Shown here: in pieces, positions 1 to 64,000 of the stretch | How positions within the stretch are numbered: position 1 is the stretch's first letter | How the letters are laid out: each line of letters starts with the position of its first letter | Assembly: GCF_028289855.1 (NCBI RefSeq) | Contig: NZ_JAQGKZ010000055.1 | Span: 1-64,000 of the forward strand | Direction of reading: 5' to 3' | DNA length: 64,000 bases | From: Sphingomonas bacterium | GTDB lineage: Bacteria > Pseudomonadota > Alphaproteobacteria > Sphingomonadales > Sphingomonadaceae | Translations under genes and position numbers: made by a program | The notes under the pieces: model-generated | Databases searched by the model: none | Told to the model about the DNA's origin: nothing | Seen by the model: only the letters and a program-made list of their open reading frames with translations

Positions 1-714
1 CTCGCCGTGCTGGCCGACCAGCTCGACGATTGCGGAGCCGACCACGACGCCGTCCGCGATGCGCGCGATCGCCGCGGCCTGGTCGGGGGTGCGAACGCCG
101 AACCCGACCGCGACGGGCAAGTCGGTCGCGGCCTTGAGCCGGGCCACGGCGTCCTCGATCGACGCTTGAGCCGCCTGTTGCTTGCCGGTGATCCCGGCGA
201 CCGAGACGTAGTAGAGGAATCCGCTTGCGCCATCGAGCACTTGAGGCAAGCGCGCGGCGTCGGTGGTCGGGGTCGCGAGGCGGATCAGGTCGATACCGGC
301 GGCCCGAAGCGCGGGGCCGAGCGAATCGTCCTCCTCGGGCGGAATATCGACGCAGATCACGCCGTCGACCCCGGCATCGCGCGCGGCCGTTGCGAACCAA
401 TCCGCGCCGCGGCGGGTCATCGGGTTAGCGTAACCCATCAGGACCAGCGGGACATCAGCGTGCCGCGCGCGGAAACCCTTAGCGATAGTCAGAATGTCGG
501 CGGTGGTCGTCCCCGCGCCGAGGCTGCGCAGATTGCCCGCCTGGATCGCCGGCCCGTCGGCCATCGGGTCGGTGAACGGCATGCCGAGCTCGATCACATC
601 CGCACCGCCCACGACGATCGCGTCAAGGATCGCCGAAGTTGGCCCGTCGCCGGCAGTGACGAAAGCGACGAGCGCGGGACGGCCGCTGGCGAACGCGGCG
701 GACAGGCGGGTCAT
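1..714 (-). CDS. trpA: Tryptophan synthase alpha subunit (3' end outside window)
   Basis: Reverse-strand translation from ATG at 714: [66 protein letters not shown]; follows trpB; partial at window edge. Confidence 0.94.
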   Translation of the reverse strand, partial: MTRLSAAFASGRPALVAFVTAGDGPTSAILDAIVVGGADVIELGMPFTDPMADGPAIQAGNLRSLGAGTTTADILTIAKGFRARHADVPLVLMGYANPMTRRGADWFATAARDAGVDGVICVDIPPEEDDSLGPALRAAGIDLIRLATPTTDAARLPQVLDGASGFLYYVSVAGITGKQQAAQASIEDAVARLKAATDLPVAVGFGVRTPDQAAAIARIADGVVVGSAIVELVGQHGE

Positions 715-880
715 CCGAGCGCCCTCGAAACGGCATAGCCAATTCCGAAACAAATAATGGCGTAAATCAGGAAGCTCTTGATAAAACCAGATACGAACCC
801 GGTGATAATGGGCCGCCTAAGTTTCGGATCTTGCCAGTCCGTTCGTAGCGCACGTAGGTCGTCCAAAAGACTTGGCTTCG

Positions 881-884
<4 letters not shown>
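711..884 (-). CDS. 57-aa predicted single-TM small membrane protein between trpB and trpA
   Basis: [57 protein letters not shown]; start overlaps trpB stop and stop overlaps trpA start (ATGA at both ends). Confidence 0.65.
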
Positions 885-2106
<1,222 letters not shown>

Positions 2107-2110
<4 letters not shown>

Positions 2111-2739
2111 AATCGCGCCACCGCCTGAAGGAACGTCGCGATCTTGTCCACATCCTTGACGCCGGGTGAGGATTCGACCCCGGAGGAAACATCGACCAGC
2201 GTCGCGCCGGTGCGTGTCGCAGCTTCAGCGACGTTGTCAGCGGTCAGTCCGCCCGACAGCACCCATGGCAGGGGGTGGCGAAACCCGTCGAGCAAGTTCC
2301 AGTCGAACCGCATGCCCATCCCGCCGGGCAACGCCGCCTCTGGCGTCTTGGCGTCATAGAGGATCTTGTCGGCCGCCTGGATATGGCCGCCGAACGCGAG
2401 ATCGGTGGCACGCTTGACCTCGATTACCGCCCAGATTTGCTTCCCGGTCCGTGCCCCAATCGCAGCGCGCCGCGCTGCCGTCGTCCGGTGGAGTTGAAGC
2501 GCATCGAGCCGTCCCGCTGCGACTGCACGCTCGATCAACGCGTCATCGGGATCGACGAACACACCAACACGCTGGACGTGTTCTGGCGTCCGCGCTGCCA
2601 GCCCCGCTGCCGCGTCGAATGACAGGTTGCGCGGCGAGGGGGGGAAGAACACGAACCCGACGTGGCTCGCCCCACCAGCGATCGCGCCGTCGAGCGTTTC
2701 GGGGGTCGAGAGACCGCAGATCTTGGCGCTGACGGGCAT
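2107..2739 (-). CDS. trpF: Phosphoribosylanthranilate isomerase
   Basis: [38 protein letters not shown]...; KICG and [14 protein letters not shown] motifs; upstream of trpB with a 4-nt overlap. Confidence 0.95.
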
Positions 2740-2768
2740 CGCGGCGCTATGGCCGAAGCGATCTGGCC

Positions 2769-3443
2769 TTACAATGTCGCGCCGATTTCCCGTGCGGCCA
2801 GATCGGGATCTTCTGCCCCGGTGATCGGCCGCCCAACCACCAGAATCGACGCCCCTGCGTCGAGCGCCGCGCGCGGCGTGACAACGCGTTTCTGGTCGCC
2901 GATGGTGCCGTTTGCGGGTCGCACGCCGGGAACCACGAAGAAACCCTTGGGCCAATGCCGGTGCGCCGCCGCCACCTCGTCGCCCGAGCAGACGATTCCG
3001 TCGAGCCCCGCGTCCATCGCCAGATCGGTCAGCCGCAGCACCTGATCGTGTGCCGACCCCTCGATGCCCGTCGTGCGCAAATCGTTCTCGTCGAGGCTGG
3101 TCAGCATCGTCACCGCGACGACCTTGGTATCGATCGGCGCCGCCGCCTTGGCATCCTCCAGCATCGCGCGGCCGCCCGCGCCGTGGACGGTCAGCACTGC
3201 CGGATCGAGCCCGCGCAGCGACTGGATCGCCTTGCCGACGGTGTTGGGGATGTCGTGGAGCTTGAGGTCGAGGAAAATCGGCAGACCCAGCTCGTGCATT
3301 TCCATCACGCCGTGGCGGCCGTTCGCCATGAAGAATTCGAGGCCCAGCTTGATCCCGCCGACATGGTGGCGGACGCGCGTTGCGATTGCCTTGGCCTTCT
3401 CGATATCGGGCGTGTCGAGCGCGACGTAGATGCGGCTGGTCAT
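2769..3443 (-). CDS. pyrF: Orotidine 5'-phosphate decarboxylase
   Basis: 224 aa; FLDLKLHDIPNTV active-site motif, VVGRPIT phosphate-binding motif. Confidence 0.97.
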   Translation of the reverse strand: MTSRIYVALDTPDIEKAKAIATRVRHHVGGIKLGLEFFMANGRHGVMEMHELGLPIFLDLKLHDIPNTVGKAIQSLRGLDPAVLTVHGAGGRAMLEDAKAAAPIDTKVVAVTMLTSLDENDLRTTGIEGSAHDQVLRLTDLAMDAGLDGIVCSGDEVAAAHRHWPKGFFVVPGVRPANGTIGDQKRVVTPRAALDAGASILVVGRPITGAEDPDLAAREIGATL

Positions 3444-3784
3444 GGCGTTAGCGTCAACGGCGGCGGCACCGGCGGCGTCGGATTGGTGGTGGTCACAGGT
3501 ACCGGCACCGGGTCCGCGCCCATCGCGACGGGCGTCGGCTTAAGGTCGGCGATCACGCGTTCCGCCGTACTCAACCTTTGTTCGAGCCGCCAACGCGCGG
3601 TGCGGAAATAGAGCCAGGTCGGTAGCAGCCCGGCGAGGAAGGTGAGCAGGAGCATGAAGGGCAGGTTCACCTCGGCGTCCAGCCCGCCCCAAAGATGGAT
3701 CGTCACCCAGGTCCAGTTGCCGAAGGTGAAGATCGCTGCGACGAATGCGAGCAGGCACCACAGCAGGATCTTGAGAAATTGCAT
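3440..3784 (-). CDS. LapA-domain small inner-membrane protein with Pro/Thr-rich tail
   Basis: 114 aa, two TM segments (MQFLKILLWCLLAFVAAIFTFGNW... / VNLPFMLLLTFLAGLLPTWLYF); position upstream of pyrF. Confidence 0.75.
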   Translation of the reverse strand: MQFLKILLWCLLAFVAAIFTFGNWTWVTIHLWGGLDAEVNLPFMLLLTFLAGLLPTWLYFRTARWRLEQRLSTAERVIADLKPTPVAMGADPVPVPVTTTNPTPPVPPPLTLTP

Positions 3785-3823
3785 GGTTGGGAGGCTAGCC
3801 GGACGGTTGGTGTTTGACCAGCC

Positions 3824-6109
3824 TCAGCCCGCTTCCTTGCGCAACGCGTCAATGAGGCCCGGTACAGCGCTCAACCGCTCCTCTTCCTCATCGAGGATCG
3901 CGTGGAATGCCTGACGCTTGATCGCCGCGACCCGACCCGGTTTCATCCGTGCGCGCGGCGGGAGCGCGGAGATGACGATGTCGATCATGCGCTCGGCGCC
4001 GTGGAGCCGGCCCCACAGATAGTCGTTCTCTCGGTACGCGCGGCTGAAGAAGGCGCCGAACGCGTTGAACTGAATGCCCTTCAACGTCGCCTCGGCGCCG
4101 CCCTGGCGGATGGATCCGGCGTCCTCGGGCGCGATGCGGTCGACCTTGATCGGGTCGAATTCGTCGAGCCCCTCGCCCTGTAACAGCGGCAGCGTCGCGA
4201 CATCGAAAAACGGGAAGCCGAGATAGGCGAGCAGGAGCGGCCGCTTGACCTCTTTCGCCATGCCCTCGAACGCCGCCGCCATCTTCGCGTCGGTCGCATC
4301 GTCGAGCCCGCGCAAATCGAGCGACGCCGCGAGCAGATCGAGCACCGGCTGCGCATCGGCGCGCATCGCCCGCACGTCGCGGCGCAATTTGGCGTGCGCG
4401 TCGGTGCGTTTGGCTTCGAGATAGCCGGCCAGCGCGTCGTAGATCGCCTCGCGCGCGGTGGCGAGTTGCGCCTCGGTCAGTTCCACTTCGAGCCCAGCGA
4501 GGCGGCGGGCGACCATGCGCAGGCGGCGGATGCGGAAACCGAGATCGAACGAGCGCAGGAACAGGATTGCCGACGGGCTCGCCTTGCCTGCGAAGGTCAG
4601 CCCGCCGTCCATCGCGCGCACCGCTTCCTCGACCGCATAGCGAATGCGGTGATACCGCTCCGGCGCCAGTTCGCCCCCGACCGAGTGGAGCAGGCTGGCA
4701 ATCAGGTCGACGACGCCTGCGACCTTCAAATGGCCATAGGCGGCATAGCCGAACCCGGACTTCGCTGCCGCCGCGTTCTGCGCCTTGGCGCGCCACGCCG
4801 CGAGCCGCGCGGGCGTGGGGGAGTCGAGAAACAGGGTATAGCCGAACAGCGATTCGATCTGCGCCTCGACTTCGGGCCGGATCGACCGCGTAATCGCACG
4901 CATCCGGTCGATCCGCTCGCTGCGGTCCTGGATCGCTTCCAGATTGTCGCGGATCGGTTGCTGGCGGGGAATTTCGGAAATCGCCCCGATGATCGTCTGG
5001 AAGAACCCCGGCATCGCCGCGGCGGTCGCGCCGAACTGAAAGCTCGGGCCGGGGGCGGGATCGATATAGATGAAACGCCTGTCGATCTCGCGCCGCGCCG
5101 GGCGCTCGCGCAGGGCATCCATCGCCGGGCGGAACGGTGCGTTGACCAGCACCGATCCGTCGATCAGCACCGCGGTGTTGATGGCATTGGCGGCATATTG
5201 GCGCGGCAGCGCGCGCTCGAGGAATGCTTCGCGGGTCGGCCAGCCCAGACTGCGCTCCTCGAGCACACCATCGAGCTCAGCGACGCAGAACGGCGGGAAC
5301 GCGCCGGGAAAGCTCGAGGTGGCGCGTGCGGCAAAGGTCAACTCGGCGGGATCGGCGAACGCGCCGGTGCCGTGGTCGGTGAACGGGATGACCAGCCGGT
5401 GCTCGGTTTCCATCACTTCGGCGGGCGAATGCAGTTCGAGCCGCTCCGGATGACCGCGAAAATCCGTCACGGTAACGAACAGATCGAGCGGCTGGCCGTC
5501 GGGCAGCAAGCGCCCGTCGCCGCCGCCCGCCGCCATCGCCTCCAGCGCGTCGAGGATCAGGTTGGAAAAACGCTCGCCACCGAACGGCGGCTCGAACCAG
5601 CGCGAGCGGACGAATTGCGACAGCTTAGCGCTGACCTCACGCCGCGCGCCGGCCTCGACCAGCTCGTCGATCCGCGCCGCGCCGCGGCGTTGCGCCATCC
5701 ATGCGATCGGCAATGCCCAGATCTTGGTCCAGCGGTGACGCGCGGCCTGCTTCGGGTCGATGAGCGCCTCGATATCGGCGGTGTCGAGCCATAATTGCGT
5801 CAGCGGCTCGAGGCTCTGCCCCGTCGCGATCGCCTGCGCCAGAAACACGCCGTTGATCCCGCCCGCGCTGGCCCCCGCGACGATGTCGGGCAGCACGCGT
5901 AGCCGCAGATCGGCTTCTTTCTCGATCTCCTCGAACAGCTGGTGATAGACGCGCTCGGTCGAAGACAGCGTGGGTGTCCCGTCGGCGTGGAACGCGCGGC
6001 TGGCGCGGGCGAGCCGCCAGATTTCCTTGGTGATGCCGTGCATGTAGACCGCCAGGCTGATCCCGCCGTAGCAGACCAGCGCCATGCGCAATTCCTTCTC
6101 GCGGCTCAC
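3824..6109 (-). CDS. Patatin-like phospholipase (patatin-related protein)
   Basis: Translation from GTG at 6109: VSREKELRMALVCYGGISLAVYMHGITKEIW...; nucleophile elbow GASAG, DGS motif (VLIDGSVLVNAPF). Confidence 0.88.
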   Translation of the reverse strand: MSREKELRMALVCYGGISLAVYMHGITKEIWRLARASRAFHADGTPTLSSTERVYHQLFEEIEKEADLRLRVLPDIVAGASAGGINGVFLAQAIATGQSLEPLTQLWLDTADIEALIDPKQAARHRWTKIWALPIAWMAQRRGAARIDELVEAGARREVSAKLSQFVRSRWFEPPFGGERFSNLILDALEAMAAGGGDGRLLPDGQPLDLFVTVTDFRGHPERLELHSPAEVMETEHRLVIPFTDHGTGAFADPAELTFAARATSSFPGAFPPFCVAELDGVLEERSLGWPTREAFLERALPRQYAANAINTAVLIDGSVLVNAPFRPAMDALRERPARREIDRRFIYIDPAPGPSFQFGATAAAMPGFFQTIIGAISEIPRQQPIRDNLEAIQDRSERIDRMRAITRSIRPEVEAQIESLFGYTLFLDSPTPARLAAWRAKAQNAAAAKSGFGYAAYGHLKVAGVVDLIASLLHSVGGELAPERYHRIRYAVEEAVRAMDGGLTFAGKASPSAILFLRSFDLGFRIRRLRMVARRLAGLEVELTEAQLATAREAIYDALAGYLEAKRTDAHAKLRRDVRAMRADAQPVLDLLAASLDLRGLDDATDAKMAAAFEGMAKEVKRPLLLAYLGFPFFDVATLPLLQGEGLDEFDPIKVDRIAPEDAGSIRQGGAEATLKGIQFNAFGAFFSRAYRENDYLWGRLHGAERMIDIVISALPPRARMKPGRVAAIKRQAFHAILDEEEERLSAVPGLIDALRKEAG

Positions 6110-6801
6110 GCCGGCTCGACCTTGGCCCAGATCGGCAGATGATCGGACGCGGTGCGCGACGCGGGCGTGTGGTGCACCCCGCAATCGGCGATCCTGAGCT
6201 CGGGCGAGGCCATGATGCGGTCGAGCCGGCCAACCGGACGGCGCGCGTGGAAACTCGGGCCGGTCGCGGCGATGGTGAAACGCTCGGCGAAATTCTTGAG
6301 GCAGCCCGAATGCCGTGTCCATTCGTTGAGGTCGCCCATCATCACCGTCGGCAAGCGATCGGTGCTGGCGTCGAGATGCGCGAGGATCGCATCGGCCTGA
6401 CGCCGCCGCATCAGCCCCGACAGGTCGAGGTGCATCCCCACGATCCGCACCATCGCGCCGTTGATCCGAAGATCGGCCATCACCGCGCCGCGCGGCTCGA
6501 GCGTCGGCAGGTGGATCGATTCGCAATCGACGATCGTCGCGTCCTTGCGCACCAGAAGCACATTACCGTGCCACCCGCTCGACGCCGCACGCGCACCGAA
6601 CGGCACGGCTTTCCATGGGCTGTGATCGGCCAGATGGTGCGGGCTCAGGATCGCGGCGCGCCCGCCGAAGCGTCGATCGGCTTCCTGCAGCGCGATCACG
6701 TCGGCGTCGATTTCATGGAGGACGTGCAGGATCCGGTCGGGGCTGCGAATTCGATCGGTGCCGACGCCCTTGCGGATATTGTAGCTGGCGACCTTGATCA
6801 T
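6106..6801 (-). CDS. Endonuclease/exonuclease/phosphatase (EEP) family protein
   Basis: MIKVASYNIRKGVG..., VIALQEADRR, GDLNEW, SDHLPIWAKVE motifs. Confidence 0.88.
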   Translation of the reverse strand: MIKVASYNIRKGVGTDRIRSPDRILHVLHEIDADVIALQEADRRFGGRAAILSPHHLADHSPWKAVPFGARAASSGWHGNVLLVRKDATIVDCESIHLPTLEPRGAVMADLRINGAMVRIVGMHLDLSGLMRRRQADAILAHLDASTDRLPTVMMGDLNEWTRHSGCLKNFAERFTIAATGPSFHARRPVGRLDRIMASPELRIADCGVHHTPASRTASDHLPIWAKVEPA

Positions 6802-6865
6802 TGAGGTAGCGAACGCCTTCCGCCTCGTGCGGGTTGCACCTAAGCCGAGTAAGGGAGAGCGGGCA

Positions 6866-7228
6866 ATGACCGACTCGTCGATCGCCGATGTTGAGCGTGT
6901 GCGCAGGCTGCTGATCGCGGCCGCGCGCGAGGGGCGGGCGGTGAGCTATTCGGAATTGCTCTCCGACCTCGGCCATCGGTTCACCCGGCCCAGGATGCGC
7001 GCGGTGTGTAGAACGCTCGACGCGATCGATGAGGCAGCAATTGCGGTAGGCGAGCCCGAGCTCGCGGTGCTGGTGGTGCGCGAATCGGATCGATTGCCGG
7101 GGCAAGGCTGGTGGGGCGGCGCGCGGGCGCTCGTGCTGGGGTACGATGGGCCGTGGACGGGGCCGCGCGCGATGGAGTTGGTCCACGCGCAACAGCAGAT
7201 CGCGTTCGACTATTGGCAGGATCGGTAG
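6866..7228 (+). CDS. Hypothetical protein
   Basis: MTDSSIADVERVRRLLIAAAREGRAVSYSELLSDLGHRFTRPRMRAVCRTLDAIDEAA...; start placed inside track ORF 6794..7228 because the longer form overlaps the divergent EEP gene. Confidence 0.6.
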   Translation: MTDSSIADVERVRRLLIAAAREGRAVSYSELLSDLGHRFTRPRMRAVCRTLDAIDEAAIAVGEPELAVLVVRESDRLPGQGWWGGARALVLGYDGPWTGPRAMELVHAQQQIAFDYWQDR

Positions 7229-7323
7229 CGCCGCGGCAAAAGCCGCGTCGTCGGTCCTCGCGGTGCGAGGCCGGCCGCGCTTTCGCTTGTCACGATTTAG
7301 CATGGCTAAATCGCTGCGAAAGC

Positions 7324-7399
7324 TGGTGCCGGCTGCAGGAATCGAACCCGCGACATCCAGTTTACAAAACTGGCGCTCTACCAACTGAGCTAAGCCGGC
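7324..7399 (-). tRNA. tRNA-Thr(UGU)
   Basis: Minus strand GCCGGCTTAGCTCAGTTGGTAGAGCGCCAGTTTTGTAAACTGGATGTCGCGGGTTCGAATCCTGCAGCCGGCACCA; cloverleaf folds by eye, anticodon loop TTTGTAA, CCA encoded. Confidence 0.96.
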
Positions 7400-7417
7400 A
7401 TCCGTCGCCCCAATGCG

Positions 7418-8272
7418 TCAGGAGACGCCGAAGGTCCAGCCTTCGGTGCGGGCGATTTCCGGGCTGAGGCCCGCCGGGGACCATAGTTCGCGCCGATCGG
7501 CATTGGCGCGCAGCCATGCCGAGGCGAGAATCGCGTCGGTCGAATGGTCGTCGTAGCGGCTCAGTGGCGCGTGAGATTGCGATCCCAGTGTGGCGAGCGC
7601 TTGGTCCAATGCCGCCGCTGTCCGCAATTTGCTCAATCCCTTGCGCAGACCCGCCGCGCGCGCTGCGATCGTGGTATAGATTTCGACGATCGCCATGCCC
7701 TTCGCCGGCGGCGGGTCGAACGGCCAGATCGCGACTTGGCCATCCAACCGATGCAGCAGGCGCATCCCGGCGAAGCTCGCCTTGGCGACCTGTGCTGCGC
7801 CGATCGCGTCGTAGACCGTGGTCGCCTTGCCGAAGCCGGCGTCGTTGTGCAGCGCCTCGACGCGGCGGAAATGGAGGAATTGGGCCTTCGCACCGTCGTC
7901 CGCGCCGAGATAGAAATGCGTCCCGCGCCGGCTGTCGATGAAGGATGCCGCGCCAAGGTCTTCGTCGGGGCTGTTGGCATCGACATACGCCCAGAATGCT
8001 TTCGCATCGGTCTGTGTGCTCTCGCCCGGCAGATACGCGCCGCGCTCAATGAACGGCGCGCAAAAGCTCATGTCGAACCCGACCAGCATCGGTTCCGCGC
8101 GGTTCGCGAGCAGCCAGTCGAGGATCGCGGCGCGCGACCAAGCGCCACCGGGCGGATCGACCAGCACGGGTGCGTCATTGCCCGTGTCGCACACCGCCAG
8201 CGCGATACCCTTATGCCGGCTGCCCTTCGCGCCCGACCAGTCGATCGCGGCGAAGCGGGTGAAGTGCGTCAC
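7418..8272 (-). CDS. Hypothetical protein, possible RNase H-like fold
   Basis: 284 aa; N-terminal FAAIDWSGAKGSRHKGIALAV resembles the acidic first strand of RNase H-like folds; overlaps the yjbR-like start by 4 nt. Confidence 0.6.
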   Translation of the reverse strand: MTHFTRFAAIDWSGAKGSRHKGIALAVCDTGNDAPVLVDPPGGAWSRAAILDWLLANRAEPMLVGFDMSFCAPFIERGAYLPGESTQTDAKAFWAYVDANSPDEDLGAASFIDSRRGTHFYLGADDGAKAQFLHFRRVEALHNDAGFGKATTVYDAIGAAQVAKASFAGMRLLHRLDGQVAIWPFDPPPAKGMAIVEIYTTIAARAAGLRKGLSKLRTAAALDQALATLGSQSHAPLSRYDDHSTDAILASAWLRANADRRELWSPAGLSPEIARTEGWTFGVS

Positions 8273-8616
8273 TTCTTGCGCGGCTTCACCGGCTTCTTCG
8301 CCGCGGTCCAGTCGCGCGAGCGTTCGATCATGGCTTTGACGCGGTCGGGATCGGCGCTGTCGTAGCGGATCAGTACCGCCGGCCAGCCTTCATAATGCGG
8401 CGTCTGCCAGAAAGTGTCGGGGTCGGTTTCCTTGAGCATCTCGACCGTGTCGAGGTCGATCGCGATGCCGAACGAGGTCTGGTCCTCGTGGCCGGTGTAC
8501 AGGAACGCGCGGCCGTTCGACGCGACCTTGACCGCGGGCTTGCCGTAGCTTTTGCCCAACTCGGCATCGGGCAGCGACAGCGCATAGGCGACGGCATCAT
8601 CCCAACTCGCGATCAT
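8269..8616 (-). CDS. MmcQ/YjbR family protein
   Basis: MIASWDDAVAYALSLPDAELGKSYGKPAVKVASNGRAFLYTG...DPDTFWQTPHYEGWPAVLIRYDSAD. Confidence 0.85.
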   Translation of the reverse strand: MIASWDDAVAYALSLPDAELGKSYGKPAVKVASNGRAFLYTGHEDQTSFGIAIDLDTVEMLKETDPDTFWQTPHYEGWPAVLIRYDSADPDRVKAMIERSRDWTAAKKPVKPRKK

Positions 8617-9926
8617 TTCCCCTCCTTCAGGGTCCGCCAGTAATCGAGCCGCTCCTGGATGCGCTTTTCGAACCCGCGATCGGTGGGTGTGTAGAAAGTC
8701 TGCGGCATCATCTCTTCGGGCCAGTAATTGTCGCCCGAAAAGCCATGCTCGGTATCGGGGTCGTAGTGGTACCCTTTGCCGTAACCGATATCCTTCATCA
8801 GCTTGGTCGGTGCGTTGAGGATGTTTGGCGGCGGCATCAGCGACCCGGTGTCTTTCGCCGATTTCCAGGCCGCGCCCATCGCTTTGTACGACGCGTTCGA
8901 TTTGGGCGCGGTTGCGAGGTAGAGGCACGCCTGCACCAGCGCGAGTTCGCCTTCGGGCGAGCCGAGGAAATCGTAGGTGTCCTTGGCGGCGATGCATTGC
9001 ACCAGCGCGTTCGGGTCGGCGAGCCCGATATCCTCGACCGCCATCCGTACCAGCCGGCGCAGCAGGTACAGCGGCTCCTCGCCGGCGGTCAGCATCCGCG
9101 CGAGATAGTAGAGCGAGGCCTGCGGATCGCTGCCGCGCACCGCTTTGTGCAGCGCGGAGATCAGATTGTAATGCCCCTCGCGGTCCTTGTCGTACACCGC
9201 GACGCGGCGCTGCAGGAACGACGACAGCCCGGCCGGGTCGAGCGGTTCTGGCAGGTCGACCGAGAACAGAGTCTCGGCCTGGTTGAGCAGGAAGCGGCCG
9301 TCGCCGTCGGCGCTCGCCACCATCGCGTCGCGCGCTTCGGGGGTGAGGGGGAGGGGGCGGCCTTCCATTTCCTCGCCGCGGTCGAGCAATTTGCACAAAG
9401 CGATATGATCGAGCCGGTGAAGGATGAGCACTTGCGCGCGGCTGAGCACCGCGGCGTTGAGCTCGAAGCTCGGGTTTTCGGTGGTCGCGCCGATCAGCGT
9501 CACCGTGCCGTCCTCGACATAGGGCAGGAAGCCGTCCTGCTGCGCGCGGTTGAAGCGGTGGATCTCGTCCACGAACAGCAAGGTGCGCTTGCCGATCCTG
9601 GCATGCTCGCGCGCTTCGGCGAACGCCTTCTTGAGGTCGGCGACGCCGGAGAATACCGCGCTGATCGCGACGAAGCGCAACCCAACCGCATCGGCCAACA
9701 GCCGCGCGATCGTCGTCTTGCCGGTGCCGGGCGGCCCCCACAGGATCATCGACGACAATTTGCCCGCCGCGACCATCCGCCCGATCGCGCCGTCGGGGCC
9801 GGTGAGATGTTCCTGCCCGACGACGTCCTCCAGCCGCTGCGGCCGCAATTTGTCGGCGAGCGGGGCGTTCTCGTGGATCGTGTCGGGAGCGGCTTCGGGT
9901 TCGAAACCGGCGAAGAGGTCGGCCAT
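8613..9926 (-). CDS. rarA: Replication-associated recombination protein A (RarA/MgsA AAA+ ATPase)
   Basis: MADLFAGFEPEAAPDTIHENAPLADKLRPQRLEDVVGQEHL; WGPPGTGKTT Walker A; LFVDEIHRFNRAQQD Walker B. Confidence 0.95.
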   Translation of the reverse strand: MADLFAGFEPEAAPDTIHENAPLADKLRPQRLEDVVGQEHLTGPDGAIGRMVAAGKLSSMILWGPPGTGKTTIARLLADAVGLRFVAISAVFSGVADLKKAFAEAREHARIGKRTLLFVDEIHRFNRAQQDGFLPYVEDGTVTLIGATTENPSFELNAAVLSRAQVLILHRLDHIALCKLLDRGEEMEGRPLPLTPEARDAMVASADGDGRFLLNQAETLFSVDLPEPLDPAGLSSFLQRRVAVYDKDREGHYNLISALHKAVRGSDPQASLYYLARMLTAGEEPLYLLRRLVRMAVEDIGLADPNALVQCIAAKDTYDFLGSPEGELALVQACLYLATAPKSNASYKAMGAAWKSAKDTGSLMPPPNILNAPTKLMKDIGYGKGYHYDPDTEHGFSGDNYWPEEMMPQTFYTPTDRGFEKRIQERLDYWRTLKEGK

Positions 9927-9978
9927 GGCAGCAAGATAGGCGCTCTCGCGCGCGAATCCCACCCGGCCGAATTTATCC

Positions 9979-10018
9979 TAAGATATATCTTGACACCCTC
10001 GAATAAAGATATATCTTA
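9979..10018 (+). promoter_or_regulatory. Two perfect AAGATATATCTT palindromes overlapping a putative padR promoter
   Basis: AAGATATATCTT at 9980..9991 and 10006..10017; TTGACA at 9990..9995 and TATCTT at 10012..10017 form a plausible -35/-10 pair. Confidence 0.75.
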
Positions 10019-10051
10019 GCTCCATCGTGATATAGAAAAGGACTTCCACGA

Positions 10052-10645
10052 ATGTTTATGTATTTTGAAAACCGCGGCCGTGGCTGCCATCCCGGGATGC
10101 GTCAGGGCATGCATCGCGGCTGGGGCCAACACGCCCGCCATTGGGGCGGCCGCGGTGAACGCGGGCCGCGCGGCGAAGGCCGTTCGCGGCGAATGTTCGA
10201 CGGCGGCGAGCTTCGGCTCGTGCTGCTCAAGTTGATCGCCAACGAACCACGCCACGGCTATGACCTGATCCGCCAGATCGAGGAACTGACCGGCGGCGCT
10301 TACGCTCCGAGTCCCGGCGTGGTCTATCCGACCATCACGTTGCTCGACGACATGGGGCTGATCGCGCAGCAGCAGAGCGAGGGCGCCAAGAAGGCGTTCG
10401 CGATCACCGACGCCGGCACCGCCGAGCTCGACGCCAACAAGGAGCTGGTCGACACGCTGTTCGCCCGCCTGGCCGCGCTGGGCGCGGAGCGGCAGAAGAC
10501 CGACGTGAAGTCGGTGCGCCGCGCGATGGGCAATCTGCGCGAAGTGCTGATCAACCGGCTCAGCGCGGGCGATTTCGACGAGAACACGCTGCACGATGTC
10601 GTCGCGCTGATCGACGAGGTCGCGCAGAAGATCGAGCGGCTGTAA
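10052..10645 (+). CDS. PadR family transcriptional regulator
   Basis: FDGGELRLVLLKLIANEPRHGYDLIRQIEELTGGAYAPSPGVVYPTITLLDDMGLI. Confidence 0.93.
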   Translation: MFMYFENRGRGCHPGMRQGMHRGWGQHARHWGGRGERGPRGEGRSRRMFDGGELRLVLLKLIANEPRHGYDLIRQIEELTGGAYAPSPGVVYPTITLLDDMGLIAQQQSEGAKKAFAITDAGTAELDANKELVDTLFARLAALGAERQKTDVKSVRRAMGNLREVLINRLSAGDFDENTLHDVVALIDEVAQKIERL

Positions 10646-10732
10646 CCGTGGGCGGCACCAGCCGTCTCGCCATTCTCCGCCGGCGGCTCGGTCTCGACGA
10701 CCCGGCCGCCGGCGCCTCATCGAAAGACTCCC

Positions 10733-11047
10733 ATGACCATTTCCGCGACCGCCAGGGTGCCGACCGCGAGCGCCAGCAAATATCTCCAACAGCTGTGCAA
10801 GCATTGGCAGCACAATCTGACCGTTGAGTTCGCCACCGATCACGGCACGGTCATATTCCCGAAGGATGCGCGCGGTGCCGACTGGCCGGGCGAGGGACTG
10901 GTGACGTTCGATGCTGGCCCATCCGCGCTCGACGTGCGGATCGACGCCAGCGTCGAAGCCCAACTCGAAGGTCTGAAAGGCGCCGTCGCCCGTCACTTAG
11001 ACCGCTTCGCTTTCCGCGAAGCGCCGCTCACGTTCGATTGGCGCTAG
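10733..11047 (+). CDS. DUF2218 domain-containing protein
   Basis: ARVPTASASKYLQQLCKHWQHNLTVEFATDHGTVIF pattern. Confidence 0.85.
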   Translation: MTISATARVPTASASKYLQQLCKHWQHNLTVEFATDHGTVIFPKDARGADWPGEGLVTFDAGPSALDVRIDASVEAQLEGLKGAVARHLDRFAFREAPLTFDWR

Positions 11048-11448
11048 GCGTACCGCTGCGCCGTCGCGCGGATCAGCGCGATCATGTTGGGGATGCCCTG
11101 CGTGCGGTTCGAGCTGAGCTGGTTCTTCAGATCGAACGGCGCGAGGGCAGCGTCCACGTCGGTTGCCAGGATGTCCGTCGGCGATCGGTCCTGCACCGTC
11201 GCCAGCACCAGCGCGATAATGCCCTTTGTAATCGCGGCGTTGCTGTCGGCGAGGAAGTGGAGCGTGCCGTCGGCCCGCACCGTGGGATAGACCCACACCG
11301 ACGCTGAGCAGCCGCGGACAAGGGTGGTGTCGGTCTTAAGCGGCTCGGGCATGTCCTCGAGCCCGCGGCCCAGGTCGATCAACAGGCGATAGCGATCGTC
11401 GGCGTCGAGGAACTCGAATTCGTCTTGCAGATCGGCGAGGCTGGGCAT
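11044..11448 (-). CDS. SufE family protein
   Basis: MPSLADLQDEFEFLDADDRYRLLIDLGRGLEDMPEPLKTDTTLVRGCSASVW; Cys in RGCSASVW. Confidence 0.93.
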   Translation of the reverse strand: MPSLADLQDEFEFLDADDRYRLLIDLGRGLEDMPEPLKTDTTLVRGCSASVWVYPTVRADGTLHFLADSNAAITKGIIALVLATVQDRSPTDILATDVDAALAPFDLKNQLSSNRTQGIPNMIALIRATAQRYA

Positions 11449-11488
11449 GCTCGACGCTATAGCGTGGCGTCGCCGGTTGGTAACCCGG

Positions 11489-11592
11489 CGTCGTGCTGAA
11501 CTTGTTTCAGCATCCATGCGATCCGATCAATCCCAAGCGGACGGCTACAGGCTGAGCGCGCGCATGGATGCTGAAACGAGTTCAGCATGACG
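11489..11592. repeat. Long-armed inverted repeat (REP-pair-like)
   Basis: CGTCGTGCTGAACTTGTTTCAGCATCCATGCG (11489..11520) and its near-perfect reverse complement (11561..11592). Confidence 0.85.
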
Positions 11593-11600
11593 GGTGGATG

Positions 11601-11849
11601 CTACAGATCCACCCCCGACGCGATCGCCTCGAGCTTGCGGATGCGTTCCTTCAAATCCGCGATCTCAATCCGCGCGCTGGCGTTGGGCAGCGTCGGGCCG
11701 TCGGTGTGGCCGTGGTCGGCGAACGTGGTCAGCTCGCGTTCCTTGAGGCTCAGCCAGCCGCGCCAGCCGGCGAGGCCCGCGAGGCAAACCATGCCCAGTC
11801 CGGCCAGGCTCGCGCCCGCCATGGTGAAGTAAAGGTTGGGGTCGGTCAT
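11601..11849 (-). CDS. Small TM/coiled-coil protein, distal Psp cluster
   Basis: MTDPNLYFTMAGASLAGLGMVCLAGLAGWRGWLSLKE...IEIADLKERIRKLEAIASGVDL. Confidence 0.65.
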   Translation of the reverse strand: MTDPNLYFTMAGASLAGLGMVCLAGLAGWRGWLSLKERELTTFADHGHTDGPTLPNASARIEIADLKERIRKLEAIASGVDL

Positions 11850-11880
11850 GACAGACGTCTCCATGCTAATAGGCGACCGG

Positions 11881-12147
11881 TCAGCGGTCGGTGTTGCGCA
11901 GCTGCTCGATCTCGCGGTCGAGGGTGCTGCTGGTGTTGGTGTCGGTGATTACGCGTTCGAGCACCGCGATGCGTTCCTTGAGGCCACGAATGTCCTCGCG
12001 CAGCTGCTTGTTCTCGGTCGCCGTCGCATCGTCGCGCAGGCTGTAATCGTTGCCGTGCTTGTCGCGGCCGACGCCGTACCTGGCGCGCAGAATGCCGCCC
12101 ACGGTGACGATCAGAACGATGCCGATGACCATTTCGAAGGGGTTCAT
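11881..12147 (-). CDS. PspB-like small TM/coiled-coil protein
   Basis: MNPFEMVIGIVLIVTVGGILRARYG...LREDIRGLKERIAVLERVITDTNTSSTLDREIEQLRNTDR. Confidence 0.75.
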   Translation of the reverse strand: MNPFEMVIGIVLIVTVGGILRARYGVGRDKHGNDYSLRDDATATENKQLREDIRGLKERIAVLERVITDTNTSSTLDREIEQLRNTDR

Positions 12148-12173
12148 GGGGAGGCTCCCTCAGCTTCGGTTTG

Positions 12174-12299
12174 TTATTCGGCCGGCTGGATCTGCGCTTC
12201 GCGCATCGCGCGGCGGCGCGGACGATCGACCCGCTCGGTCAGCCAGACCGCGATGCCCGTGGGGATCGCGATGACGGCGATGAAGATAATCAGTCCCAT
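12174..12299 (-). CDS. 41-aa small membrane protein in Psp cluster
   Basis: MGLIIFIAVIAIPTGIAVWLTERVDRPRRRAMREAQIQPAE; ATG at 12299, TAA at 12174; fills the gap between co-directional genes. Confidence 0.6.
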   Translation of the reverse strand: MGLIIFIAVIAIPTGIAVWLTERVDRPRRRAMREAQIQPAE

Positions 12300-12310
12300 T
12301 GTTACGTCCT

Positions 12311-12586
12311 TCAATTGAGCGGCGCGGGGTCGTCGCGCAGCTTTTCGATTTCTTCGGCGACATCGATGCCGCGGTCGGTGACGATGCGTTCGAGAACGCG
12401 CATCCGTTGTTCCAGCCGTTCGGTCTGGGCCGCATATTGCGCGGCCTTTTCGGCGACCTTGTCGGCCTGGAGCTCGAGCTGGCGCTGGCGATAGGCGAAC
12501 CAGGGCTTCACGAAGACGCCGCCGATAATCGCCAGCAGGCCGCACGAGATGCCGAGAACCGGAATGAGTAGAACGTTGATCATCAA
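12311..12586 (-). CDS. PspB-like small TM/coiled-coil protein
   Basis: MMINVLLIPVLGISCGLLAIIGGVFVKPW...TERLEQRMRVLERIVTDRGIDVAEEIEKLRDDPAPLN. Confidence 0.75.
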   Translation of the reverse strand: MMINVLLIPVLGISCGLLAIIGGVFVKPWFAYRQRQLELQADKVAEKAAQYAAQTERLEQRMRVLERIVTDRGIDVAEEIEKLRDDPAPLN

Positions 12587-12594
12587 ATTCCCTT

Positions 12595-12909
12595 TCAGTC
12601 GCGGCTGCGCAGTTCGTCGATTTCGCGGCTGACGCGCTCGGCGGGATCGGTGGCGATCCGTTCGAGCACGCGCAGGCGCTCCTCGAGCCGTCCGATCTGG
12701 CCGACCAGCTTCTCGTTTTCACTCGAAAGCAGTTCGACCTTGCGCTCCGCTTCCATGTCGCTGGCGACGAAGCCGTTGCGGCGGTTATTGCGGCGCGTGG
12801 AGCGGTCCTCCAGCGGCAATCCGTGCTTGGCGCGGATCGACATCTTGATGATCCCACCGAAGATGCCCATCGCGATGATCGCCAGGACGAAAAGTTGACC
12901 GTCGTGCAT
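12595..12909 (-). CDS. PspB-like small TM/coiled-coil protein
   Basis: MHDGQLFVLAIIAMGIFGGIIKMSIRAKHGLPLED...GQIGRLEERLRVLERIATDPAERVSREIDELRSRD. Confidence 0.8.
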   Translation of the reverse strand: MHDGQLFVLAIIAMGIFGGIIKMSIRAKHGLPLEDRSTRRNNRRNGFVASDMEAERKVELLSSENEKLVGQIGRLEERLRVLERIATDPAERVSREIDELRSRD

Positions 12910-12933
12910 TTATTTTCTCCCTAATCCAGTCGG

Positions 12934-13218
12934 TCAGCGCAGCGCGTCGATTTCGCGGGCGGTGCGCTCGGCGGGATCGGTGGCGATCCGTTCGAGTACC
13001 GCGAGCCGCGCTTCGAGCCGCGTAATCTGGCCGGCCTGGCGTTCGTTCTCATTGGTCAGCAATTCGACCTGGCGCTTGGCGCCGACTTCATCGCTGCCCT
13101 CCGGCTCTTCGAGCGGGTAACCGTGCCTGGCGCGGACCCAGGTATTCGCGACCCAGGCGACCGGCCCAATGGTCACCGCGGCGATCGGAATAAGAATCCC
13201 AAGTTCTGACATGCTCAT
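12934..13218 (-). CDS. PspB-like small TM/coiled-coil protein
   Basis: MSMSELGILIPIAAVTIGPVAWVANTWVRARHGYPLEE...GQITRLEARLAVLERIATDPAERTAREIDALR. Confidence 0.8.
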   Translation of the reverse strand: MSMSELGILIPIAAVTIGPVAWVANTWVRARHGYPLEEPEGSDEVGAKRQVELLTNENERQAGQITRLEARLAVLERIATDPAERTAREIDALR

Positions 13219-13240
13219 CGTGAACCTCCCGTTCAGCCGC

Positions 13241-13618
13241 TCAGCGCAGGCTGTCGATTTCGTCGGCCAGCCGGCTGTTGCGGCTGGTATAGAGCGTCTC
13301 GATATCGGCGAGCCGGCGATCGAGATCGCGGAACTTGGAGCGGACCTCGGCGGTCGAGCGCGACGGATTGGTGCGCACGCCCTGCCAGAACTTCGCGTCC
13401 TCGGCGTCCTCGTACAGGCCGAACGGCTTGTGGGGGGCGACCCAGGCGGTGATGAAGTAGGCGGGGATGACCCAACCCGAGGTGATCAGCGCCAGGACCA
13501 CGGTGCCGACGCGAACCATCGTCACATCGATACCGGTGTACTCGGCGATCCCCGCGCAGACCCCAAGGAACTTCTTGTTCTGCTTGTCGAGGTAGAATTT
13601 GGTGCGGCTGGCGGACAT
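13241..13618 (-). CDS. pspC: PspC-domain envelope stress protein
   Basis: FYLDKQNKKFLGVCAGIAEYTGIDVTMVRVGTVVLALITSGWVIPAYFITAWVAP; internal start inside ORF 13241..13702. Confidence 0.92.
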   Translation of the reverse strand: MSASRTKFYLDKQNKKFLGVCAGIAEYTGIDVTMVRVGTVVLALITSGWVIPAYFITAWVAPHKPFGLYEDAEDAKFWQGVRTNPSRSTAEVRSKFRDLDRRLADIETLYTSRNSRLADEIDSLR

Positions 13619-13619
13619 T

Positions 13620-13892
13620 TCAGTTCCTCCGGGTGGTAGGGAATTCGGCCGGGTCGGCGGCGAGCGGCATGCTCGACTTCCAGTCCGGGTGGTCGGCGGC
13701 AACGATGCGTTCGACCGTGGAAACGCGATCTTCGAGGCGGCGCGCGAGCGAGTAGAGCTCGTCGAGCAGCTTTTCGTCCTCGTTCGTGATCTTCGGCGCT
13801 TGCTTCCATTTCGTGACGTAGTGGAAGATCAGCCAAGGGAGGCCGATGAACAGCATCCCGACGATCAGGACGGGCAACAGAAACTCGTCCAT
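13620..13892 (-). CDS. pspB: PspB envelope stress response membrane protein
   Basis: MDEFLLPVLIVGMLFIGLPWLIFHYVTKWKQAPKITNEDEKLLDELYSLARRLEDRVSTVERIVAADHPDW. Confidence 0.93.
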   Translation of the reverse strand: MDEFLLPVLIVGMLFIGLPWLIFHYVTKWKQAPKITNEDEKLLDELYSLARRLEDRVSTVERIVAADHPDWKSSMPLAADPAEFPTTRRN

Positions 13893-13895
13893 GGC

Positions 13896-14564
13896 TTACG
13901 ATCCCTTCTTGATACGCGCCTTGAGCGCTTCGAGTTCGGCATCGACCTTTTCGGATGCCTTCAACTCGGCCATTTCCTCCTCCAGCGTCTTGGGCATGCT
14001 GCCCAATCCGGCGGCTTCGGCGCGGCCCTCGGCCAGGTCGACCTGACGCTCCATCACGTCGAAGCGCGAGAAGGCGTCCTGCGTGCGGCCGGCCGAATAG
14101 ACTTCGCGGATGCGGAAGCGGTTGTGCGCGGTTTCGAGCCGGGTTGAGATCGACGACTGGCGGTTGCGCGCCTCGTTCAGCTTCTTCTGCAGCTTGGCGA
14201 TATCCTCTTCGGATGCGCGCAACGCATCGTCGAGCACGGTGATCTGGCCGGTCAGTTCGGCGGCCATGTTGGTCGCCTTCTGCCGCTCGACCAGGGCCGC
14301 TTTGGCCAGGTCCTCGCGATCCTTCGACAGCGCCAGTTCGGCCTTCTCGGTCCAGCTTTCCTCGAGCTGGGTGAGCTTGCCGATATGGCGCCGCATCTCC
14401 TTCTGGTCGGCGATGGTGCGCGCGGCGGAGGCGCGAACCTCGACCAGCGTTTCTTCCATCTCCAGGATGATCATGCGGATCATCTTCGCCGGGTCTTCAG
14501 CCTTGTCGAGCAAGTCGGTGAAGTTGGCGGCGATGATGTCGCGGGTTCGCGAAAAAATGCCCAT
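13896..14564 (-). CDS. pspA: Phage shock protein A (PspA/IM30)
   Basis: MGIFSRTRDIIAANFTDLLDKAEDPAKMIRMIILEMEETLVEVRASAARTIADQKE... Confidence 0.95.
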   Translation of the reverse strand: MGIFSRTRDIIAANFTDLLDKAEDPAKMIRMIILEMEETLVEVRASAARTIADQKEMRRHIGKLTQLEESWTEKAELALSKDREDLAKAALVERQKATNMAAELTGQITVLDDALRASEEDIAKLQKKLNEARNRQSSISTRLETAHNRFRIREVYSAGRTQDAFSRFDVMERQVDLAEGRAEAAGLGSMPKTLEEEMAELKASEKVDAELEALKARIKKGS

Positions 14565-14608
14565 GTTGGTGTTACTCCTCGGAAATCTACGCTTTACTCG
14601 GTGGGGAT

Positions 14609-14644
14609 GCCGGGGCGGGCAGCAAGGGGGAAACCCGCCCCGGC
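14609..14644. other. GC-rich stem-loop between the 52-aa ORF and pspA
   Basis: GCCGGGGCGGG (14609..14619) / CCCGCCCCGGC (14634..14644); no U-tract on the transcribed minus strand. Confidence 0.7.
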
Positions 14645-14652
14645 AGTGGCCA

Positions 14653-14811
14653 TCACGCCCGGGGGGCGGCGGCAACCTGATGGGTTTGAGCGGCAGTCTG
14701 CGCTTGGGCCAGGCCGGGGCCGAGCGCCGCCATCATCAGCGACGACCCGCACACCAAGGTGCTGACGACCACCACGACCGTGCGGCCCAGACCATTCGAA
14801 AACTTGTCCAT
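14653..14811 (-). CDS. 52-aa ORF with signal-peptide-like N-terminus, first ORF after the psp sigma-54 promoter
   Basis: MDKFSNGLGRTVVVVVSTLVCGSSLMMAALGPGLAQAQTAAQTHQVAAAPRA; within ORF 14653..14952. Confidence 0.55.
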   Translation of the reverse strand: MDKFSNGLGRTVVVVVSTLVCGSSLMMAALGPGLAQAQTAAQTHQVAAAPRA

Positions 14812-14864
14812 TGTCTTACTCCCTAGAATTTCGTTGCGCCGTCGGGCGGCGTTGCCAAGGTGAT

Positions 14865-14881
14865 TGCAGCTAGCGTGCCAA
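14865..14881 (-). promoter_or_regulatory. Sigma-54 (-24/-12) promoter of the psp operon
   Basis: Minus strand TTGGCACGCTAGCTGCA, matching TGGCACG-N4-TTGCA with one substitution; next to divergent pspF. Confidence 0.85.
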
Positions 14882-14987
14882 TTGCGGAAAACGGCGGAAA
14901 TCCGCCGTTCCTGGCCCAATTTCGGATTGGCCAGCGGCTTTTCGCTTGCCAACGGTTGGGAAAATACACCAAGTGTTGGGAATGGTA

Positions 14988-16004
14988 ATGGAGCGCACGT
15001 CCCAGGTTATCGGTCAGTCGGGTCCGTTCCTCGATGCGCTCGAGCGCGCGAGCCGCGCCGCCGCGCTCGACCGTCCCGTATTGGTGATCGGCGAGCGCGG
15101 TACCGGCAAGGAACTGGTCGCCGAACGCCTCCACCGCCTGAGCCCGCGCTGGGACCACCCGCTGATCATCATGAATTGCGCGGCGCTGCCCGAGACGCTG
15201 ATCGAGGCCGAACTGTTCGGGCACGAGGCTGGGGCGTTCACCGGCGCGACGCGCGCGCGGCCGGGGCGGTTCGAGGAAGCCGACGGCGGGACGCTGTTCC
15301 TCGACGAACTCGGCACGCTGTCGATGGCGGCGCAGGAGCGGCTTCTACGCGCGGTCGAATATGGCGAGGTGACGCGGATCGGCTCGTCGCACCCGGTGCG
15401 GGTCGATGTCCGCATCGTCGCCGCGACCAACGAGAATCTGCCCGACAAGGTCGAGCGCAATCAGTTTCGCGCCGACCTGCTCGACCGGTTGAGCTTCGAG
15501 GTGGTCACCTTGCCCCCTCTTCGCGCGCGGCCCGGCGACGTCGGGGTGCTCGCCGACCATTTCGGGCGGCGGATGGCGGCGGAGATGGCGCGCGATTGGG
15601 AAGGGTTCGCGCCCGAGGCGATCGACGCGCTGATCGATTACCAATGGCCGGGCAACGTCCGCGAGTTGCGCAACGTCGTCGAACGCGCGGTGTATCGTTG
15701 GGAGCAACCGGGGCCGATCGCGCTGATCGAATTCGACCCGTTCCAGTCGCCGCATCGCCCAGGGGCGAGCGATGCGCCGCAAGCGCCCGCGCCGGCGCCC
15801 ATCACGCCGACGCCATCGGTCGGCCCGGGCGACGCCGAGCCCGCCGATTTCAAGTCGCGCGTGGCGCGCTTCGAACGCGACGTGCTGGCCAAGGCGCTCG
15901 CCGCCAACCGCTTCAACCAGCGCCACACCGCCGATGCGCTGGGCCTGAGCTACGACCAGCTCCGCCATGCGCTGCGCCGCCACGATCTGCTGCCCGGCGG
16001 GTGA
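14988..16004 (+). CDS. pspF: PspF-like sigma-54 activator
   Basis: AAA+ domain with GERGTGKE, GAFTGA loop, QWPGNVREL; no N-terminal receiver domain; divergent from pspA operon. Confidence 0.93.
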   Translation: MERTSQVIGQSGPFLDALERASRAAALDRPVLVIGERGTGKELVAERLHRLSPRWDHPLIIMNCAALPETLIEAELFGHEAGAFTGATRARPGRFEEADGGTLFLDELGTLSMAAQERLLRAVEYGEVTRIGSSHPVRVDVRIVAATNENLPDKVERNQFRADLLDRLSFEVVTLPPLRARPGDVGVLADHFGRRMAAEMARDWEGFAPEAIDALIDYQWPGNVRELRNVVERAVYRWEQPGPIALIEFDPFQSPHRPGASDAPQAPAPAPITPTPSVGPGDAEPADFKSRVARFERDVLAKALAANRFNQRHTADALGLSYDQLRHALRRHDLLPGG

Positions 16005-16069
16005 CCGAAATATCCTATACGCCGACCGTCCGCCCATCGCATTGAAAGGGCCGTTTTGATCGGGGTGGG

Positions 16070-16570
16070 GTGACGGCGATGATGATCGGTTTGGTCGCGT
16101 TGATGGGTTTGGCGATGGGCGCGATGCCCGCGGACGGCCCGGTGAAGAAATATGACGGGGGCTGGGACCTCTACAAGAACGACGACAATTGCGCGCTGCT
16201 GCGCTCCTACGCCGGCGATACCACGCTGCGCATCGCCTATTTCCCCAAGGAAGACACCGCGCGCGTCGCGGTGATCGACGGTGCGCTGAAGGGCGTGATC
16301 GATGGCGGCGACTATCAGTTTCAGCTCTATTTTCTGAACGGCGATGCGATCGACAAGGGGTGGGGGACGATCAAGCTGAAGGGGGTGAAATATCCCGACC
16401 TCGGCTCCGGCTACAAGTTTGCCGTCAGCGGCAAGACCTTCCTCGCCGACATGGGCAAGAACAAGCTGATGGGCATCATGGACGGCGACAAGGTCGTCGA
16501 AAGCCTGAAGCTCGATTCGCTGTCGGACGCGTTGGTCGGGCTGGAGGCTTGTTCTCTGGGCGTCAGTTAA
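16070..16570 (+). CDS. Hypothetical secreted protein
   Basis: 166 aa with N-terminal signal-like MTAMMIGLVALMGLAMGAMPADG. Confidence 0.7.
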   Translation: MTAMMIGLVALMGLAMGAMPADGPVKKYDGGWDLYKNDDNCALLRSYAGDTTLRIAYFPKEDTARVAVIDGALKGVIDGGDYQFQLYFLNGDAIDKGWGTIKLKGVKYPDLGSGYKFAVSGKTFLADMGKNKLMGIMDGDKVVESLKLDSLSDALVGLEACSLGVS

Positions 16571-16740
16571 GCGCAGCGTCGAAGGGGGAAGAAGGCGTCG
16601 TTCGCGGGGAGGCGGGCGGCGCCCTTTCTTTTTGGCCGAGGCGATGGAATCGCTTGCGCAACGACTATGACGGACCCATTTGCAGGGCGTCGGCGTTTGC
16701 ACTGCGAACCCTGAACCCGTCTCTTTGAAGGAGAAGCCCG

Positions 16741-17349
16741 ATGGCTTTCGAACTCCCCCCGCTGCCTTATGCCTATGACGCGCTGGAACCGACCATCAAC
16801 GAAGAGACGATGAAGTTCCACCACGACAAGCACCACGCCGCCTATACCGCGAAGCTGAACGAGGGCGTCGCGGCCGATCCCAAGCTGGAGGGCAAGTCGA
16901 TCGAGGAAATCCTCGGCATGATCTCGTCGCTGCCGCCGCTCGTGCGCAATAATGGCGGCGGATATTGGAACCACGATTTCTTCTGGAAGATCATGACTCC
17001 GGGTGGCGGGTCGCCCTCGGGCAAACTCAAGGACGCGGTCGAGGCCTATGGCGGGCTGGACAAGCTGAAGGACGATTTCAACACCAAGGGCGCCGGCCAG
17101 TTCGGGTCGGGCTGGGCGTGGGTGATCGCCGATTCATCGGGCGCGCTGAAGGTCACCTCGACGCCGAACCAAGACAATCCGCTGATGGACGACGCCAAGG
17201 ACAAAGGCACGCCGATCCTGGGCAACGACGTGTGGGAACACGCGTATTACCTGACGTATCGCAACGACCGGCCGGGGTATCTCAAGGCGTGGTGGGACGT
17301 GGTGAATTGGGACGAGGCCGGGCGGCGCTTTGATGAGGCGGTCGGCTGA
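16741..17349 (+). CDS. sodB: Superoxide dismutase (Fe/Mn family)
   Basis: MAFELPPLPYAYDALEPTINEETMKFHHDKHHAAYTAKLN...WEHAYYLTYRNDRPGYLKAWWDVVNW. Confidence 0.97.
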   Translation: MAFELPPLPYAYDALEPTINEETMKFHHDKHHAAYTAKLNEGVAADPKLEGKSIEEILGMISSLPPLVRNNGGGYWNHDFFWKIMTPGGGSPSGKLKDAVEAYGGLDKLKDDFNTKGAGQFGSGWAWVIADSSGALKVTSTPNQDNPLMDDAKDKGTPILGNDVWEHAYYLTYRNDRPGYLKAWWDVVNWDEAGRRFDEAVG

Positions 17350-17426
17350 TTATCGGCGTAGGGTGAGCAAAAGGCCCTCGGCAATGGCCGGGGCCAAGCT
17401 GTTTACAGCGCTGTCCGGAGGTCGGG

Positions 17427-17582
17427 ATGAGCAACACGGAATTGAGTGACCACCAGCTTCTTGACGTCGCCAAGGCTGCGCTCCGTGAGAAGGATTCGGA
17501 ACGCGCCAAGCTTCTCTTTGCCGAATTTTCTGAGCGCAGTGTGGCAAGGGACAAGGCCAGGGTGGCGAAAGATCCTGTGTGA
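17427..17582 (+). CDS. Hypothetical small protein (51 aa)
   Basis: MSNTELSDHQLLDVAKAALREKDSERAKLLFAEFSERSVARDKARVAKDPV; upstream GGAGG-like sequence (tccggaggtcggg). Confidence 0.45.
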   Translation: MSNTELSDHQLLDVAKAALREKDSERAKLLFAEFSERSVARDKARVAKDPV

Positions 17583-17831
17583 TTGCGCGTCCGAATAAGG
17601 CGCCTCGTTCTCCGAAAGCCGCCCGACGGCTAACCGCTCAATAGCTGCTACATTTGCAATGTTGGATTTCGTGCGTCAGCCTATCGCACGCTCTTTTTCA
17701 TCGTTGGCTCCGGACCTTGCACGCGCACCATCGCGGGCGCGCGCTATCGCTTCGACGGTCGCGACTTTTCGGACGACGTTCGCGCCCCGGCCGGACATCG
17801 CCATAGTGTCAACCTAGTGTCAACTTAGCGC

Positions 17832-18542
17832 CTATTCCGGCGGCAATTCCCTGATCGCGGCGTCGGCCTTCTCGTCGCCTTCTGCCATCAGTCCATGTTT
17901 CATCATCATCGGCACATTGGCGAACGCGAACAGCATCGTCAGCGGGATCGCGCCCCATAGCTTGAACCCGGCCCAGAACGTGATCGGGTCACCGGGGTTG
18001 GGGGCTGTGGCCCGCCAGACAGCCTCGTTCAGCATGGCCATGAACACGAAGAAGATCGCCCAGTTGCGCGTAACCTTGCGCCACCCGTCGGCATCCAGCC
18101 CGGGATAAGCGGTGCCGAGCAATTGTTCGAGGAGCGGCCGCCCAGTGAGCAGCCCGAATGCGAGCGTGCCGGAAAACAGCAAATACACGAACGTCGGCTT
18201 CATCTTGATGAAGCTCGGGTCGTGAAAATAGACCGTCAGCCCGCCGAACACGACGACCAAAGCGCCCGAAATCCACAGCATTGGTGAGATCGACTTGAGC
18301 TTGATCTGCGATATTACCATCGCGATCACCGTGGCGACCATGAACGCGGTGGTCGCGACGAGCACGCGGGCGATGACGATCGCCTTCATCCGCTCCATGC
18401 CGTCGAGGCCGTGCGTGACCCCGGCAACCAGCTTCATCAACGGTGCGTCTGGCGCGAAGAAAGTGATCGCGACGAACACCAGCAACGGCGCGTAATCGAT
18501 CGCGAGGCGCAGCCCAGAATTGCCGTTCTTCGCGGTTGTCAT
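17832..18542 (-). CDS. Septation protein IspZ/YciB family
   Basis: 236 aa multi-TM; FGGLTVYFHDPSFIKMKPTFVYLLFSG motif. Confidence 0.93.
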   Translation of the reverse strand: MTTAKNGNSGLRLAIDYAPLLVFVAITFFAPDAPLMKLVAGVTHGLDGMERMKAIVIARVLVATTAFMVATVIAMVISQIKLKSISPMLWISGALVVVFGGLTVYFHDPSFIKMKPTFVYLLFSGTLAFGLLTGRPLLEQLLGTAYPGLDADGWRKVTRNWAIFFVFMAMLNEAVWRATAPNPGDPITFWAGFKLWGAIPLTMLFAFANVPMMMKHGLMAEGDEKADAAIRELPPE

Positions 18543-19474
18543 TTCAGCAACTCCTCGACCCCGGCGATGATTCGCGCGACTTCCTTGGGATCGAACGGCC
18601 GCAAATCGTCGATCTTTTCGCCGACGCCGATCGCGTGGATCGGCAAGCCATATTTTTCGGCCGCCGCGACCAGCACGCCGCCGCGCGCGGTCCCGTCGAG
18701 CTTGGTCATGACGAGCCCGGTGACGCCGGCGACTTCCTTGAACACCTCGATCTGGCTGAGCGCGTTCTGGCCGGTTGTGGCGTCGAGCACGAGCACGACG
18801 TCGTGCGGGGAGGCGGGGTTGATCCGGCCGAGCACCCGGCGGATCTTGGCGAGCTCGTCCATCAGCTCGCGCTTGTTCTGGAGACGCCCGGCGGTATCGA
18901 CGATCAGCGCATCGATCCCCTTGTCGGTCGCGCGCTTAACCGCCTCGAACACGATCCCCGCGGCATCGCCGCCCTCGGGACCCTTGACCAGCTCGACCTC
19001 GGCGCGGTCGGCCCAGGTCTGGAGCTGGCCGATCGCCGCCGCGCGGAACGTGTCGCCCGCCGCCAGCATGACGCCGTAATCCTGTTCCTTGAGCAAATGC
19101 GCGAGCTTGGCGATCGTGGTGGTCTTGCCCGACCCGTTGACGCCGATCACCAGGATCACCTGCGGGCGCGGGAACGCCTCGATCTCGAGCGGCTTGGCGA
19201 CTTTTTCGAGCGTCTTCTCGATTTCCTCGGCAACGACCAGCCGAATGCCGAGCTCCTCCATGTCGCGCTCGAAGCTGCCCTCGGCCAGGCGCACTCGGAT
19301 GCGGGCGGCGGTGGCAGGGCCGAGGTCCGAGGCGATCAGCGCTTCCTCGATCTCGTCGAGCGTCGCCTCGTCGAGCCGTGCGGTGCCGAGCCCGGCGAGG
19401 TTGCCGACCAGCTTGTCCGACGTGCGCTTGAACCCGCCGATCAGGCGATCGCGCCAGGATGGGGTGGTGCTCAT
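18539..19474 (-). CDS. ftsY: Signal recognition particle receptor FtsY
   Basis: GVNGSGKTTTIAKLA, DTFRAAAIGQL, VDTAGR, TKLDGTARGG. Confidence 0.97.
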   Translation of the reverse strand: MSTTPSWRDRLIGGFKRTSDKLVGNLAGLGTARLDEATLDEIEEALIASDLGPATAARIRVRLAEGSFERDMEELGIRLVVAEEIEKTLEKVAKPLEIEAFPRPQVILVIGVNGSGKTTTIAKLAHLLKEQDYGVMLAAGDTFRAAAIGQLQTWADRAEVELVKGPEGGDAAGIVFEAVKRATDKGIDALIVDTAGRLQNKRELMDELAKIRRVLGRINPASPHDVVLVLDATTGQNALSQIEVFKEVAGVTGLVMTKLDGTARGGVLVAAAEKYGLPIHAIGVGEKIDDLRPFDPKEVARIIAGVEELLK

Positions 19475-20769
19475 GCAGGTGTTCCGATGAGATGGTTTCC
19501 GATGGTGCCGGTAATTTCGACCCGCATCACATCTCCCACCGCTCGCCCTGAGCCTGTCGAAGGGCGTGTAGCGGCGGCACGTGCTTCGACAAGCTCAGCA
19601 CGAACGGGGTTGAGTAGGCGGACATGCGCGAAATTGGGAGCGTGTCCCTGATCGCCGGGTGCTTCGACCAGTATCTGCTGCGCGGTGCCGACGAGATTGT
19701 TTAGCCACGCCGTCTTCCGCGCAGCCGCCGCCTCGCGCAGTCGCGCGGCACGCTCGCGGGCGACTTCAGGCTCGACTTGCGGCATCCGCGCGGCGGGGGT
19801 GCCGGCGCGGGGCGAGTAGGGGAAGATGTGCGCGTGGACGATGTCGCAATCGTCGATCAGCGCCAGGCTGTTCGCCGCCATCGCCGCGTCCTCGGTCGGG
19901 AAACCGGCGATGAGGTCGGCGCCTATCGCGATCTCTGGCCGCGCGGTCTTGAGGCGCTCGACCAGCCGCACTGCGTCGGCGCGCGAATGGCGGCGCTTCA
20001 TCCGCTTGAGGATCATGTCATCGCCGGCCTGGAGTGACAAATGTAGATGCGGCATCACCCGCGCTTCCTGCGTCAGCAATGCGAACAAGCGGTCGTCGAT
20101 CTCCGGCGCGTCGATCGACGACAGGCGCAGGCGGGGCAGGGTGGGCACGAGCGTCAGGACGCGCTCGACCAAGCTGCCGAGCGTCGGCTGGCCCGGCAGA
20201 TCGGCGCCGTAGCTGGTCAAGTCCACCCCGGTAAGCACCACCTCGTTCTTGCCGCTCGCGACGACGCGTTCGATCGCCTCGATCACCGCGCCGGCAGGCG
20301 CCGACCGGCTCGGGCCGCGGCCGAACGGGATCGCACAGAAGGTGCAGCGATGGTCGCAGCCATTCTGCACCTCGACGAACGCGCGCGATTGCCCGCACGC
20401 GACCGCGAGATGCGGCGCGATCTCGGTCACGCGCGCCATGTCGCGGATCACCAGCGGCGCGGCCGACGCCCAGGCATCGGGCAGCAATTTGTCGCTGTTG
20501 CCGATCACCCGATCCACCTCGGGCATCGCGGCGAAGCTCGCCGGGTCGATTTGCGCCGCACATCCCGTCACCGCCAGCAACGCGCCCGGCCGCAACCGCC
20601 GCGCCTTGCGGATCGCTGCGCGGCTCTGCTTGACGGCGCTGTTGGTCACGGCACAACTGTTGACCACGACGACGTCGCGGTCGCCGAGCAGCGCGCGGAT
20701 CGTTTCGCTTTCGGCGATGTTGAGGCGGCACCCCAGGCTGATGACCTCGGGCTGCGAAGGGGACGACAT
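19471..20769 (-). CDS. mtaB: tRNA (N6-L-threonylcarbamoyladenosine(37)-C2)-methylthiotransferase MtaB
   Basis: MSSPSQPEVISLGCRLNIAESE; radical-SAM CDHRCTFCAIPFGRG; 432 aa. Confidence 0.93.
   Translation of the reverse strand: MSSPSQPEVISLGCRLNIAESETIRALLGDRDVVVVNSCAVTNSAVKQSRAAIRKARRLRPGALLAVTGCAAQIDPASFAAMPEVDRVIGNSDKLLPDAWASAAPLVIRDMARVTEIAPHLAVACGQSRAFVEVQNGCDHRCTFCAIPFGRGPSRSAPAGAVIEAIERVVASGKNEVVLTGVDLTSYGADLPGQPTLGSLVERVLTLVPTLPRLRLSSIDAPEIDDRLFALLTQEARVMPHLHLSLQAGDDMILKRMKRRHSRADAVRLVERLKTARPEIAIGADLIAGFPTEDAAMAANSLALIDDCDIVHAHIFPYSPRAGTPAARMPQVEPEVARERAARLREAAAARKTAWLNNLVGTAQQILVEAPGDQGHAPNFAHVRLLNPVRAELVEARAAATRPSTGSGRAVGDVMRVEITGTIGNHLIGTPA
19541..19607. repeat. Palindromic repeat embedded in the mtaB 3' coding region
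   Basis: CTGAGCCTGTCGAAG (19548..19562) / CTTCGACAAGCTCAG (19584..19598), arms pair with one mismatch; read as VRAELVEA...RPSTGSGRA. Confidence 0.85.
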
Positions 20770-21346
20770 GGCGGGTGATCTAGAGGCGGGCGGCTGCCAA
20801 GTCCACGATAAGGCGCGCACAGTGCTGCGCTTCTGGCTCGACGAGACCTCGGCTAGGCAACGCTTCGCCAAGGCCCCGGCCTTGGATGCCGAGATCGCCC
20901 GGCGGTTCGGCGTGTGGCGCGATGCCGTGCTGGCGAACAGAGCGGAGGGCTGGACCGACGATCCCGTCGACCTGCTCGCCGCCATCATCCTGCTCGATCA
21001 ATTCTCGCGCAACATCCATCGCGACACGGCGCGCGCATTCGAAAGCGATGAACTGGCGCTCAGGCTTGCCAGATCGATGGTCGCGAACGGCTGGGACACT
21101 GGCTTGTCGGGATTAGAACGGCAATTCGCTTACTTGCCGTTCGAGCATTCCGAGCGAATCGAGGATCAGCGCGAAAGCGTGCGGTTATTCACCGACACCG
21201 GGGAAGCGGTTGGCATCGATTACGCACATCGACACCTGATGGTCATCGAACGCTTCGGCCGCTTCCCGTCGCGTAACGCCGCACTCGGGCGCGTATCGAC
21301 GCCCGAGGAAGAAGAGTATCTCAGCCAGCCAGGCGCTGGCTGGTAA
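20768..21346 (+). CDS. DUF924 family protein
   Basis: VLRFWLDETSARQRFAKAPALDAEIARRFG...LLDQFSRNIHRDTARAF...ERQFAYLPFEHSE. Confidence 0.88.
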   Translation: MAGDLEAGGCQVHDKARTVLRFWLDETSARQRFAKAPALDAEIARRFGVWRDAVLANRAEGWTDDPVDLLAAIILLDQFSRNIHRDTARAFESDELALRLARSMVANGWDTGLSGLERQFAYLPFEHSERIEDQRESVRLFTDTGEAVGIDYAHRHLMVIERFGRFPSRNAALGRVSTPEEEEYLSQPGAGW

Positions 21347-22922
21347 GCGGCTCCTCGATCTTTTCCGCTTGCGGCGTATTCAGCAACCGCCGCTCGGCCA
21401 GCAACCGCCGGGCGTTGCCCGCCGACAGTGGCCGCCCGAACACGTGCCCCTGGCCCCGAGCGCAGCCAAGCGAGCGCAAACGCTCCTCGGTCGCTTTGTC
21501 CTCGATCCCCTCGGCGGTGATCGACAGGTTGAGGCTTTCGCCCAGCCGCGTGATCGCGTTGACGATCGCAGCGCTTTCGGGGTTCTGGTTGATCGACATG
21601 ACGAAGCTCTTGTCGATCTTGATCCGGTCGAACGGCAATGCGCGGAGATGCGCGAGGCTCGAATAGCCCGTTCCGAAATCGTCGAGCGCCAGTTTGATCC
21701 CCTGGTTCTTCAGGCTGCCGACGATCGACTGCGCGAGCGCCATGTTCTCGAACAAGGCGCTCTCGGTAATCTCGACCTCGAGCCGGTTGGGCGGGAAGCC
21801 GGTCTCGGTCAGCAATTTGATGATCTTCTGCGCCAGCCACGCATCCTTGAGTTGCCACGGCGACACGTTGACCGCCAGCGTCAGCGTGGGATGCCAGTCG
21901 CGCGCCGCCGCAAACGCCTGACGCATGACGGTCATCGACAGTTCGGCGATCATCCCCGTCTCTTCCGCGATCGGCACGAAATGCTCGGCCTCGACCAGGC
22001 CGCGGTGCGGGTGTTCCCAGCGCGCCAGCACTTCGAACCCCATCAGGCGTCCGGTGGTCATGTCGATCTGCTGGTCGAAATAGGGCACGATTTCGCCGCG
22101 CGGGATGGCGGCGCGGAGCGATCCTTCCATCTCGTTGCGTTCCTGCAGCTCGCGCTCCATCGACACGTCGAACCAAACGTGGCGATTACGACCGGCATTC
22201 TTGGCGGCGTAAAGCGCGATATCGGCAGCACGGAGCAAGGCGTCGATCGTCGGGCAATTGGCATCGCTGCGCGCGATTCCGACCGATGCGGTGATGTTGA
22301 GGTGAAGACCCTCGATATGAAACGGCTGGCTCATTCGCGACACCAGCCGTTCGGCGACGCGTTCGACGCTGTCGGGGTTGCTCGGATCGAATAGCATCGC
22401 GCAGGCGAATTCGTCGCCGCCGAACCGCGCGGCCAGCGCCATGTCGGGCAACGCGACTTCCATCTCCTCGGCCACGGCGCGGAGCAGCGAATCGCCGACC
22501 GTGTGGCCGTGCATGTCGTTGATCGTCTTGAAATGGTCTAGGTCGAGCATCATCAGCGCCACCGCCTTGTGGCGGCGATCGGCACGGACGACCATGGCGG
22601 CGCCTTCCTCGGCCAGACTGCGGCGGTTGAGGAAGCCGGTAAGCGGGTCTTTCGACGCCAGGATCGTGGCGCGTTCCTCGGCTGCGGCACGTTCGGACAC
22701 TTCGCGCGTCAGGTCGCGGTGGCGCCGCCAGCCGAACAGGATCAGCGCGACGTTGAGCAACAGCGCGATGACCAATGTCTGGTCGTTGCCGCCCTTGCCC
22801 GCCAGATAGTTGGACACGATCATCGACAGCGCGGCGCTGCCGGTACCGACGAACATCAGGATGGCGGCGACGGTGATCGCGCCGCCCAACAGATCACGCC
22901 GGGCCGTGGCCGGTTCGCTCAT
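21321..22922 (-). CDS. Bifunctional GGDEF/EAL-domain membrane protein
   Basis: Two N-terminal TM segments; ARFGGDEFACAM; GFEVLARWEHPHRG, DDFGTGYSSLAHL, DRIKIDKSFV. Confidence 0.95.
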   Translation of the reverse strand: MSEPATARRDLLGGAITVAAILMFVGTGSAALSMIVSNYLAGKGGNDQTLVIALLLNVALILFGWRRHRDLTREVSERAAAEERATILASKDPLTGFLNRRSLAEEGAAMVVRADRRHKAVALMMLDLDHFKTINDMHGHTVGDSLLRAVAEEMEVALPDMALAARFGGDEFACAMLFDPSNPDSVERVAERLVSRMSQPFHIEGLHLNITASVGIARSDANCPTIDALLRAADIALYAAKNAGRNRHVWFDVSMERELQERNEMEGSLRAAIPRGEIVPYFDQQIDMTTGRLMGFEVLARWEHPHRGLVEAEHFVPIAEETGMIAELSMTVMRQAFAAARDWHPTLTLAVNVSPWQLKDAWLAQKIIKLLTETGFPPNRLEVEITESALFENMALAQSIVGSLKNQGIKLALDDFGTGYSSLAHLRALPFDRIKIDKSFVMSINQNPESAAIVNAITRLGESLNLSITAEGIEDKATEERLRSLGCARGQGHVFGRPLSAGNARRLLAERRLLNTPQAEKIEEPLTSQRLAG

Positions 22923-23096
22923 GCCCCAAAATCCCTTTACCAGCGACCGTGCACGGTCCTGTCCAGCGCCAGTGATCGCATCTACAGGGTCAAGAAGGGG
23001 TTAAGCCGACGGCGGCGGTTGCGTTTTTTCTCGCGCGCGCCTAGGGGACCGCCAACCGTTCCCTTTGCGAACGTAAGACAGCGCACCCATGTGGTG

Positions 23097-23128
23097 ACGC
23101 CGGCCGACGAGGTTTCGTCCGCCGGCGT
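23097..23128 (+). other. Long hairpin in the ffh leader
   Basis: ACGCCGGCCGACGA-GGTT-TCGTCCGCCGGCGT: 14-bp stem, one mismatch, 4-nt loop, followed by GTTTTG. Confidence 0.75.
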
Positions 23129-23166
23129 GTTTTGCGTTTGGGGTCCGGCAGAGGAGTTTTGGGTCT

Positions 23167-24702
23167 ATGTTCGACAGCCTGAGCGATCGCCTTGGCGGTG
23201 TGTTCGACCGGTTGCGTGGCCGTGGCGCGCTGACCGAGGCGGACGTGCGCGCGGCGATGCGCGAGGTAAGGGTCGCGTTGCTCGAGGCCGATGTTGCGCT
23301 GCCCGTCGCCCGCGATTTCGTCGAGAAGGTCACCGAGCAAGCGATCGGTCAGAACGTATTGCGTTCGGTCACGCCGGGGCAGCAAGTCGTCAAGATCGTC
23401 CATGATGCGTTGGTCGAGATGCTCGGCGCCGACGAGAGCGAGCTCAATCTGGGGGTCACGCCGCCAGCCGTCATCATGATGGTCGGCCTGCAGGGGTCGG
23501 GCAAGACGACCACCACCGCCAAGATCGCCAAGCGGTTGTCGAGCGGGCAGGGCGGGCGCGAGCGCAAGAAGGTGCTGATGGCGTCGCTCGACGTCAATCG
23601 CCCCAATGCGCAGGAGCAACTCGCGGTGCTCGGCGAGCAGACCGAGGTCGCAACCTTGCCGGTCGTGCCGGGGCAGCAACCGGTCGATATCGCGCGCCGC
23701 GCGATCCAGGCGGCGAAGCTGCAGGGCTACGACGTCCTGATGCTCGACACCGCGGGTCGCCTCCACGTCGATCAGGCGCTGATGGACGAGATGAAGGCGG
23801 TCGCCGACATTTCGAAGCCACAGGAAATCCTGCTCGTCGTCGATAGCTTGACCGGCCAGGACGCGGTCAACGTCGCGCAAAGCTTCTCCGCCCAAGTGCC
23901 GCTGACCGGCGTGGTGCTGACCCGGATGGACGGCGACGCGCGTGGTGGTGCGGCGCTGTCGATGCGTGCGGTCACCGGCAAGCCGATCAAGTTTGCCGGC
24001 ACCGGCGAAAAGCTCGATGCGCTGGAGGGTTTCCACCCCAGCCGCGTCGCCGGCCGCATCCTCGGCATGGGTGACGTCGTGTCGCTGGTCGAGCGCGCCG
24101 CAGAGTCCATCCAGCAGGAAGACGCCGAGCGCATGGCGCGGCGGATGGAAAAGGGTCAGTTCGATATGAACGACCTGCGCGCCCAGCTCCAGCAAATGGC
24201 CAAAATGGGCGGCATCGGCGCGCTGGCCGGCATGATCCCTGGCATGAAGAAGGCGCAGGCAGCGATGGCCGCGTCCAATGTCGATGAGAAGATCCTGGTC
24301 AGGATGGACGCGGTGATCTCCTCGATGACGCCAAAGGAGCGGGCACGGCCCGAACTGCTCAACGCCAAGCGCAAGATCCGTGTTGCCAAAGGCTCGGGCA
24401 CCACCGTGCAGGACGTCAACAAGCTGATGAAGATGCATCAGGAAATGGCCTCCGCCATGAAGCGCATCATAATGATGGGTGGGCTGAAGGGCATGATGGC
24501 GATGCTCGGCAAGGGCGGCGGCGGCATGGGTGGCATGGGTGGTCCGGACGGCGGCGGGGGCGGCATGGGCGGTCTTGGTGGTGCGGGCGGCCTCGATCTC
24601 AGCGATGCTGTAAACCAGATGGGCGGTCTGCCCGGTCTGCCTGGCACCGGCGCCAAGATGCCGCCGGGCTTTCAGAATTTCATGAACGTCAAGAAAAAAT
24701 GA
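23167..24702 (+). CDS. ffh: Signal recognition particle protein Ffh
   Basis: [38 protein letters not shown], Met/Gly-rich M-domain tail. Confidence 0.98.
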
Positions 24703-24741
24703 CGGCGCAGCCGTCATCCCGGCGAAGGCCGGGATCCAGTC
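24701..24741. repeat. Two adjacent small hairpins / dispersed intergenic repeat
   Basis: GACGGC-gca-GCCGTC followed by ATCCCGGCgaagGCCGGGATCCAGTCA. Confidence 0.75.
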
Positions 24742-24775
24742 ACTAAAACGTATCTCAGAAGGAAGTAGAACTAAA

Positions 24776-25468
24776 ATGGCTATCAGCATTCGTCTTTCGC
24801 GTGGCGGTTCCAAGAAGCGCCCGTATTACCGTATCGTCGTTGCCGATGCGCGCAGCCCGCGCGACGGCAAGTTCATCGAGAAGATCGGCAACTACAACCC
24901 GCTCCTCGCCAAGGATTCGGACCAGCGCGTCCAGCTCGACACCGAGCGGGCCAAGCATTGGCTGAGCGTCGGTGCGCAGCCGACCGACCGCGTCGCCCGC
25001 TTCCTCGACGCCGCCGGCGTGCGTGAGCGGCCTGCGAAGAACAACCCCAACAAGGGCAAGCCGGGCGAGAAGGCCGTCGAGCGTCTCGAAGAGCGCGCCG
25101 AGAAGGCGACTGCCGCCGCTGCCGCCGCCGAAGAGGCGAAGAACGCGCCTGCGCCCGAGCCGGTCGTCGAGGAAGTAACGGCGGAAACGCCAGCCGAAGG
25201 CTCGAACGAGGAAACCGAAGCCGTCGTCGCGGCCGAAATCGAAGCCGCGACCGAAGAGCCGACGCCGGAAGCCGAAGCCATCGCCGAGGCGGTGTCCGAA
25301 CAGACTCCGCCGGTCGAGGCGGCCGCTGAAGAAGCTCCTGCCGCCGAGGAAGCTCCGGCCGTTGATGAAGCTCCCGCCGCCGATGCCAACGAATCGACCC
25401 CCGACGCCGATGCCGGCGACGACGAGTCGACCGAAGGCAAGTCCGCCCAGGCACCGGCTGAGGGCTGA
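24776..25468 (+). CDS. rpsP: 30S ribosomal protein S16 with long Ala/Glu-rich C-terminal extension
   Basis: [44 protein letters not shown]; 230 aa. Confidence 0.97.
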
Positions 25469-25473
25469 GCCTT

Positions 25474-25953
25474 ATGCCGAATGACACCCCCGTCACGCTC
25501 GCCGCCGTCATCGGCGCGCATGGCGTGGCGGGGGAGGTCCGGCTCAAGGTGTTCGCCGACGACCTCAAGCCGTTCAAAGCTTTCAACAATGGCGCGCTGA
25601 CGCTCACGTCGCTGCGCCCGACTCCGCAAGGCGCGATCGCGCGTTTCGCAGAGATCGCCGATCGCAACGCCGCCGAGGCTTTGCGCGGCACCGAACTCAC
25701 CGTTCCCCGATCCGCGTTGCCGCCGCTGGTGGACGGCGAATATTATCACGCCGACCTGATCGGTTTGCCCGCCGTTTCCGATGTGGGTGAGCCGCTCGGT
25801 CGTGTCGTGCTGGTCGAAAATTTCGGCGCGGGCGATGTGATCGAGATCGAGCGGACGGACGGCAAGCGTTTCATGGTGCCGATGCGTCCCGAGGCAGTGC
25901 CCGAATGGAATGCCGAGCGACTGGTTGTCGCCGCCGCATTCGCTAGCGCCTGA
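25474..25953 (+). CDS. rimM: Ribosome maturation factor RimM
   Basis: [24 protein letters not shown]; in rpsP-rimM-trmD-rplS order. Confidence 0.95.
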
Positions 25954-26857
25954 GCGGCTGTTGCTCGTCGAGCAGATTGCGGATGGTCGTCGCGGCGACA
26001 CCGGCTTCGCCCATCGCATGGCTGATCTGGTCGAGGCCCTTCACGACGTCGCCCGCCGCGAACAGGCCGGGGACCGACGTGCGCTGGTGCGCGTCCACCT
26101 CCAGGCATCCGTCCTTACTGGCCCGCGCGCCTGCCGCCACCGCCAGTTCCGACCGGATTACCGAGCCCAGCGCCGGATAGATCGTATCGAATGCGCGCTC
26201 GCCCTCGGACGTCGCGACCCGGATCGTCTCGCCGTCGGGCGTGATCGGCGTGCAGGGTCCGTCGAGGTGCTCGATCCGCGCGGCGTCCAGCTTGGCGCGA
26301 CAGGCATCGTCCAGCTCGTGCGCGGCACCGGGCGCCACCAGCGTCACATGCTTGCTGAACCCGCGCAGGAACAGAGCCTCGCGCATGCCATGGTCGCCGG
26401 TGCCGATCACCCCGACGCGCTTGTCGGTGACTTCGTAGCCGTCGCAGATCGGGCAATAGCGGATCAGCCCTTTGGCGAGCGCCGCGTCGTGCGCGTCCTT
26501 CGGCATGTCGGGCGGATTGTTGATCACCCCGGTCGCGAGCAGCACGGTACGCGTTTGCACGCTGCGATCGCCGATCCGCACGGCAAACTTGCCATCGACC
26601 GGCGTGATCGCGTCGACATGCGCATCCTCGCGCACCGCGCCGAACCGTTCGGCCTGGCGGCGCATGAGTTGCAGCAACTCGACGCCTGGAATCCCGTCGG
26701 GATACCCGGCATGGTTGTTGGTGCGCGGGATCAGCGCGGCGCGGCTCGACCCGTCGTCGAACAGCCGGATACGCAAGTGGAACCGTGCGAGATAGATCGC
26801 CGCGGTCAGCCCGGCGGGGCCTGCGCCCACGATGATGCAGTCGTCGATTTCGGCCAT
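25943..26857 (-). CDS. NAD(P)/FAD-dependent oxidoreductase (thioredoxin-reductase-like)
   Basis: [60 protein letters not shown]. Confidence 0.9.
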
Positions 26858-26901
26858 ACCTGTCCCTTGCCAATTCCTGCCCCAACGCGGATGGAGCCGC
26901 A

Positions 26902-27627
26902 ATGTTCGCTGCGACCGTCCTGACGTTGTATCCGGAGATGTTTCCCGGGCCGCTCGGCGTGTCGCTGGCGGGCAAGGCGCTGGGCGAGGGGAAATGGTCG
27001 CTCGACGCGGTCAACATCCGCGACTTCGCGATCGACAAGCATCGGACGGTGGACGACACGCCCGCAGGCGGCGGGGCAGGGATGGTGTTGCGTGCCGATG
27101 TGCTCGCCGCGGCGATCGACAGCGTGGCTAATGACCGCCCGATCCTGGCAATGACACCGCGAGGTACGCCGTTGACGCAGGCCCGAATCCGCGATCTCGC
27201 GACCGGCCCCGGGGCGATCGTCCTGTGCGGCCGTTTCGAAGGTTTCGACGAGCGGATCTTCGAGGGCCGTGCGGTCGATCAAGTCTCCATCGGCGACTAT
27301 GTCCTGTCGGGCGGGGAGATGGGCGCGCTGGTGCTGCTCGACGCTTGCATTCGGCTGCTTCCCGGCGTAATGGGCGCGCCTTCCAGCGGCGTGGACGAGA
27401 GCTTCGAGATGGGGCTGCTCGAATACCCGCATTATACCCGACCTCAAGAGTGGGAAGGGCGCACGATCCCCGAAGTGCTGCGATCGGGGGATCATGCGAG
27501 GATCGACGCTTGGCGAAAAGCCCAGGCCGAGACCGATACACGGCTACGGAGGCCGGACCTTTGGGAGCGCCATGAGGGCGCTCGGGCCCGATCTCCCTCT
27601 GGCGCGCGGCAGAAGAAGGACGAATGA
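26902..27627 (+). CDS. trmD: tRNA (guanine-N1)-methyltransferase
   Basis: [49 protein letters not shown]. Confidence 0.97.
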
Positions 27628-27628
27628 C

Positions 27629-28024
27629 ATGAACGTCATCCAGACGATCGAGGCGGAGAACATTGCCAAGTTTCTCGAAGCCAAGAAGATTCCCGAGTTC
27701 CGCCCCGGCGACACGCTGAAGGTCGGCGTGAAGGTGGTCGAAGGCGAGCGCACCCGCGTGCAGAATTACGAGGGCGTGTGCATCGCGCGCTCGAACAAGG
27801 GCATGGGAAGCAACTTCACCGTGCGGAAGATTTCGTTCGGTGAGGGCGTCGAGCGCGTCTTCCCGCTCTATTCGCCGAACATCGACAGCATCGAAGTCGT
27901 CCGCAAGGGCGCGGTGCGTCGCGCCAAGCTGTATTATTTGCGTGGCCGCACCGGCAAGTCGGCACGTATCGCCGAACGCCGCGACACGCGTCCCGCCAAG
28001 GGGGCGGCCGAAACCGCCGAGTAA
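27629..28024 (+). CDS. rplS: 50S ribosomal protein L19
   Basis: [54 protein letters not shown]. Confidence 0.97.
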
Positions 28025-28051
28025 TCGGACGGGCTTTGTGCCGAACGATCC

Positions 28052-28085
28052 GGGGCGTCGGAACTTCGGTTCCGGCGCCCCTTTT
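28052..28085 (+). terminator. Intrinsic terminator after rplS
   Basis: GGGGCGTCGGAAC-TTCG-GTTCCGGCGCCCC followed by TTTT. Confidence 0.92.
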
Positions 28086-28279
28086 CGTTGCCGACCGCGC
28101 TTGGCTTCACACATTTCCCGTAAAACGCGCAGGAATCGCAAAGCCCGGCGTACGATAATTTCCAACAGAGCTGCGATGATATGTCGCGTGAGCATCGCGT
28201 CAAGACGGGCCGGATAGGCAGTCATGCCGCTAGGCTGACACACGAAATCCTACATTTGAACCTTTTTTGTTCGCGCCGA

Positions 28280-29689
28280 TCATGCCGGCGAAAATGCTCG
28301 CCAAGCGAGGCATGCGATCAGTAAGATCAGCGGCGGCGTTGCGGCAAGCGCCAGCGTGGGTCGGGCGGTCTTTGTCCCGCCGAAAATATTGGCCGCGGCG
28401 ATGACCGCCGCGATCGCAGCCGCCAGCATGGTCCACCAGTGATAGCGCAGCTCCGACGCGACACTGAACGCGGCATAGCCCATGCCGTAGAGGAACGACG
28501 ACAGCGCCAGCGGCACGATCAGCCGGCGAGAGGGCAGCGTCGGCGCGATCACCAGCAACCCGAGCGCCAGCGCGATCCACACGATTGGCCAGCCGAGCGG
28601 GGTGCTCGCACTCCACATCGCCGCGGCGTCGATCGCACTCAGCAACGGGCCGGGCGTGACTCGGTACCCCCACTCGTTGGGTGGCGGGTCGATCTGCACC
28701 GCGCGCTCGGTTGCATCGCGCGAGAAAAGCCGCGTGTTGATGCTGAAATGCGCCAGCCGGTGCTCGGCATAGGCAATCGGGTGCGCCGCGACCTGGCTCA
28801 GCCACCAGCGATAGGGGCTGATATGCCGGGCCGCGAACGCCTCCTGGACGTTGTCGAACCCGATGTCGCACGGGTTCGCGCCCCACCAGGCATAACGGTC
28901 CCATTTCGACGGGTCGTAGCAGGCGCTGACGATGCCGGCGGGGTCGTCGCTGTCGTCGAAATCCGCGATCGGCGGGAACGCGTTGTGACCGCTGAAATGG
29001 GTGATGCCGCCCAGGTCGAACACCACCAGCGACAGGCCCACGCCGCTCGGCTTCGCGCCGATCAGGCGATTGGCGAGCGGGAGCGCGGCGATCATCACCG
29101 CACCGGTGACGGCAACGGCAGCGATAAGGCGAAGCCTCCCACGCCACCAGGCGGCGGGCAGCAACGCGACCGCGAGCGGGACGGTCGCGAGGAACGCGTT
29201 GAAGCGCAACGTGGCGGCGAAGATCAGCAACGCGATTCCCGCGATCCGCCATCCCGCCGCGCGTTGCTCGGGCTCAGCCCATGCCAGCGTGGCGGTGGCG
29301 GCGATCAGCGCGCCGGCCATCAGGCAATCCTTCAGCACCTCGCCGGTCAGCGCGAGTCCGAACGGCATCAATCCGCACGTCAGGATTGCGGCGGCCAACC
29401 AGCGCCGGTGCCGCTGGAGTGCCCAGCCCGCAAGCAGTGCCAGTCCACCCCATTCGAGCGCAAGCTGCAGCACAAGCATCGGCGCTGGCCCGCTATGAAT
29501 GGCGATCAACTGGCGCCACAGCCATTCCATCGCGGGCGGATGCCAGTCGTCGAAATCCCCGCTGACCGCCTGACCGTATTGCCGGATCGCGTCCCACGTC
29601 ATGAAGCCGGGCCAATAGGCGAGCGCGGTCAGGGTTGCGCCAGTTAGGGCGGCGAGTCCGATGAATAATGGAGCAAGGTGGCGGCGCAC
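28280..29689 (-). CDS. Multi-TM membrane protein (possible glycosyltransferase-like)
   Basis: Many TM segments; probable GTG start at 29689 (VRRHLAPLFIGLAALTGATLTALAYWPGFMTWDAIRQYGQ); the longer track ORF overlaps the VOC gene. Confidence 0.65.
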   Translation of the reverse strand: MRRHLAPLFIGLAALTGATLTALAYWPGFMTWDAIRQYGQAVSGDFDDWHPPAMEWLWRQLIAIHSGPAPMLVLQLALEWGGLALLAGWALQRHRRWLAAAILTCGLMPFGLALTGEVLKDCLMAGALIAATATLAWAEPEQRAAGWRIAGIALLIFAATLRFNAFLATVPLAVALLPAAWWRGRLRLIAAVAVTGAVMIAALPLANRLIGAKPSGVGLSLVVFDLGGITHFSGHNAFPPIADFDDSDDPAGIVSACYDPSKWDRYAWWGANPCDIGFDNVQEAFAARHISPYRWWLSQVAAHPIAYAEHRLAHFSINTRLFSRDATERAVQIDPPPNEWGYRVTPGPLLSAIDAAAMWSASTPLGWPIVWIALALGLLVIAPTLPSRRLIVPLALSSFLYGMGYAAFSVASELRYHWWTMLAAAIAAVIAAANIFGGTKTARPTLALAATPPLILLIACLAWRAFSPA

Positions 29690-29720
29690 CGGACGCTGCT
29701 CCGGCAAGCGGCCGCTTCCG

Positions 29721-30110
29721 TCAAGCGGCTTGCCGGTAACTGACGATCTCGAACTCGGTCCCGTCGAAATCGAGGAAATAGAAACGCCGCCCCGGTTCGT
29801 AGTCGCCATGGCTGAACGGGATCAGTCCGGCGGCTTCGACCCGGCGCTCCACATCGTCGAGATCGTCGACGACGATGCCGACATGGTTGAACGGACGGCC
29901 CTTGCGGAACGTGTCGGCGGGGGTGGCGTCGCCGTCGTGCGTGTAGAGCGCGATGTAGAACCGATCGTCGCCGACATGGATCGTTCGACCGCCGAGCGCC
30001 GAGGGGCCGCTCCAGCGCTCGTTCCAGCCGAACAGATCGTGGAGCAATTTGGCGCTGCGTTCGGGAGCACGGACGGTGAGATTTACGTGTTCGATAAAGG
30101 CGTTCGGCAT
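29721..30110 (-). CDS. VOC family (glyoxalase-like) protein
   Basis: MPNAFIEHVNLTVRAPERSAKLLHDLFGW...FNHVGIVVDDLDDVERRVEAAG...YFLDFDGTEFEIVSY. Confidence 0.92.
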   Translation of the reverse strand: MPNAFIEHVNLTVRAPERSAKLLHDLFGWNERWSGPSALGGRTIHVGDDRFYIALYTHDGDATPADTFRKGRPFNHVGIVVDDLDDVERRVEAAGLIPFSHGDYEPGRRFYFLDFDGTEFEIVSYRQAA

Positions 30111-30154
30111 TGCATGCTCCTGTTGGCCGGGTGCGGCGATTGCGAGTCGTACAA

Positions 30155-30172
30155 CCTCAAGTTAAGGTGAGG
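30155..30172. promoter_or_regulatory. SoxR-box-like operator between VOC gene and soxR
   Basis: CCTCAAGTTAAGGTGAGG, close to CCTCAAGTTAACTTGAGG; minus strand TTGACC-N19-TACGAC flanks it. Confidence 0.8.
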
Positions 30173-30177
30173 TCAAG

Positions 30178-30663
30178 ATGCCTTCTCCCAATCAAGAATC
30201 CGCGACGCTGACGATCGGCGATCTCGCCCGTCGCACCGGATTGTCGGTCTCAGCGATCCGCTTTTACGAGGAGAAGGGGTTGATCCAGCCGCACCGCAGC
30301 CGCGGCAATCAGCGGCGCTTCCTGCGCTCCGACATCCGCCGGCTGTCGTTCGCGCTGATCGCTCAACGGCTCGGCTTCACGCTGGAGCGGATCGCGACCG
30401 AGATGGCGCATCTGCCGCAGGGTCGCGCGCCGACCCAGGCCGATTGGACCCGGATCAGCGGGGGATTCAAGGCGGCACTCGACGCACGGATCGCGACGCT
30501 GGAGCGGATGCGCGATACGCTCGACGGGTGCATCGGCTGCGGGTGCCTCTCGCTCGATCGCTGTGCGCTCTACAATCCCGCCGACCGGCTGGCGGCGGAG
30601 GGGCCGGGGCCGCGGCTGGTGCTGCGCGATGAGCCTTTACCTGCGCGTGGTGTATCGCAATAA
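30178..30663 (+). CDS. soxR: Redox-sensitive MerR-family activator SoxR
   Basis: LTIGDLARRTGLSVSAIRFYEEKGLI; Fe-S cluster motif CIGCGCLSLDRC. Confidence 0.95.
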   Translation: MPSPNQESATLTIGDLARRTGLSVSAIRFYEEKGLIQPHRSRGNQRRFLRSDIRRLSFALIAQRLGFTLERIATEMAHLPQGRAPTQADWTRISGGFKAALDARIATLERMRDTLDGCIGCGCLSLDRCALYNPADRLAAEGPGPRLVLRDEPLPARGVSQ

Positions 30664-30712
30664 GTCACCAACGCTCGCGGATCGCCGGGCGATCGACGGA
30701 GTCGTAGAGGAT

Positions 30713-32944
30713 ATGCGGGCATGGATGATCGGGTTGGCCGCGCTGGCGGCGCCCGTCGCGATATGGGGTGGCGCGGCGATGGCTGCTGACGACACGCCGC
30801 AGGCGCTGACGCTCGAACGCATCTTCGCCAGCCCCGACCTGGCCGGGCCGCAGCCGCAATCGATGAAACTGTCGCCGGACGGCAAACTGGTGACGCTGCT
30901 CAAGCCGCGCGCCGATGAGCGCAACCGCTTCGACCTCTGGGCGCTCGACACCGCGACCGGGCAAGAGCGAATGCTGGTCGATTCGAAGAAGGTCGGCACC
31001 GGCGCCGATTTGACCGAAGCCGAAAAGATGCAGCGCGAACGCGACCGCACGCTGACCGGCAAGATCGGCATCGTCGCCTATGATTGGGCGCCCGACGGCA
31101 AGTCGATCCTCGTGCCGCTCGATGGCGACCTCTATTTGGCGACGCTCGACGGCAAGGTCACGCGGCTGACCAATTCGCCGGGCGGCGAGCTCAACCCGGC
31201 GATCAGCCCGGCGGGCGGGTTCGTCAGCTTCGTGCGCGACCAGAACCTCTACGCCCAGCCGCTCGGCGGCGGCGCGGCCAAGGCGCTGACCAGCGACGGC
31301 GCCGGCACGGTGCATTGGGGCGAAGCCGAGTTCGTCGCGCAGGAGGAGATGGACCGCCGCACCGGATACTGGTGGTCGCCGAAAGACCGGCTGGTCGCGG
31401 TCGAGCGGTTCGACGAAGCGCCGGTCGGCGTGGTCACGCGCGCGGCAATCGGCGCCGACGGCACCAAGGTGTACGAGCAGCGCTATCCGGCGGCGGGCAC
31501 CCCGAACGTGCGCGTCGAATTGTGGGTGATCGACCCAGCGAGTGGGCGCAAGGTCAAGATCGATCTGGGCAATGATCCCGATATCTATCTGGCGCGCGTC
31601 GACTGGACGCCCGACGGCAAGACGCTCCTCGTTCAGCGGGAGAATCGCGACCAGACGCTGCTCGACGTACTCGCGGTCGATCCGGCGACGGGCAAGGCGA
31701 AGACCTGGTTCAGCGAAAAGGCCGCGGCGAAGAGTTGGATCAACCTCAGCGACGATTATCGCGCGCTCGACGACGGCAGCCTAATCTGGTGGTCCGAACG
31801 CGACGGCTACGGGCATCTCTATCGCTTTGCCAAGGGCAAGTGGATGCAACTGACCAAGGGGCCATGGGTGGTGAGCAAGCTGGTCGGCGTCGATCAGGCG
31901 CGCGGGCGGCTCTATTTCCTCGGCAACAAGGACGATTTCCTCGAGCAACAGCTCTATTCGGTCGATATCGCCAAGCCCAACCAAATCACGCGGCTGACCG
32001 AGCGCGGCTGGTGGAACAGCGGCGCGGTGATGGACTCGGCGGCGACGCGATTGATCGTCACGCGCTCCAACCAGAACCAGCCACCGCAGACCTATCTCGC
32101 CGACCCGGCGGGCAAGCGGATCGCGTGGATCAACGAGAATGCGGTGAAGCCGGGGCATCCTTATTACCCGTATCTGGCCGATCACAAACAGCGAACGTTC
32201 GGGTCGTTCAAGGCGGCCGACGGATCGACGCTCTATTACGAGATGATTACGCCCAAGCTGGAGCCGGGCAAGCGCTATCCCATTTTCTACCAGCATTATG
32301 GCGGCCCGGGCACGCGCCAGCAGGTGACGCGCGCGTGGACCAGTCCGATCAGCCAATATATCGCCGATCAGGGCTATATCTATTTCCAGATCGACAATCG
32401 CGGCTCGAATTATCGCGGGAAGGCTTTCGAGGACCAGATCTATCGCGCGATGGGGACCGTCGAGGTCGCCGACCAGCTGGCGGGCGCGAAATGGATCAAG
32501 GCGCAATCGTACGTCGATCCCGCCCGGGTGGGCATCTATGGCTGGTCGTACGGCGGCTACATGACGCTCAAGATGCTGGAGGCCAATCCTGGCGCCTATG
32601 CGGCGGGCGTCTCGGGCGCGCCGGTGACGAAGTGGGAACTCTACGACACGCACTACACCGAACGGTATATGGGCAGCCCGAAGACGGACGCGAAGGCTTA
32701 TGCTGCCTCGGATGCGATGGGCGACTCGACGAAGATCGCCGATCCGCTGATGCTGATCCACGGCATGTCGGACGATAACGTCGTGTTCGAGAATTCGACC
32801 GCGTTCGCCGCGAAGATGCAGGCCGCAGACCGCCCGTTCGAGATGATGTTCTACCCCGGCAAGACCCACGCCGCGGGCGGCAGCGTCCATGCGTGGCGGA
32901 CGATCATGGATTTCTTCGACCGGACGGTGAAGAACAAGCGCTAG
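30713..32944 (+). CDS. S9 family peptidase (dipeptidyl-peptidase IV type)
   Basis: Signal peptide; catalytic GWSYGGYMTLKMLE; HGMSDDNVVFENS; KTHAAGG. Confidence 0.95.
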   Translation: MRAWMIGLAALAAPVAIWGGAAMAADDTPQALTLERIFASPDLAGPQPQSMKLSPDGKLVTLLKPRADERNRFDLWALDTATGQERMLVDSKKVGTGADLTEAEKMQRERDRTLTGKIGIVAYDWAPDGKSILVPLDGDLYLATLDGKVTRLTNSPGGELNPAISPAGGFVSFVRDQNLYAQPLGGGAAKALTSDGAGTVHWGEAEFVAQEEMDRRTGYWWSPKDRLVAVERFDEAPVGVVTRAAIGADGTKVYEQRYPAAGTPNVRVELWVIDPASGRKVKIDLGNDPDIYLARVDWTPDGKTLLVQRENRDQTLLDVLAVDPATGKAKTWFSEKAAAKSWINLSDDYRALDDGSLIWWSERDGYGHLYRFAKGKWMQLTKGPWVVSKLVGVDQARGRLYFLGNKDDFLEQQLYSVDIAKPNQITRLTERGWWNSGAVMDSAATRLIVTRSNQNQPPQTYLADPAGKRIAWINENAVKPGHPYYPYLADHKQRTFGSFKAADGSTLYYEMITPKLEPGKRYPIFYQHYGGPGTRQQVTRAWTSPISQYIADQGYIYFQIDNRGSNYRGKAFEDQIYRAMGTVEVADQLAGAKWIKAQSYVDPARVGIYGWSYGGYMTLKMLEANPGAYAAGVSGAPVTKWELYDTHYTERYMGSPKTDAKAYAASDAMGDSTKIADPLMLIHGMSDDNVVFENSTAFAAKMQAADRPFEMMFYPGKTHAAGGSVHAWRTIMDFFDRTVKNKR

Positions 32945-34170
32945 AGGTCGCGCAGCGCCGCGATCAGCCGGTCGACTTCTTCGGTCGTGCTGTAATGGCA
33001 TAGACCGACGCGGAGCAGCCCGCCCGGACCGGCCAGGCCGAGCCGGTCGATCGCCTCGACCGCGTAGAAATGTCCGGCCCAGGCGAAGATGCCGCGATCG
33101 GCGAGATGCTGCGATACCGCCTGAGGGTCGTGGCCGGCGAGCGTGAACGAAAAGGTCGGCACGCGGCCGTCCATCGTCGGCGGGCCCCACAGCTTGAGGC
33201 CGGGGATCGTGGCGAGGCCGGCCAACATATGCTCGCCGATGCCGCGCTCATACACGGCGATCGAAGTCATCGCCGCGATCAGGCGGGCACGGCGGCTGTT
33301 GGCGGCGGGATCGGCGTCGCCGCCGAGCCATTCGAGATAGTCGATCGCGCCGAGCACGCCGGCCTGGCCTTCGAACGATGGCGTGCCGGTTTCGAACCGG
33401 TGCGCGCCGTCGCCGCCGGCCGGGCGAACCTTATAGGCGCGCGGGGACAGGCCGGCACGCATCCACAGCACGCCCTGGTGCGGCCCGAAAAATTTGTACG
33501 GCGAGCAAGCGAGAAAGTCGCAGCCGAGCGTAGCGACATCGGTGACGACGTGCGGGACCGACTGAACCGCATCGATATACGTCAGCGCGTCGCTCCGCGC
33601 GCGGACCAGCACGCAGGCTTCCGCGACCGGGTTGAGCGTGCCGAGCGCGTTGCTTGCCATGCCGAGCGCGACCAGCCTGGTCTTCGGCCCGAGCAGTGCC
33701 GCCAGGTCGTCGAGCGACCAGCGCCCGGTTGTGGGATCGAAATCGAGCCAGCGCACGCTCATCCCGCGATCCTCGGCGACCTGGAGCCAGGGCGCGACAT
33801 TGGCGTCATGGTCGAGCCGCGTGACAATCAGTTCGTCGCCCGCCCGCCAATCGCGGGCCAGCGCACGCGACACCGCGAAGGTGATCGATGTCATGTTGGG
33901 CCCGAACGCGATCTCCGCCGGCTTGGCCCCGAGCAGGTCCGCCATCGCCGCCTGCGCCTGCGCGCACATCGCCGCCGTCTCTATCGAGGTCGCAAACGGG
34001 CCGCCGGCATGCGCCGACCCTTCGCTCATTCGTTGTGCGACGCCGGCGATTGCGCGATCGCATGCCGCGGTCCCGCCGGGCGCGTCGAAATAGACCGCGG
34101 GTTGACCCGATACGTGCCGCGACAAGGCCGGGAAATGCGATCGGACGGCTGCTATCGGGAAATCGGGCAT
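32941..34170 (-). CDS. Cysteine desulfurase-like class V aminotransferase
   Basis: YFDAPGGTAACDRAI; SPYKFFGPHQGVLWM PLP-lysine region. Confidence 0.88.
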   Translation of the reverse strand: MPDFPIAAVRSHFPALSRHVSGQPAVYFDAPGGTAACDRAIAGVAQRMSEGSAHAGGPFATSIETAAMCAQAQAAMADLLGAKPAEIAFGPNMTSITFAVSRALARDWRAGDELIVTRLDHDANVAPWLQVAEDRGMSVRWLDFDPTTGRWSLDDLAALLGPKTRLVALGMASNALGTLNPVAEACVLVRARSDALTYIDAVQSVPHVVTDVATLGCDFLACSPYKFFGPHQGVLWMRAGLSPRAYKVRPAGGDGAHRFETGTPSFEGQAGVLGAIDYLEWLGGDADPAANSRRARLIAAMTSIAVYERGIGEHMLAGLATIPGLKLWGPPTMDGRVPTFSFTLAGHDPQAVSQHLADRGIFAWAGHFYAVEAIDRLGLAGPGGLLRVGLCHYSTTEEVDRLIAALRDL

Positions 34171-34276
34171 CAATCTGACCTTCGCGGGGCACCAAGAAAA
34201 GCGCGCTTCCATTCTGCCCGACCGAGCCTAAGTAGCAAGCGCCGCCGACTGGGCGCGCAAATGTGGGAATAGTCAG

Positions 34277-35305
34277 ATGGGTTACCGGATCGTCGTCGCG
34301 GGAGCGACGGGCAATGTCGGGCGCGAGATGCTCAATATCCTGGCGGAACGCGAGTTTCCGGCGGACGAGATCGCCGTCGTCGCGTCGGCGCGTAGCCAGG
34401 GCGATATCGTCGATTTCGGTGAGACCGGGAAGCAGTTCAAGGTCCAGAATATCGAGCATTTCGATCCCCAGGGCTGGGACATTGCGTTGTTCGCGATCGG
34501 GTCGGAGGGCTCCAGGCTCCACGCCCCGCGCTTCGCCGCGGCGGGCTGCACAGTGATCGACAATGCCTCGCTCTACCGTATGGACCCCGACGTGCCGCTG
34601 ATCGTGCCCGAGGTGAACCCCGAGGCGATCGAGGGCTATCGCGCCAAGAACATCATCGCCAATCCCAATTGCTCGACCGCGCAGATGGTCGTCGCGCTCA
34701 AGCCGCTGCACGATGCCGCGCGGATCAAGCGCGTCGTGGTGGCGACCTACCAATCGGTCTCGGGCGCTGGCAAGGCGGGGATGGACGAGCTGTTCGAACA
34801 ATCGCGCAACATCTTCGTCGGCGACCCCGCCACGCCGAGCAAGTTCACCAAGCAGATCGCGTTCAACGTGATCCCGCACATCGACGCCTTCCTCGACGAC
34901 GGATCGACCAAGGAAGAGTGGAAGATGGTGGTCGAGACCAAGAAGATCCTCGACCCCAGGATCAAGGTCCATGCGACCTGCGTGCGCGTGCCGGTGTTCG
35001 TCGGGCATTCGGAAGCGATCAACATCGAGTTCGAAGACGAAATCTCCGCCGCGCAAGCCAAGCGCATCCTGCGCGAGGCACCGGGGGTTATGCTGATCGA
35101 CAAGCATGAGGACGGCGGATACGTCACGCCGATCGAATGCGTCGGCGAATACGCGACCTTCATCAGCCGCGTGCGCGAGGACCCGACGGTGGAGAACGGG
35201 CTCAGCCTGTGGTGCGTCAGCGATAACCTCCGCAAGGGCGCGGCGCTCAACGCGGTGCAGATCGCCGAGTTGCTCGGAAGGCGGCATCTGCAGAAGGCAG
35301 CGTGA
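34277..35305 (+). CDS. asd: Aspartate-semialdehyde dehydrogenase
   Basis: MGYRIVVAGATGNVGREMLNILAEREFP; NPNCSTAQMV. Confidence 0.98.
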   Translation: MGYRIVVAGATGNVGREMLNILAEREFPADEIAVVASARSQGDIVDFGETGKQFKVQNIEHFDPQGWDIALFAIGSEGSRLHAPRFAAAGCTVIDNASLYRMDPDVPLIVPEVNPEAIEGYRAKNIIANPNCSTAQMVVALKPLHDAARIKRVVVATYQSVSGAGKAGMDELFEQSRNIFVGDPATPSKFTKQIAFNVIPHIDAFLDDGSTKEEWKMVVETKKILDPRIKVHATCVRVPVFVGHSEAINIEFEDEISAAQAKRILREAPGVMLIDKHEDGGYVTPIECVGEYATFISRVREDPTVENGLSLWCVSDNLRKGAALNAVQIAELLGRRHLQKAA

Positions 35306-35955
35306 GCGGGTATATCGCCGCCTGGCGCGCGCTGCCCCGTCGCCAGTTCGCGGCGTTGACCGTGCTGGCGGTTGCGGTCGCGCTCGCCAATGTCGACCAG
35401 CCCTATCCGGCGGTCGCGCCGCTTCAGCATATTCCGACCGTCTTGCTGATCCTGGCCGCGCCGCCTTTGCTGCGGCGCTGGCCGCTGTCGAACGGGGCAG
35501 TGTGGTCGGTCGCGGCGTTCTTTTTGCTGCATACCGTTGCGGGCCGATGGACCTATTCGAACGTTCCCTACGATGCATGGGCCCATGCGCTGACCGGCCA
35601 CACGATCAACGAATTGTTCGGCGCCACGCGAAACGGTTTCGACCGCCTCGTGCATTTGAGCTTCGGCCTTCTCGCAATACGTCCGGTCGCAGAAGTGATG
35701 CGGCGTCATGCGGGCAGCGGAGTGCGAGCAAGCCTGTGGACGGCGTTCCTGTTCGTCGGCGCGGTCAGTGCGCTGTATGAAATCTTCGAATGGACGCTGA
35801 CGATGATGGTCGCGCCCGGGCTGGCCGACGACTATAACGGTCAGCAAGGCGACGTGTGGGATGCCCAGAAGGACATGGCGATCGCGATGGTCGGCGCGGC
35901 GATCGGCTGGGTGATGGAGATGTTCCGGGCCCGCCGTGGTAATACAGCACCTTGA
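35302..35955 (+). CDS. DUF2238/YjdF-like membrane protein
   Basis: Multi-TM; WTYSNVPYDAW, FDRLVHLSFGLL, YEIFEWTLTMM, GQQGDVWDAQKDMAIAMVGA. Confidence 0.82.
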   Translation: MSGYIAAWRALPRRQFAALTVLAVAVALANVDQPYPAVAPLQHIPTVLLILAAPPLLRRWPLSNGAVWSVAAFFLLHTVAGRWTYSNVPYDAWAHALTGHTINELFGATRNGFDRLVHLSFGLLAIRPVAEVMRRHAGSGVRASLWTAFLFVGAVSALYEIFEWTLTMMVAPGLADDYNGQQGDVWDAQKDMAIAMVGAAIGWVMEMFRARRGNTAP

Positions 35956-35975
35956 CCGCTTTGTGAGGTGACACG

Positions 35976-36626
35976 ATGGGCCTGCATGCCGACCTCTATT
36001 TCTCTTTCCGCAGCCCCTATTCGTACCTCGCGCTGCCGCGCTGGCGGGAAATCGAGCGCGACTATCACCTGACGATCGATCTCAAGCCGGTCTATCCGCT
36101 CGCGATCCGCCAGCCCGATTTCTTCGAGCGCAACCATCCGAACTGGCTGGGCTACACCATCCGCGACGTGTTCCGCGTCGCGCAGCATCAAGGTATCCCG
36201 TTTGCGCCGCCGCGTCCCGATCCGATCGTACAGAACGTCGCGACGCGCCAGATCGCCGACGACCAGCCGTATATCTACCGCCTCGTGCGAACCGGTCAGG
36301 CGGCGGCGCGGCGGGGCAGGGGGTTCGCCTATGCCGACGAAGTCGCGCAGCTGATCTGGGGCGGAACCGCCGGGTGGCATCAGGACGATCATTTGGCCGG
36401 CGCGGCGGCGCGCGCGGGGCTCGACATGGCCGAACTCGACGCCGAGGCGGAGCGCGACGCCGAAGCGATCGATCTGGAAGTCGCCGCCAATCAGGCCGCG
36501 CTGGAGGCGGCCGGGCATTGGGGTGTGCCGACTCTAGTGTTCGATGGCGAGCCGTTCTTCGGCCAGGATCGCATCGACCTCGCAATGTGGCGGATGGAGC
36601 AAGCGGGCCTGGAGAAACGAGCATGA
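35976..36626 (+). CDS. DsbA-family / 2-hydroxychromene-2-carboxylate isomerase-like protein
   Basis: LHADLYFSFRSPYSYLALPRWREIERDY; GHWGVPTLVFDGEPFFGQDRIDLAMW. Confidence 0.9.
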   Translation: MGLHADLYFSFRSPYSYLALPRWREIERDYHLTIDLKPVYPLAIRQPDFFERNHPNWLGYTIRDVFRVAQHQGIPFAPPRPDPIVQNVATRQIADDQPYIYRLVRTGQAAARRGRGFAYADEVAQLIWGGTAGWHQDDHLAGAAARAGLDMAELDAEAERDAEAIDLEVAANQAALEAAGHWGVPTLVFDGEPFFGQDRIDLAMWRMEQAGLEKRA

Positions 36627-37057
36627 CTATCGAGGGCGGGTGCCGTTGCGGCGCGGTGCGCTACGAAATCGCGCAGGACGATTTACCCCCGATCTACGCT
36701 TGCCATTGCCACATCTGCCAGCGCGCGACGGGCAGCGCGTTCAGCGTGCAGGCATTGGTGCGCGAGGATCGCTTGTCGGTCACCGGGCCCATCGTCGTGC
36801 GTGAGATTACGACCGAGGATCGCGTCTCGATCCAGCGCTTCTGCGGCGAATGCTACGCGCGGGTCTACAATACGAACTCCGTGCGGCCGGGCATTGCGGT
36901 CGTTCGCGGCGGCACGCTCGACCGGTCGGAAGAACTGGCGTGCAAGGCGCATATCTTCACTGCGTACAAACAGGCTTGGGTGACTCTACCACTCGAGGTG
37001 CCGCAATGGCCCGAAGCCGCGCCGACCGACGAATTCGTCGCCGCACTGACGCGGTGA
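36623..37057 (+). CDS. GFA family protein
   Basis: GGCRCGAVRYEI, CHCHICQRATGSAF, RFCGECYARVY zinc-binding Cys pattern. Confidence 0.92.
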   Translation: MTIEGGCRCGAVRYEIAQDDLPPIYACHCHICQRATGSAFSVQALVREDRLSVTGPIVVREITTEDRVSIQRFCGECYARVYNTNSVRPGIAVVRGGTLDRSEELACKAHIFTAYKQAWVTLPLEVPQWPEAAPTDEFVAALTR

Positions 37058-37060
37058 CGC

Positions 37061-38644
37061 CTATTCGGAGTGTACGACTTCGACCTTACCCCTGGGCTTC
37101 TCGATCAGCAGGAGCAGCGGCATGACGAGCAACGTGATCCAGGCCATCAGATAAAAATCATCGATATAGGCGACCATCGCGGCCTGTTTGTTGATCATGC
37201 CGTCGACCATTCCAAAGATCGCATCCGACCCAACACCGAACTGGTCGAGCTGGCCGAGATTCATGCCCGGCAGGGTCTTTTCGGTGATGTGCTGCGCCAG
37301 GTCGGAATGGCTCTGCTGGATGTTGCGCGCCAGGAACACGGTCACCATCGAAATGCCCGCCGATTGCCCGATCGAGCGCATCAGGTTGAGGAGGCTCGAC
37401 CCGTCGGTGCGATAGCGCTGGTCGAGCGTCGCGAAGGCGATCGCGTTGAGCGGCATGAACACCAGCCCCATGCCCAGCCCCTGAATGAAGCCCGAACTGA
37501 CGACGAACCAGCTGTCGATTTGCAGCGACCATCCCGCCATCAAACGCAGCGAATATGCAAAAACGAGCAGGCCGACGGCAATCACCAGCCGCGTATCGAT
37601 CCGCCGCATCAGCATCGGGCCGATCGCCATCGTGACCAGCACGCCTACGCCGCGCGGCGCCATCATCAGACCGGTCTGGACCACCGAATAGCCGAATAAT
37701 TGCTGGAGCATCGAGGGCAGCAACGCCATCGGCGCCATCGTCGAAATCCCGATGACGATCATGAAGAACATGCCCATCACAAGGTTGCGGTTCTTGAACA
37801 AATGCCGGTCGAACAGGGGTTTCTTCGCTGTCGCCAGGTGGATGAGCGCCATCCACAGGGCACCGATAGCGACGAGCCCTTCGGTGATGATTTCCCAGCT
37901 GCAGAACCAATCCTGGTTCTGGCCGCGGTCGAGCATCAGCTGGAAGCTCGCGACCGCGAGGCCAAGGAAGATGAACCCGGTAAAGTCGAAATTACGCGCC
38001 GCCTTCGGACGGGACGGCAGCAGGAACCACAGCACGGCAAAGGTCAGCAGACCGACGGGTAAGTTGACGTAAAAACACCAGCGCCAGTTGAAATTGTCGG
38101 TCAGATAGCCGCCGATGACGGGTCCCAGAATCGGGCCGACCATCACCCCCATACCCCAGATCGACATCGCCTTGGCCTGGCCTTCGGGAGGGCTGATGTC
38201 GATCATCGCGGTTTGTGACAGCGGGCCGATGAACGCGGCGAACACACCCTGCATGATGCGGAACGCGACCATTTCGTCGAGCGAAACGGCGGTGCCGCAC
38301 AGCATCGACGCGATGATGAACCCGCCGACCGCCAGCAAGAACAGGTTGCGCGATCCGAGCCGGTCGCTGAGCCAGCCGGTCGCGGGCAGCGCGATGGCCG
38401 TGGCGATGATATAGCTGGTCAGCACCCACGTGATGGTGTCGTTCGTCGCACCCAGCGCCGTCGTCATGTGCGGCAGCGCGACATTGGCGATCGTGGTGTC
38501 GAGGATCTGCATGATCATCGCACCCATCACGCCGATCATCAGCAGTGGGCGGTTGGCCGTCACCAGCATCGACCTGCCGGGCGTCGGTCCAGCAGGCGCG
38601 GCTGCGGCCGGTCCGCCCCGCCCGGGGGCGGCAACACTAGCCAT
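37061..38644 (-). CDS. DHA2 family MFS multidrug efflux transporter (EmrB/QacA type)
   Basis: IMQILDTTIANVALPHM; multi-TM; WRWCFYVNLPVGL. Confidence 0.95.
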   Translation of the reverse strand: MASVAAPGRGGPAAAAPAGPTPGRSMLVTANRPLLMIGVMGAMIMQILDTTIANVALPHMTTALGATNDTITWVLTSYIIATAIALPATGWLSDRLGSRNLFLLAVGGFIIASMLCGTAVSLDEMVAFRIMQGVFAAFIGPLSQTAMIDISPPEGQAKAMSIWGMGVMVGPILGPVIGGYLTDNFNWRWCFYVNLPVGLLTFAVLWFLLPSRPKAARNFDFTGFIFLGLAVASFQLMLDRGQNQDWFCSWEIITEGLVAIGALWMALIHLATAKKPLFDRHLFKNRNLVMGMFFMIVIGISTMAPMALLPSMLQQLFGYSVVQTGLMMAPRGVGVLVTMAIGPMLMRRIDTRLVIAVGLLVFAYSLRLMAGWSLQIDSWFVVSSGFIQGLGMGLVFMPLNAIAFATLDQRYRTDGSSLLNLMRSIGQSAGISMVTVFLARNIQQSHSDLAQHITEKTLPGMNLGQLDQFGVGSDAIFGMVDGMINKQAAMVAYIDDFYLMAWITLLVMPLLLLIEKPRGKVEVVHSE

Positions 38645-39731
38645 TGGGTTTGGTGTCGATCGACACGTCGCTCGACAGGCCCGCGATCAGCGCGCGGTCG
38701 GGCTTGCATGTAATCGCGATCCGGACTGGCACGCGCTGAGTGACTTTGACCCAGTTCCCGGTCGCGTTTTGCGCCGGCAGGATAGAAGAGGCCGAGCCCG
38801 TTTCCGCGCCGATGCTCTGCACCTGACCGCAGACCTTGAGCCCCGGATACGCGTCGAAGGTCAATTGCGCCGGCTGGCCGACGCGCATGTTGGCGAGATC
38901 GGTTTCCTTGAAATTGGCGGTGACCCACGGCGATTGCGTCACGAGGCTGAGCGCAGGAACGCCTGACGGCGTGATATTGCCGATCTGGAGGCGGCTGGTT
39001 TGGCTGATGATGCCGTCCTTCGGCGCGCGCACAACGGTGCGGCTGAGGTTGAGCACGGCCTTGTCGCGCTCCGCCATCGCCATCTGCACCGCGGCGGGCA
39101 CGCCCGACCCGACGACCCCGCTGCCGAGCTGACTCTGTGCTTTGGCTGCCGAGGCGCGCGCGGTGGCGAGCCGCGCCTTGGCGGCGGCGACCTCGTGCGC
39201 GGCGGCATCGAACGCGGCGCGCGTGGTGAAGCCCTGCTTCATCAATGCTGCCTGACGATTGTAGGTGCCGACCGCCAGCGCGATGTCGGCATTGGCGCTT
39301 TCGACATCGGCGGCGGCGCTGCCCGTATCGGTCGACAGTGTCGCGACCTGAACGCGCGCGGTGGCGAGCGCGGCATCGGCCTGTGCCAGCGCGTTCTTGT
39401 ACGGTTCCTGGTCGATCACGAACAGGATATCGCCGGCTTTGACTCGCTGGTTTTCCTTGACGTTGACCTGCACGATCCGGCCCGACACGTCGGGGCTGAT
39501 CGATATCGTGTCCTGCTGGACATAGGCGTTGTCGGTCGACACGTAGCGGCCGCCGGTCAGGTAGAAATAGCCCCCCACCAGCGCGATCAGCAGCGGGACG
39601 ATCGCCATAAGGCCAATCCGTCCCCAGCGGCGCTTCTTCGCGACAGGGGCGGGCGCCTCGACACTCTCGATGACGTTGGCTGCGGCGACGTCGGGCGTCT
39701 TGGTTGCGATTTTTGGGTCAGCATCAGCCAT
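38637..39731 (-). CDS. HlyD/EmrA family membrane fusion protein
   Basis: YVSTDNAYVQQDTISISPDVSGRIVQVNVKENQRVKAGDILFVID. Confidence 0.95.
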   Translation of the reverse strand: MADADPKIATKTPDVAAANVIESVEAPAPVAKKRRWGRIGLMAIVPLLIALVGGYFYLTGGRYVSTDNAYVQQDTISISPDVSGRIVQVNVKENQRVKAGDILFVIDQEPYKNALAQADAALATARVQVATLSTDTGSAAADVESANADIALAVGTYNRQAALMKQGFTTRAAFDAAAHEVAAAKARLATARASAAKAQSQLGSGVVGSGVPAAVQMAMAERDKAVLNLSRTVVRAPKDGIISQTSRLQIGNITPSGVPALSLVTQSPWVTANFKETDLANMRVGQPAQLTFDAYPGLKVCGQVQSIGAETGSASSILPAQNATGNWVKVTQRVPVRIAITCKPDRALIAGLSSDVSIDTKPNG

Positions 39732-40176
39732 GAGCGGTCTCAGTCGTACGGGGAGCGGGAAGGGCGATCAGGTTCGCGCGGATCAGGTTGAGCGAGTCGT
39801 TCAACGCATCGCGGGCCGGCGCGTTCATGCCGACCAGCACTTGGTCGAACATTGCCTCGGCCGTCGAGCGAAGTTCGTCGAGCATCGGCTTCGACTTGTC
39901 GGTCAGGAACAGTCGCCAGGCGCGGCGATCGGCCGGGTCGCGGCGCCGTTCGACCAGGCCCGATTCCTCGAGCCGGTCGATCATGCGGCACAGAGTGATC
40001 GGCTCGACCTCCAGCAGTTCGGCAAGCGCACCCTGGTTCAGCCCCTCGTTGCGGCTGAGCATGGTGAGCGTGCGCCACTGCGCGCGGGTTGCGCCGAGTT
40101 GGCGCGCGCGCTCGTCGAAACGACGGCGCATCAACCGCGAAACGTCGCTAATCAGGAATCCGAGGGAATCGCTCAT
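39724..40176 (-). CDS. MarR family transcriptional regulator
   Basis: MSDSLGFLISDVSRLMRRRFDERARQLGATRAQWRTLTMLSRNEGLNQGALAELLEVEPITLCRMIDRLEESGLVERR. Confidence 0.93.
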   Translation of the reverse strand: MSDSLGFLISDVSRLMRRRFDERARQLGATRAQWRTLTMLSRNEGLNQGALAELLEVEPITLCRMIDRLEESGLVERRRDPADRRAWRLFLTDKSKPMLDELRSTAEAMFDQVLVGMNAPARDALNDSLNLIRANLIALPAPRTTETAHG

Positions 40177-40189
40177 GATCCCACATATA

Positions 40190-40203
40190 ATAAGCATACT
40201 TAT
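40190..40203. promoter_or_regulatory. MarR-type operator palindrome upstream of the efflux operon
   Basis: ATAAGCATACTTAT (near-palindrome) in an AT-rich stretch just upstream of the MarR gene start. Confidence 0.65.
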
Positions 40204-40257
40204 ATAATCTAGTGCCTGACCGAAATTTTTTCGCAGTTGCAGCATACGAGGTTTGAA

Positions 40258-40701
40258 ATGACCGAAACGATGACCGGCGGATGCCAATGCGGCGCGGTGC
40301 GGTACGCCGCGGAAGTCGCGAATCACGACGGCTATCTATGTCATTGCAAGATGTGCCAACGCGCGACCGGTGGTGTCGCGGCGGCGTTTCACGGCTTGCC
40401 CAAGAACGCGATAAAATGGCTGCGCGAGCCCGACCGCTACCGCTCCTCGCCGATCGCGCAGCGCGGGTTCTGCGCGGCATGCGGCACCCCGCTGACGTTC
40501 GAGTTCGACGATAGCGACAGCATGGACCTGACGATCGGCAGCTTCGACGATCCGTATCGCTTCAAGCCCAAGGGCCACTTCGCCAAGGAAAGCTGGCACG
40601 AGGCGTGGCTTGACACGGCGGCGCTTCCGGCGAAGCGGACCGAGGACAATCGACGCCTCGTCGAACGATGGATGAAAGCCTGTGGCAAACTCCCCGATTG
40701 A
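40258..40701 (+). CDS. GFA family protein
   Basis: GGCQCGAVRYAAEV, CHCKMCQRATGGVAAAFHG, FCAACGTPLTFEF. Confidence 0.92.
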   Translation: MTETMTGGCQCGAVRYAAEVANHDGYLCHCKMCQRATGGVAAAFHGLPKNAIKWLREPDRYRSSPIAQRGFCAACGTPLTFEFDDSDSMDLTIGSFDDPYRFKPKGHFAKESWHEAWLDTAALPAKRTEDNRRLVERWMKACGKLPD

Positions 40702-41443
40702 ACCGCACTTCTTCGCCAGTTTCGACGGCGAGCGGCTGGCGTGGCGCGAGGTCGGGGAGGGCAGGGCGGTGGTCCTGATCCACGGCTTCTTCTCCGACGC
40801 GCACACCAACTGGATCCGCTACGGCCACGCCGCGACGGTCGCCGCCGCGGGTTTCCGCGTCATCATGCCAGATCTGCGCGCGCACGGATCGAGCGCCAAG
40901 CCGCACGATTCGGCAGCCTATCCGCCCGACGTGCTGATGCGCGACCAGTTCGCGCTGATCGAGCATCTCGGACTGACCGACTATGACCTCGGCGGCTATT
41001 CGCTCGGCGCGCGCACGACGATGCGGATGCTGGCGAGCGGCGCAACACCGCGGCGCGCGATCCTGTCGGGGATGGGGCTGACGGGGATCACCAGGACCGA
41101 GGGTCGCGGCAATCATTTCCGCCACATCCTGACCAATCTGGGCAGCTTCAAGCAAGGCAGCTCCGAATGGTTGGCGGAGGCGTTCCTGAAGACCACCAAG
41201 GGCGATCCGGTCGCGCTGCTCCATATCCTCGACACGTTCGTCGATACGCCGGAGCAGGAGGTGCGTGCGGTGCCGATGCCGGTGCTTGTGCTGCAGGGGT
41301 CGGACGACGGCGATAACGGTTCGGCGCGCGACCTGGCCGATGCCTTGGCGCACGCAACCTATCGCGAGATTCCGGGCGGTCATATGAGCGCGGTGCTGCG
41401 CCCCGAGCTCGGCCAGGAAATCGCGGATTATTTGACTGCTTGA
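40682..41443 (+). CDS. Alpha/beta hydrolase
   Basis: VVLIHGFFSDAHTNW; GGYSLGARTTM; LQGSDDGDNGSA. Confidence 0.92.
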   Translation: MANSPIEPHFFASFDGERLAWREVGEGRAVVLIHGFFSDAHTNWIRYGHAATVAAAGFRVIMPDLRAHGSSAKPHDSAAYPPDVLMRDQFALIEHLGLTDYDLGGYSLGARTTMRMLASGATPRRAILSGMGLTGITRTEGRGNHFRHILTNLGSFKQGSSEWLAEAFLKTTKGDPVALLHILDTFVDTPEQEVRAVPMPVLVLQGSDDGDNGSARDLADALAHATYREIPGGHMSAVLRPELGQEIADYLTA

Positions 41444-41497
41444 CCGGCCCCCGACCGCGCCTCATCGTCGGCGCGTCGTTTTGGGGAGTCGAGTGAC

Positions 41498-43327
41498 ATG
41501 ATCCGCACCGCCGTGGCGTCGAGCCTCGCGTTCGCCTTGGTCCTGTCGGGCGCCGTCGCCTTGGCCGGCAAGCCTGCCGCCGGAGCGCCCGCCACCGCCG
41601 CCGACGCCGACAAGTTCGTCGCCGACGCCGAAAAGACGCTCGCCGATGCCTCGATCGAGGGCAACCAGATCGGCTGGGTCAACGCGACCTATATCACCGA
41701 CGATACCGATGCGCTGGCGGCACAAGTCGGGGCGAAACTGACGTTGCTCGGGGTCAAATATGCCAGCGAGGCGGCGAAGTATCAGACGGTCGCGGGCCTC
41801 TCGCGCGACACCAAGCGCAAGCTCGATATCTTGCGCAACGGCGTGACGCTTCCCGCGCCGTCGACGCCGGGTGCAGCCGATACGCTGTCGCAGATCGCGA
41901 CCAAGCTCCAGTCGGATTACGGCAAGGGCAAGGGCACGCTCGACGGCAAGCCGATCAACGGGTCGGATATCGAAGCCGCGATGGGGACGACGCGCGATCC
42001 GGCCAAGCTGAAAGAGATGTGGACCAGCTGGAACGACAATGTCGGCGCGCCGTCGAAGGACAATTACGCGCGGATGGTGGGCATCGCCAATCAGGGCGCG
42101 ACTGAGCTGGGCTATCAGGACGTCGGATCGATGTGGCGTTCGGGATACGACATGCCACCCGAGGAATTCGCCAAGATGACCGACCGGCTGTGGAAGCAGG
42201 TCGAGCCGCTCTACCTCTCGCTCCACACCTATGTCCGCTGGAAGCTCAACGAGAAATACGGCGATTCGGTCCAAGCGAAGACCGGACCGATCCGTGCCGA
42301 TCTGCTCGGCAATATGTGGGCGCAGGAATGGGGCAACATCTACGACATCGTGGCGCCCAAGGGCGCAGGCGATATCGGATACGACACCGGGGCACTGCTT
42401 CAGGCCAAGAACTACGATGCGATTCGGATGGTGAAGGCGGCCGAGGGTTTCTATTCCTCGCTCGGCTTCGCGAAACTGCCCGACACGTTCTGGACGCGCT
42501 CGCAATTCACCAAGCCGCAGGACCGCGAAGTCGTGTGCCACGCCTCGGCTTGGGACATCGACAACAAGACCGATGTGCGCGTGAAGATGTGCATGAAGGT
42601 CAACGCCGACGATTTCGTCACCATTCATCACGAGTTGGGGCACAATTATTACCAGCGCGCGTACATGAATCAGCCGTTCCTGTACGCGAACGGCGCGAAC
42701 GACGGTTTTCATGAGGCAATCGGCGATTTCGTCGCGCTGTCGATCACGCCGAACTATCTCGTCCAGATCGGATTGCTCGACCAATCGAAGGTGCCGAGCG
42801 CTGACAAGGACACTGGCCTTCTCCTGCGCCAGGCGATGGATAAGGTCGCATTCCTGCCGTTCGGCCTGCTGGTCGACAAATGGCGCTGGGGTGTGTTTTC
42901 GGGCGCGATCAAGCCCGATGGGTATCAGGCGGCGTGGGATTCGCTCAGGCTGCAATATCAGGGGATCAAGCCGCCGGTCGCGCGCGACAACACCCGGTTC
43001 GACGCGGGGGCGAAATACCATATTCCAGCCAACACGCCGTACATGCGCTATTTTCTGGCGCGGCTGCTCCAGTTCCAATTCTATCAGGCGGCGTGCAAGC
43101 AGGCCGGGTGGACCGGGCCACTTCATCGGTGTTCCTTTTATGGAAACAAGCAAGTAGGCGCGAACCTTCAGAAGATGCTTGAACTGGGTCAGTCGAAGCC
43201 GTGGCCCGACGCGCTCGAAGCATTCACCGGCAGCCGCGAAATTTCGGGGCAGGCGCTGGTCGATTATTTCGCGCCGTTGAAGAAGTGGCTCGACGAACAG
43301 AATAAGGGGAAACCAAGCGGATGGTAA
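41498..43327 (+). CDS. M2 family metallopeptidase (ACE-like peptidyl-dipeptidase A)
   Basis: HHELGHNYYQRAYM (HEXXH), GANDGFHEAIGD downstream zinc ligand region. Confidence 0.96.
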   Translation: MIRTAVASSLAFALVLSGAVALAGKPAAGAPATAADADKFVADAEKTLADASIEGNQIGWVNATYITDDTDALAAQVGAKLTLLGVKYASEAAKYQTVAGLSRDTKRKLDILRNGVTLPAPSTPGAADTLSQIATKLQSDYGKGKGTLDGKPINGSDIEAAMGTTRDPAKLKEMWTSWNDNVGAPSKDNYARMVGIANQGATELGYQDVGSMWRSGYDMPPEEFAKMTDRLWKQVEPLYLSLHTYVRWKLNEKYGDSVQAKTGPIRADLLGNMWAQEWGNIYDIVAPKGAGDIGYDTGALLQAKNYDAIRMVKAAEGFYSSLGFAKLPDTFWTRSQFTKPQDREVVCHASAWDIDNKTDVRVKMCMKVNADDFVTIHHELGHNYYQRAYMNQPFLYANGANDGFHEAIGDFVALSITPNYLVQIGLLDQSKVPSADKDTGLLLRQAMDKVAFLPFGLLVDKWRWGVFSGAIKPDGYQAAWDSLRLQYQGIKPPVARDNTRFDAGAKYHIPANTPYMRYFLARLLQFQFYQAACKQAGWTGPLHRCSFYGNKQVGANLQKMLELGQSKPWPDALEAFTGSREISGQALVDYFAPLKKWLDEQNKGKPSGW

Positions 43328-44025
43328 TGGCACCTATATGGCTGGCGCTCGCGCTGGCCGGAGCGTCGAACGCGCCGGTAACCGTGGAAGTCGTCGCGGT
43401 CGGGCATGTCGATGCGCCCGCGACCAAGTTCGTGCTGGCGATCGATCTCACCGCGAGCGGCGCTTCCGACGACAAGGCCAAGGAGGCGCTGGCCAAGAAG
43501 AAGGCAGCGTTGGTGCAACAACTCTCCGCCGCAGGCGCGACGTTGGTGCCGGAAGAGCCGGGCACGGTGAAGACCGCGCCGGTCAAATTGGAGGCTTTCG
43601 ACGTCGGGGACGACAAATCGAAGACCGAAGACGAGAAGCCGAGTGCGTCGGAAAGCTTTTCGGTGCAGGCGCCGACTCGCGCAGCGATCACCGCGGCGCA
43701 GGGCATCGTTGGCAAGACCGAGGGCGCCAGCGCCGATCAGCCGCCGCTCAGTTCGATCGGCGACACCGCGGTCGCCGCGCGCGCGGCGAAGCGCGACGCG
43801 ATCGCCAAGGCCCGGCTCGACGCCCAGAATTATGCCGATTCGCTCGGTTATTCGAGTGCGACCGTGTTGAGCGTGAGCGAGCGTGGCGATGTCGGCACGA
43901 TCTTCTCGTTCGCCACGTCGATGGCGGCGCGCGGTCCGAAAAGCATGTTCGAGCCGTCGCGCGGCGATACCGTGCCGATCGACGTCGCGGTGACGGTGAC
44001 CTTCCGCCTCGACGGGAAGAAATGA
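43321..44025 (+). CDS. SIMPL-domain (DUF541) protein
   Basis: Signal-like N-terminus; VVAVGHVDAPATKFVLAIDLTASG; AKRDAIAKARLDAQNYADSLGYS. Confidence 0.82.
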   Translation: MVMAPIWLALALAGASNAPVTVEVVAVGHVDAPATKFVLAIDLTASGASDDKAKEALAKKKAALVQQLSAAGATLVPEEPGTVKTAPVKLEAFDVGDDKSKTEDEKPSASESFSVQAPTRAAITAAQGIVGKTEGASADQPPLSSIGDTAVAARAAKRDAIAKARLDAQNYADSLGYSSATVLSVSERGDVGTIFSFATSMAARGPKSMFEPSRGDTVPIDVAVTVTFRLDGKK

Positions 44026-44030
44026 TGTAG

Positions 44031-44062
44031 CGGCGCCGGGCGTTGCAGCCCGGCGCCGTTTT
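44031..44062. terminator. Hairpin terminator between convergent genes
   Basis: CGGCGCCGGGC-gttgca-GCCCGGCGCCG followed by TTTT. Confidence 0.88.
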
Positions 44063-44501
44063 ACTTGCTGCCCCCGGAGAAGAACGCAGCGATGCTGGCG
44101 AGCAGACCCACCGGCTTAGCGGCCGCAGCTGGTGCGGGCGACGGGGAAAGGGTCGGCGCCGGGGCCGCCACTGGGGCGGGGGCCGGAACGGCCGCCGGTT
44201 TCGGTGGCGTGGGGGCCTTTGGTCTCGCTGCCGCCTTCGGTTTTGCAGCAGCCTTTGGTTTCGCCAGCGCTTTAGCCTTTGTCACTGCGGCGGTCGGCTT
44301 CGCGGCGGCTTTTGTCCTGGGTGCGGTTTTGGTCTTGGGAGTGGTCGCGGCAGCGGCACCGGCGGACTTGGCGACAGGTTTTACTGCGGCCTTAGGCTTG
44401 GCGGGTTTCTTGGCGGCTGCGGCCGGCTTGGCGGCGGGCTTCGCCGCGGTGCTCTTCGCCCTGGGTTTGGTGGTGGTCGTCTTCTTCGGAGTCGTCGCCA
44501 T
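44061..44501 (-). CDS. Histone-H1-like Lys/Ala/Pro-rich protein
   Basis: MATTPKKTTTTKPRAKSTAAKPAAKPAAAAKKPAKPKAAVKPV...; 146 aa. Confidence 0.75.
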   Translation of the reverse strand: MATTPKKTTTTKPRAKSTAAKPAAKPAAAAKKPAKPKAAVKPVAKSAGAAAATTPKTKTAPRTKAAAKPTAAVTKAKALAKPKAAAKPKAAARPKAPTPPKPAAVPAPAPVAAPAPTLSPSPAPAAAAKPVGLLASIAAFFSGGSK

Positions 44502-44581
44502 CGGTCATTCCCTGTTTTGCGTCACGCCCAGTATCTCGGGGGCCAACGCATAACAGATCGTTTCGTTGCCGTCATAGGCGC

Positions 44582-46033
44582 TTAACGGAATGGCGGCTCG
44601 TTGAACGCGCGCAATTTTCGCGAATGCAGCTTCGCGCCTTCAAGCCGGAGCTCCTCGCACGTCTGGATGCCGATCCGCATATGCTCGTTAATCGCGCGCT
44701 CGTAGAAGCGGTTGGCCTGGCCAGGCAGCTTGAGCTCGCCGTGGAGCGGCTTGTCCGACACGCACAGCAACGTTCCATAGGGCACGCGGAAGCGATAGCC
44801 CTGCGCGGCGATCGTTGCCGATTCCATGTCGATCCCGACCGCGCGGCTAAGCGAGAAGCGCAGCGCCGATTGAGTGTAGCGCAGCTCCCAATTGCGGTCG
44901 TCGGTGGTGACGATCGTGCCGGTACGCAGTCGCCGCTTGAGATCCTCGCCCGATTGCCCGCTGATGATTTCCGCGGCGCGCGCCATCGCGACCTGGACTT
45001 CGGCGATCGCCGGGACAGGGATTTCGGGGGGCAGCACGTCGTCGAGGACATGGTCGTCGCGCAGATAGGCGTGCGCAAGAACATAGTCGCCGATGCGCTG
45101 GCTGGGGCGCAAGCCACCGCAGTGCCCGATCATCAGCCACGCTTCGGGGCGCAGCACGGCGAGGTGATCGCAGATCGTCTTGGCGTTGGACGGCCCTACG
45201 CCGATATTGACCAGCGTGATGCCAGTATGGTCGTCCGCCATTAAATGATAGGCCGGCATCTGGTGCCGCCGCCACGCGCCGGTATCGGCCAGCGCCGCCT
45301 CGATATCGTCGCCCGCGCGCAACAGTACGCCGCCCGCGCCGGACAAGGCTGTGAAGCGGCTCGGGTTGCCGTCCTTGTCGGGACTGAGCTGGTCGAACGC
45401 CCAGCGGACGAATTCGTCGACATAACGGTGATAGTTGGTGAACAGCACGTAGCGCTGGACGTGCTCGGGCGGGGTGCCGGTGTAATGCCGCAGCCGCGCC
45501 AGGCTGAAATCGGTGCGCAGGCCGTCGAACAGCGCCAGCGGGCGCGCTTCGTTGGGGGTCGGCAGCCCGTCGGCGATCTCGTCGCCGATATGCGCGAGCT
45601 CGGTCGCGGGAAACCAGCGCGCCAGTTCGAGTGCAGACACTTCGTCGAGGCTCAGCGCGTGGCCGGGATCGAGCACATAGGGGAAGGGGATTTCCTGGCG
45701 TCCGGGCACCGCCGTGACCGTGACGTCGTAATCCTCCATCAGCAAGGTGAGCTGATCGGTCAGGTAATCGGCGAAGATTGCCGGCTTGGTCACGCTAATC
45801 CGGTAATCGCCCGGCTCGCTCAGCCGCCCGAACGAGCGCAGCGGCGCCGGGCGTCCGTTATCGCCGGCATAGGTCAGGCGGATTTCGGGATAAGCGAACG
45901 AACCGTCGGTTCGCGCGGAAGGATCGGGGGTTTCGCCGGTGCTCAAATAAGCGGTCAGTGCCTGCTGGAGGCGGCCGACCGATGCGGTGTAAAGCCGATT
46001 GAGTTCGGCGACGATATCGGAAGCCTGCGTCAT
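44582..46033 (-). CDS. amn: AMP nucleosidase
   Basis: 483 aa; FTNYHRYVDEFVRWA; GVGPSNAKTICDHLAVLRPEAWLMIGHCGGLR; AVGIDMESATIAAQGYRFRVPYGTLLCVSDKPLHGELKLPGQAN. Confidence 0.96.
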   Translation of the reverse strand: MTQASDIVAELNRLYTASVGRLQQALTAYLSTGETPDPSARTDGSFAYPEIRLTYAGDNGRPAPLRSFGRLSEPGDYRISVTKPAIFADYLTDQLTLLMEDYDVTVTAVPGRQEIPFPYVLDPGHALSLDEVSALELARWFPATELAHIGDEIADGLPTPNEARPLALFDGLRTDFSLARLRHYTGTPPEHVQRYVLFTNYHRYVDEFVRWAFDQLSPDKDGNPSRFTALSGAGGVLLRAGDDIEAALADTGAWRRHQMPAYHLMADDHTGITLVNIGVGPSNAKTICDHLAVLRPEAWLMIGHCGGLRPSQRIGDYVLAHAYLRDDHVLDDVLPPEIPVPAIAEVQVAMARAAEIISGQSGEDLKRRLRTGTIVTTDDRNWELRYTQSALRFSLSRAVGIDMESATIAAQGYRFRVPYGTLLCVSDKPLHGELKLPGQANRFYERAINEHMRIGIQTCEELRLEGAKLHSRKLRAFNEPPFR

Positions 46034-46078
46034 CCGCTGCGGCTAAAGCAGTCGGATGACGCTGGCAAGTCAGGGGCG

Positions 46079-46525
46079 TTACGGCTTCTTGGGCGTTGCC
46101 TTGGCGCTGTTGGGCTTGCGCGCCGCCGGCTTACGCGCGGCGGGTTTGCGGGCGACCGTCGCTGCCTTTGGCTTCGCGGCAGCTTTCTTGCCTGATTTCA
46201 ACCTGGTTGCAGCGTAGGCGCCGCCGGCGATCGTCGCCGCCGCGCCCGCCGCGATTCCGGCAGCAACCTTTGGATTGTCTTTTGCAGCCTTGACCGCCTT
46301 GCTGGCGCCGTCGCTGACCGCGTTCTGCGCTTTGGTCAACAGCGCCGACGCCTCCTTCTGCGCCCTGTCGAGAAGTTTGCCCCCTTCCTTTTGGGCACGC
46401 TCAAGCAGCGCGCCGGCTTCCTTTTGCGCGCGGGCGAGCAACTTGTCGGCGTCGATCCAGTGCTTGCTCGCGGCGGGCTTTGCCTTGGCGCGGGCGGGGG
46501 CGGTCGGCTTTTTCGCAGCGGCCAT
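46079..46525 (-). CDS. Lys/Ala-rich protein with tandem 11-residue amphipathic repeats, Gly/Ala TM-like segment and H1-like tail
   Basis: DKLLARAQKEAGALLERAQKEGGKLLDRAQKEASALLTKAQN; AAGIAAGAAATIAGGAYAA; RKPAARKPAARKPNSAK. Confidence 0.75.
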   Translation of the reverse strand: MAAAKKPTAPARAKAKPAASKHWIDADKLLARAQKEAGALLERAQKEGGKLLDRAQKEASALLTKAQNAVSDGASKAVKAAKDNPKVAAGIAAGAAATIAGGAYAATRLKSGKKAAAKPKAATVARKPAARKPAARKPNSAKATPKKP

Positions 46526-46623
46526 GTCAAATCTCCGATAGTGAAACGATTACGGCCACGAGAACGCGAGGATCATGCCATGCGTTCCAGTGGCCGGAAT
46601 TTTTGTTTCGGTTACGCGACGAT

Positions 46624-47106
46624 TTAGAGCTGTTCGAGCAAATGCTCGGCCGAGCTCACCTTGAACTCGCCGGGTGCTTCGACGTTGAGCTCCGTCACCA
46701 CGCCATCGTCGACGATCATCGAATAACGCTGACTGCGCTCGCCCAGCCCGAACTTGCTGCCGTCCATCGTCAGCCCGACCGCCTTGGCGAACTCGCCATT
46801 GCCGTCGGCCAGCATCGTGACCTTCCCGTCGGATTCGTTGGCTTTGGCCCATGCGTTCATCACGAACGCGTCGTTGACCGAGGTGAAGGCGACTTCGTCG
46901 ATGCCCTTGGCCTTCAAATCTTCGGCCTTGTCGAGAAAGCCGGGAAGGTGCCGCGCCGAACAGGTCGGCGTGAACGCACCCGGCACGGCGACCAGCGCGA
47001 CCTTGCGTCCGGCGAAGAACGCGTCGGAGCTGACCGCTTCGGGCCCGTTGTCGGTCGCCTTGACGATGGTGGTCGAGGGCAGCTTGTCGCCGACGGAAAC
47101 GGTCAT
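46624..47106 (-). CDS. Peroxiredoxin (Prx5/AhpE-like)
   Basis: VALVAVPGAFTPTCSARHLPGFLDKAEDLKAKGIDEVAFTSVNDAFVMNAWAK. Confidence 0.95.
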   Translation of the reverse strand: MTVSVGDKLPSTTIVKATDNGPEAVSSDAFFAGRKVALVAVPGAFTPTCSARHLPGFLDKAEDLKAKGIDEVAFTSVNDAFVMNAWAKANESDGKVTMLADGNGEFAKAVGLTMDGSKFGLGERSQRYSMIVDDGVVTELNVEAPGEFKVSSAEHLLEQL

Positions 47107-47212
47107 GAATCTTCTCCCAGGCGCAGGCGCGCGCCTCACCGCCGCAATTGGCACGTCGGCGGCGAATTTCAAGCGGTGACGAACCGGGCATGCGGCGCTT
47201 ACAAGCCAAGTC

Positions 47213-47773
47213 ATGGAGTCGGCGCGTTTTCTGGTCGGACAATTTCTCCTCGCGATGCCGGGGATCGGCGACCCACGTTTCGAGCAGGCAGTGATCGCGA
47301 TGTGCGGGCACGATGAGGAGGGCGCGATCGGCATCGGCATCGGCGCGCGGATCGAGGGGCTTGGCCTGCACGACGTGCTCGATCAGTTCGAGATCGGCCA
47401 TGGCGTCGCGCCCGACGCGCCGGTCCATTTCGGCGGGCCGGTCGAGCCGCAGCGTGGCTTCGTGATCCACTCGAACGATTGGGGCGGGCAGGACACGATC
47501 GACGTCGCCGGCCGCTGGTCGCTGTCGGGCACCATCGACATACTGCGTGCGATCGCCGAAGGGCAGGGGCCGTCGCGTTGGATCGTCGCGCTCGGCTATG
47601 CTGGATGGGAAGCGGGTCAACTCGACGGCGAGATGCTGCGCCACGGCTGGTTCAATGTTACCGCCGACGCTGGCCTGATTTACGACACGCCCGCCGACGA
47701 ACGCTGGTCGGCAGGGTTCGCCGGCGCCGGCATCGACCCGCGCCTGCTCGCGCCGGAAACCGGGACGGCTTAG
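47213..47773 (+). CDS. YqgE/AlgH family protein
   Basis: FLVGQFLLAMPGIGDPRFEQAVIAMCGHDEEGAIGI; HFGGPVEPQRGFVIHSNDW. Confidence 0.95.
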   Translation: MESARFLVGQFLLAMPGIGDPRFEQAVIAMCGHDEEGAIGIGIGARIEGLGLHDVLDQFEIGHGVAPDAPVHFGGPVEPQRGFVIHSNDWGGQDTIDVAGRWSLSGTIDILRAIAEGQGPSRWIVALGYAGWEAGQLDGEMLRHGWFNVTADAGLIYDTPADERWSAGFAGAGIDPRLLAPETGTA

Positions 47774-48237
47774 GGCGCGAGATCCGGCTCGTCGCGAACC
47801 ATCGCGGCGATATAGGCTCCCAGCATTGCGGCGATCCAGCCGAACGCGACCAGTAAACCGAGCGAGAAAGTATGGCCGTGGGCGCGCGGTGCCAGCCAGC
47901 GGAAGATGCCCAACGCGATCGCCACGAAGCCGACGCCCGATACGATGACAAACCCGCGCACGGCCGCCGCCTTGACTAGCTTCAGGGCGACAAGACCCGC
48001 GAGGAAGGCCGCGAACCAGCCGACCAGCACCGACAGCACGATATTGGCGAGGATGCCGGTGCTGCCGGATTGCATATCGCTGAATTCGACGTCCTGATGC
48101 AGCACTTTGGCGACGACGGTTCGTTGCAGAACCAGTGCGATCACGAGCGCGATGCCGAGCATCGGCACGCTCGCGACCACTGCAATCACACCGGCGACGG
48201 CGCCTTGGGCCTCGGAGCGGTCGGGCGTCACGGGCAT
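47770..48237 (-). CDS. Hypothetical membrane protein
   Basis: 155 aa with four apparent TM segments. Confidence 0.65.
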   Translation of the reverse strand: MPVTPDRSEAQGAVAGVIAVVASVPMLGIALVIALVLQRTVVAKVLHQDVEFSDMQSGSTGILANIVLSVLVGWFAAFLAGLVALKLVKAAAVRGFVIVSGVGFVAIALGIFRWLAPRAHGHTFSLGLLVAFGWIAAMLGAYIAAMVRDEPDLAP

Positions 48238-48572
48238 TTCGACATCGGCGCCTTGTCCCAGGTCGCTTCGCCACCCGCCGCCTCGGTCTTGGTCAGCCGC
48301 AAGGTCGCGCCCTGGCTTTCGTACGTATCGGTGACGGTGCCGCGATCCTTCGTATCGTACGCGACCTTGAGTTCGTTACCGGTCAGCGTCGCCGATTTGA
48401 TCGTGTAATCCATATTGTCGGGGAAGACATGAACGCTGTCGCCATCGAATTTCACGAAGGGCGCGCTGCAATCGGCGCCCCAGCTGCCGGCGAATTGATC
48501 GGGCACACCAACCCCCGATCCGCACCCGCCTAGCATTGCCGCGACACCGATGACTGTCAATTGAAGCTTCAT
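48228..48572 (-). CDS. Putative lipoprotein
   Basis: MKLQLTVIGVAAMLGGCGSG with lipobox; internal start in ORF 48228..48953. Confidence 0.75.
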   Translation of the reverse strand: MKLQLTVIGVAAMLGGCGSGVGVPDQFAGSWGADCSAPFVKFDGDSVHVFPDNMDYTIKSATLTGNELKVAYDTKDRGTVTDTYESQGATLRLTKTEAAGGEATWDKAPMSKCP

Positions 48573-48662
48573 CTCATTTCCCCCTGAACTCTTTGTCGAG
48601 AGCCTAGCCGTCGGTAGATCATCGGCCTTGGAGAAAACCGCCAAACTTTCTAGCAGGGCGGA

Positions 48663-49346
48663 ATGCCACATAATCTCGACCGCCCCGTCTGGACCGCGCT
48701 GAGGACAGGCTGGTCTCGGCTGGCGGAAGGCGACGCGCGGGCGTGGCGGTTGCGCCCCGACTACGGCATGTTCGGCGCCGTCGCCGATGAAGCGCCCGAA
48801 AGTCTGGCGGTCCTCGCCACGCTGGTGCCGGACGATGGCGGTCTGCTCCTGATCGAGCGTGATGTGCCACCACTGCCGCCCGGCACACGGCTGGCGCAGA
48901 CACCGGAGCCGATCGTGCAGATGGTGTGCGATACCCTCACGCCCGGCTTTCACAATGACGATTGGGTGGAGTTGACCGAGGACGACGCGCCGGCGATGTT
49001 CGATCTTGCTACGCTGACTCGCCCAGGCCCGTACATGCTACACACCAACCGGCTCGGGCGGTTCATCGGCGTCAAGCGCGGCGGCGCTCTCGTCGCGATG
49101 GCGGGCGAGCGGATGCGGATGCCGGGAATGACCGAGGTGAGCGGTGTCTGCACGCATCCGGAGCATCGCGGGCGGGGTCATGCCGCCACGCTGATCCGCG
49201 CGGTCGCCAGACGGATGCTGGCCGCCGGGGAGATGCCGTTCCTTCACGCGCTCGCGGCAAATCGGGGGGCGATCACGCTGTATGAGGAACTCGGGTTCCG
49301 GCACCGGTTGAACTTGACGGCAAGCGTGCTCGTCCGAGACATATAA
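48663..49346 (+). CDS. GNAT family N-acetyltransferase
   Basis: [42 protein letters not shown]. Confidence 0.93.
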
Positions 49347-49360
49347 AGAAATCTTTATAT
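49341..49360. promoter_or_regulatory. Inverted repeat upstream of ahcY (SahR-like operator candidate)
   Basis: ATATAAAGAAATCTTTATAT: 8-bp arms ATATAAAG/CTTTATAT, 4-nt spacer. Confidence 0.6.
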
Positions 49361-49428
49361 CGTTATTGCAATCGAGCGCCCCAGCCTGTAGGGCGCGCGG
49401 CATCAATCCATTTTCGGAGAATTTTGAC

Positions 49429-50835
49429 GTGGCCACCGTGCTTGACCGTACGACCGATTATGTCGTGAAGGACATTTCCCTCGCCGATTTCGGCCGTGCC
49501 GAGATCAACATCGCCGAGACCGAAATGCCCGGCCTGATGGCGCTGCGTTCCGAATTCGGGAGCGCCCAGCCGCTCAAGGGCGCGCGCATCACCGGCTCGC
49601 TGCACATGACGATCCAGACCGCGGTGCTGATCGAAACACTGACCGCGCTCGGCGCGAAGGTGCGTTGGGCTACCTGCAACATCTACTCGACCCAGGACCA
49701 TGCCGCCGCCGCGATCGCCGCGTCGGGCGTGCCGGTGTTCGCGATCAAGGGCGAGAGCCTGGCCGAATATTGGGACTATGTCGGCTCGATCTTCGATTGG
49801 GGTGACGAGACCTGCAACCTGATCCTCGACGATGGCGGCGACGCGACGATGTTCGCGCTGTGGGGCGCCAAGCTCGAAGCCGGCCACACGATGCCCGACC
49901 CGGAAAATGACGAAGAGGTCGAGATGCAGCGCGCGCTCAAGGCGTTCATCGCCAAGCGCCCAGGCTACCTCACCGAGACGGTCAAGACGATCAAGGGCGT
50001 GTCGGAAGAGACCACCACCGGCGTCCACCGCCTGTATGCGATCGCGAAGAAGGGCGAGCTGCCGTTCCCGGCGATCAACGTCAACGACAGCGTGACCAAG
50101 TCGAAGTTCGACAACCTCTACGGCTGCAAGGAATCTTTGGTCGACGCGATCCGCCGCGGCACCGACGTGATGCTCGCCGGCAAGGTCGCTTGCGTCGCCG
50201 GGTTCGGCGACGTCGGCAAGGGATCGGCCGCGTCGCTGCGTAACGGCGGCGCGCGCGTGCTGGTGACCGAAATCGACCCGATCTGCGCGCTGCAGGCGGC
50301 GATGGAGGGCTACGAGGTCGTGACGATGGAGGAAGCGGTGACTCGCGCCGACATCTTCTGCACCGCGACGGGTAACGCCGACGTGCTCACCGCCGAGCAC
50401 ATGAAGGGCATGAAGAACATGGCCATCGTCTGCAACATCGGCCACTTCGACAGCGAAATCCAGATTTCGGCGCTGTCGAACTACAAGTGGACCGAAGTGA
50501 AGCCGCAGGTCGATCTGGTCGAATTCCCCGACGGCAAGCAGATCATCGTCCTGTCGAAGGGCCGCCTGGTCAACCTGGGTAATGCGACCGGCCACCCGTC
50601 GTTCGTGATGTCGGCCAGCTTCACCAACCAGACGCTGGCGCAGATCGAGCTGTGGACCAAGTCCGAACAGTACAAGAACGACGTGTACGTGCTGCCGAAA
50701 CACCTCGACGAGAAGGTCGCCGAGTTGCACCTGGAGAAGCTCGGCGTGAAGCTGACCAAGCTCAGCCAGAAGCAGGCCGATTATATCGGCGTGCCGGTCG
50801 AAGGGCCGTTCAAGCCGGACCATTATCGCTACTGA
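49429..50835 (+). CDS. ahcY: Adenosylhomocysteinase
   Basis: GTG start; [60 protein letters not shown]-terminal KPDHYRY. Confidence 0.98.
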
Positions 50836-50861
50836 TCGTACGATCAGCGCCGTTGCAATTG

Positions 50862-50892
50862 GCCGCGTCCGGGAATCCGGGCGCGGCTTTTT
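50862..50892 (+). terminator. Intrinsic terminator after ahcY
   Basis: GCCGCGTCCGG-GAAT-CCGGGCGCGGC followed by TTTTT. Confidence 0.92.
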
Positions 50893-51028
50893 GTTGCCCG
50901 ATTGCAACGGTTTGGGATTTTGCAGGCGATGCCATTGAATTGGGTCAGTTTTGGTGTCTTAGTGTCGTCATCGCGGAGGGGCGATATTGGGACCGTGGGG
51001 ACGGTCCGCTAGGCAAAAGGGGCCTGTA

Positions 51029-54000
51029 ATGAACCTCTCCCGTGCGCGCGCCATGAATCTGGCCGTTTCTTCGATCGCGATCGTCATGGCGATGACCGCC
51101 AATAGCGCCAGCGCACAAACGGCGCCGGACGCCGCACCTCCTGCAAATGCACCCCAAGCCAGCAGCGATGACGGCGACATCGTCATCACCGGATCGCGCA
51201 TCGCGCGCCGCCGCGGCGATGAAACCGCCTCGCCGTTGCAGACGATTACCTCGCAGGATCTTGACGCGCGCGGCTATCAGACGGTGGCGCAGGCACTGAA
51301 CGAACTACCGTCATTCGGCGTCCCGGGCGCGTCGCCGGTCGGATTCAACCAGTCGGGCTTCGGCGCGGGGCAAAGCTTCGTCGATTTCCTCGGGCTGGGG
51401 TCGCAACGTACGCTGACGCTGGTCAACGGCCGGCGCTTTGTCGGTGGCAACACGTCGTCGATCTTCGGCCCGACCGGATCGGGTGGCAACCAGGTCGATC
51501 TGAACGTCATCCCGACCAAATTGATCGACCGGGTCGAGACCGTTGCCGCGATCGGCGCGCCGATTTATGGCTCGGACGCGATCGCCGGCACCATCAACAT
51601 CATCCTCAAGCGCAATTACGAGGGCATCGACCTCGATGCGCAATCGGGCATCTCGCGGCGCGGCGACGCGCCCGATTATCGCTTCCGCTTTCTTGCCGGC
51701 AAGAACTTCGCCGGGGGCCGCGGCAACATCACGATTTCCGGGGAATACAATCAGTCCAAGGGGTTGTTCTTCAACGACCGCAAGGCAACGTCGAGCGACG
51801 ATCGCTTCGATGTCGCGCCGTCGGGATCGGGGCCACAGGTCATCTATCGCGACGAGCGCATTCCGTCGATTTCGCCGTACGGCATCCCGCTCGTCTACGA
51901 CTTCATCAATACGGCACCCGGCGCACAGTCAGCCGCCTATATCGGTGATCCGACCCTAAACGTGGGCGTCGTTAACGGCGCCGGCCAGCAATTGAAGTTC
52001 GATCAGTTCGGCAACCTGATCCCGATCGATTTTGGGACGGTCGTCGGCGCCACGGCCGACGGCTCGAACATCTTCAGTTCGGGCGGCAACGGCTTCACCC
52101 TGCGCGACGTCGAGAACCTGCTGACCGACGTGAAGCGCTATAGCGCCAATATCGAGGCATCGTTCGAAATTACCAGCAAGATCCGGCTGTTTGGCGAAGG
52201 CTGGTACAGCGTCAGCCAGGGTCGCAACCTCGCCAACCAGCCGGTCTACAACTCCGCGCTATTCGGCGGCGGCGGGTTGCGCGACGGCAACCTGATCCTG
52301 TCGGTCAACAACCCGTTCCTCAGCCCGGCGGCGCGGGCGACGATCATCAGTTCGATCAATAGCCAACCATTCAGCGACCAGAATTTGGGTGCCGGACCGC
52401 AGGATTATTTCTATCTCGGGCGCGCGAATGTCGATCTGTCGTCGGGCGTTTCGACCGGCAAGTCGGAGATCCTGCGCTTCGTCGGCGGCGTCGATGGCAA
52501 GATGAACGTCGTGCCGGCGGGCGATTGGCGCTTCGAAGCGTATTTCAATTACGGCCGCTCGAAAGTTACCAGCCGCAACCCGGAACTCAACGAACAGAAT
52601 TTCCTCAATGCGATCGGCGAAGTGACCGGCGCCAATCCGAACGGCGTGCCCTGTCTCGCCGGCTACACCAACTCGCCGATCGCGACGCAAAGTGCGACCT
52701 GCGCGCCGATCAATCCGTTCGGCAACCAGGTGTCGGATGCCGCCAAGGCGTACATCACGACGATCGCGACGCCCGAAAATATCAACAACCAGTATGATGC
52801 CGTGGCGTCGGTATCGGGCCCATTGTTCCGGTTGCCCGGCGGCGATTTCTCGTTCGCGTTGGGCTATGAGCACCGCGCGGAGGATTCCAGGTTCACCCCC
52901 GGCGCCTTTTATCAAGGGGCAACGACCGACCAATATCCCGGCGTCGATTTCGATGGCGACGGTGATCCGAACGACTTGTTCTATGGACGATCCGTGCCGA
53001 TCCGGCCGGTGTTCGGCAAATACCACACCAACGAAGTGTTCGGGGAACTCGACGCCAACCTGATTTCGGCCAAGAACAATATCCCGTTCATCTACGAATT
53101 GTCGCTGCAGGCGGCCGGCCGGTACATCTGGAATTCGCAGGCCGGCAACGACCCGACCTACACCTTCCAGGGCCGTTTCGCGCCGATCAAGGATATCACG
53201 TTCCGCGCGGCGTACACGCGGGCGGTTCGTGCGCCGTCGATCACTGAGGCGTTCAACCCGAGCTCGAGCGCCTACGGCTTCGCGACCGACGTGTGCGACA
53301 AGAGCCTGCGCAACTCGGGCCCGGCGCCCGCAACGCGCGCCGCCAATTGTTTGGCGGCGGGCGTACCCACCAACCTGACGTCGCAATCGAACGCGCGCTC
53401 GTTCCCGACCTTCGTCATCGGCAACCCCACGCTGCAGAACGAAAAATCCGACAACTTCACCGTTGGCGCGGTCATCACGCCGCGCTTCCTTCGGGGCTTC
53501 AGCGCGACGATCGATTACGTCCATATCAAGTTGAACAACGCGATCAGCCAGTTCTCCAACTCGCAGGTCGTCGCCGCTTGCTATGATGCCGCGAACTACC
53601 CCAGCAATCCGTTCTGCGCGTTGGTATCGCGCGATTTCACGGGCACGCCGGGGACCAACACGAACTATGGTCAGTTGAGCAATGTCGGGACGACCTACTT
53701 CAACTCCAGCCAGCTACGCTACAAGGGTATCCTGGCGGAAATTTCGTACCGCACGACGAGCAATTTCCTGGGTGCGGGCAGCCATATCGGGTTCGATCTC
53801 AACTACCAGTATCTCGACGATCTCTCGACGATCGTGACCGCAGGGTCGGCGCCGGTTCATACCAGCAACTCGGTCGGTTATTCGCGCAACAAGGGCGTGG
53901 CGACCTTCCGCTACGATTGGGGCGGCTTCTTCGGCCAGGTGCAGGTCAACTATATCGGCAAGACGCGGATCGACCCGGACACGGCGCTGAATTTCTATGC

Positions 54001-54202
54001 TGTGCCGGAAGTGAAGGCGTTCACTTATGTGAACCTGTCGCTGCGCTACGACGTGGGCAAGCACTTCTCGCTCAATGCCGATATCGATAATTTGTTCGAT
54101 GTGAAGCCGCCCTATCCCTATCCGGCGTCAGGCGGGACGACGACGTATTTCCAGGGTATCCTGGGTACATATATCCGCGTCGGTGCGGCGGTGCATTTCT
54201 AA
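51029..54202 (+). CDS. TonB-dependent receptor
   Basis: Signal peptide; DIVITGSRIARR TonB box/plug; LNELPSFGVPGA; barrel with terminal aromatic YIRVGAAVHF. Confidence 0.96.
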   Translation: MNLSRARAMNLAVSSIAIVMAMTANSASAQTAPDAAPPANAPQASSDDGDIVITGSRIARRRGDETASPLQTITSQDLDARGYQTVAQALNELPSFGVPGASPVGFNQSGFGAGQSFVDFLGLGSQRTLTLVNGRRFVGGNTSSIFGPTGSGGNQVDLNVIPTKLIDRVETVAAIGAPIYGSDAIAGTINIILKRNYEGIDLDAQSGISRRGDAPDYRFRFLAGKNFAGGRGNITISGEYNQSKGLFFNDRKATSSDDRFDVAPSGSGPQVIYRDERIPSISPYGIPLVYDFINTAPGAQSAAYIGDPTLNVGVVNGAGQQLKFDQFGNLIPIDFGTVVGATADGSNIFSSGGNGFTLRDVENLLTDVKRYSANIEASFEITSKIRLFGEGWYSVSQGRNLANQPVYNSALFGGGGLRDGNLILSVNNPFLSPAARATIISSINSQPFSDQNLGAGPQDYFYLGRANVDLSSGVSTGKSEILRFVGGVDGKMNVVPAGDWRFEAYFNYGRSKVTSRNPELNEQNFLNAIGEVTGANPNGVPCLAGYTNSPIATQSATCAPINPFGNQVSDAAKAYITTIATPENINNQYDAVASVSGPLFRLPGGDFSFALGYEHRAEDSRFTPGAFYQGATTDQYPGVDFDGDGDPNDLFYGRSVPIRPVFGKYHTNEVFGELDANLISAKNNIPFIYELSLQAAGRYIWNSQAGNDPTYTFQGRFAPIKDITFRAAYTRAVRAPSITEAFNPSSSAYGFATDVCDKSLRNSGPAPATRAANCLAAGVPTNLTSQSNARSFPTFVIGNPTLQNEKSDNFTVGAVITPRFLRGFSATIDYVHIKLNNAISQFSNSQVVAACYDAANYPSNPFCALVSRDFTGTPGTNTNYGQLSNVGTTYFNSSQLRYKGILAEISYRTTSNFLGAGSHIGFDLNYQYLDDLSTIVTAGSAPVHTSNSVGYSRNKGVATFRYDWGGFFGQVQVNYIGKTRIDPDTALNFYAVPEVKAFTYVNLSLRYDVGKHFSLNADIDNLFDVKPPYPYPASGGTTTYFQGILGTYIRVGAAVHF

Positions 54203-54221
54203 ACGAAGACAAGCGGGCGAG

Positions 54222-54249
54222 AGGGCTGCGGCAACCGCCGCGGCCCTTT
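54222..54249 (+). terminator. Hairpin after the TonB-dependent receptor gene
   Basis: AGGGCTGCGGC-AACC-GCCGCGGCCCT followed by TTC. Confidence 0.75.
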
Positions 54250-54262
54250 CTGCGTCATCCGA

Positions 54263-54997
54263 TCAGGCCGGATAAAGGTTGCACGTCGCCCGTGTCGCCG
54301 TGGGCGAGGGGTTATAGATCTGCGCAAAGTCGCGATTGTCGCGGACGATGAACGATGCCACGTAATGGACCTTCATCGATCCCGACCCGATCAGCGTCAG
54401 CAGCCAATTGCCGACGATGGGCTGATAATTGTAGTTGATTTCGACGAACATCACCCCGCCGTTGGTCGGTGCGTTGACCGGGCTGCCCGGCCGGGCGGAA
54501 TCGTCCATGCCCGCGGTGGCGAGCGTACCGGCATTGCCCGTCGTGGTGTCCGTGCCCGCCGTGGTGCTGGTCGTATAAGCCGAATCGTATCCCGCGCCGG
54601 ACATTTGCCCGATACAGCGTTGCCAGTGGATGCGCTGCACGCCGGCGGAATTCTTCTCCAGGCTCGACAGCGTGATCCGCCCGCGGGTCGTCAGGTTGAT
54701 CCCGGCGCCCTGGTTGCGCGCGGCCTGAAGCACGTCGTTCATATCGATTTCGCGCAATTGCTCGATATTCGAATTGTTGATCAGACCGACGCGCGATGCG
54801 TTGTCGGCCAGGCTGAGCGCGATCTGGCTGACCTTCAGGTTGACCAACGCCTGGTTGGCGACTTCGAGCCCATACAGGCCGAGCATCAGCACGATCGGCA
54901 TGCCGAACGCGAATTCGAGCAACGCGACGCCGCTGGTGTCGCGTGTAAGGCGAAGGGGCGTGCGGGCGAGCCGCGAGAGCGAGCGAAGCACGGCCAT
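54263..54997 (-). CDS. TadE-like pilus assembly protein
   Basis: RDTSGVALLEFAFGMPIVLMLGLYGLEVANQALVNLKVSQIALSLADNASRVG. Confidence 0.85.
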   Translation of the reverse strand: MAVLRSLSRLARTPLRLTRDTSGVALLEFAFGMPIVLMLGLYGLEVANQALVNLKVSQIALSLADNASRVGLINNSNIEQLREIDMNDVLQAARNQGAGINLTTRGRITLSSLEKNSAGVQRIHWQRCIGQMSGAGYDSAYTTSTTAGTDTTTGNAGTLATAGMDDSARPGSPVNAPTNGGVMFVEINYNYQPIVGNWLLTLIGSGSMKVHYVASFIVRDNRDFAQIYNPSPTATRATCNLYPA

Positions 54998-55566
54998 CAG
55001 GTGCAGACCGTCGCCGGCGTCACCGTGGTCTGCGACGCGTAGGGCTGGTTCTTGAGCAAGGTGCTCGCGGTGATCGTTTGGGTCGCCCCGAACAGTGGGA
55101 ACAGGCGCGGATAGGTGACCGTCGCGGTGTAAAGCGTGACGTCGTTCGCGCCGCCCTGGCCGTTGACCCCGGGATCGACATCCCATTGACCATTGCCGTT
55201 GATGTCGGTGTAGCATTCGCCGGTGTTGCGGATGCCGTTGCCGTTGGTGTCGACGAACGGCTCGGGCTTGATCACGCTGAACGAGTCATAGTTCTTGCGG
55301 GTGAACACGATCGTCGCGTTCTTGGCGATGTTCTGGACCATCGCGGTCACCTTCGCGTCGAGCGTGGCGGTATTGTCCGCACCGCCCTGAATCGCCGAAT
55401 CGCGCGCGGTCTTCTGCATCACCCCGTTGAGGATCGACTTGGCATAGATCTGGTACGACAAGTCGCACAGGCCGAGGATCAGCGTCATCATCACGGGCGC
55501 GAGGATCGCGAATTCGACCAGCGCCGCGCCGCGTGCATCGCGCCGGAGGGAAGCGAGCCGGCGCAT
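54997..55566 (-). CDS. TadE family protein
   Basis: MRRLASLRRDARGAALVEFAILAPVMMTLILGLCDLSYQIYAKSILNGVMQKTARDSAIQ. Confidence 0.87.
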   Translation of the reverse strand: MRRLASLRRDARGAALVEFAILAPVMMTLILGLCDLSYQIYAKSILNGVMQKTARDSAIQGGADNTATLDAKVTAMVQNIAKNATIVFTRKNYDSFSVIKPEPFVDTNGNGIRNTGECYTDINGNGQWDVDPGVNGQGGANDVTLYTATVTYPRLFPLFGATQTITASTLLKNQPYASQTTVTPATVCT

Positions 55567-57449
55567 CACTGCGAAATCCGGAGCAGGGCGACTTGCTTGG
55601 CGATATCCTGGAACGCCGTGTTCAGCGAGGTATTGTCGCTGGCATAATAGGCCTTGCCGGGCGAAGCGCAGGCGGTCAGCTGCGACGTTAGCGTCTGGCC
55701 GAACCCGATCACGAACACCTTGATATTGCGCGCTTTCGCCGCGGCGCATTCCGCCAGGAAGCGCGCGTTGTGATAGTCCTCGTCATTGCCCAGTCCGCTC
55801 GATCCGGTGACGCGCTTGTCGTAATATTCCAGCCCGTACATCCCGTAGATGTTGTAGTTGGGCGCCATGTCGCCGTCGGTCATGAAGATGATGTACCGGT
55901 TGGGCGTGTTGCGCCCCGGCCAGGCGGCGGTATCCGACGCGAAGATGCCGTTGGGCGCGATCATTCGCGTGCCCCAGATCATCCCGGTGTCGTGATAGGT
56001 TCCGCCCTGGGGCACGAAGTCGCTGGCGTTGACGTAATTGCTGACATCAGATCGCGACAGCACCGCGAGCCGCTGCACTGGCTTGCCGCACGATACATAG
56101 CCGGATTTCAGCGTCGCCGAATAAGACATCGACGTATAGGTCTGCAGAGCGCTGGTGCCGGTATAGGCATAGTCGCCAAACGCATAGGGCGACGGCGGGG
56201 TCGAACTGAGGCTGATATTCCCTGAATAATCTACGCTGGTGTTGTTGCCGCGATAATACATGACATCCGGCCACATCGGCCGCCACTTGGTCGAGTCGCT
56301 CGTCGCCGACAGGTCTGGATCAAGATCTGGCGGCAAATTGTTGACATCGAACGTTGAGGTCGCGGTGGTGTCGCGCTCCTCGACACAGCCTTGCCACTTG
56401 CTCGTAGCGTTAGTGATCTTGCTGGGATCGTCGACGGTCGCGCCGGTCTTGTACTGGCTCGTATCGTAAGTGACCTGCTGATAGCGCCAGGTCGGCTTGA
56501 TCGGCTGGGTGGTCATGTTGCATTTGCTGCTTGACCAGTTCGTCGTGACGAAGGTCGCGGTACCGTCCGTGTTGAACCCGCTGGCGGGCGTGCGGACATT
56601 GTTGGCCGCGGCGCACTGGGTCTGGGTCAAGCTCGGCGTACTCGCGCTCGAGGAGCCATTGTTGGCGTCGCCGACGATGCTGCGCGATTCATAGTTCCAG
56701 TTGTCGACAATGGCGCTTTGCGGCAGCGCATAGCCGGCGTTCACCGTCGAGGTATAGGTTACAAAGCCGTAGCGGACGTGCGTCGAGGGATCGACGTTGG
56801 CGGCGATCGTATCGTAGAAATTGAGCACTGCAGAGCGTAGCCCGGAAATCTTCGATCCGCTTTCCTCCGTAGCATGATAGGCGGTCGTGCCGTCGGGCTT
56901 CGTATAGCTTACTGCGGCCGCTCCACACGGGTCGTCGGCGGTTGTGCACGCCATCGATCCCGTCGTGTCGAGCACGAACATGATGTCGGTATCGGCGACG
57001 TCGTAGCGCGCCTCGCATGTTACGGTGAGGGCCACCGGCGACGCGAAGAACCCGGTGATCGTCATCGGTACGGTAGCCGACGCGGTGCCGGACACCTGCT
57101 GATCGGTGGTTTTGGCGGGCGTGAAGCTGACCGTATTGGTGCTCATCCAGCCAGACTTGAAATTGTTGCTGAAGAATGTCGTGGCCTGCGTGGCGGCGGC
57201 GCTGTCGAGCGTCGTGGAGGTCGACGAGACCATCGCCTTGCGCCCGGCCAGCACGCCGGCGTCGCACGCCTGTTGCAGCCGCGCCTTGACGACGTACAGT
57301 CGCGCGGTGTCGATCCCCGATCCAACCATCAGCGACAGCGGGACGAGCGCGATCGCCAGCATCGCCAGCGTCGATCCGCGCTTGTCGTTCCGCAGCCGCC
57401 CCATCACGGTATACGGCACCGCCCGCTTGCGACTATGTGGTGCGATCAT
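55566..57449 (-). CDS. TadG-like pilus assembly protein with VWA domain
   Basis: DKRGSTLAMLAIALVPLSLMVGSGIDTARLYVVKARLQQACDAGVLAGRK; DIMFVLDTTGSM MIDAS-type motif. Confidence 0.9.
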   Translation of the reverse strand: MIAPHSRKRAVPYTVMGRLRNDKRGSTLAMLAIALVPLSLMVGSGIDTARLYVVKARLQQACDAGVLAGRKAMVSSTSTTLDSAAATQATTFFSNNFKSGWMSTNTVSFTPAKTTDQQVSGTASATVPMTITGFFASPVALTVTCEARYDVADTDIMFVLDTTGSMACTTADDPCGAAAVSYTKPDGTTAYHATEESGSKISGLRSAVLNFYDTIAANVDPSTHVRYGFVTYTSTVNAGYALPQSAIVDNWNYESRSIVGDANNGSSSASTPSLTQTQCAAANNVRTPASGFNTDGTATFVTTNWSSSKCNMTTQPIKPTWRYQQVTYDTSQYKTGATVDDPSKITNATSKWQGCVEERDTTATSTFDVNNLPPDLDPDLSATSDSTKWRPMWPDVMYYRGNNTSVDYSGNISLSSTPPSPYAFGDYAYTGTSALQTYTSMSYSATLKSGYVSCGKPVQRLAVLSRSDVSNYVNASDFVPQGGTYHDTGMIWGTRMIAPNGIFASDTAAWPGRNTPNRYIIFMTDGDMAPNYNIYGMYGLEYYDKRVTGSSGLGNDEDYHNARFLAECAAAKARNIKVFVIGFGQTLTSQLTACASPGKAYYASDNTSLNTAFQDIAKQVALLRISQ

Positions 57450-57524
57450 CTGCCCCGTTCCGCCCGATAAGGTCCTACGAGCCTGCGCTATGACGCCCGA
57501 AGGGATAACCGCCCCTAAAGCGGA

Positions 57525-58184
57525 ATGGTTAATGTTACGGTGACGGCGAATAGTGATCCCGAACGGGCGCTGACGTTCAGTTACGCACCGTTTGACCGCC
57601 GTGCCGGGCTTTGTGCACTGTTCGCGCTGGATAATGCTCTTGGCCAAGTGCTGCGCACGACGCGCGAGCCGATAGTCGGACAGATGCGGCTGGCCTGGTG
57701 GCGAGAGGCACTGGTGCGGCTCGACAGCGCGTCAGCCCCGGCCGAACCGGTGTTGCTGGCGTTGGCCAATGACGTCATGCCGTTTGGCGTGACCGGCGCC
57801 GCGCTGGCCAAAATGATCGATGGCTGGGAACCGTTGCTCAGTTTGATCGGCGATGTGGCCATTGTGGGTCATGCGGAGCAGCGGGGCGGCACCTTGTTTG
57901 CGCAAGCTGGGCTGGTACTCGGCGCGGATGCGGGCGATCGGCTCGATGACGCCGGACGGGGCTGGGCGCTGGCCGATCTTGCAGCGCATCTGAGCGATGC
58001 TGCCTTGGCGTCACACGTGCGCGAGGCGGCAACACCGTTGTTGTCGAGTGCGACGAGTGCGCGATGGAGCCGCAACGCGCGAACTTTGGGCGCGCTCGCG
58101 CATACTGCGCGGATGGATCTGACTGGCTCTGCGACACCGTGGCGCGTCGGCCGATTGGCGTGGCACCGATTGACCGGGCGCTAG
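57525..58184 (+). CDS. Squalene/phytoene synthase family protein (short form)
   Basis: RALTFSYAPFDRRAGLCALFALDNALGQVLRTTREPIVGQMRLAWWREAL. Confidence 0.82.
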   Translation: MVNVTVTANSDPERALTFSYAPFDRRAGLCALFALDNALGQVLRTTREPIVGQMRLAWWREALVRLDSASAPAEPVLLALANDVMPFGVTGAALAKMIDGWEPLLSLIGDVAIVGHAEQRGGTLFAQAGLVLGADAGDRLDDAGRGWALADLAAHLSDAALASHVREAATPLLSSATSARWSRNARTLGALAHTARMDLTGSATPWRVGRLAWHRLTGR

Positions 58185-58243
58185 CCTTTCGCCGCAGAAA
58201 AATTGGCGTTAGGCTGGCGGCCTGAACAGCGGGAGGTGGCGCG

Positions 58244-58723
58244 ATGTGGCGGTATCTGGCGGGTGCGGGCGCGGGAGTGTTGCTGGTGGTGGCGGGGATG
58301 ATGCTCCAGGCGATGCGGCCCGCCGCAGTCGCGCCGCTCGCGGCGATGCCGGCGGTGGCGAGCGAGCCGGGCGGGCAGGGGGTCGCGGTCGCTGTGCCCG
58401 AAGCTACCGACAAGACCCGCGAAGAAAAGCGCTTCAACCGCTACGACAAGGACCGCGACGGATCGATCACGCGCGGCGAATATCTGATGCCGCGCAGCAA
58501 AGCGTTCGCCAAGCTCGACATCAACCATGACGGCAATCTGTCGTTCGACGAATGGGCGGTGAAGGCGGAAACCAAGTTCGCGACCGCCGACGCCGACAAA
58601 TCGGGCGCGATGAATCCGACCGAATTCGCCACCACGGCGGTCAAGCGCAAGCCGCGTGCGAAAACCAACTGTCCCGATAAGCCGGCGCCGCCGACAGCCC
58701 CCGATCGCGAGGAAGAAAGCTAG
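58244..58723 (+). CDS. EF-hand domain protein
   Basis: EF-hand loops [26 protein letters not shown] and [13 protein letters not shown] after an N-terminal TM/signal. Confidence 0.9.
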
Positions 58724-60033
58724 GCCGCTATCCACGCCGCGAGCGCGGCGCGCGCGCGGTCGGTGTACAACTTTTTGCGGTCGGCTTTCTTGGTGCGGCC
58801 CGGGATCGGCGGCATCAGCCCGAAATTGACGTTCATCGGCTGGTAGGTCGCAGCCTCGGCCGCGCCGGTGATGTGGTGCAGGAGCGCGCCCAGCGCGGTT
58901 TCGACCGGGGGCGGCGTCATGACGTCACCGCGCAGTTCGGCCGCGGCAAAGCGGCCTGCGAGCATCCCGATCGCTGCGCTTTCGACATAGCCTTCGCACC
59001 CGGTAATCTGGCCGGCGAAGCGGATGTTGGGGCGCGATTTCAGCCGCAGCGTGGGATCGAGCAACTCTGGCGAGCGAATGAAGGTGTTGCGATGCAGCCC
59101 GCCAAGCCGCGCGAACTCGGCATTTTCGAGTCCCGGGATCGTCCGAAACAGCCGCACTTGTTCGGCATGCTTCAGCTTGGTCTGAAAGCCGACGATGTTC
59201 CACAACGTGCCGCTGGCATTATCCTGACGCAGCTGCACCACCGCATAAGGCCAGCGACCGGTGCGCGGATCGTCGAGCCCGACGCCCTTCATCGGCCCAA
59301 ACCGCAACGTCTCCGGCCCGCGCTCGGCCATCACCTCGATCGGCATGCAGCCTTCGAAGTAAGGCGTGTCCTTTTCCCACTCGCGAAATTCGCCCTTTTC
59401 GCCGTCGACCAATCCCTGGACGAAGGCGTGGTATTGGTCCGCGTCCATCGCGCAGTTGATGTAATCCTTGCCCTCGCCCTTGTTCCAGCGCGACTGAAAC
59501 CAGGCGGTGTCCATGTCGATGCTATCGCGGTGGACGATCGGCGCGATCGCGTCGAAGAACGCCAGTGCGTCGCTTCCGGTCGCCGCGCCGATGCTGGCGG
59601 CCAGGCCGGGCGCGGTAAGGGGGCCGGTCGCGACGATCGTGGGGCCGTCGGGCAGCGCATCGACGCGTTCGCGCACGATCTCGACGTTCGAATGCGCCGC
59701 CAGTCGCGCGGTGACGCCTTCGGAAAAGCCGTCGCGGTCGACCGCCAGCGCCGATCCGGCGGGCACCTTGTGCTTGTCGCCCTCGCTCATGATGATCGAT
59801 CCGAACGCTCGCATCTCGGCATGGAGCAGACCCACCGCGTTGTTTTCGGCGTCGTCGGAGCGGAAACTGTTCGAGCAGACCAGTTCGGCCAGCCCGTCGG
59901 TCTGGTGTGCCGGGGTCATATCCCCCGATCCGCGCATTTCGGACAGTTTCACGCGCACGCCTGCTTCGGCGAGCTGCCACGCTGCCTCCGACCCGGCGAG
60001 CCCGCCGCCGATGATGTGGACCTGGTGTGTCAT
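58720..60033 (-). CDS. trmFO: Methylenetetrahydrofolate-tRNA-(uracil-5-)-methyltransferase TrmFO
   Basis: [58 protein letters not shown]. Confidence 0.96.
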
Positions 60034-60131
60034 TGCGGGTCGCGATAGTCCGCTTCGCCGTCTGGCGGAAGCCGCCGCGGCCGCGTTTATCCTCTGGTCC
60101 GAAGGCGGATATTGCGGCACTAGCGGCTGCC

Positions 60132-60866
60132 ATGCCCGCCGAGACTCCTGCAAGGCCGACGATCAGCCTCGTTATTCCCGCCTATAACGAACAGGACTAT
60201 CTCCCAGCCTGTCTCGACGCGGTGATGGCGAACGTCGCGGGTAAGGCGATGGAGATCATCGTCGTCGACAATAACAGCACCGATGGGACGAAGGCGGTTG
60301 CCGAGCGCTATCCCGGTGTGACCTATGTGTTCGAAGCCGAAAAGGGGATCACTCGGGCGCGCCAGCGCGGCTTCCTGACCGCTAGTGGCGACATCATCGC
60401 CTATGTCGATGCCGATACGCATCCGCCGGCGGGGTGGATCGAGCAGATCTGGGAGCAATTCGGCAAGAATCCGGAGCTTGCCTGCCTGTCGGGTCCCTAC
60501 AGTTTCTACGACCTCAACGGTCTGCGCAACGCTGTCTCCGCCGGCTGGTTCGTCGCGGCGCGGCCGCTCTACAGCATCATCGGCTACATGCTGGTCGGCG
60601 GCAATTTCGCGATCCGCCGCGATGTGCTGGAGAAGATGGGCGGGTTCGATGCCTCAATCGAATTTTACGGTGAGGACGTCGACATCGCCAAGCGCGCGCA
60701 AAAACAGGGCAAGGTGCTGTTCTCGCCGCGCTTCGTCATGCCGACTTCCGGACGGCGGATGAAGAAGCAGGGCTTCATCAAGATGGCGAGCATCTATTTC
60801 ATCAATTTCTTCTCGATTGTCTTCCGCGGCAAGCCCGCCACCATGGGCTACAAAGACATCCGCTAG
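60132..60866 (+). CDS. Glycosyltransferase family 2
   Basis: [44 protein letters not shown]. Confidence 0.95.
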
Positions 60867-61972
60867 GCGACGGGTCGGGGCTTGGCGAAAGACAGATCGG
60901 TGCGCGGCAATTGCGCGCGGACGTGATCGGGTAACCGAGCGAGCACCAACTCCCGCGCCTGGCGCCAATAGGCGGCGAGCACCACCAGGAACCCGCCGGT
61001 CAGCATCGCGGTGATCGTCATCGTCGTCGATTGCAACGCACCCATCAGCGTCGCGGTCGCTGGCACGACGTAGATCAGACTCGACATCAGCAGCGACCGC
61101 CGGTCGATGACCAAGGCGACGAAGCAGAAAAACGCGAACAGGCAGATCACCGCAATCGCCGCGCCGCCATCGGCGGGCTGCGTTGTAAACGCGTTGAGCC
61201 GCTCCCAGCCGGCCGATCCGCCGGTCACGCCAAGCAACAGCCGAAAGCTGGCCCCGGCAACCTGATATCCCGCCGCCCAGTGCATCCAGAACGCGATGTC
61301 GGCGCGGCGAGTCTCACGGCGCACGTCCGACATGTCCCACCACATCGCGATCGCGAACAGCCACAGCCCGACCAACAGCAGCATGAAGCTGACCACGCCC
61401 GCCGATGCATTCGGCGTCAGCAAATGAACGATGTGAACGCCGACGTTCACTGCCGCGACCGCCGCCGTCATATAAGCGAACGGCAGCTTGAACCGCAGCC
61501 AGTAGAGCGCACTGATCATCGCGGTGCCGAACGACACGATCAGCGCGCCGAGCGGCGACAACGCCGTCCACCCAAACGGCGAACCGGGCCATCCGCCTGA
61601 TGCCGGAAACAGGTTGGCCACCGATATCAGCCCGACCAGCGCCGCTACCACGAACGCGCCGAACAGTACGAAACTGGTCAACGTCATCCGGCGCTGGCGC
61701 GTGAAATGCTCGGCGAAGGCCCAACTCGCACCCAGCACGATGACGATCGCGAGCAGCGGCAGGAACGCGAAGGCGAACGCGACGCCACCTAGGAGCAGCA
61801 ACAGCCCGGCGGCGGTCATCACGTCGGCGAGCCCGCCGACCAGCCCGAACCGTTCCTCGTCGGCGAGCGGCGTCTGGCGCTGCTCCGCGCTGAAGTTGCG
61901 TAAATCGCGCGCGATTTCCGGCGAGATCACGCCCGATTTTACCGCAGCCTCAAGTTCGACGCTGTCCATCAT
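60863..61972 (-). CDS. Hypothetical multi-TM membrane protein (DUF2157-like architecture)
   Basis: 369 aa; soluble N-terminal helix then about 10 TM segments. Confidence 0.65.
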   Translation of the reverse strand: MMDSVELEAAVKSGVISPEIARDLRNFSAEQRQTPLADEERFGLVGGLADVMTAAGLLLLLGGVAFAFAFLPLLAIVIVLGASWAFAEHFTRQRRMTLTSFVLFGAFVVAALVGLISVANLFPASGGWPGSPFGWTALSPLGALIVSFGTAMISALYWLRFKLPFAYMTAAVAAVNVGVHIVHLLTPNASAGVVSFMLLLVGLWLFAIAMWWDMSDVRRETRRADIAFWMHWAAGYQVAGASFRLLLGVTGGSAGWERLNAFTTQPADGGAAIAVICLFAFFCFVALVIDRRSLLMSSLIYVVPATATLMGALQSTTMTITAMLTGGFLVVLAAYWRQARELVLARLPDHVRAQLPRTDLSFAKPRPVA

Positions 61973-62055
61973 CGCTCCCGTTTCCAGCCATCTGCCGGAG
62001 ATTGGGCGAAAAAATCGTTAAGTTGTGCAGGCCGGTCGTTGCCGTGCAGACCCGT

Positions 62056-62382
62056 TCACACGCCTCCGCCCGAATTGAATACGAAGCCGGCCCACATGAT
62101 CAGAACAACGATCATCCACAGGGTAACGGCGATCACCGCTCTTGCTGATCGACGCCCGCGGACAATCAGAATTGCCCCCGGAACGAGGGCACCAATCAAC
62201 ACGAACGCCAAAGAACCGTAACGATACCACAGGTCTTGCTGCCAAGATGAATAACCTCCGCTGGCGAATGCCAGCGCTAGCAGTCCCATGAATATGGTGT
62301 TGAAGATCGCCAGGGCTGCTGCGCAACCCCAACCCGGCGACATTGAAACGATCACCGGGCTTTCTTTGGTCTCGATCGTCAC
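62056..62382 (-). CDS. Hypothetical membrane protein
   Basis: 108 aa, three TM-like segments; overlaps upstream gene by 4 nt. Confidence 0.6.
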   Translation of the reverse strand: MTIETKESPVIVSMSPGWGCAAALAIFNTIFMGLLALAFASGGYSSWQQDLWYRYGSLAFVLIGALVPGAILIVRGRRSARAVIAVTLWMIVVLIMWAGFVFNSGGGV

Positions 62383-62786
62383 GCGACGACTTCGCCGCGC
62401 AACGCTGCGGCGCGCAGGTTCGCGAGGTTACGGTCGTCGAGCCAGCTGTTCACCTTGCGCCCGAATTGCGCGATCGCGCCCATGTTGAAGAAGTGCATCG
62501 CGCCGAGCACCAGCACCGCCAGCCCGACCTTGCTCGACAGGAAGCGGATCGCGCCGCCCATCGTGGTCGGCTCGTCGCCCAGGTTCAGCGTCAGTGTGAT
62601 GAAGCCGATATTGACGAGATAGAAGCCGACGACCAGCAAGTGATTGGTCGATTTCGCCAGCGTCTCGTTCTGGCCGAAGCATTGCATCAGGAACACGATG
62701 CCGTTCTTCGACAAGGTGCGCGCGACCCAGATCGTGATCGCGATGGTGATCAGCAGATAGGCGCCATAGATCGTCTCGATCATCAT
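62379..62786 (-). CDS. Hypothetical membrane protein
   Basis: MMIETIYGAYLLITIAITIWVARTLSKNGIVFLMQCFGQNETLAKSTNHLLVVGFYLVNIGFI... Confidence 0.75.
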   Translation of the reverse strand: MMIETIYGAYLLITIAITIWVARTLSKNGIVFLMQCFGQNETLAKSTNHLLVVGFYLVNIGFITLTLNLGDEPTTMGGAIRFLSSKVGLAVLVLGAMHFFNMGAIAQFGRKVNSWLDDRNLANLRAAALRGEVVA

Positions 62787-62806
62787 AACCTCCGTATATT
62801 CGGGGA

Positions 62807-62824
62807 TTTCAGGAAAAACAGAAA
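62807..62824. promoter_or_regulatory. Operator candidate TTTCAG-N6-CAGAAA
   Basis: TTTCAGGAAAAACAGAAA; same arms and spacing (one mismatch) as the repeat at 63423..63440. Confidence 0.6.
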
Positions 62825-62871
62825 TTATCGGGCGTAAGAACGCGGCGGAGGGTGGGCGTGATCCATCGCCG

Positions 62872-63414
62872 TCAGCCCTTGCGCTTGCCGGGGATCAGCT
62901 TGGCGACTCGGCCGCCAAGTTTCATCAATGTGACGAGCGTCGGTTTGGGCAGCACGCGGACCTGGTCGTACCAGGATGACAGCGTCCAGATGAACTCGTA
63001 CATCCGCCCGACGCGCTGGCGGACATGCTCGGGCGCCTTCTTGTCGGCGGCGAGTCGCTCGGACAATTCGGCGAGGAGCGCGATGGTCGGGTCGACTTCG
63101 CGCCGCTTGCGCTCGGCGGCGATGCGCAGCAGCATTTCCCACAAATCGGTCTCGGCGGCAAAATGGTCGCGGCGGTCGCCCTCGACATGGACGCGGCGGA
63201 CGATCGAATAGGCCTGCAATTCCTTGAGCGCGGTCGACACGTTCGAGCGGGCCAAGCCGAGCGCGTTGACGATCGTGTCGGCGTCGAGCGGTCGGTCGGA
63301 GAGGTAGAGCAGCGCATGAACCTGCGCGACCGAGCGGTTGACGCCCCAGTGCGTCCCCATTTCCCCCCAATGGAGGATGAAGGCCTTGGCATCGGGATGG
63401 TCGATCGCGGTCAT
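62872..63414 (-). CDS. GbsR/MarR family transcriptional regulator
   Basis: MGTHWGVNRSVAQVHALLYLSDRPLDADTIVNALGLARSNVSTALKELQAYSIVRRVHVEGDRRDHFAAETDLWEML. Confidence 0.92.
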   Translation of the reverse strand: MTAIDHPDAKAFILHWGEMGTHWGVNRSVAQVHALLYLSDRPLDADTIVNALGLARSNVSTALKELQAYSIVRRVHVEGDRRDHFAAETDLWEMLLRIAAERKRREVDPTIALLAELSERLAADKKAPEHVRQRVGRMYEFIWTLSSWYDQVRVLPKPTLVTLMKLGGRVAKLIPGKRKG

Positions 63415-63422
63415 ATCGACTC

Positions 63423-63440
63423 TTTCTGTAATTTCAGAAA
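63423..63440. promoter_or_regulatory. Operator candidate TTTCTG-N6-CAGAAA upstream of the GbsR-type regulator
   Basis: TTTCTGTAATTTCAGAAA perfect 6-bp arms. Confidence 0.65.
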
Positions 63441-63516
63441 TAACTGTTGAGCGATTTGGAGTCAAGCGGTCGATCGGGACTTGCGGCGAAAAGGGAGCTG
63501 GCCCATCGTACGCGCC

Positions 63517-64000
63517 ATGTCATCGGCCGCTCCGAAGTTTCCTCTTCTGTTTGTCGCTGCTTTGGTTGCAGGCGTGAGCTATTGGATCGGCGGGCAACAC
63601 ACCGAGCCGGCGCTGTTGCCGATGGCGTGGAAGGGCAGCGGCGTCGGGCTGCTCGCGCTGTGGGCGGCGCTCAACGCGCGCAATCGCGACGGGTGGCAGA
63701 TTGCGGCCGTGCTGGCGCTTGGCGCGCTGGGGGATGTGGTGCTCGAACGCAGCCAGGCGGGCGGGGGCGGGGCTTTCCTCGCCGGGCACATCGTCGCTGC
63801 AGCGCTGTACTGGCGTCATCACCGGATGAAGCGGACGCCAAGCCAGACCGCGCTGGCATTGCTCCTGCTGGTCGGCACGCCGCTGATCGCATTCCTGCTT
63901 CCCGCCGATCGCGCCGCCGCACCGCTGATCGCGGTGTACGCGCTCGGACTAGGGGCGATGGCGGGCAGTGCCTGGGCGAGCACCTTTCCGCGTTATCGCC
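63517..64000 (+). CDS. YhhN-like (TMEM86/lysoplasmalogenase family) membrane protein, 3' end outside window
   Basis: MSSAAPKFPLLFVAALVAGVSYWIGGQHTEPALLPMAWKGSGVGLLALWAALNARNRDGWQIAAVLALGALGDVVLE... Confidence 0.75.
   Translation, partial: MSSAAPKFPLLFVAALVAGVSYWIGGQHTEPALLPMAWKGSGVGLLALWAALNARNRDGWQIAAVLALGALGDVVLERSQAGGGGAFLAGHIVAAALYWRHHRMKRTPSQTALALLLLVGTPLIAFLLPADRAAAPLIAVYALGLGAMAGSAWASTFPRYR

Follow-up and report, generated by a model that had tools for sequence, protein, structure and literature searches.

An enlarged psp operon in Sphingomonadaceae with small membrane proteins resembling PspB and the tail of PspC

The psp locus of the window and its control region

The psp operon guards the inner membrane against damage, and a pspF//pspABC locus lies in the window, by which we mean the whole 64,000-nucleotide stretch of Sphingomonas DNA that was analysed. 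The sigma54 activator PspF is encoded on the forward strand (14946..16004), divergently from the operon, and its product scores 460 bits against TIGR02974, for which the cut-off is 443.55. The first start codon of pspF is TTG, with in-frame ATGs at 14982 and 14988. On the reverse strand, a -24/-12 sigma54 promoter sequence (TGGCACGCTAGCTGCA, 14865..14880) matching 11 of 12 consensus positions stands 5' of a leader ORF of 52 amino acids (14653..14811) with a single hydrophobic, signal-peptide-like segment. Then come, on the same strand, pspA (13896..14564; TIGR02977, 272 bits), pspB (13620..13892; PF06667, 93.7 bits) and pspC (13241..13618; TIGR02978, 115.6 bits), the last coding for 125 amino acids with a C-terminal tail that ends in RRLADIETLYTSRNSRLADEIDSLR. 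PspA, PspB, PspC and the divergent PspF all pass their curated cut-offs, and pspB is the only PspB match in the window's own genome. Six short ORFs, all on the reverse strand and separated by gaps of 11-26 nt from pspC to the last of them, follow in the same direction: o1 (12934..13218), o2 (12595..12909), o3 (12311..12586), o4 (12174..12299), o5 (11881..12147) and o6 (11601..11864). An earlier sequence-only reading had described an enlarged psp locus of this kind, and every gene that it listed, on both strands, was found in its place.

Comparison with related loci showed that the control region is not particular to the window: 104 out of 135 psp loci have a best upstream score for a sigma54 site of at least 10/12, whereas a control stretch inside pspA reaches this in 1 of 135. 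No sigma70-like promoter site was found, and the terminator scan stayed at chance level. A hydrophobic small ORF precedes pspA in 78 of the 100 loci tested; the leader ORF has recognisable sequence similarity among relatives and no match to a Pfam family. Across the array loci the gaps between genes have a median of 23 nt, with 71 overlaps of -1/-4, and purifying selection acts on each of the six ORFs (dN/dS of 0.12-0.51; 0.17-0.32 for o4).

The small proteins and their distribution

Four of the six ORFs, o1, o2, o3 and o5, were said to share a repeated pattern, and it lies well above chance: against region-wise shuffles the pairwise z values are 30 for o1-o2, 11.5 for o1-o3, 10 for both o2-o3 and o2-o5, and 8 for both o1-o5 and o3-o5. 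Their sequences mark them as one real family, which we call family A. Generic coiled-coil similarity was taken as the null and was rejected through reversed alignments and a whole-genome search; homology past coiled-coil composition holds for family A, the reversed controls failing. The family A profile, run on the window's own genome, matched only o1 (94 amino acids, E 4.4e-24), o2 (104, E 1.5e-24), o3 (90 from ATG or 91 from TTG, E 4.9e-23), o5 (88, E 1.4e-22) and the tail of PspC (E 8.5e-7); PspB was not matched at E 1e-3. The end motif T[D/S]xxxxLAxEIxxLR, present in 386 of 419 family A members of the compared loci, stands in place of the PspB-type end. Outside this motif the sequences evolve fast. 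None of o1-o6 exceeded a curated cut-off among the Pfam and NCBIfam models, and sequence searches of the PDB returned generic coiled coils only for family A and nothing for PspC.

The predicted layout of family A is that of PspB, an N-terminal transmembrane (TM) segment (residues 6-24 in o1, 7-25 in o2) followed by a cytosolic amphipathic helix, and the positive-inside rule predicts an N-out/C-in topology for 523 of 529 proteins. A single-chain AlphaFold2 model of o2 has helices at 3-29 and 49-103, with a mean pLDDT of 85.7. Because clustering gave two clusters at all three settings, the subtypes S1 (o1 and o2), S3 (o3; clade support 100/97) and S5 (o5) were read from a tree, one with few columns and many unresolved forks.

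The sequence-only reading had grouped the small ORFs in a tandem series of TM/coiled-coil proteins, in which o4 and probably also o6 stand apart from family A. The 41-amino-acid o4 has no similarity to the other ORFs of the array in pairwise comparison with shuffles and is a single-TM microprotein unrelated to family A; a gene of its type occurs in 36 of 117 arrays. The 87-amino-acid o6, with a near-invariant end ARIEIADLKERIRKLEAIA(S/A)GVDL, falls into a cluster of its own with 110 proteins and is the last gene in 110 of the 117 arrays, occurring at no other place. It had been said to keep a shortened form of the motif; the kinship was recovered at the profile level only (hhalign probability 94.1 against family A, about 1 against both PspB and PspC), and o6 is best treated as a distinct family, itself highly conserved.

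A search of relatives' psp loci had been suggested, and it showed that the array is a Sphingomonadaceae-wide trait, not one peculiar to the window's genome. Family A is present in 193 of 201 Sphingomonadaceae genomes, of which 191 have it together with PspB and two without, and no genome has PspB without it; the eight that lack both also lack PspA. Each locus carries between one and seven family A copies, mostly three or four (one array gene at locus L143), when counted as best non-overlapping matches, since taking every overlapping ORF pulled in shadow ORFs; with such a range, none of the copy types can be needed everywhere. In one genome (G046), pspA and a tail-less pspC occur with two family A genes, and pspB is missing; the genus to which it belongs has kept two array genes but dropped pspB and the tail of PspC. 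Elsewhere, of seven PspC ORFs without a tail, five have an A-like gene directly 3' of them, as do 2 of 32 full-length PspC ORFs outside Sphingomonadaceae; the tail-less sample is small and phylogenetically clumped, one family supplying three of the five. A-like genes far from psp also occur in other Alpha- and Gammaproteobacteria, so linkage to psp is not general to the superfamily.

Kinship with PspB and PspC and a possible role

The idea that PspB had been duplicated and diversified holds in part; the sequence-only reading also saw in the array a possible panel of hetero-oligomeric envelope-stress sensors. Family A is a real, expanded paralogous set homologous to PspB at the profile level (hhalign probability 95.0; reversed control 3.1, with reversed controls overall at 0.3-7.1), and it is equally near to the second TM segment plus tail of PspC (95.0). 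In the comparison of tails only, the match is 94.0 for PspC versus 69.2 for PspB, and the C-terminal motif likeness has z=9.2 for PspC-o1, against about 5 for PspB. A check of each small ORF against the PspB models had been proposed: o3 scored best among family A and o6, with 15.1 of 25.6 bits in PF06667 and 16.1 of 51.7 in TIGR02976, and all stayed below the cut-offs. None of o1-o6 matched the PspC core domain PF04024. Likeness of single sequences to the PspC-tail model is weak, as 133 of 419 reversed family A sequences also reach E<1e-3, and the tail assignment therefore rests on the profile comparison and on its genome-wide specificity. Since the second TM segment and tail of PspC are as close as PspB and the C-terminal end is much nearer to PspC, the profiles characterise family A as PspB-shaped proteins with a PspC-type tail, hybrids rather than copies of pspB.

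The simplest competitor, that these genes are diverged pspB copies still doing the job of PspB with PspC, draws on the full-length PspB match, the shared TM and helix layout and the sub-threshold PspB scores, which reach 40.7 of 51.7 bits in TIGR02976 for a gammaproteobacterial relative; clearer PspB duplicates do exist, at loci L156 and L213 and in a sentence of Ravi et al. 2024 (PMC11237479). We consider it unlikely, because the PspB end (ILDAExPxWR in relatives) has been swapped for the PspC-type one and the family A profile finds the PspC tail, not PspB, in its own genome. That the array genes are passengers, generic single-TM coiled-coil proteins of unrelated envelope function riding the psp promoter, would agree with the fast evolution outside the motif and with the distant relatives outside psp operons. 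It is highly improbable given the specific profile homology to both PspB and PspC, the joint absence of family A and psp from eight genomes with no case of PspB alone, and the A-like genes adjoining tail-less PspC. PspA is an ESCRT-III-like polymer, and the small proteins could be effectors only, inner-membrane anchors that order PspA polymers under stress and neither sense nor release PspF. Placement behind a PspF/sigma54 promoter is what one expects of effectors, and the predicted cytosolic coils would suit them. This explanation also seems improbable to us: the conserved end cap is shared with a PspC region whose E. coli counterpart bears the signalling leucine zipper, and G046, where pspB and the tail of PspC have been replaced, suggests a core role.

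We lean instead, with modest confidence, towards family A being additional PspB/PspC-type adaptors that would act in trans, on PspA, within an enlarged psp operon. This reading starts from the observed homology, gene order, promoter sequence, coding status and phyletic coupling to psp. Each adaptor, we infer, would cross the membrane once, N-out/C-in, and expose to the cytosol a PspB-like amphipathic helix (RLExRhxVLERI) capped by the PspC-type end, and would join PspB and PspC within the inner membrane. In E. coli, PspB and PspC associate via their membrane parts, and the leucine-zipper region of PspC (77-98) is required for PspA contact and signalling; two topologies have been proposed for this PspC, one with a periplasmic tail, which makes the cytosolic position of the adaptor tails uncertain (PMC3068692). 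Under stress, the tails would contact PspA and pull it off PspF, leading to induction, or they may anchor PspA assemblies at the damaged membrane as effectors. PspF and sigma54 would turn the operon on, so that the adaptors would rise together with PspA. The subtypes vary chiefly in TM segment and linker, and a division of labour among them may broaden the range of what is sensed; o6, whose gene closes the array, may serve as a partner in assembly or capping.

A bolder version, which we put forward tentatively and hold to be possible rather than probable, is that the Psp sensor consists of modules acting in trans: the PspA-binding tail of PspC and the PspB coil could exist as free-standing, interchangeable membrane proteins, multiplied in Sphingomonadaceae into a combinatorial set that would choose which stresses release PspA. 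Such proteins might replace pspB and the PspC tail fully, to judge from the operon of G046 and the PspC copies that lack a tail. Together, the data suggest that Sphingomonadaceae enlarged a classic stress response by adding spare sensor or anchor parts that can be exchanged.

Comparison with known psp systems

For the step at which PspB and PspC perceive membrane damage and signal to PspA, a bacterial family that split and multiplied the sensor parts, one genus of which lacks pspB and the tail of PspC, provides natural dissections, together with several membrane proteins, conserved and as yet uncharacterised, that can be put to the test. It also brings out a family of small proteins, as yet uncurated, that resemble PspB and the PspC tail and occur across Alpha- and Gammaproteobacteria.

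Our literature search found no paper on psp in Sphingomonas. A partial account has been published: the main text of Ravi et al. 2024 (PMC11237479) names "PspB duplicates" in psp operons in one sentence, with one accession (AOL22920.1). The variant operons presented there share with ours the extra PspB-like coils and a PspB-like PspC tail, whereas the passages on these operons do not describe a clade-wide array of one to seven genes or the subtypes within it, nor o6, the leader ORF, the absence of the array along with psp or the replacement of pspB. Zymomonas mobilis is reported to have a psp-like set, ZMO1061-ZMO1065, whose pspA, pspB and pspC are raised under ethanol, and a hypothetical gene, ZMO1062, at the position of the leader ORF; array genes are not mentioned in the text of PMC3495753 dealing with this set. 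Compared with the PspB of the enterobacterial operon (PF06667/TIGR02976), family A has the same N-terminal TM segment, short cytosolic amphipathic helix (RLExRh..hERI) and setting in a pspF//pspA operon under sigma54, but it falls below all curated cut-offs, occurs in several copies per operon beside a true PspB, and carries a PspC-type end in place of the PspB end motif. Compared with the alphaproteobacterial PspC tail (about positions 76-121 of TIGR02978), it has the same R.AdhE.hhTS..xRL..Eh..L end after a TM segment, with profile matches of 94-95, and differs in that it is without the PspC core domain and is encoded by a free-standing gene with a single TM segment of its own.

The psp operon in the window

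An enlarged locus, with pspF facing a 52-aa ORF, pspA, pspB, pspC and six small ORFs, had been proposed from the sequence alone, and this gene order is indeed present: the leader ORF, pspA, pspB, pspC and o1-o6 lie on the minus strand, divergent from pspF, and PspA, PspB, PspC and PspF all pass the curated cut-offs of their models. From pspC through o6 the intergenic distances are 11-26 nt, and a -24/-12 sigma54 promoter (TGGCACGCTAGCTGCA, 14865-14880, minus strand) stands upstream of the leader ORF. Among 135 related loci, 104 have a sigma54 site that agrees with the consensus at 10 or more of its 12 positions 5' of pspA, versus 1 of 135 for a control stretch inside pspA. The leader ORF is conserved across relatives, a small hydrophobic ORF being present at its position in 78 of the 100 loci tested. 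All six ORFs o1-o6 are under purifying selection (dN/dS of 0.12-0.51 versus relatives), and none of the six scored above the cut-off of a curated protein-family model; o3 gave the best sub-threshold matches, both to PspB (15.1 of 25.6 bits) and to PspC (16.8 of 104 bits).

Directly after o6, a two-armed inverted repeat (CTGAAACRAGTTCAGCATGAC, 11490-11591), which has two matches within the window and none expected by chance, is possibly a REP-like element or a terminator. Genes for a PadR-like regulator, DUF2218 and SufE lie downstream of the array (10052-11517). Passages of Ravi et al. 2024 (PMC11237479) tie PadR-type regulators to other Psp systems; for the PadR-like gene of the window we report the position only and claim no link to psp.

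Relatedness of the small proteins

Compared with region-wise shuffles, o1, o2, o3 and o5 are mutually related (z 8-30), and the pattern noticed in these four ORFs by the sequence-only reading is real. All four also match PspC, with o1 scoring highest (z=9.2), and similarity to PspB is seen for o1-o3 (z ~5); by the same shuffles o6 resembles other locus proteins weakly and o4 matches none of them. Clustering of 529 proteins, drawn from 117 Sphingomonadaceae arrays and from three loci of a related family with one gene each, gave two clusters at every setting: 419 proteins of the o1/o2/o3/o5 type (family A) and 110 of the o6 type. Profile-profile comparison related family A to PspB (95.0), to the second TM and tail of PspC (95.0) and to o6 (94.1), with reversed controls at 0.3-7.1. 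The suggestion that pspB was duplicated is partly borne out by the match to PspB, but the tails alone favour PspC (94.0) over PspB (69.2). The consensus, LxxRhxVLERIATD....LAxEIExLRD, is PspB-like in its first half (RLEDRV..VERI) and ends like the PspC tail (ADIETLYTSRNSRLADEIDSLR). For o6, the 11601 ORF, described as keeping a shortened motif, a link to family A is seen in the profile match, alongside weak pairwise similarity and a cluster of its own. Because 133 of the 419 family A proteins, when reversed, also reach E<1e-3 with the tail model, the homology claim rests on the profiles and on genome-wide specificity: searched against the window's own genome, the A profile hit o1, o2, o3, o5 and the tail of PspC (E 8.5e-7), and nothing more.

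The TM and charge pattern predicts an N-out/C-in topology for 523 of the 529 proteins. In the AlphaFold2 models, o2 (mean pLDDT 85.7) has a TM helix plus a second, long one, and o6 (85.0) is likewise made up of two helices. Between o3 and o5, o4 (12174-12299, minus strand) is a 41-aa single-TM microprotein under purifying selection, with no similarity to known families.

Distribution of the array and a pspB-less operon

Nearly all sphingomonad loci examined carry the array, with one to seven A genes each (mostly three or four) and a median gap of 23 nt, 71 gaps being overlaps of -1 or -4. The o6 gene is terminal in 110 of 117 arrays and occurs at no other position; an o4-type gene is found in 36 of 117. 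Among 201 Sphingomonadaceae genomes, family A is present in 193 (84 of 89 genera), PspB in 191 and o6 in 178. This phyletic coupling to psp extends to absence: PspB and PspA are both missing from each of the eight genomes without family A, which represent five genera, and none of the 201 has PspB without family A. The other Sphingomonadales families examined have a plain pspABC, except for one (f8) with an A-like gene downstream of psp and another (f5) in which one genome has a PspB duplicate. Since the subtype clades of the tree (S1, o1/o2; S2, missing from the window; S3, o3; S5, o5, weakly supported) span genera, the sequences point to old duplications followed by lineage-specific copy changes, many forks of the tree being unresolved.

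Other Alpha- and Gammaproteobacteria also carry A-like single genes, located outside psp and again under the curated cut-offs. Solitary single-TM genes resembling the PspB/PspC tails, away from psp, were observed in loci L224-L240, L242 and L243 of these classes (e.g., L225:2479-2719, L231:2420-2701 and, on the minus strand, L229:2468-3017); they form an uncurated family slightly under the PspB cut-offs. Two loci of one alphaproteobacterial family (L208 and L226, family f133) have two adjacent A-like genes, apart from the genome's pspA and adjoining an apparent dUTPase gene, as judged by eye.

One genome (G046) has an operon (L241:1440-2908) composed of a leader-like ORF, pspA, a tail-less pspC (88 aa, with ~20 aa past the core domain) and two A genes, with no pspB beside pspA or elsewhere in the whole genome. 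Considering all loci, an A-like gene lies immediately downstream of five of seven tail-less PspC ORFs, a small sample in which three of the five cases come from one family, versus 2 of 32 full-length PspC ORFs outside Sphingomonadaceae. In two other alphaproteobacterial families, a second PspC copy that lacks the tail stands immediately ahead of an A-like gene (L146:1679-2285, L148:1678-2306, L153:1696-2258 and the minus strand of L209).

A possible adaptor role and comparison with known Psp systems

The PspB and PspC proteins of E. coli associate via their membrane parts, and contact with PspA as well as induction require the leucine-zipper region of PspC (PMC3068692). On this basis, we propose that family A proteins are membrane-anchored adaptors, which would form complexes and whose tails would contact and act on PspA, either together with the PspB and PspC tails or replacing them; PspF would induce the whole operon as one unit. 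The subtypes might divide this labour, and o6 may have a role in it as well. The adjacency of A-like genes to tail-less PspC fits a function of the PspB/PspC tails that would be supplied in trans by A proteins. In the literature searched, which left most subscription journals and preprints outside, we found no report of the clade-wide array, of the PspC-type end and the separate o6 family, or of its absence together with psp and the variant lacking pspB. The principle is already published, since passages of Ravi et al. 2024 (PMC11237479) report PspB duplicates in psp operons.
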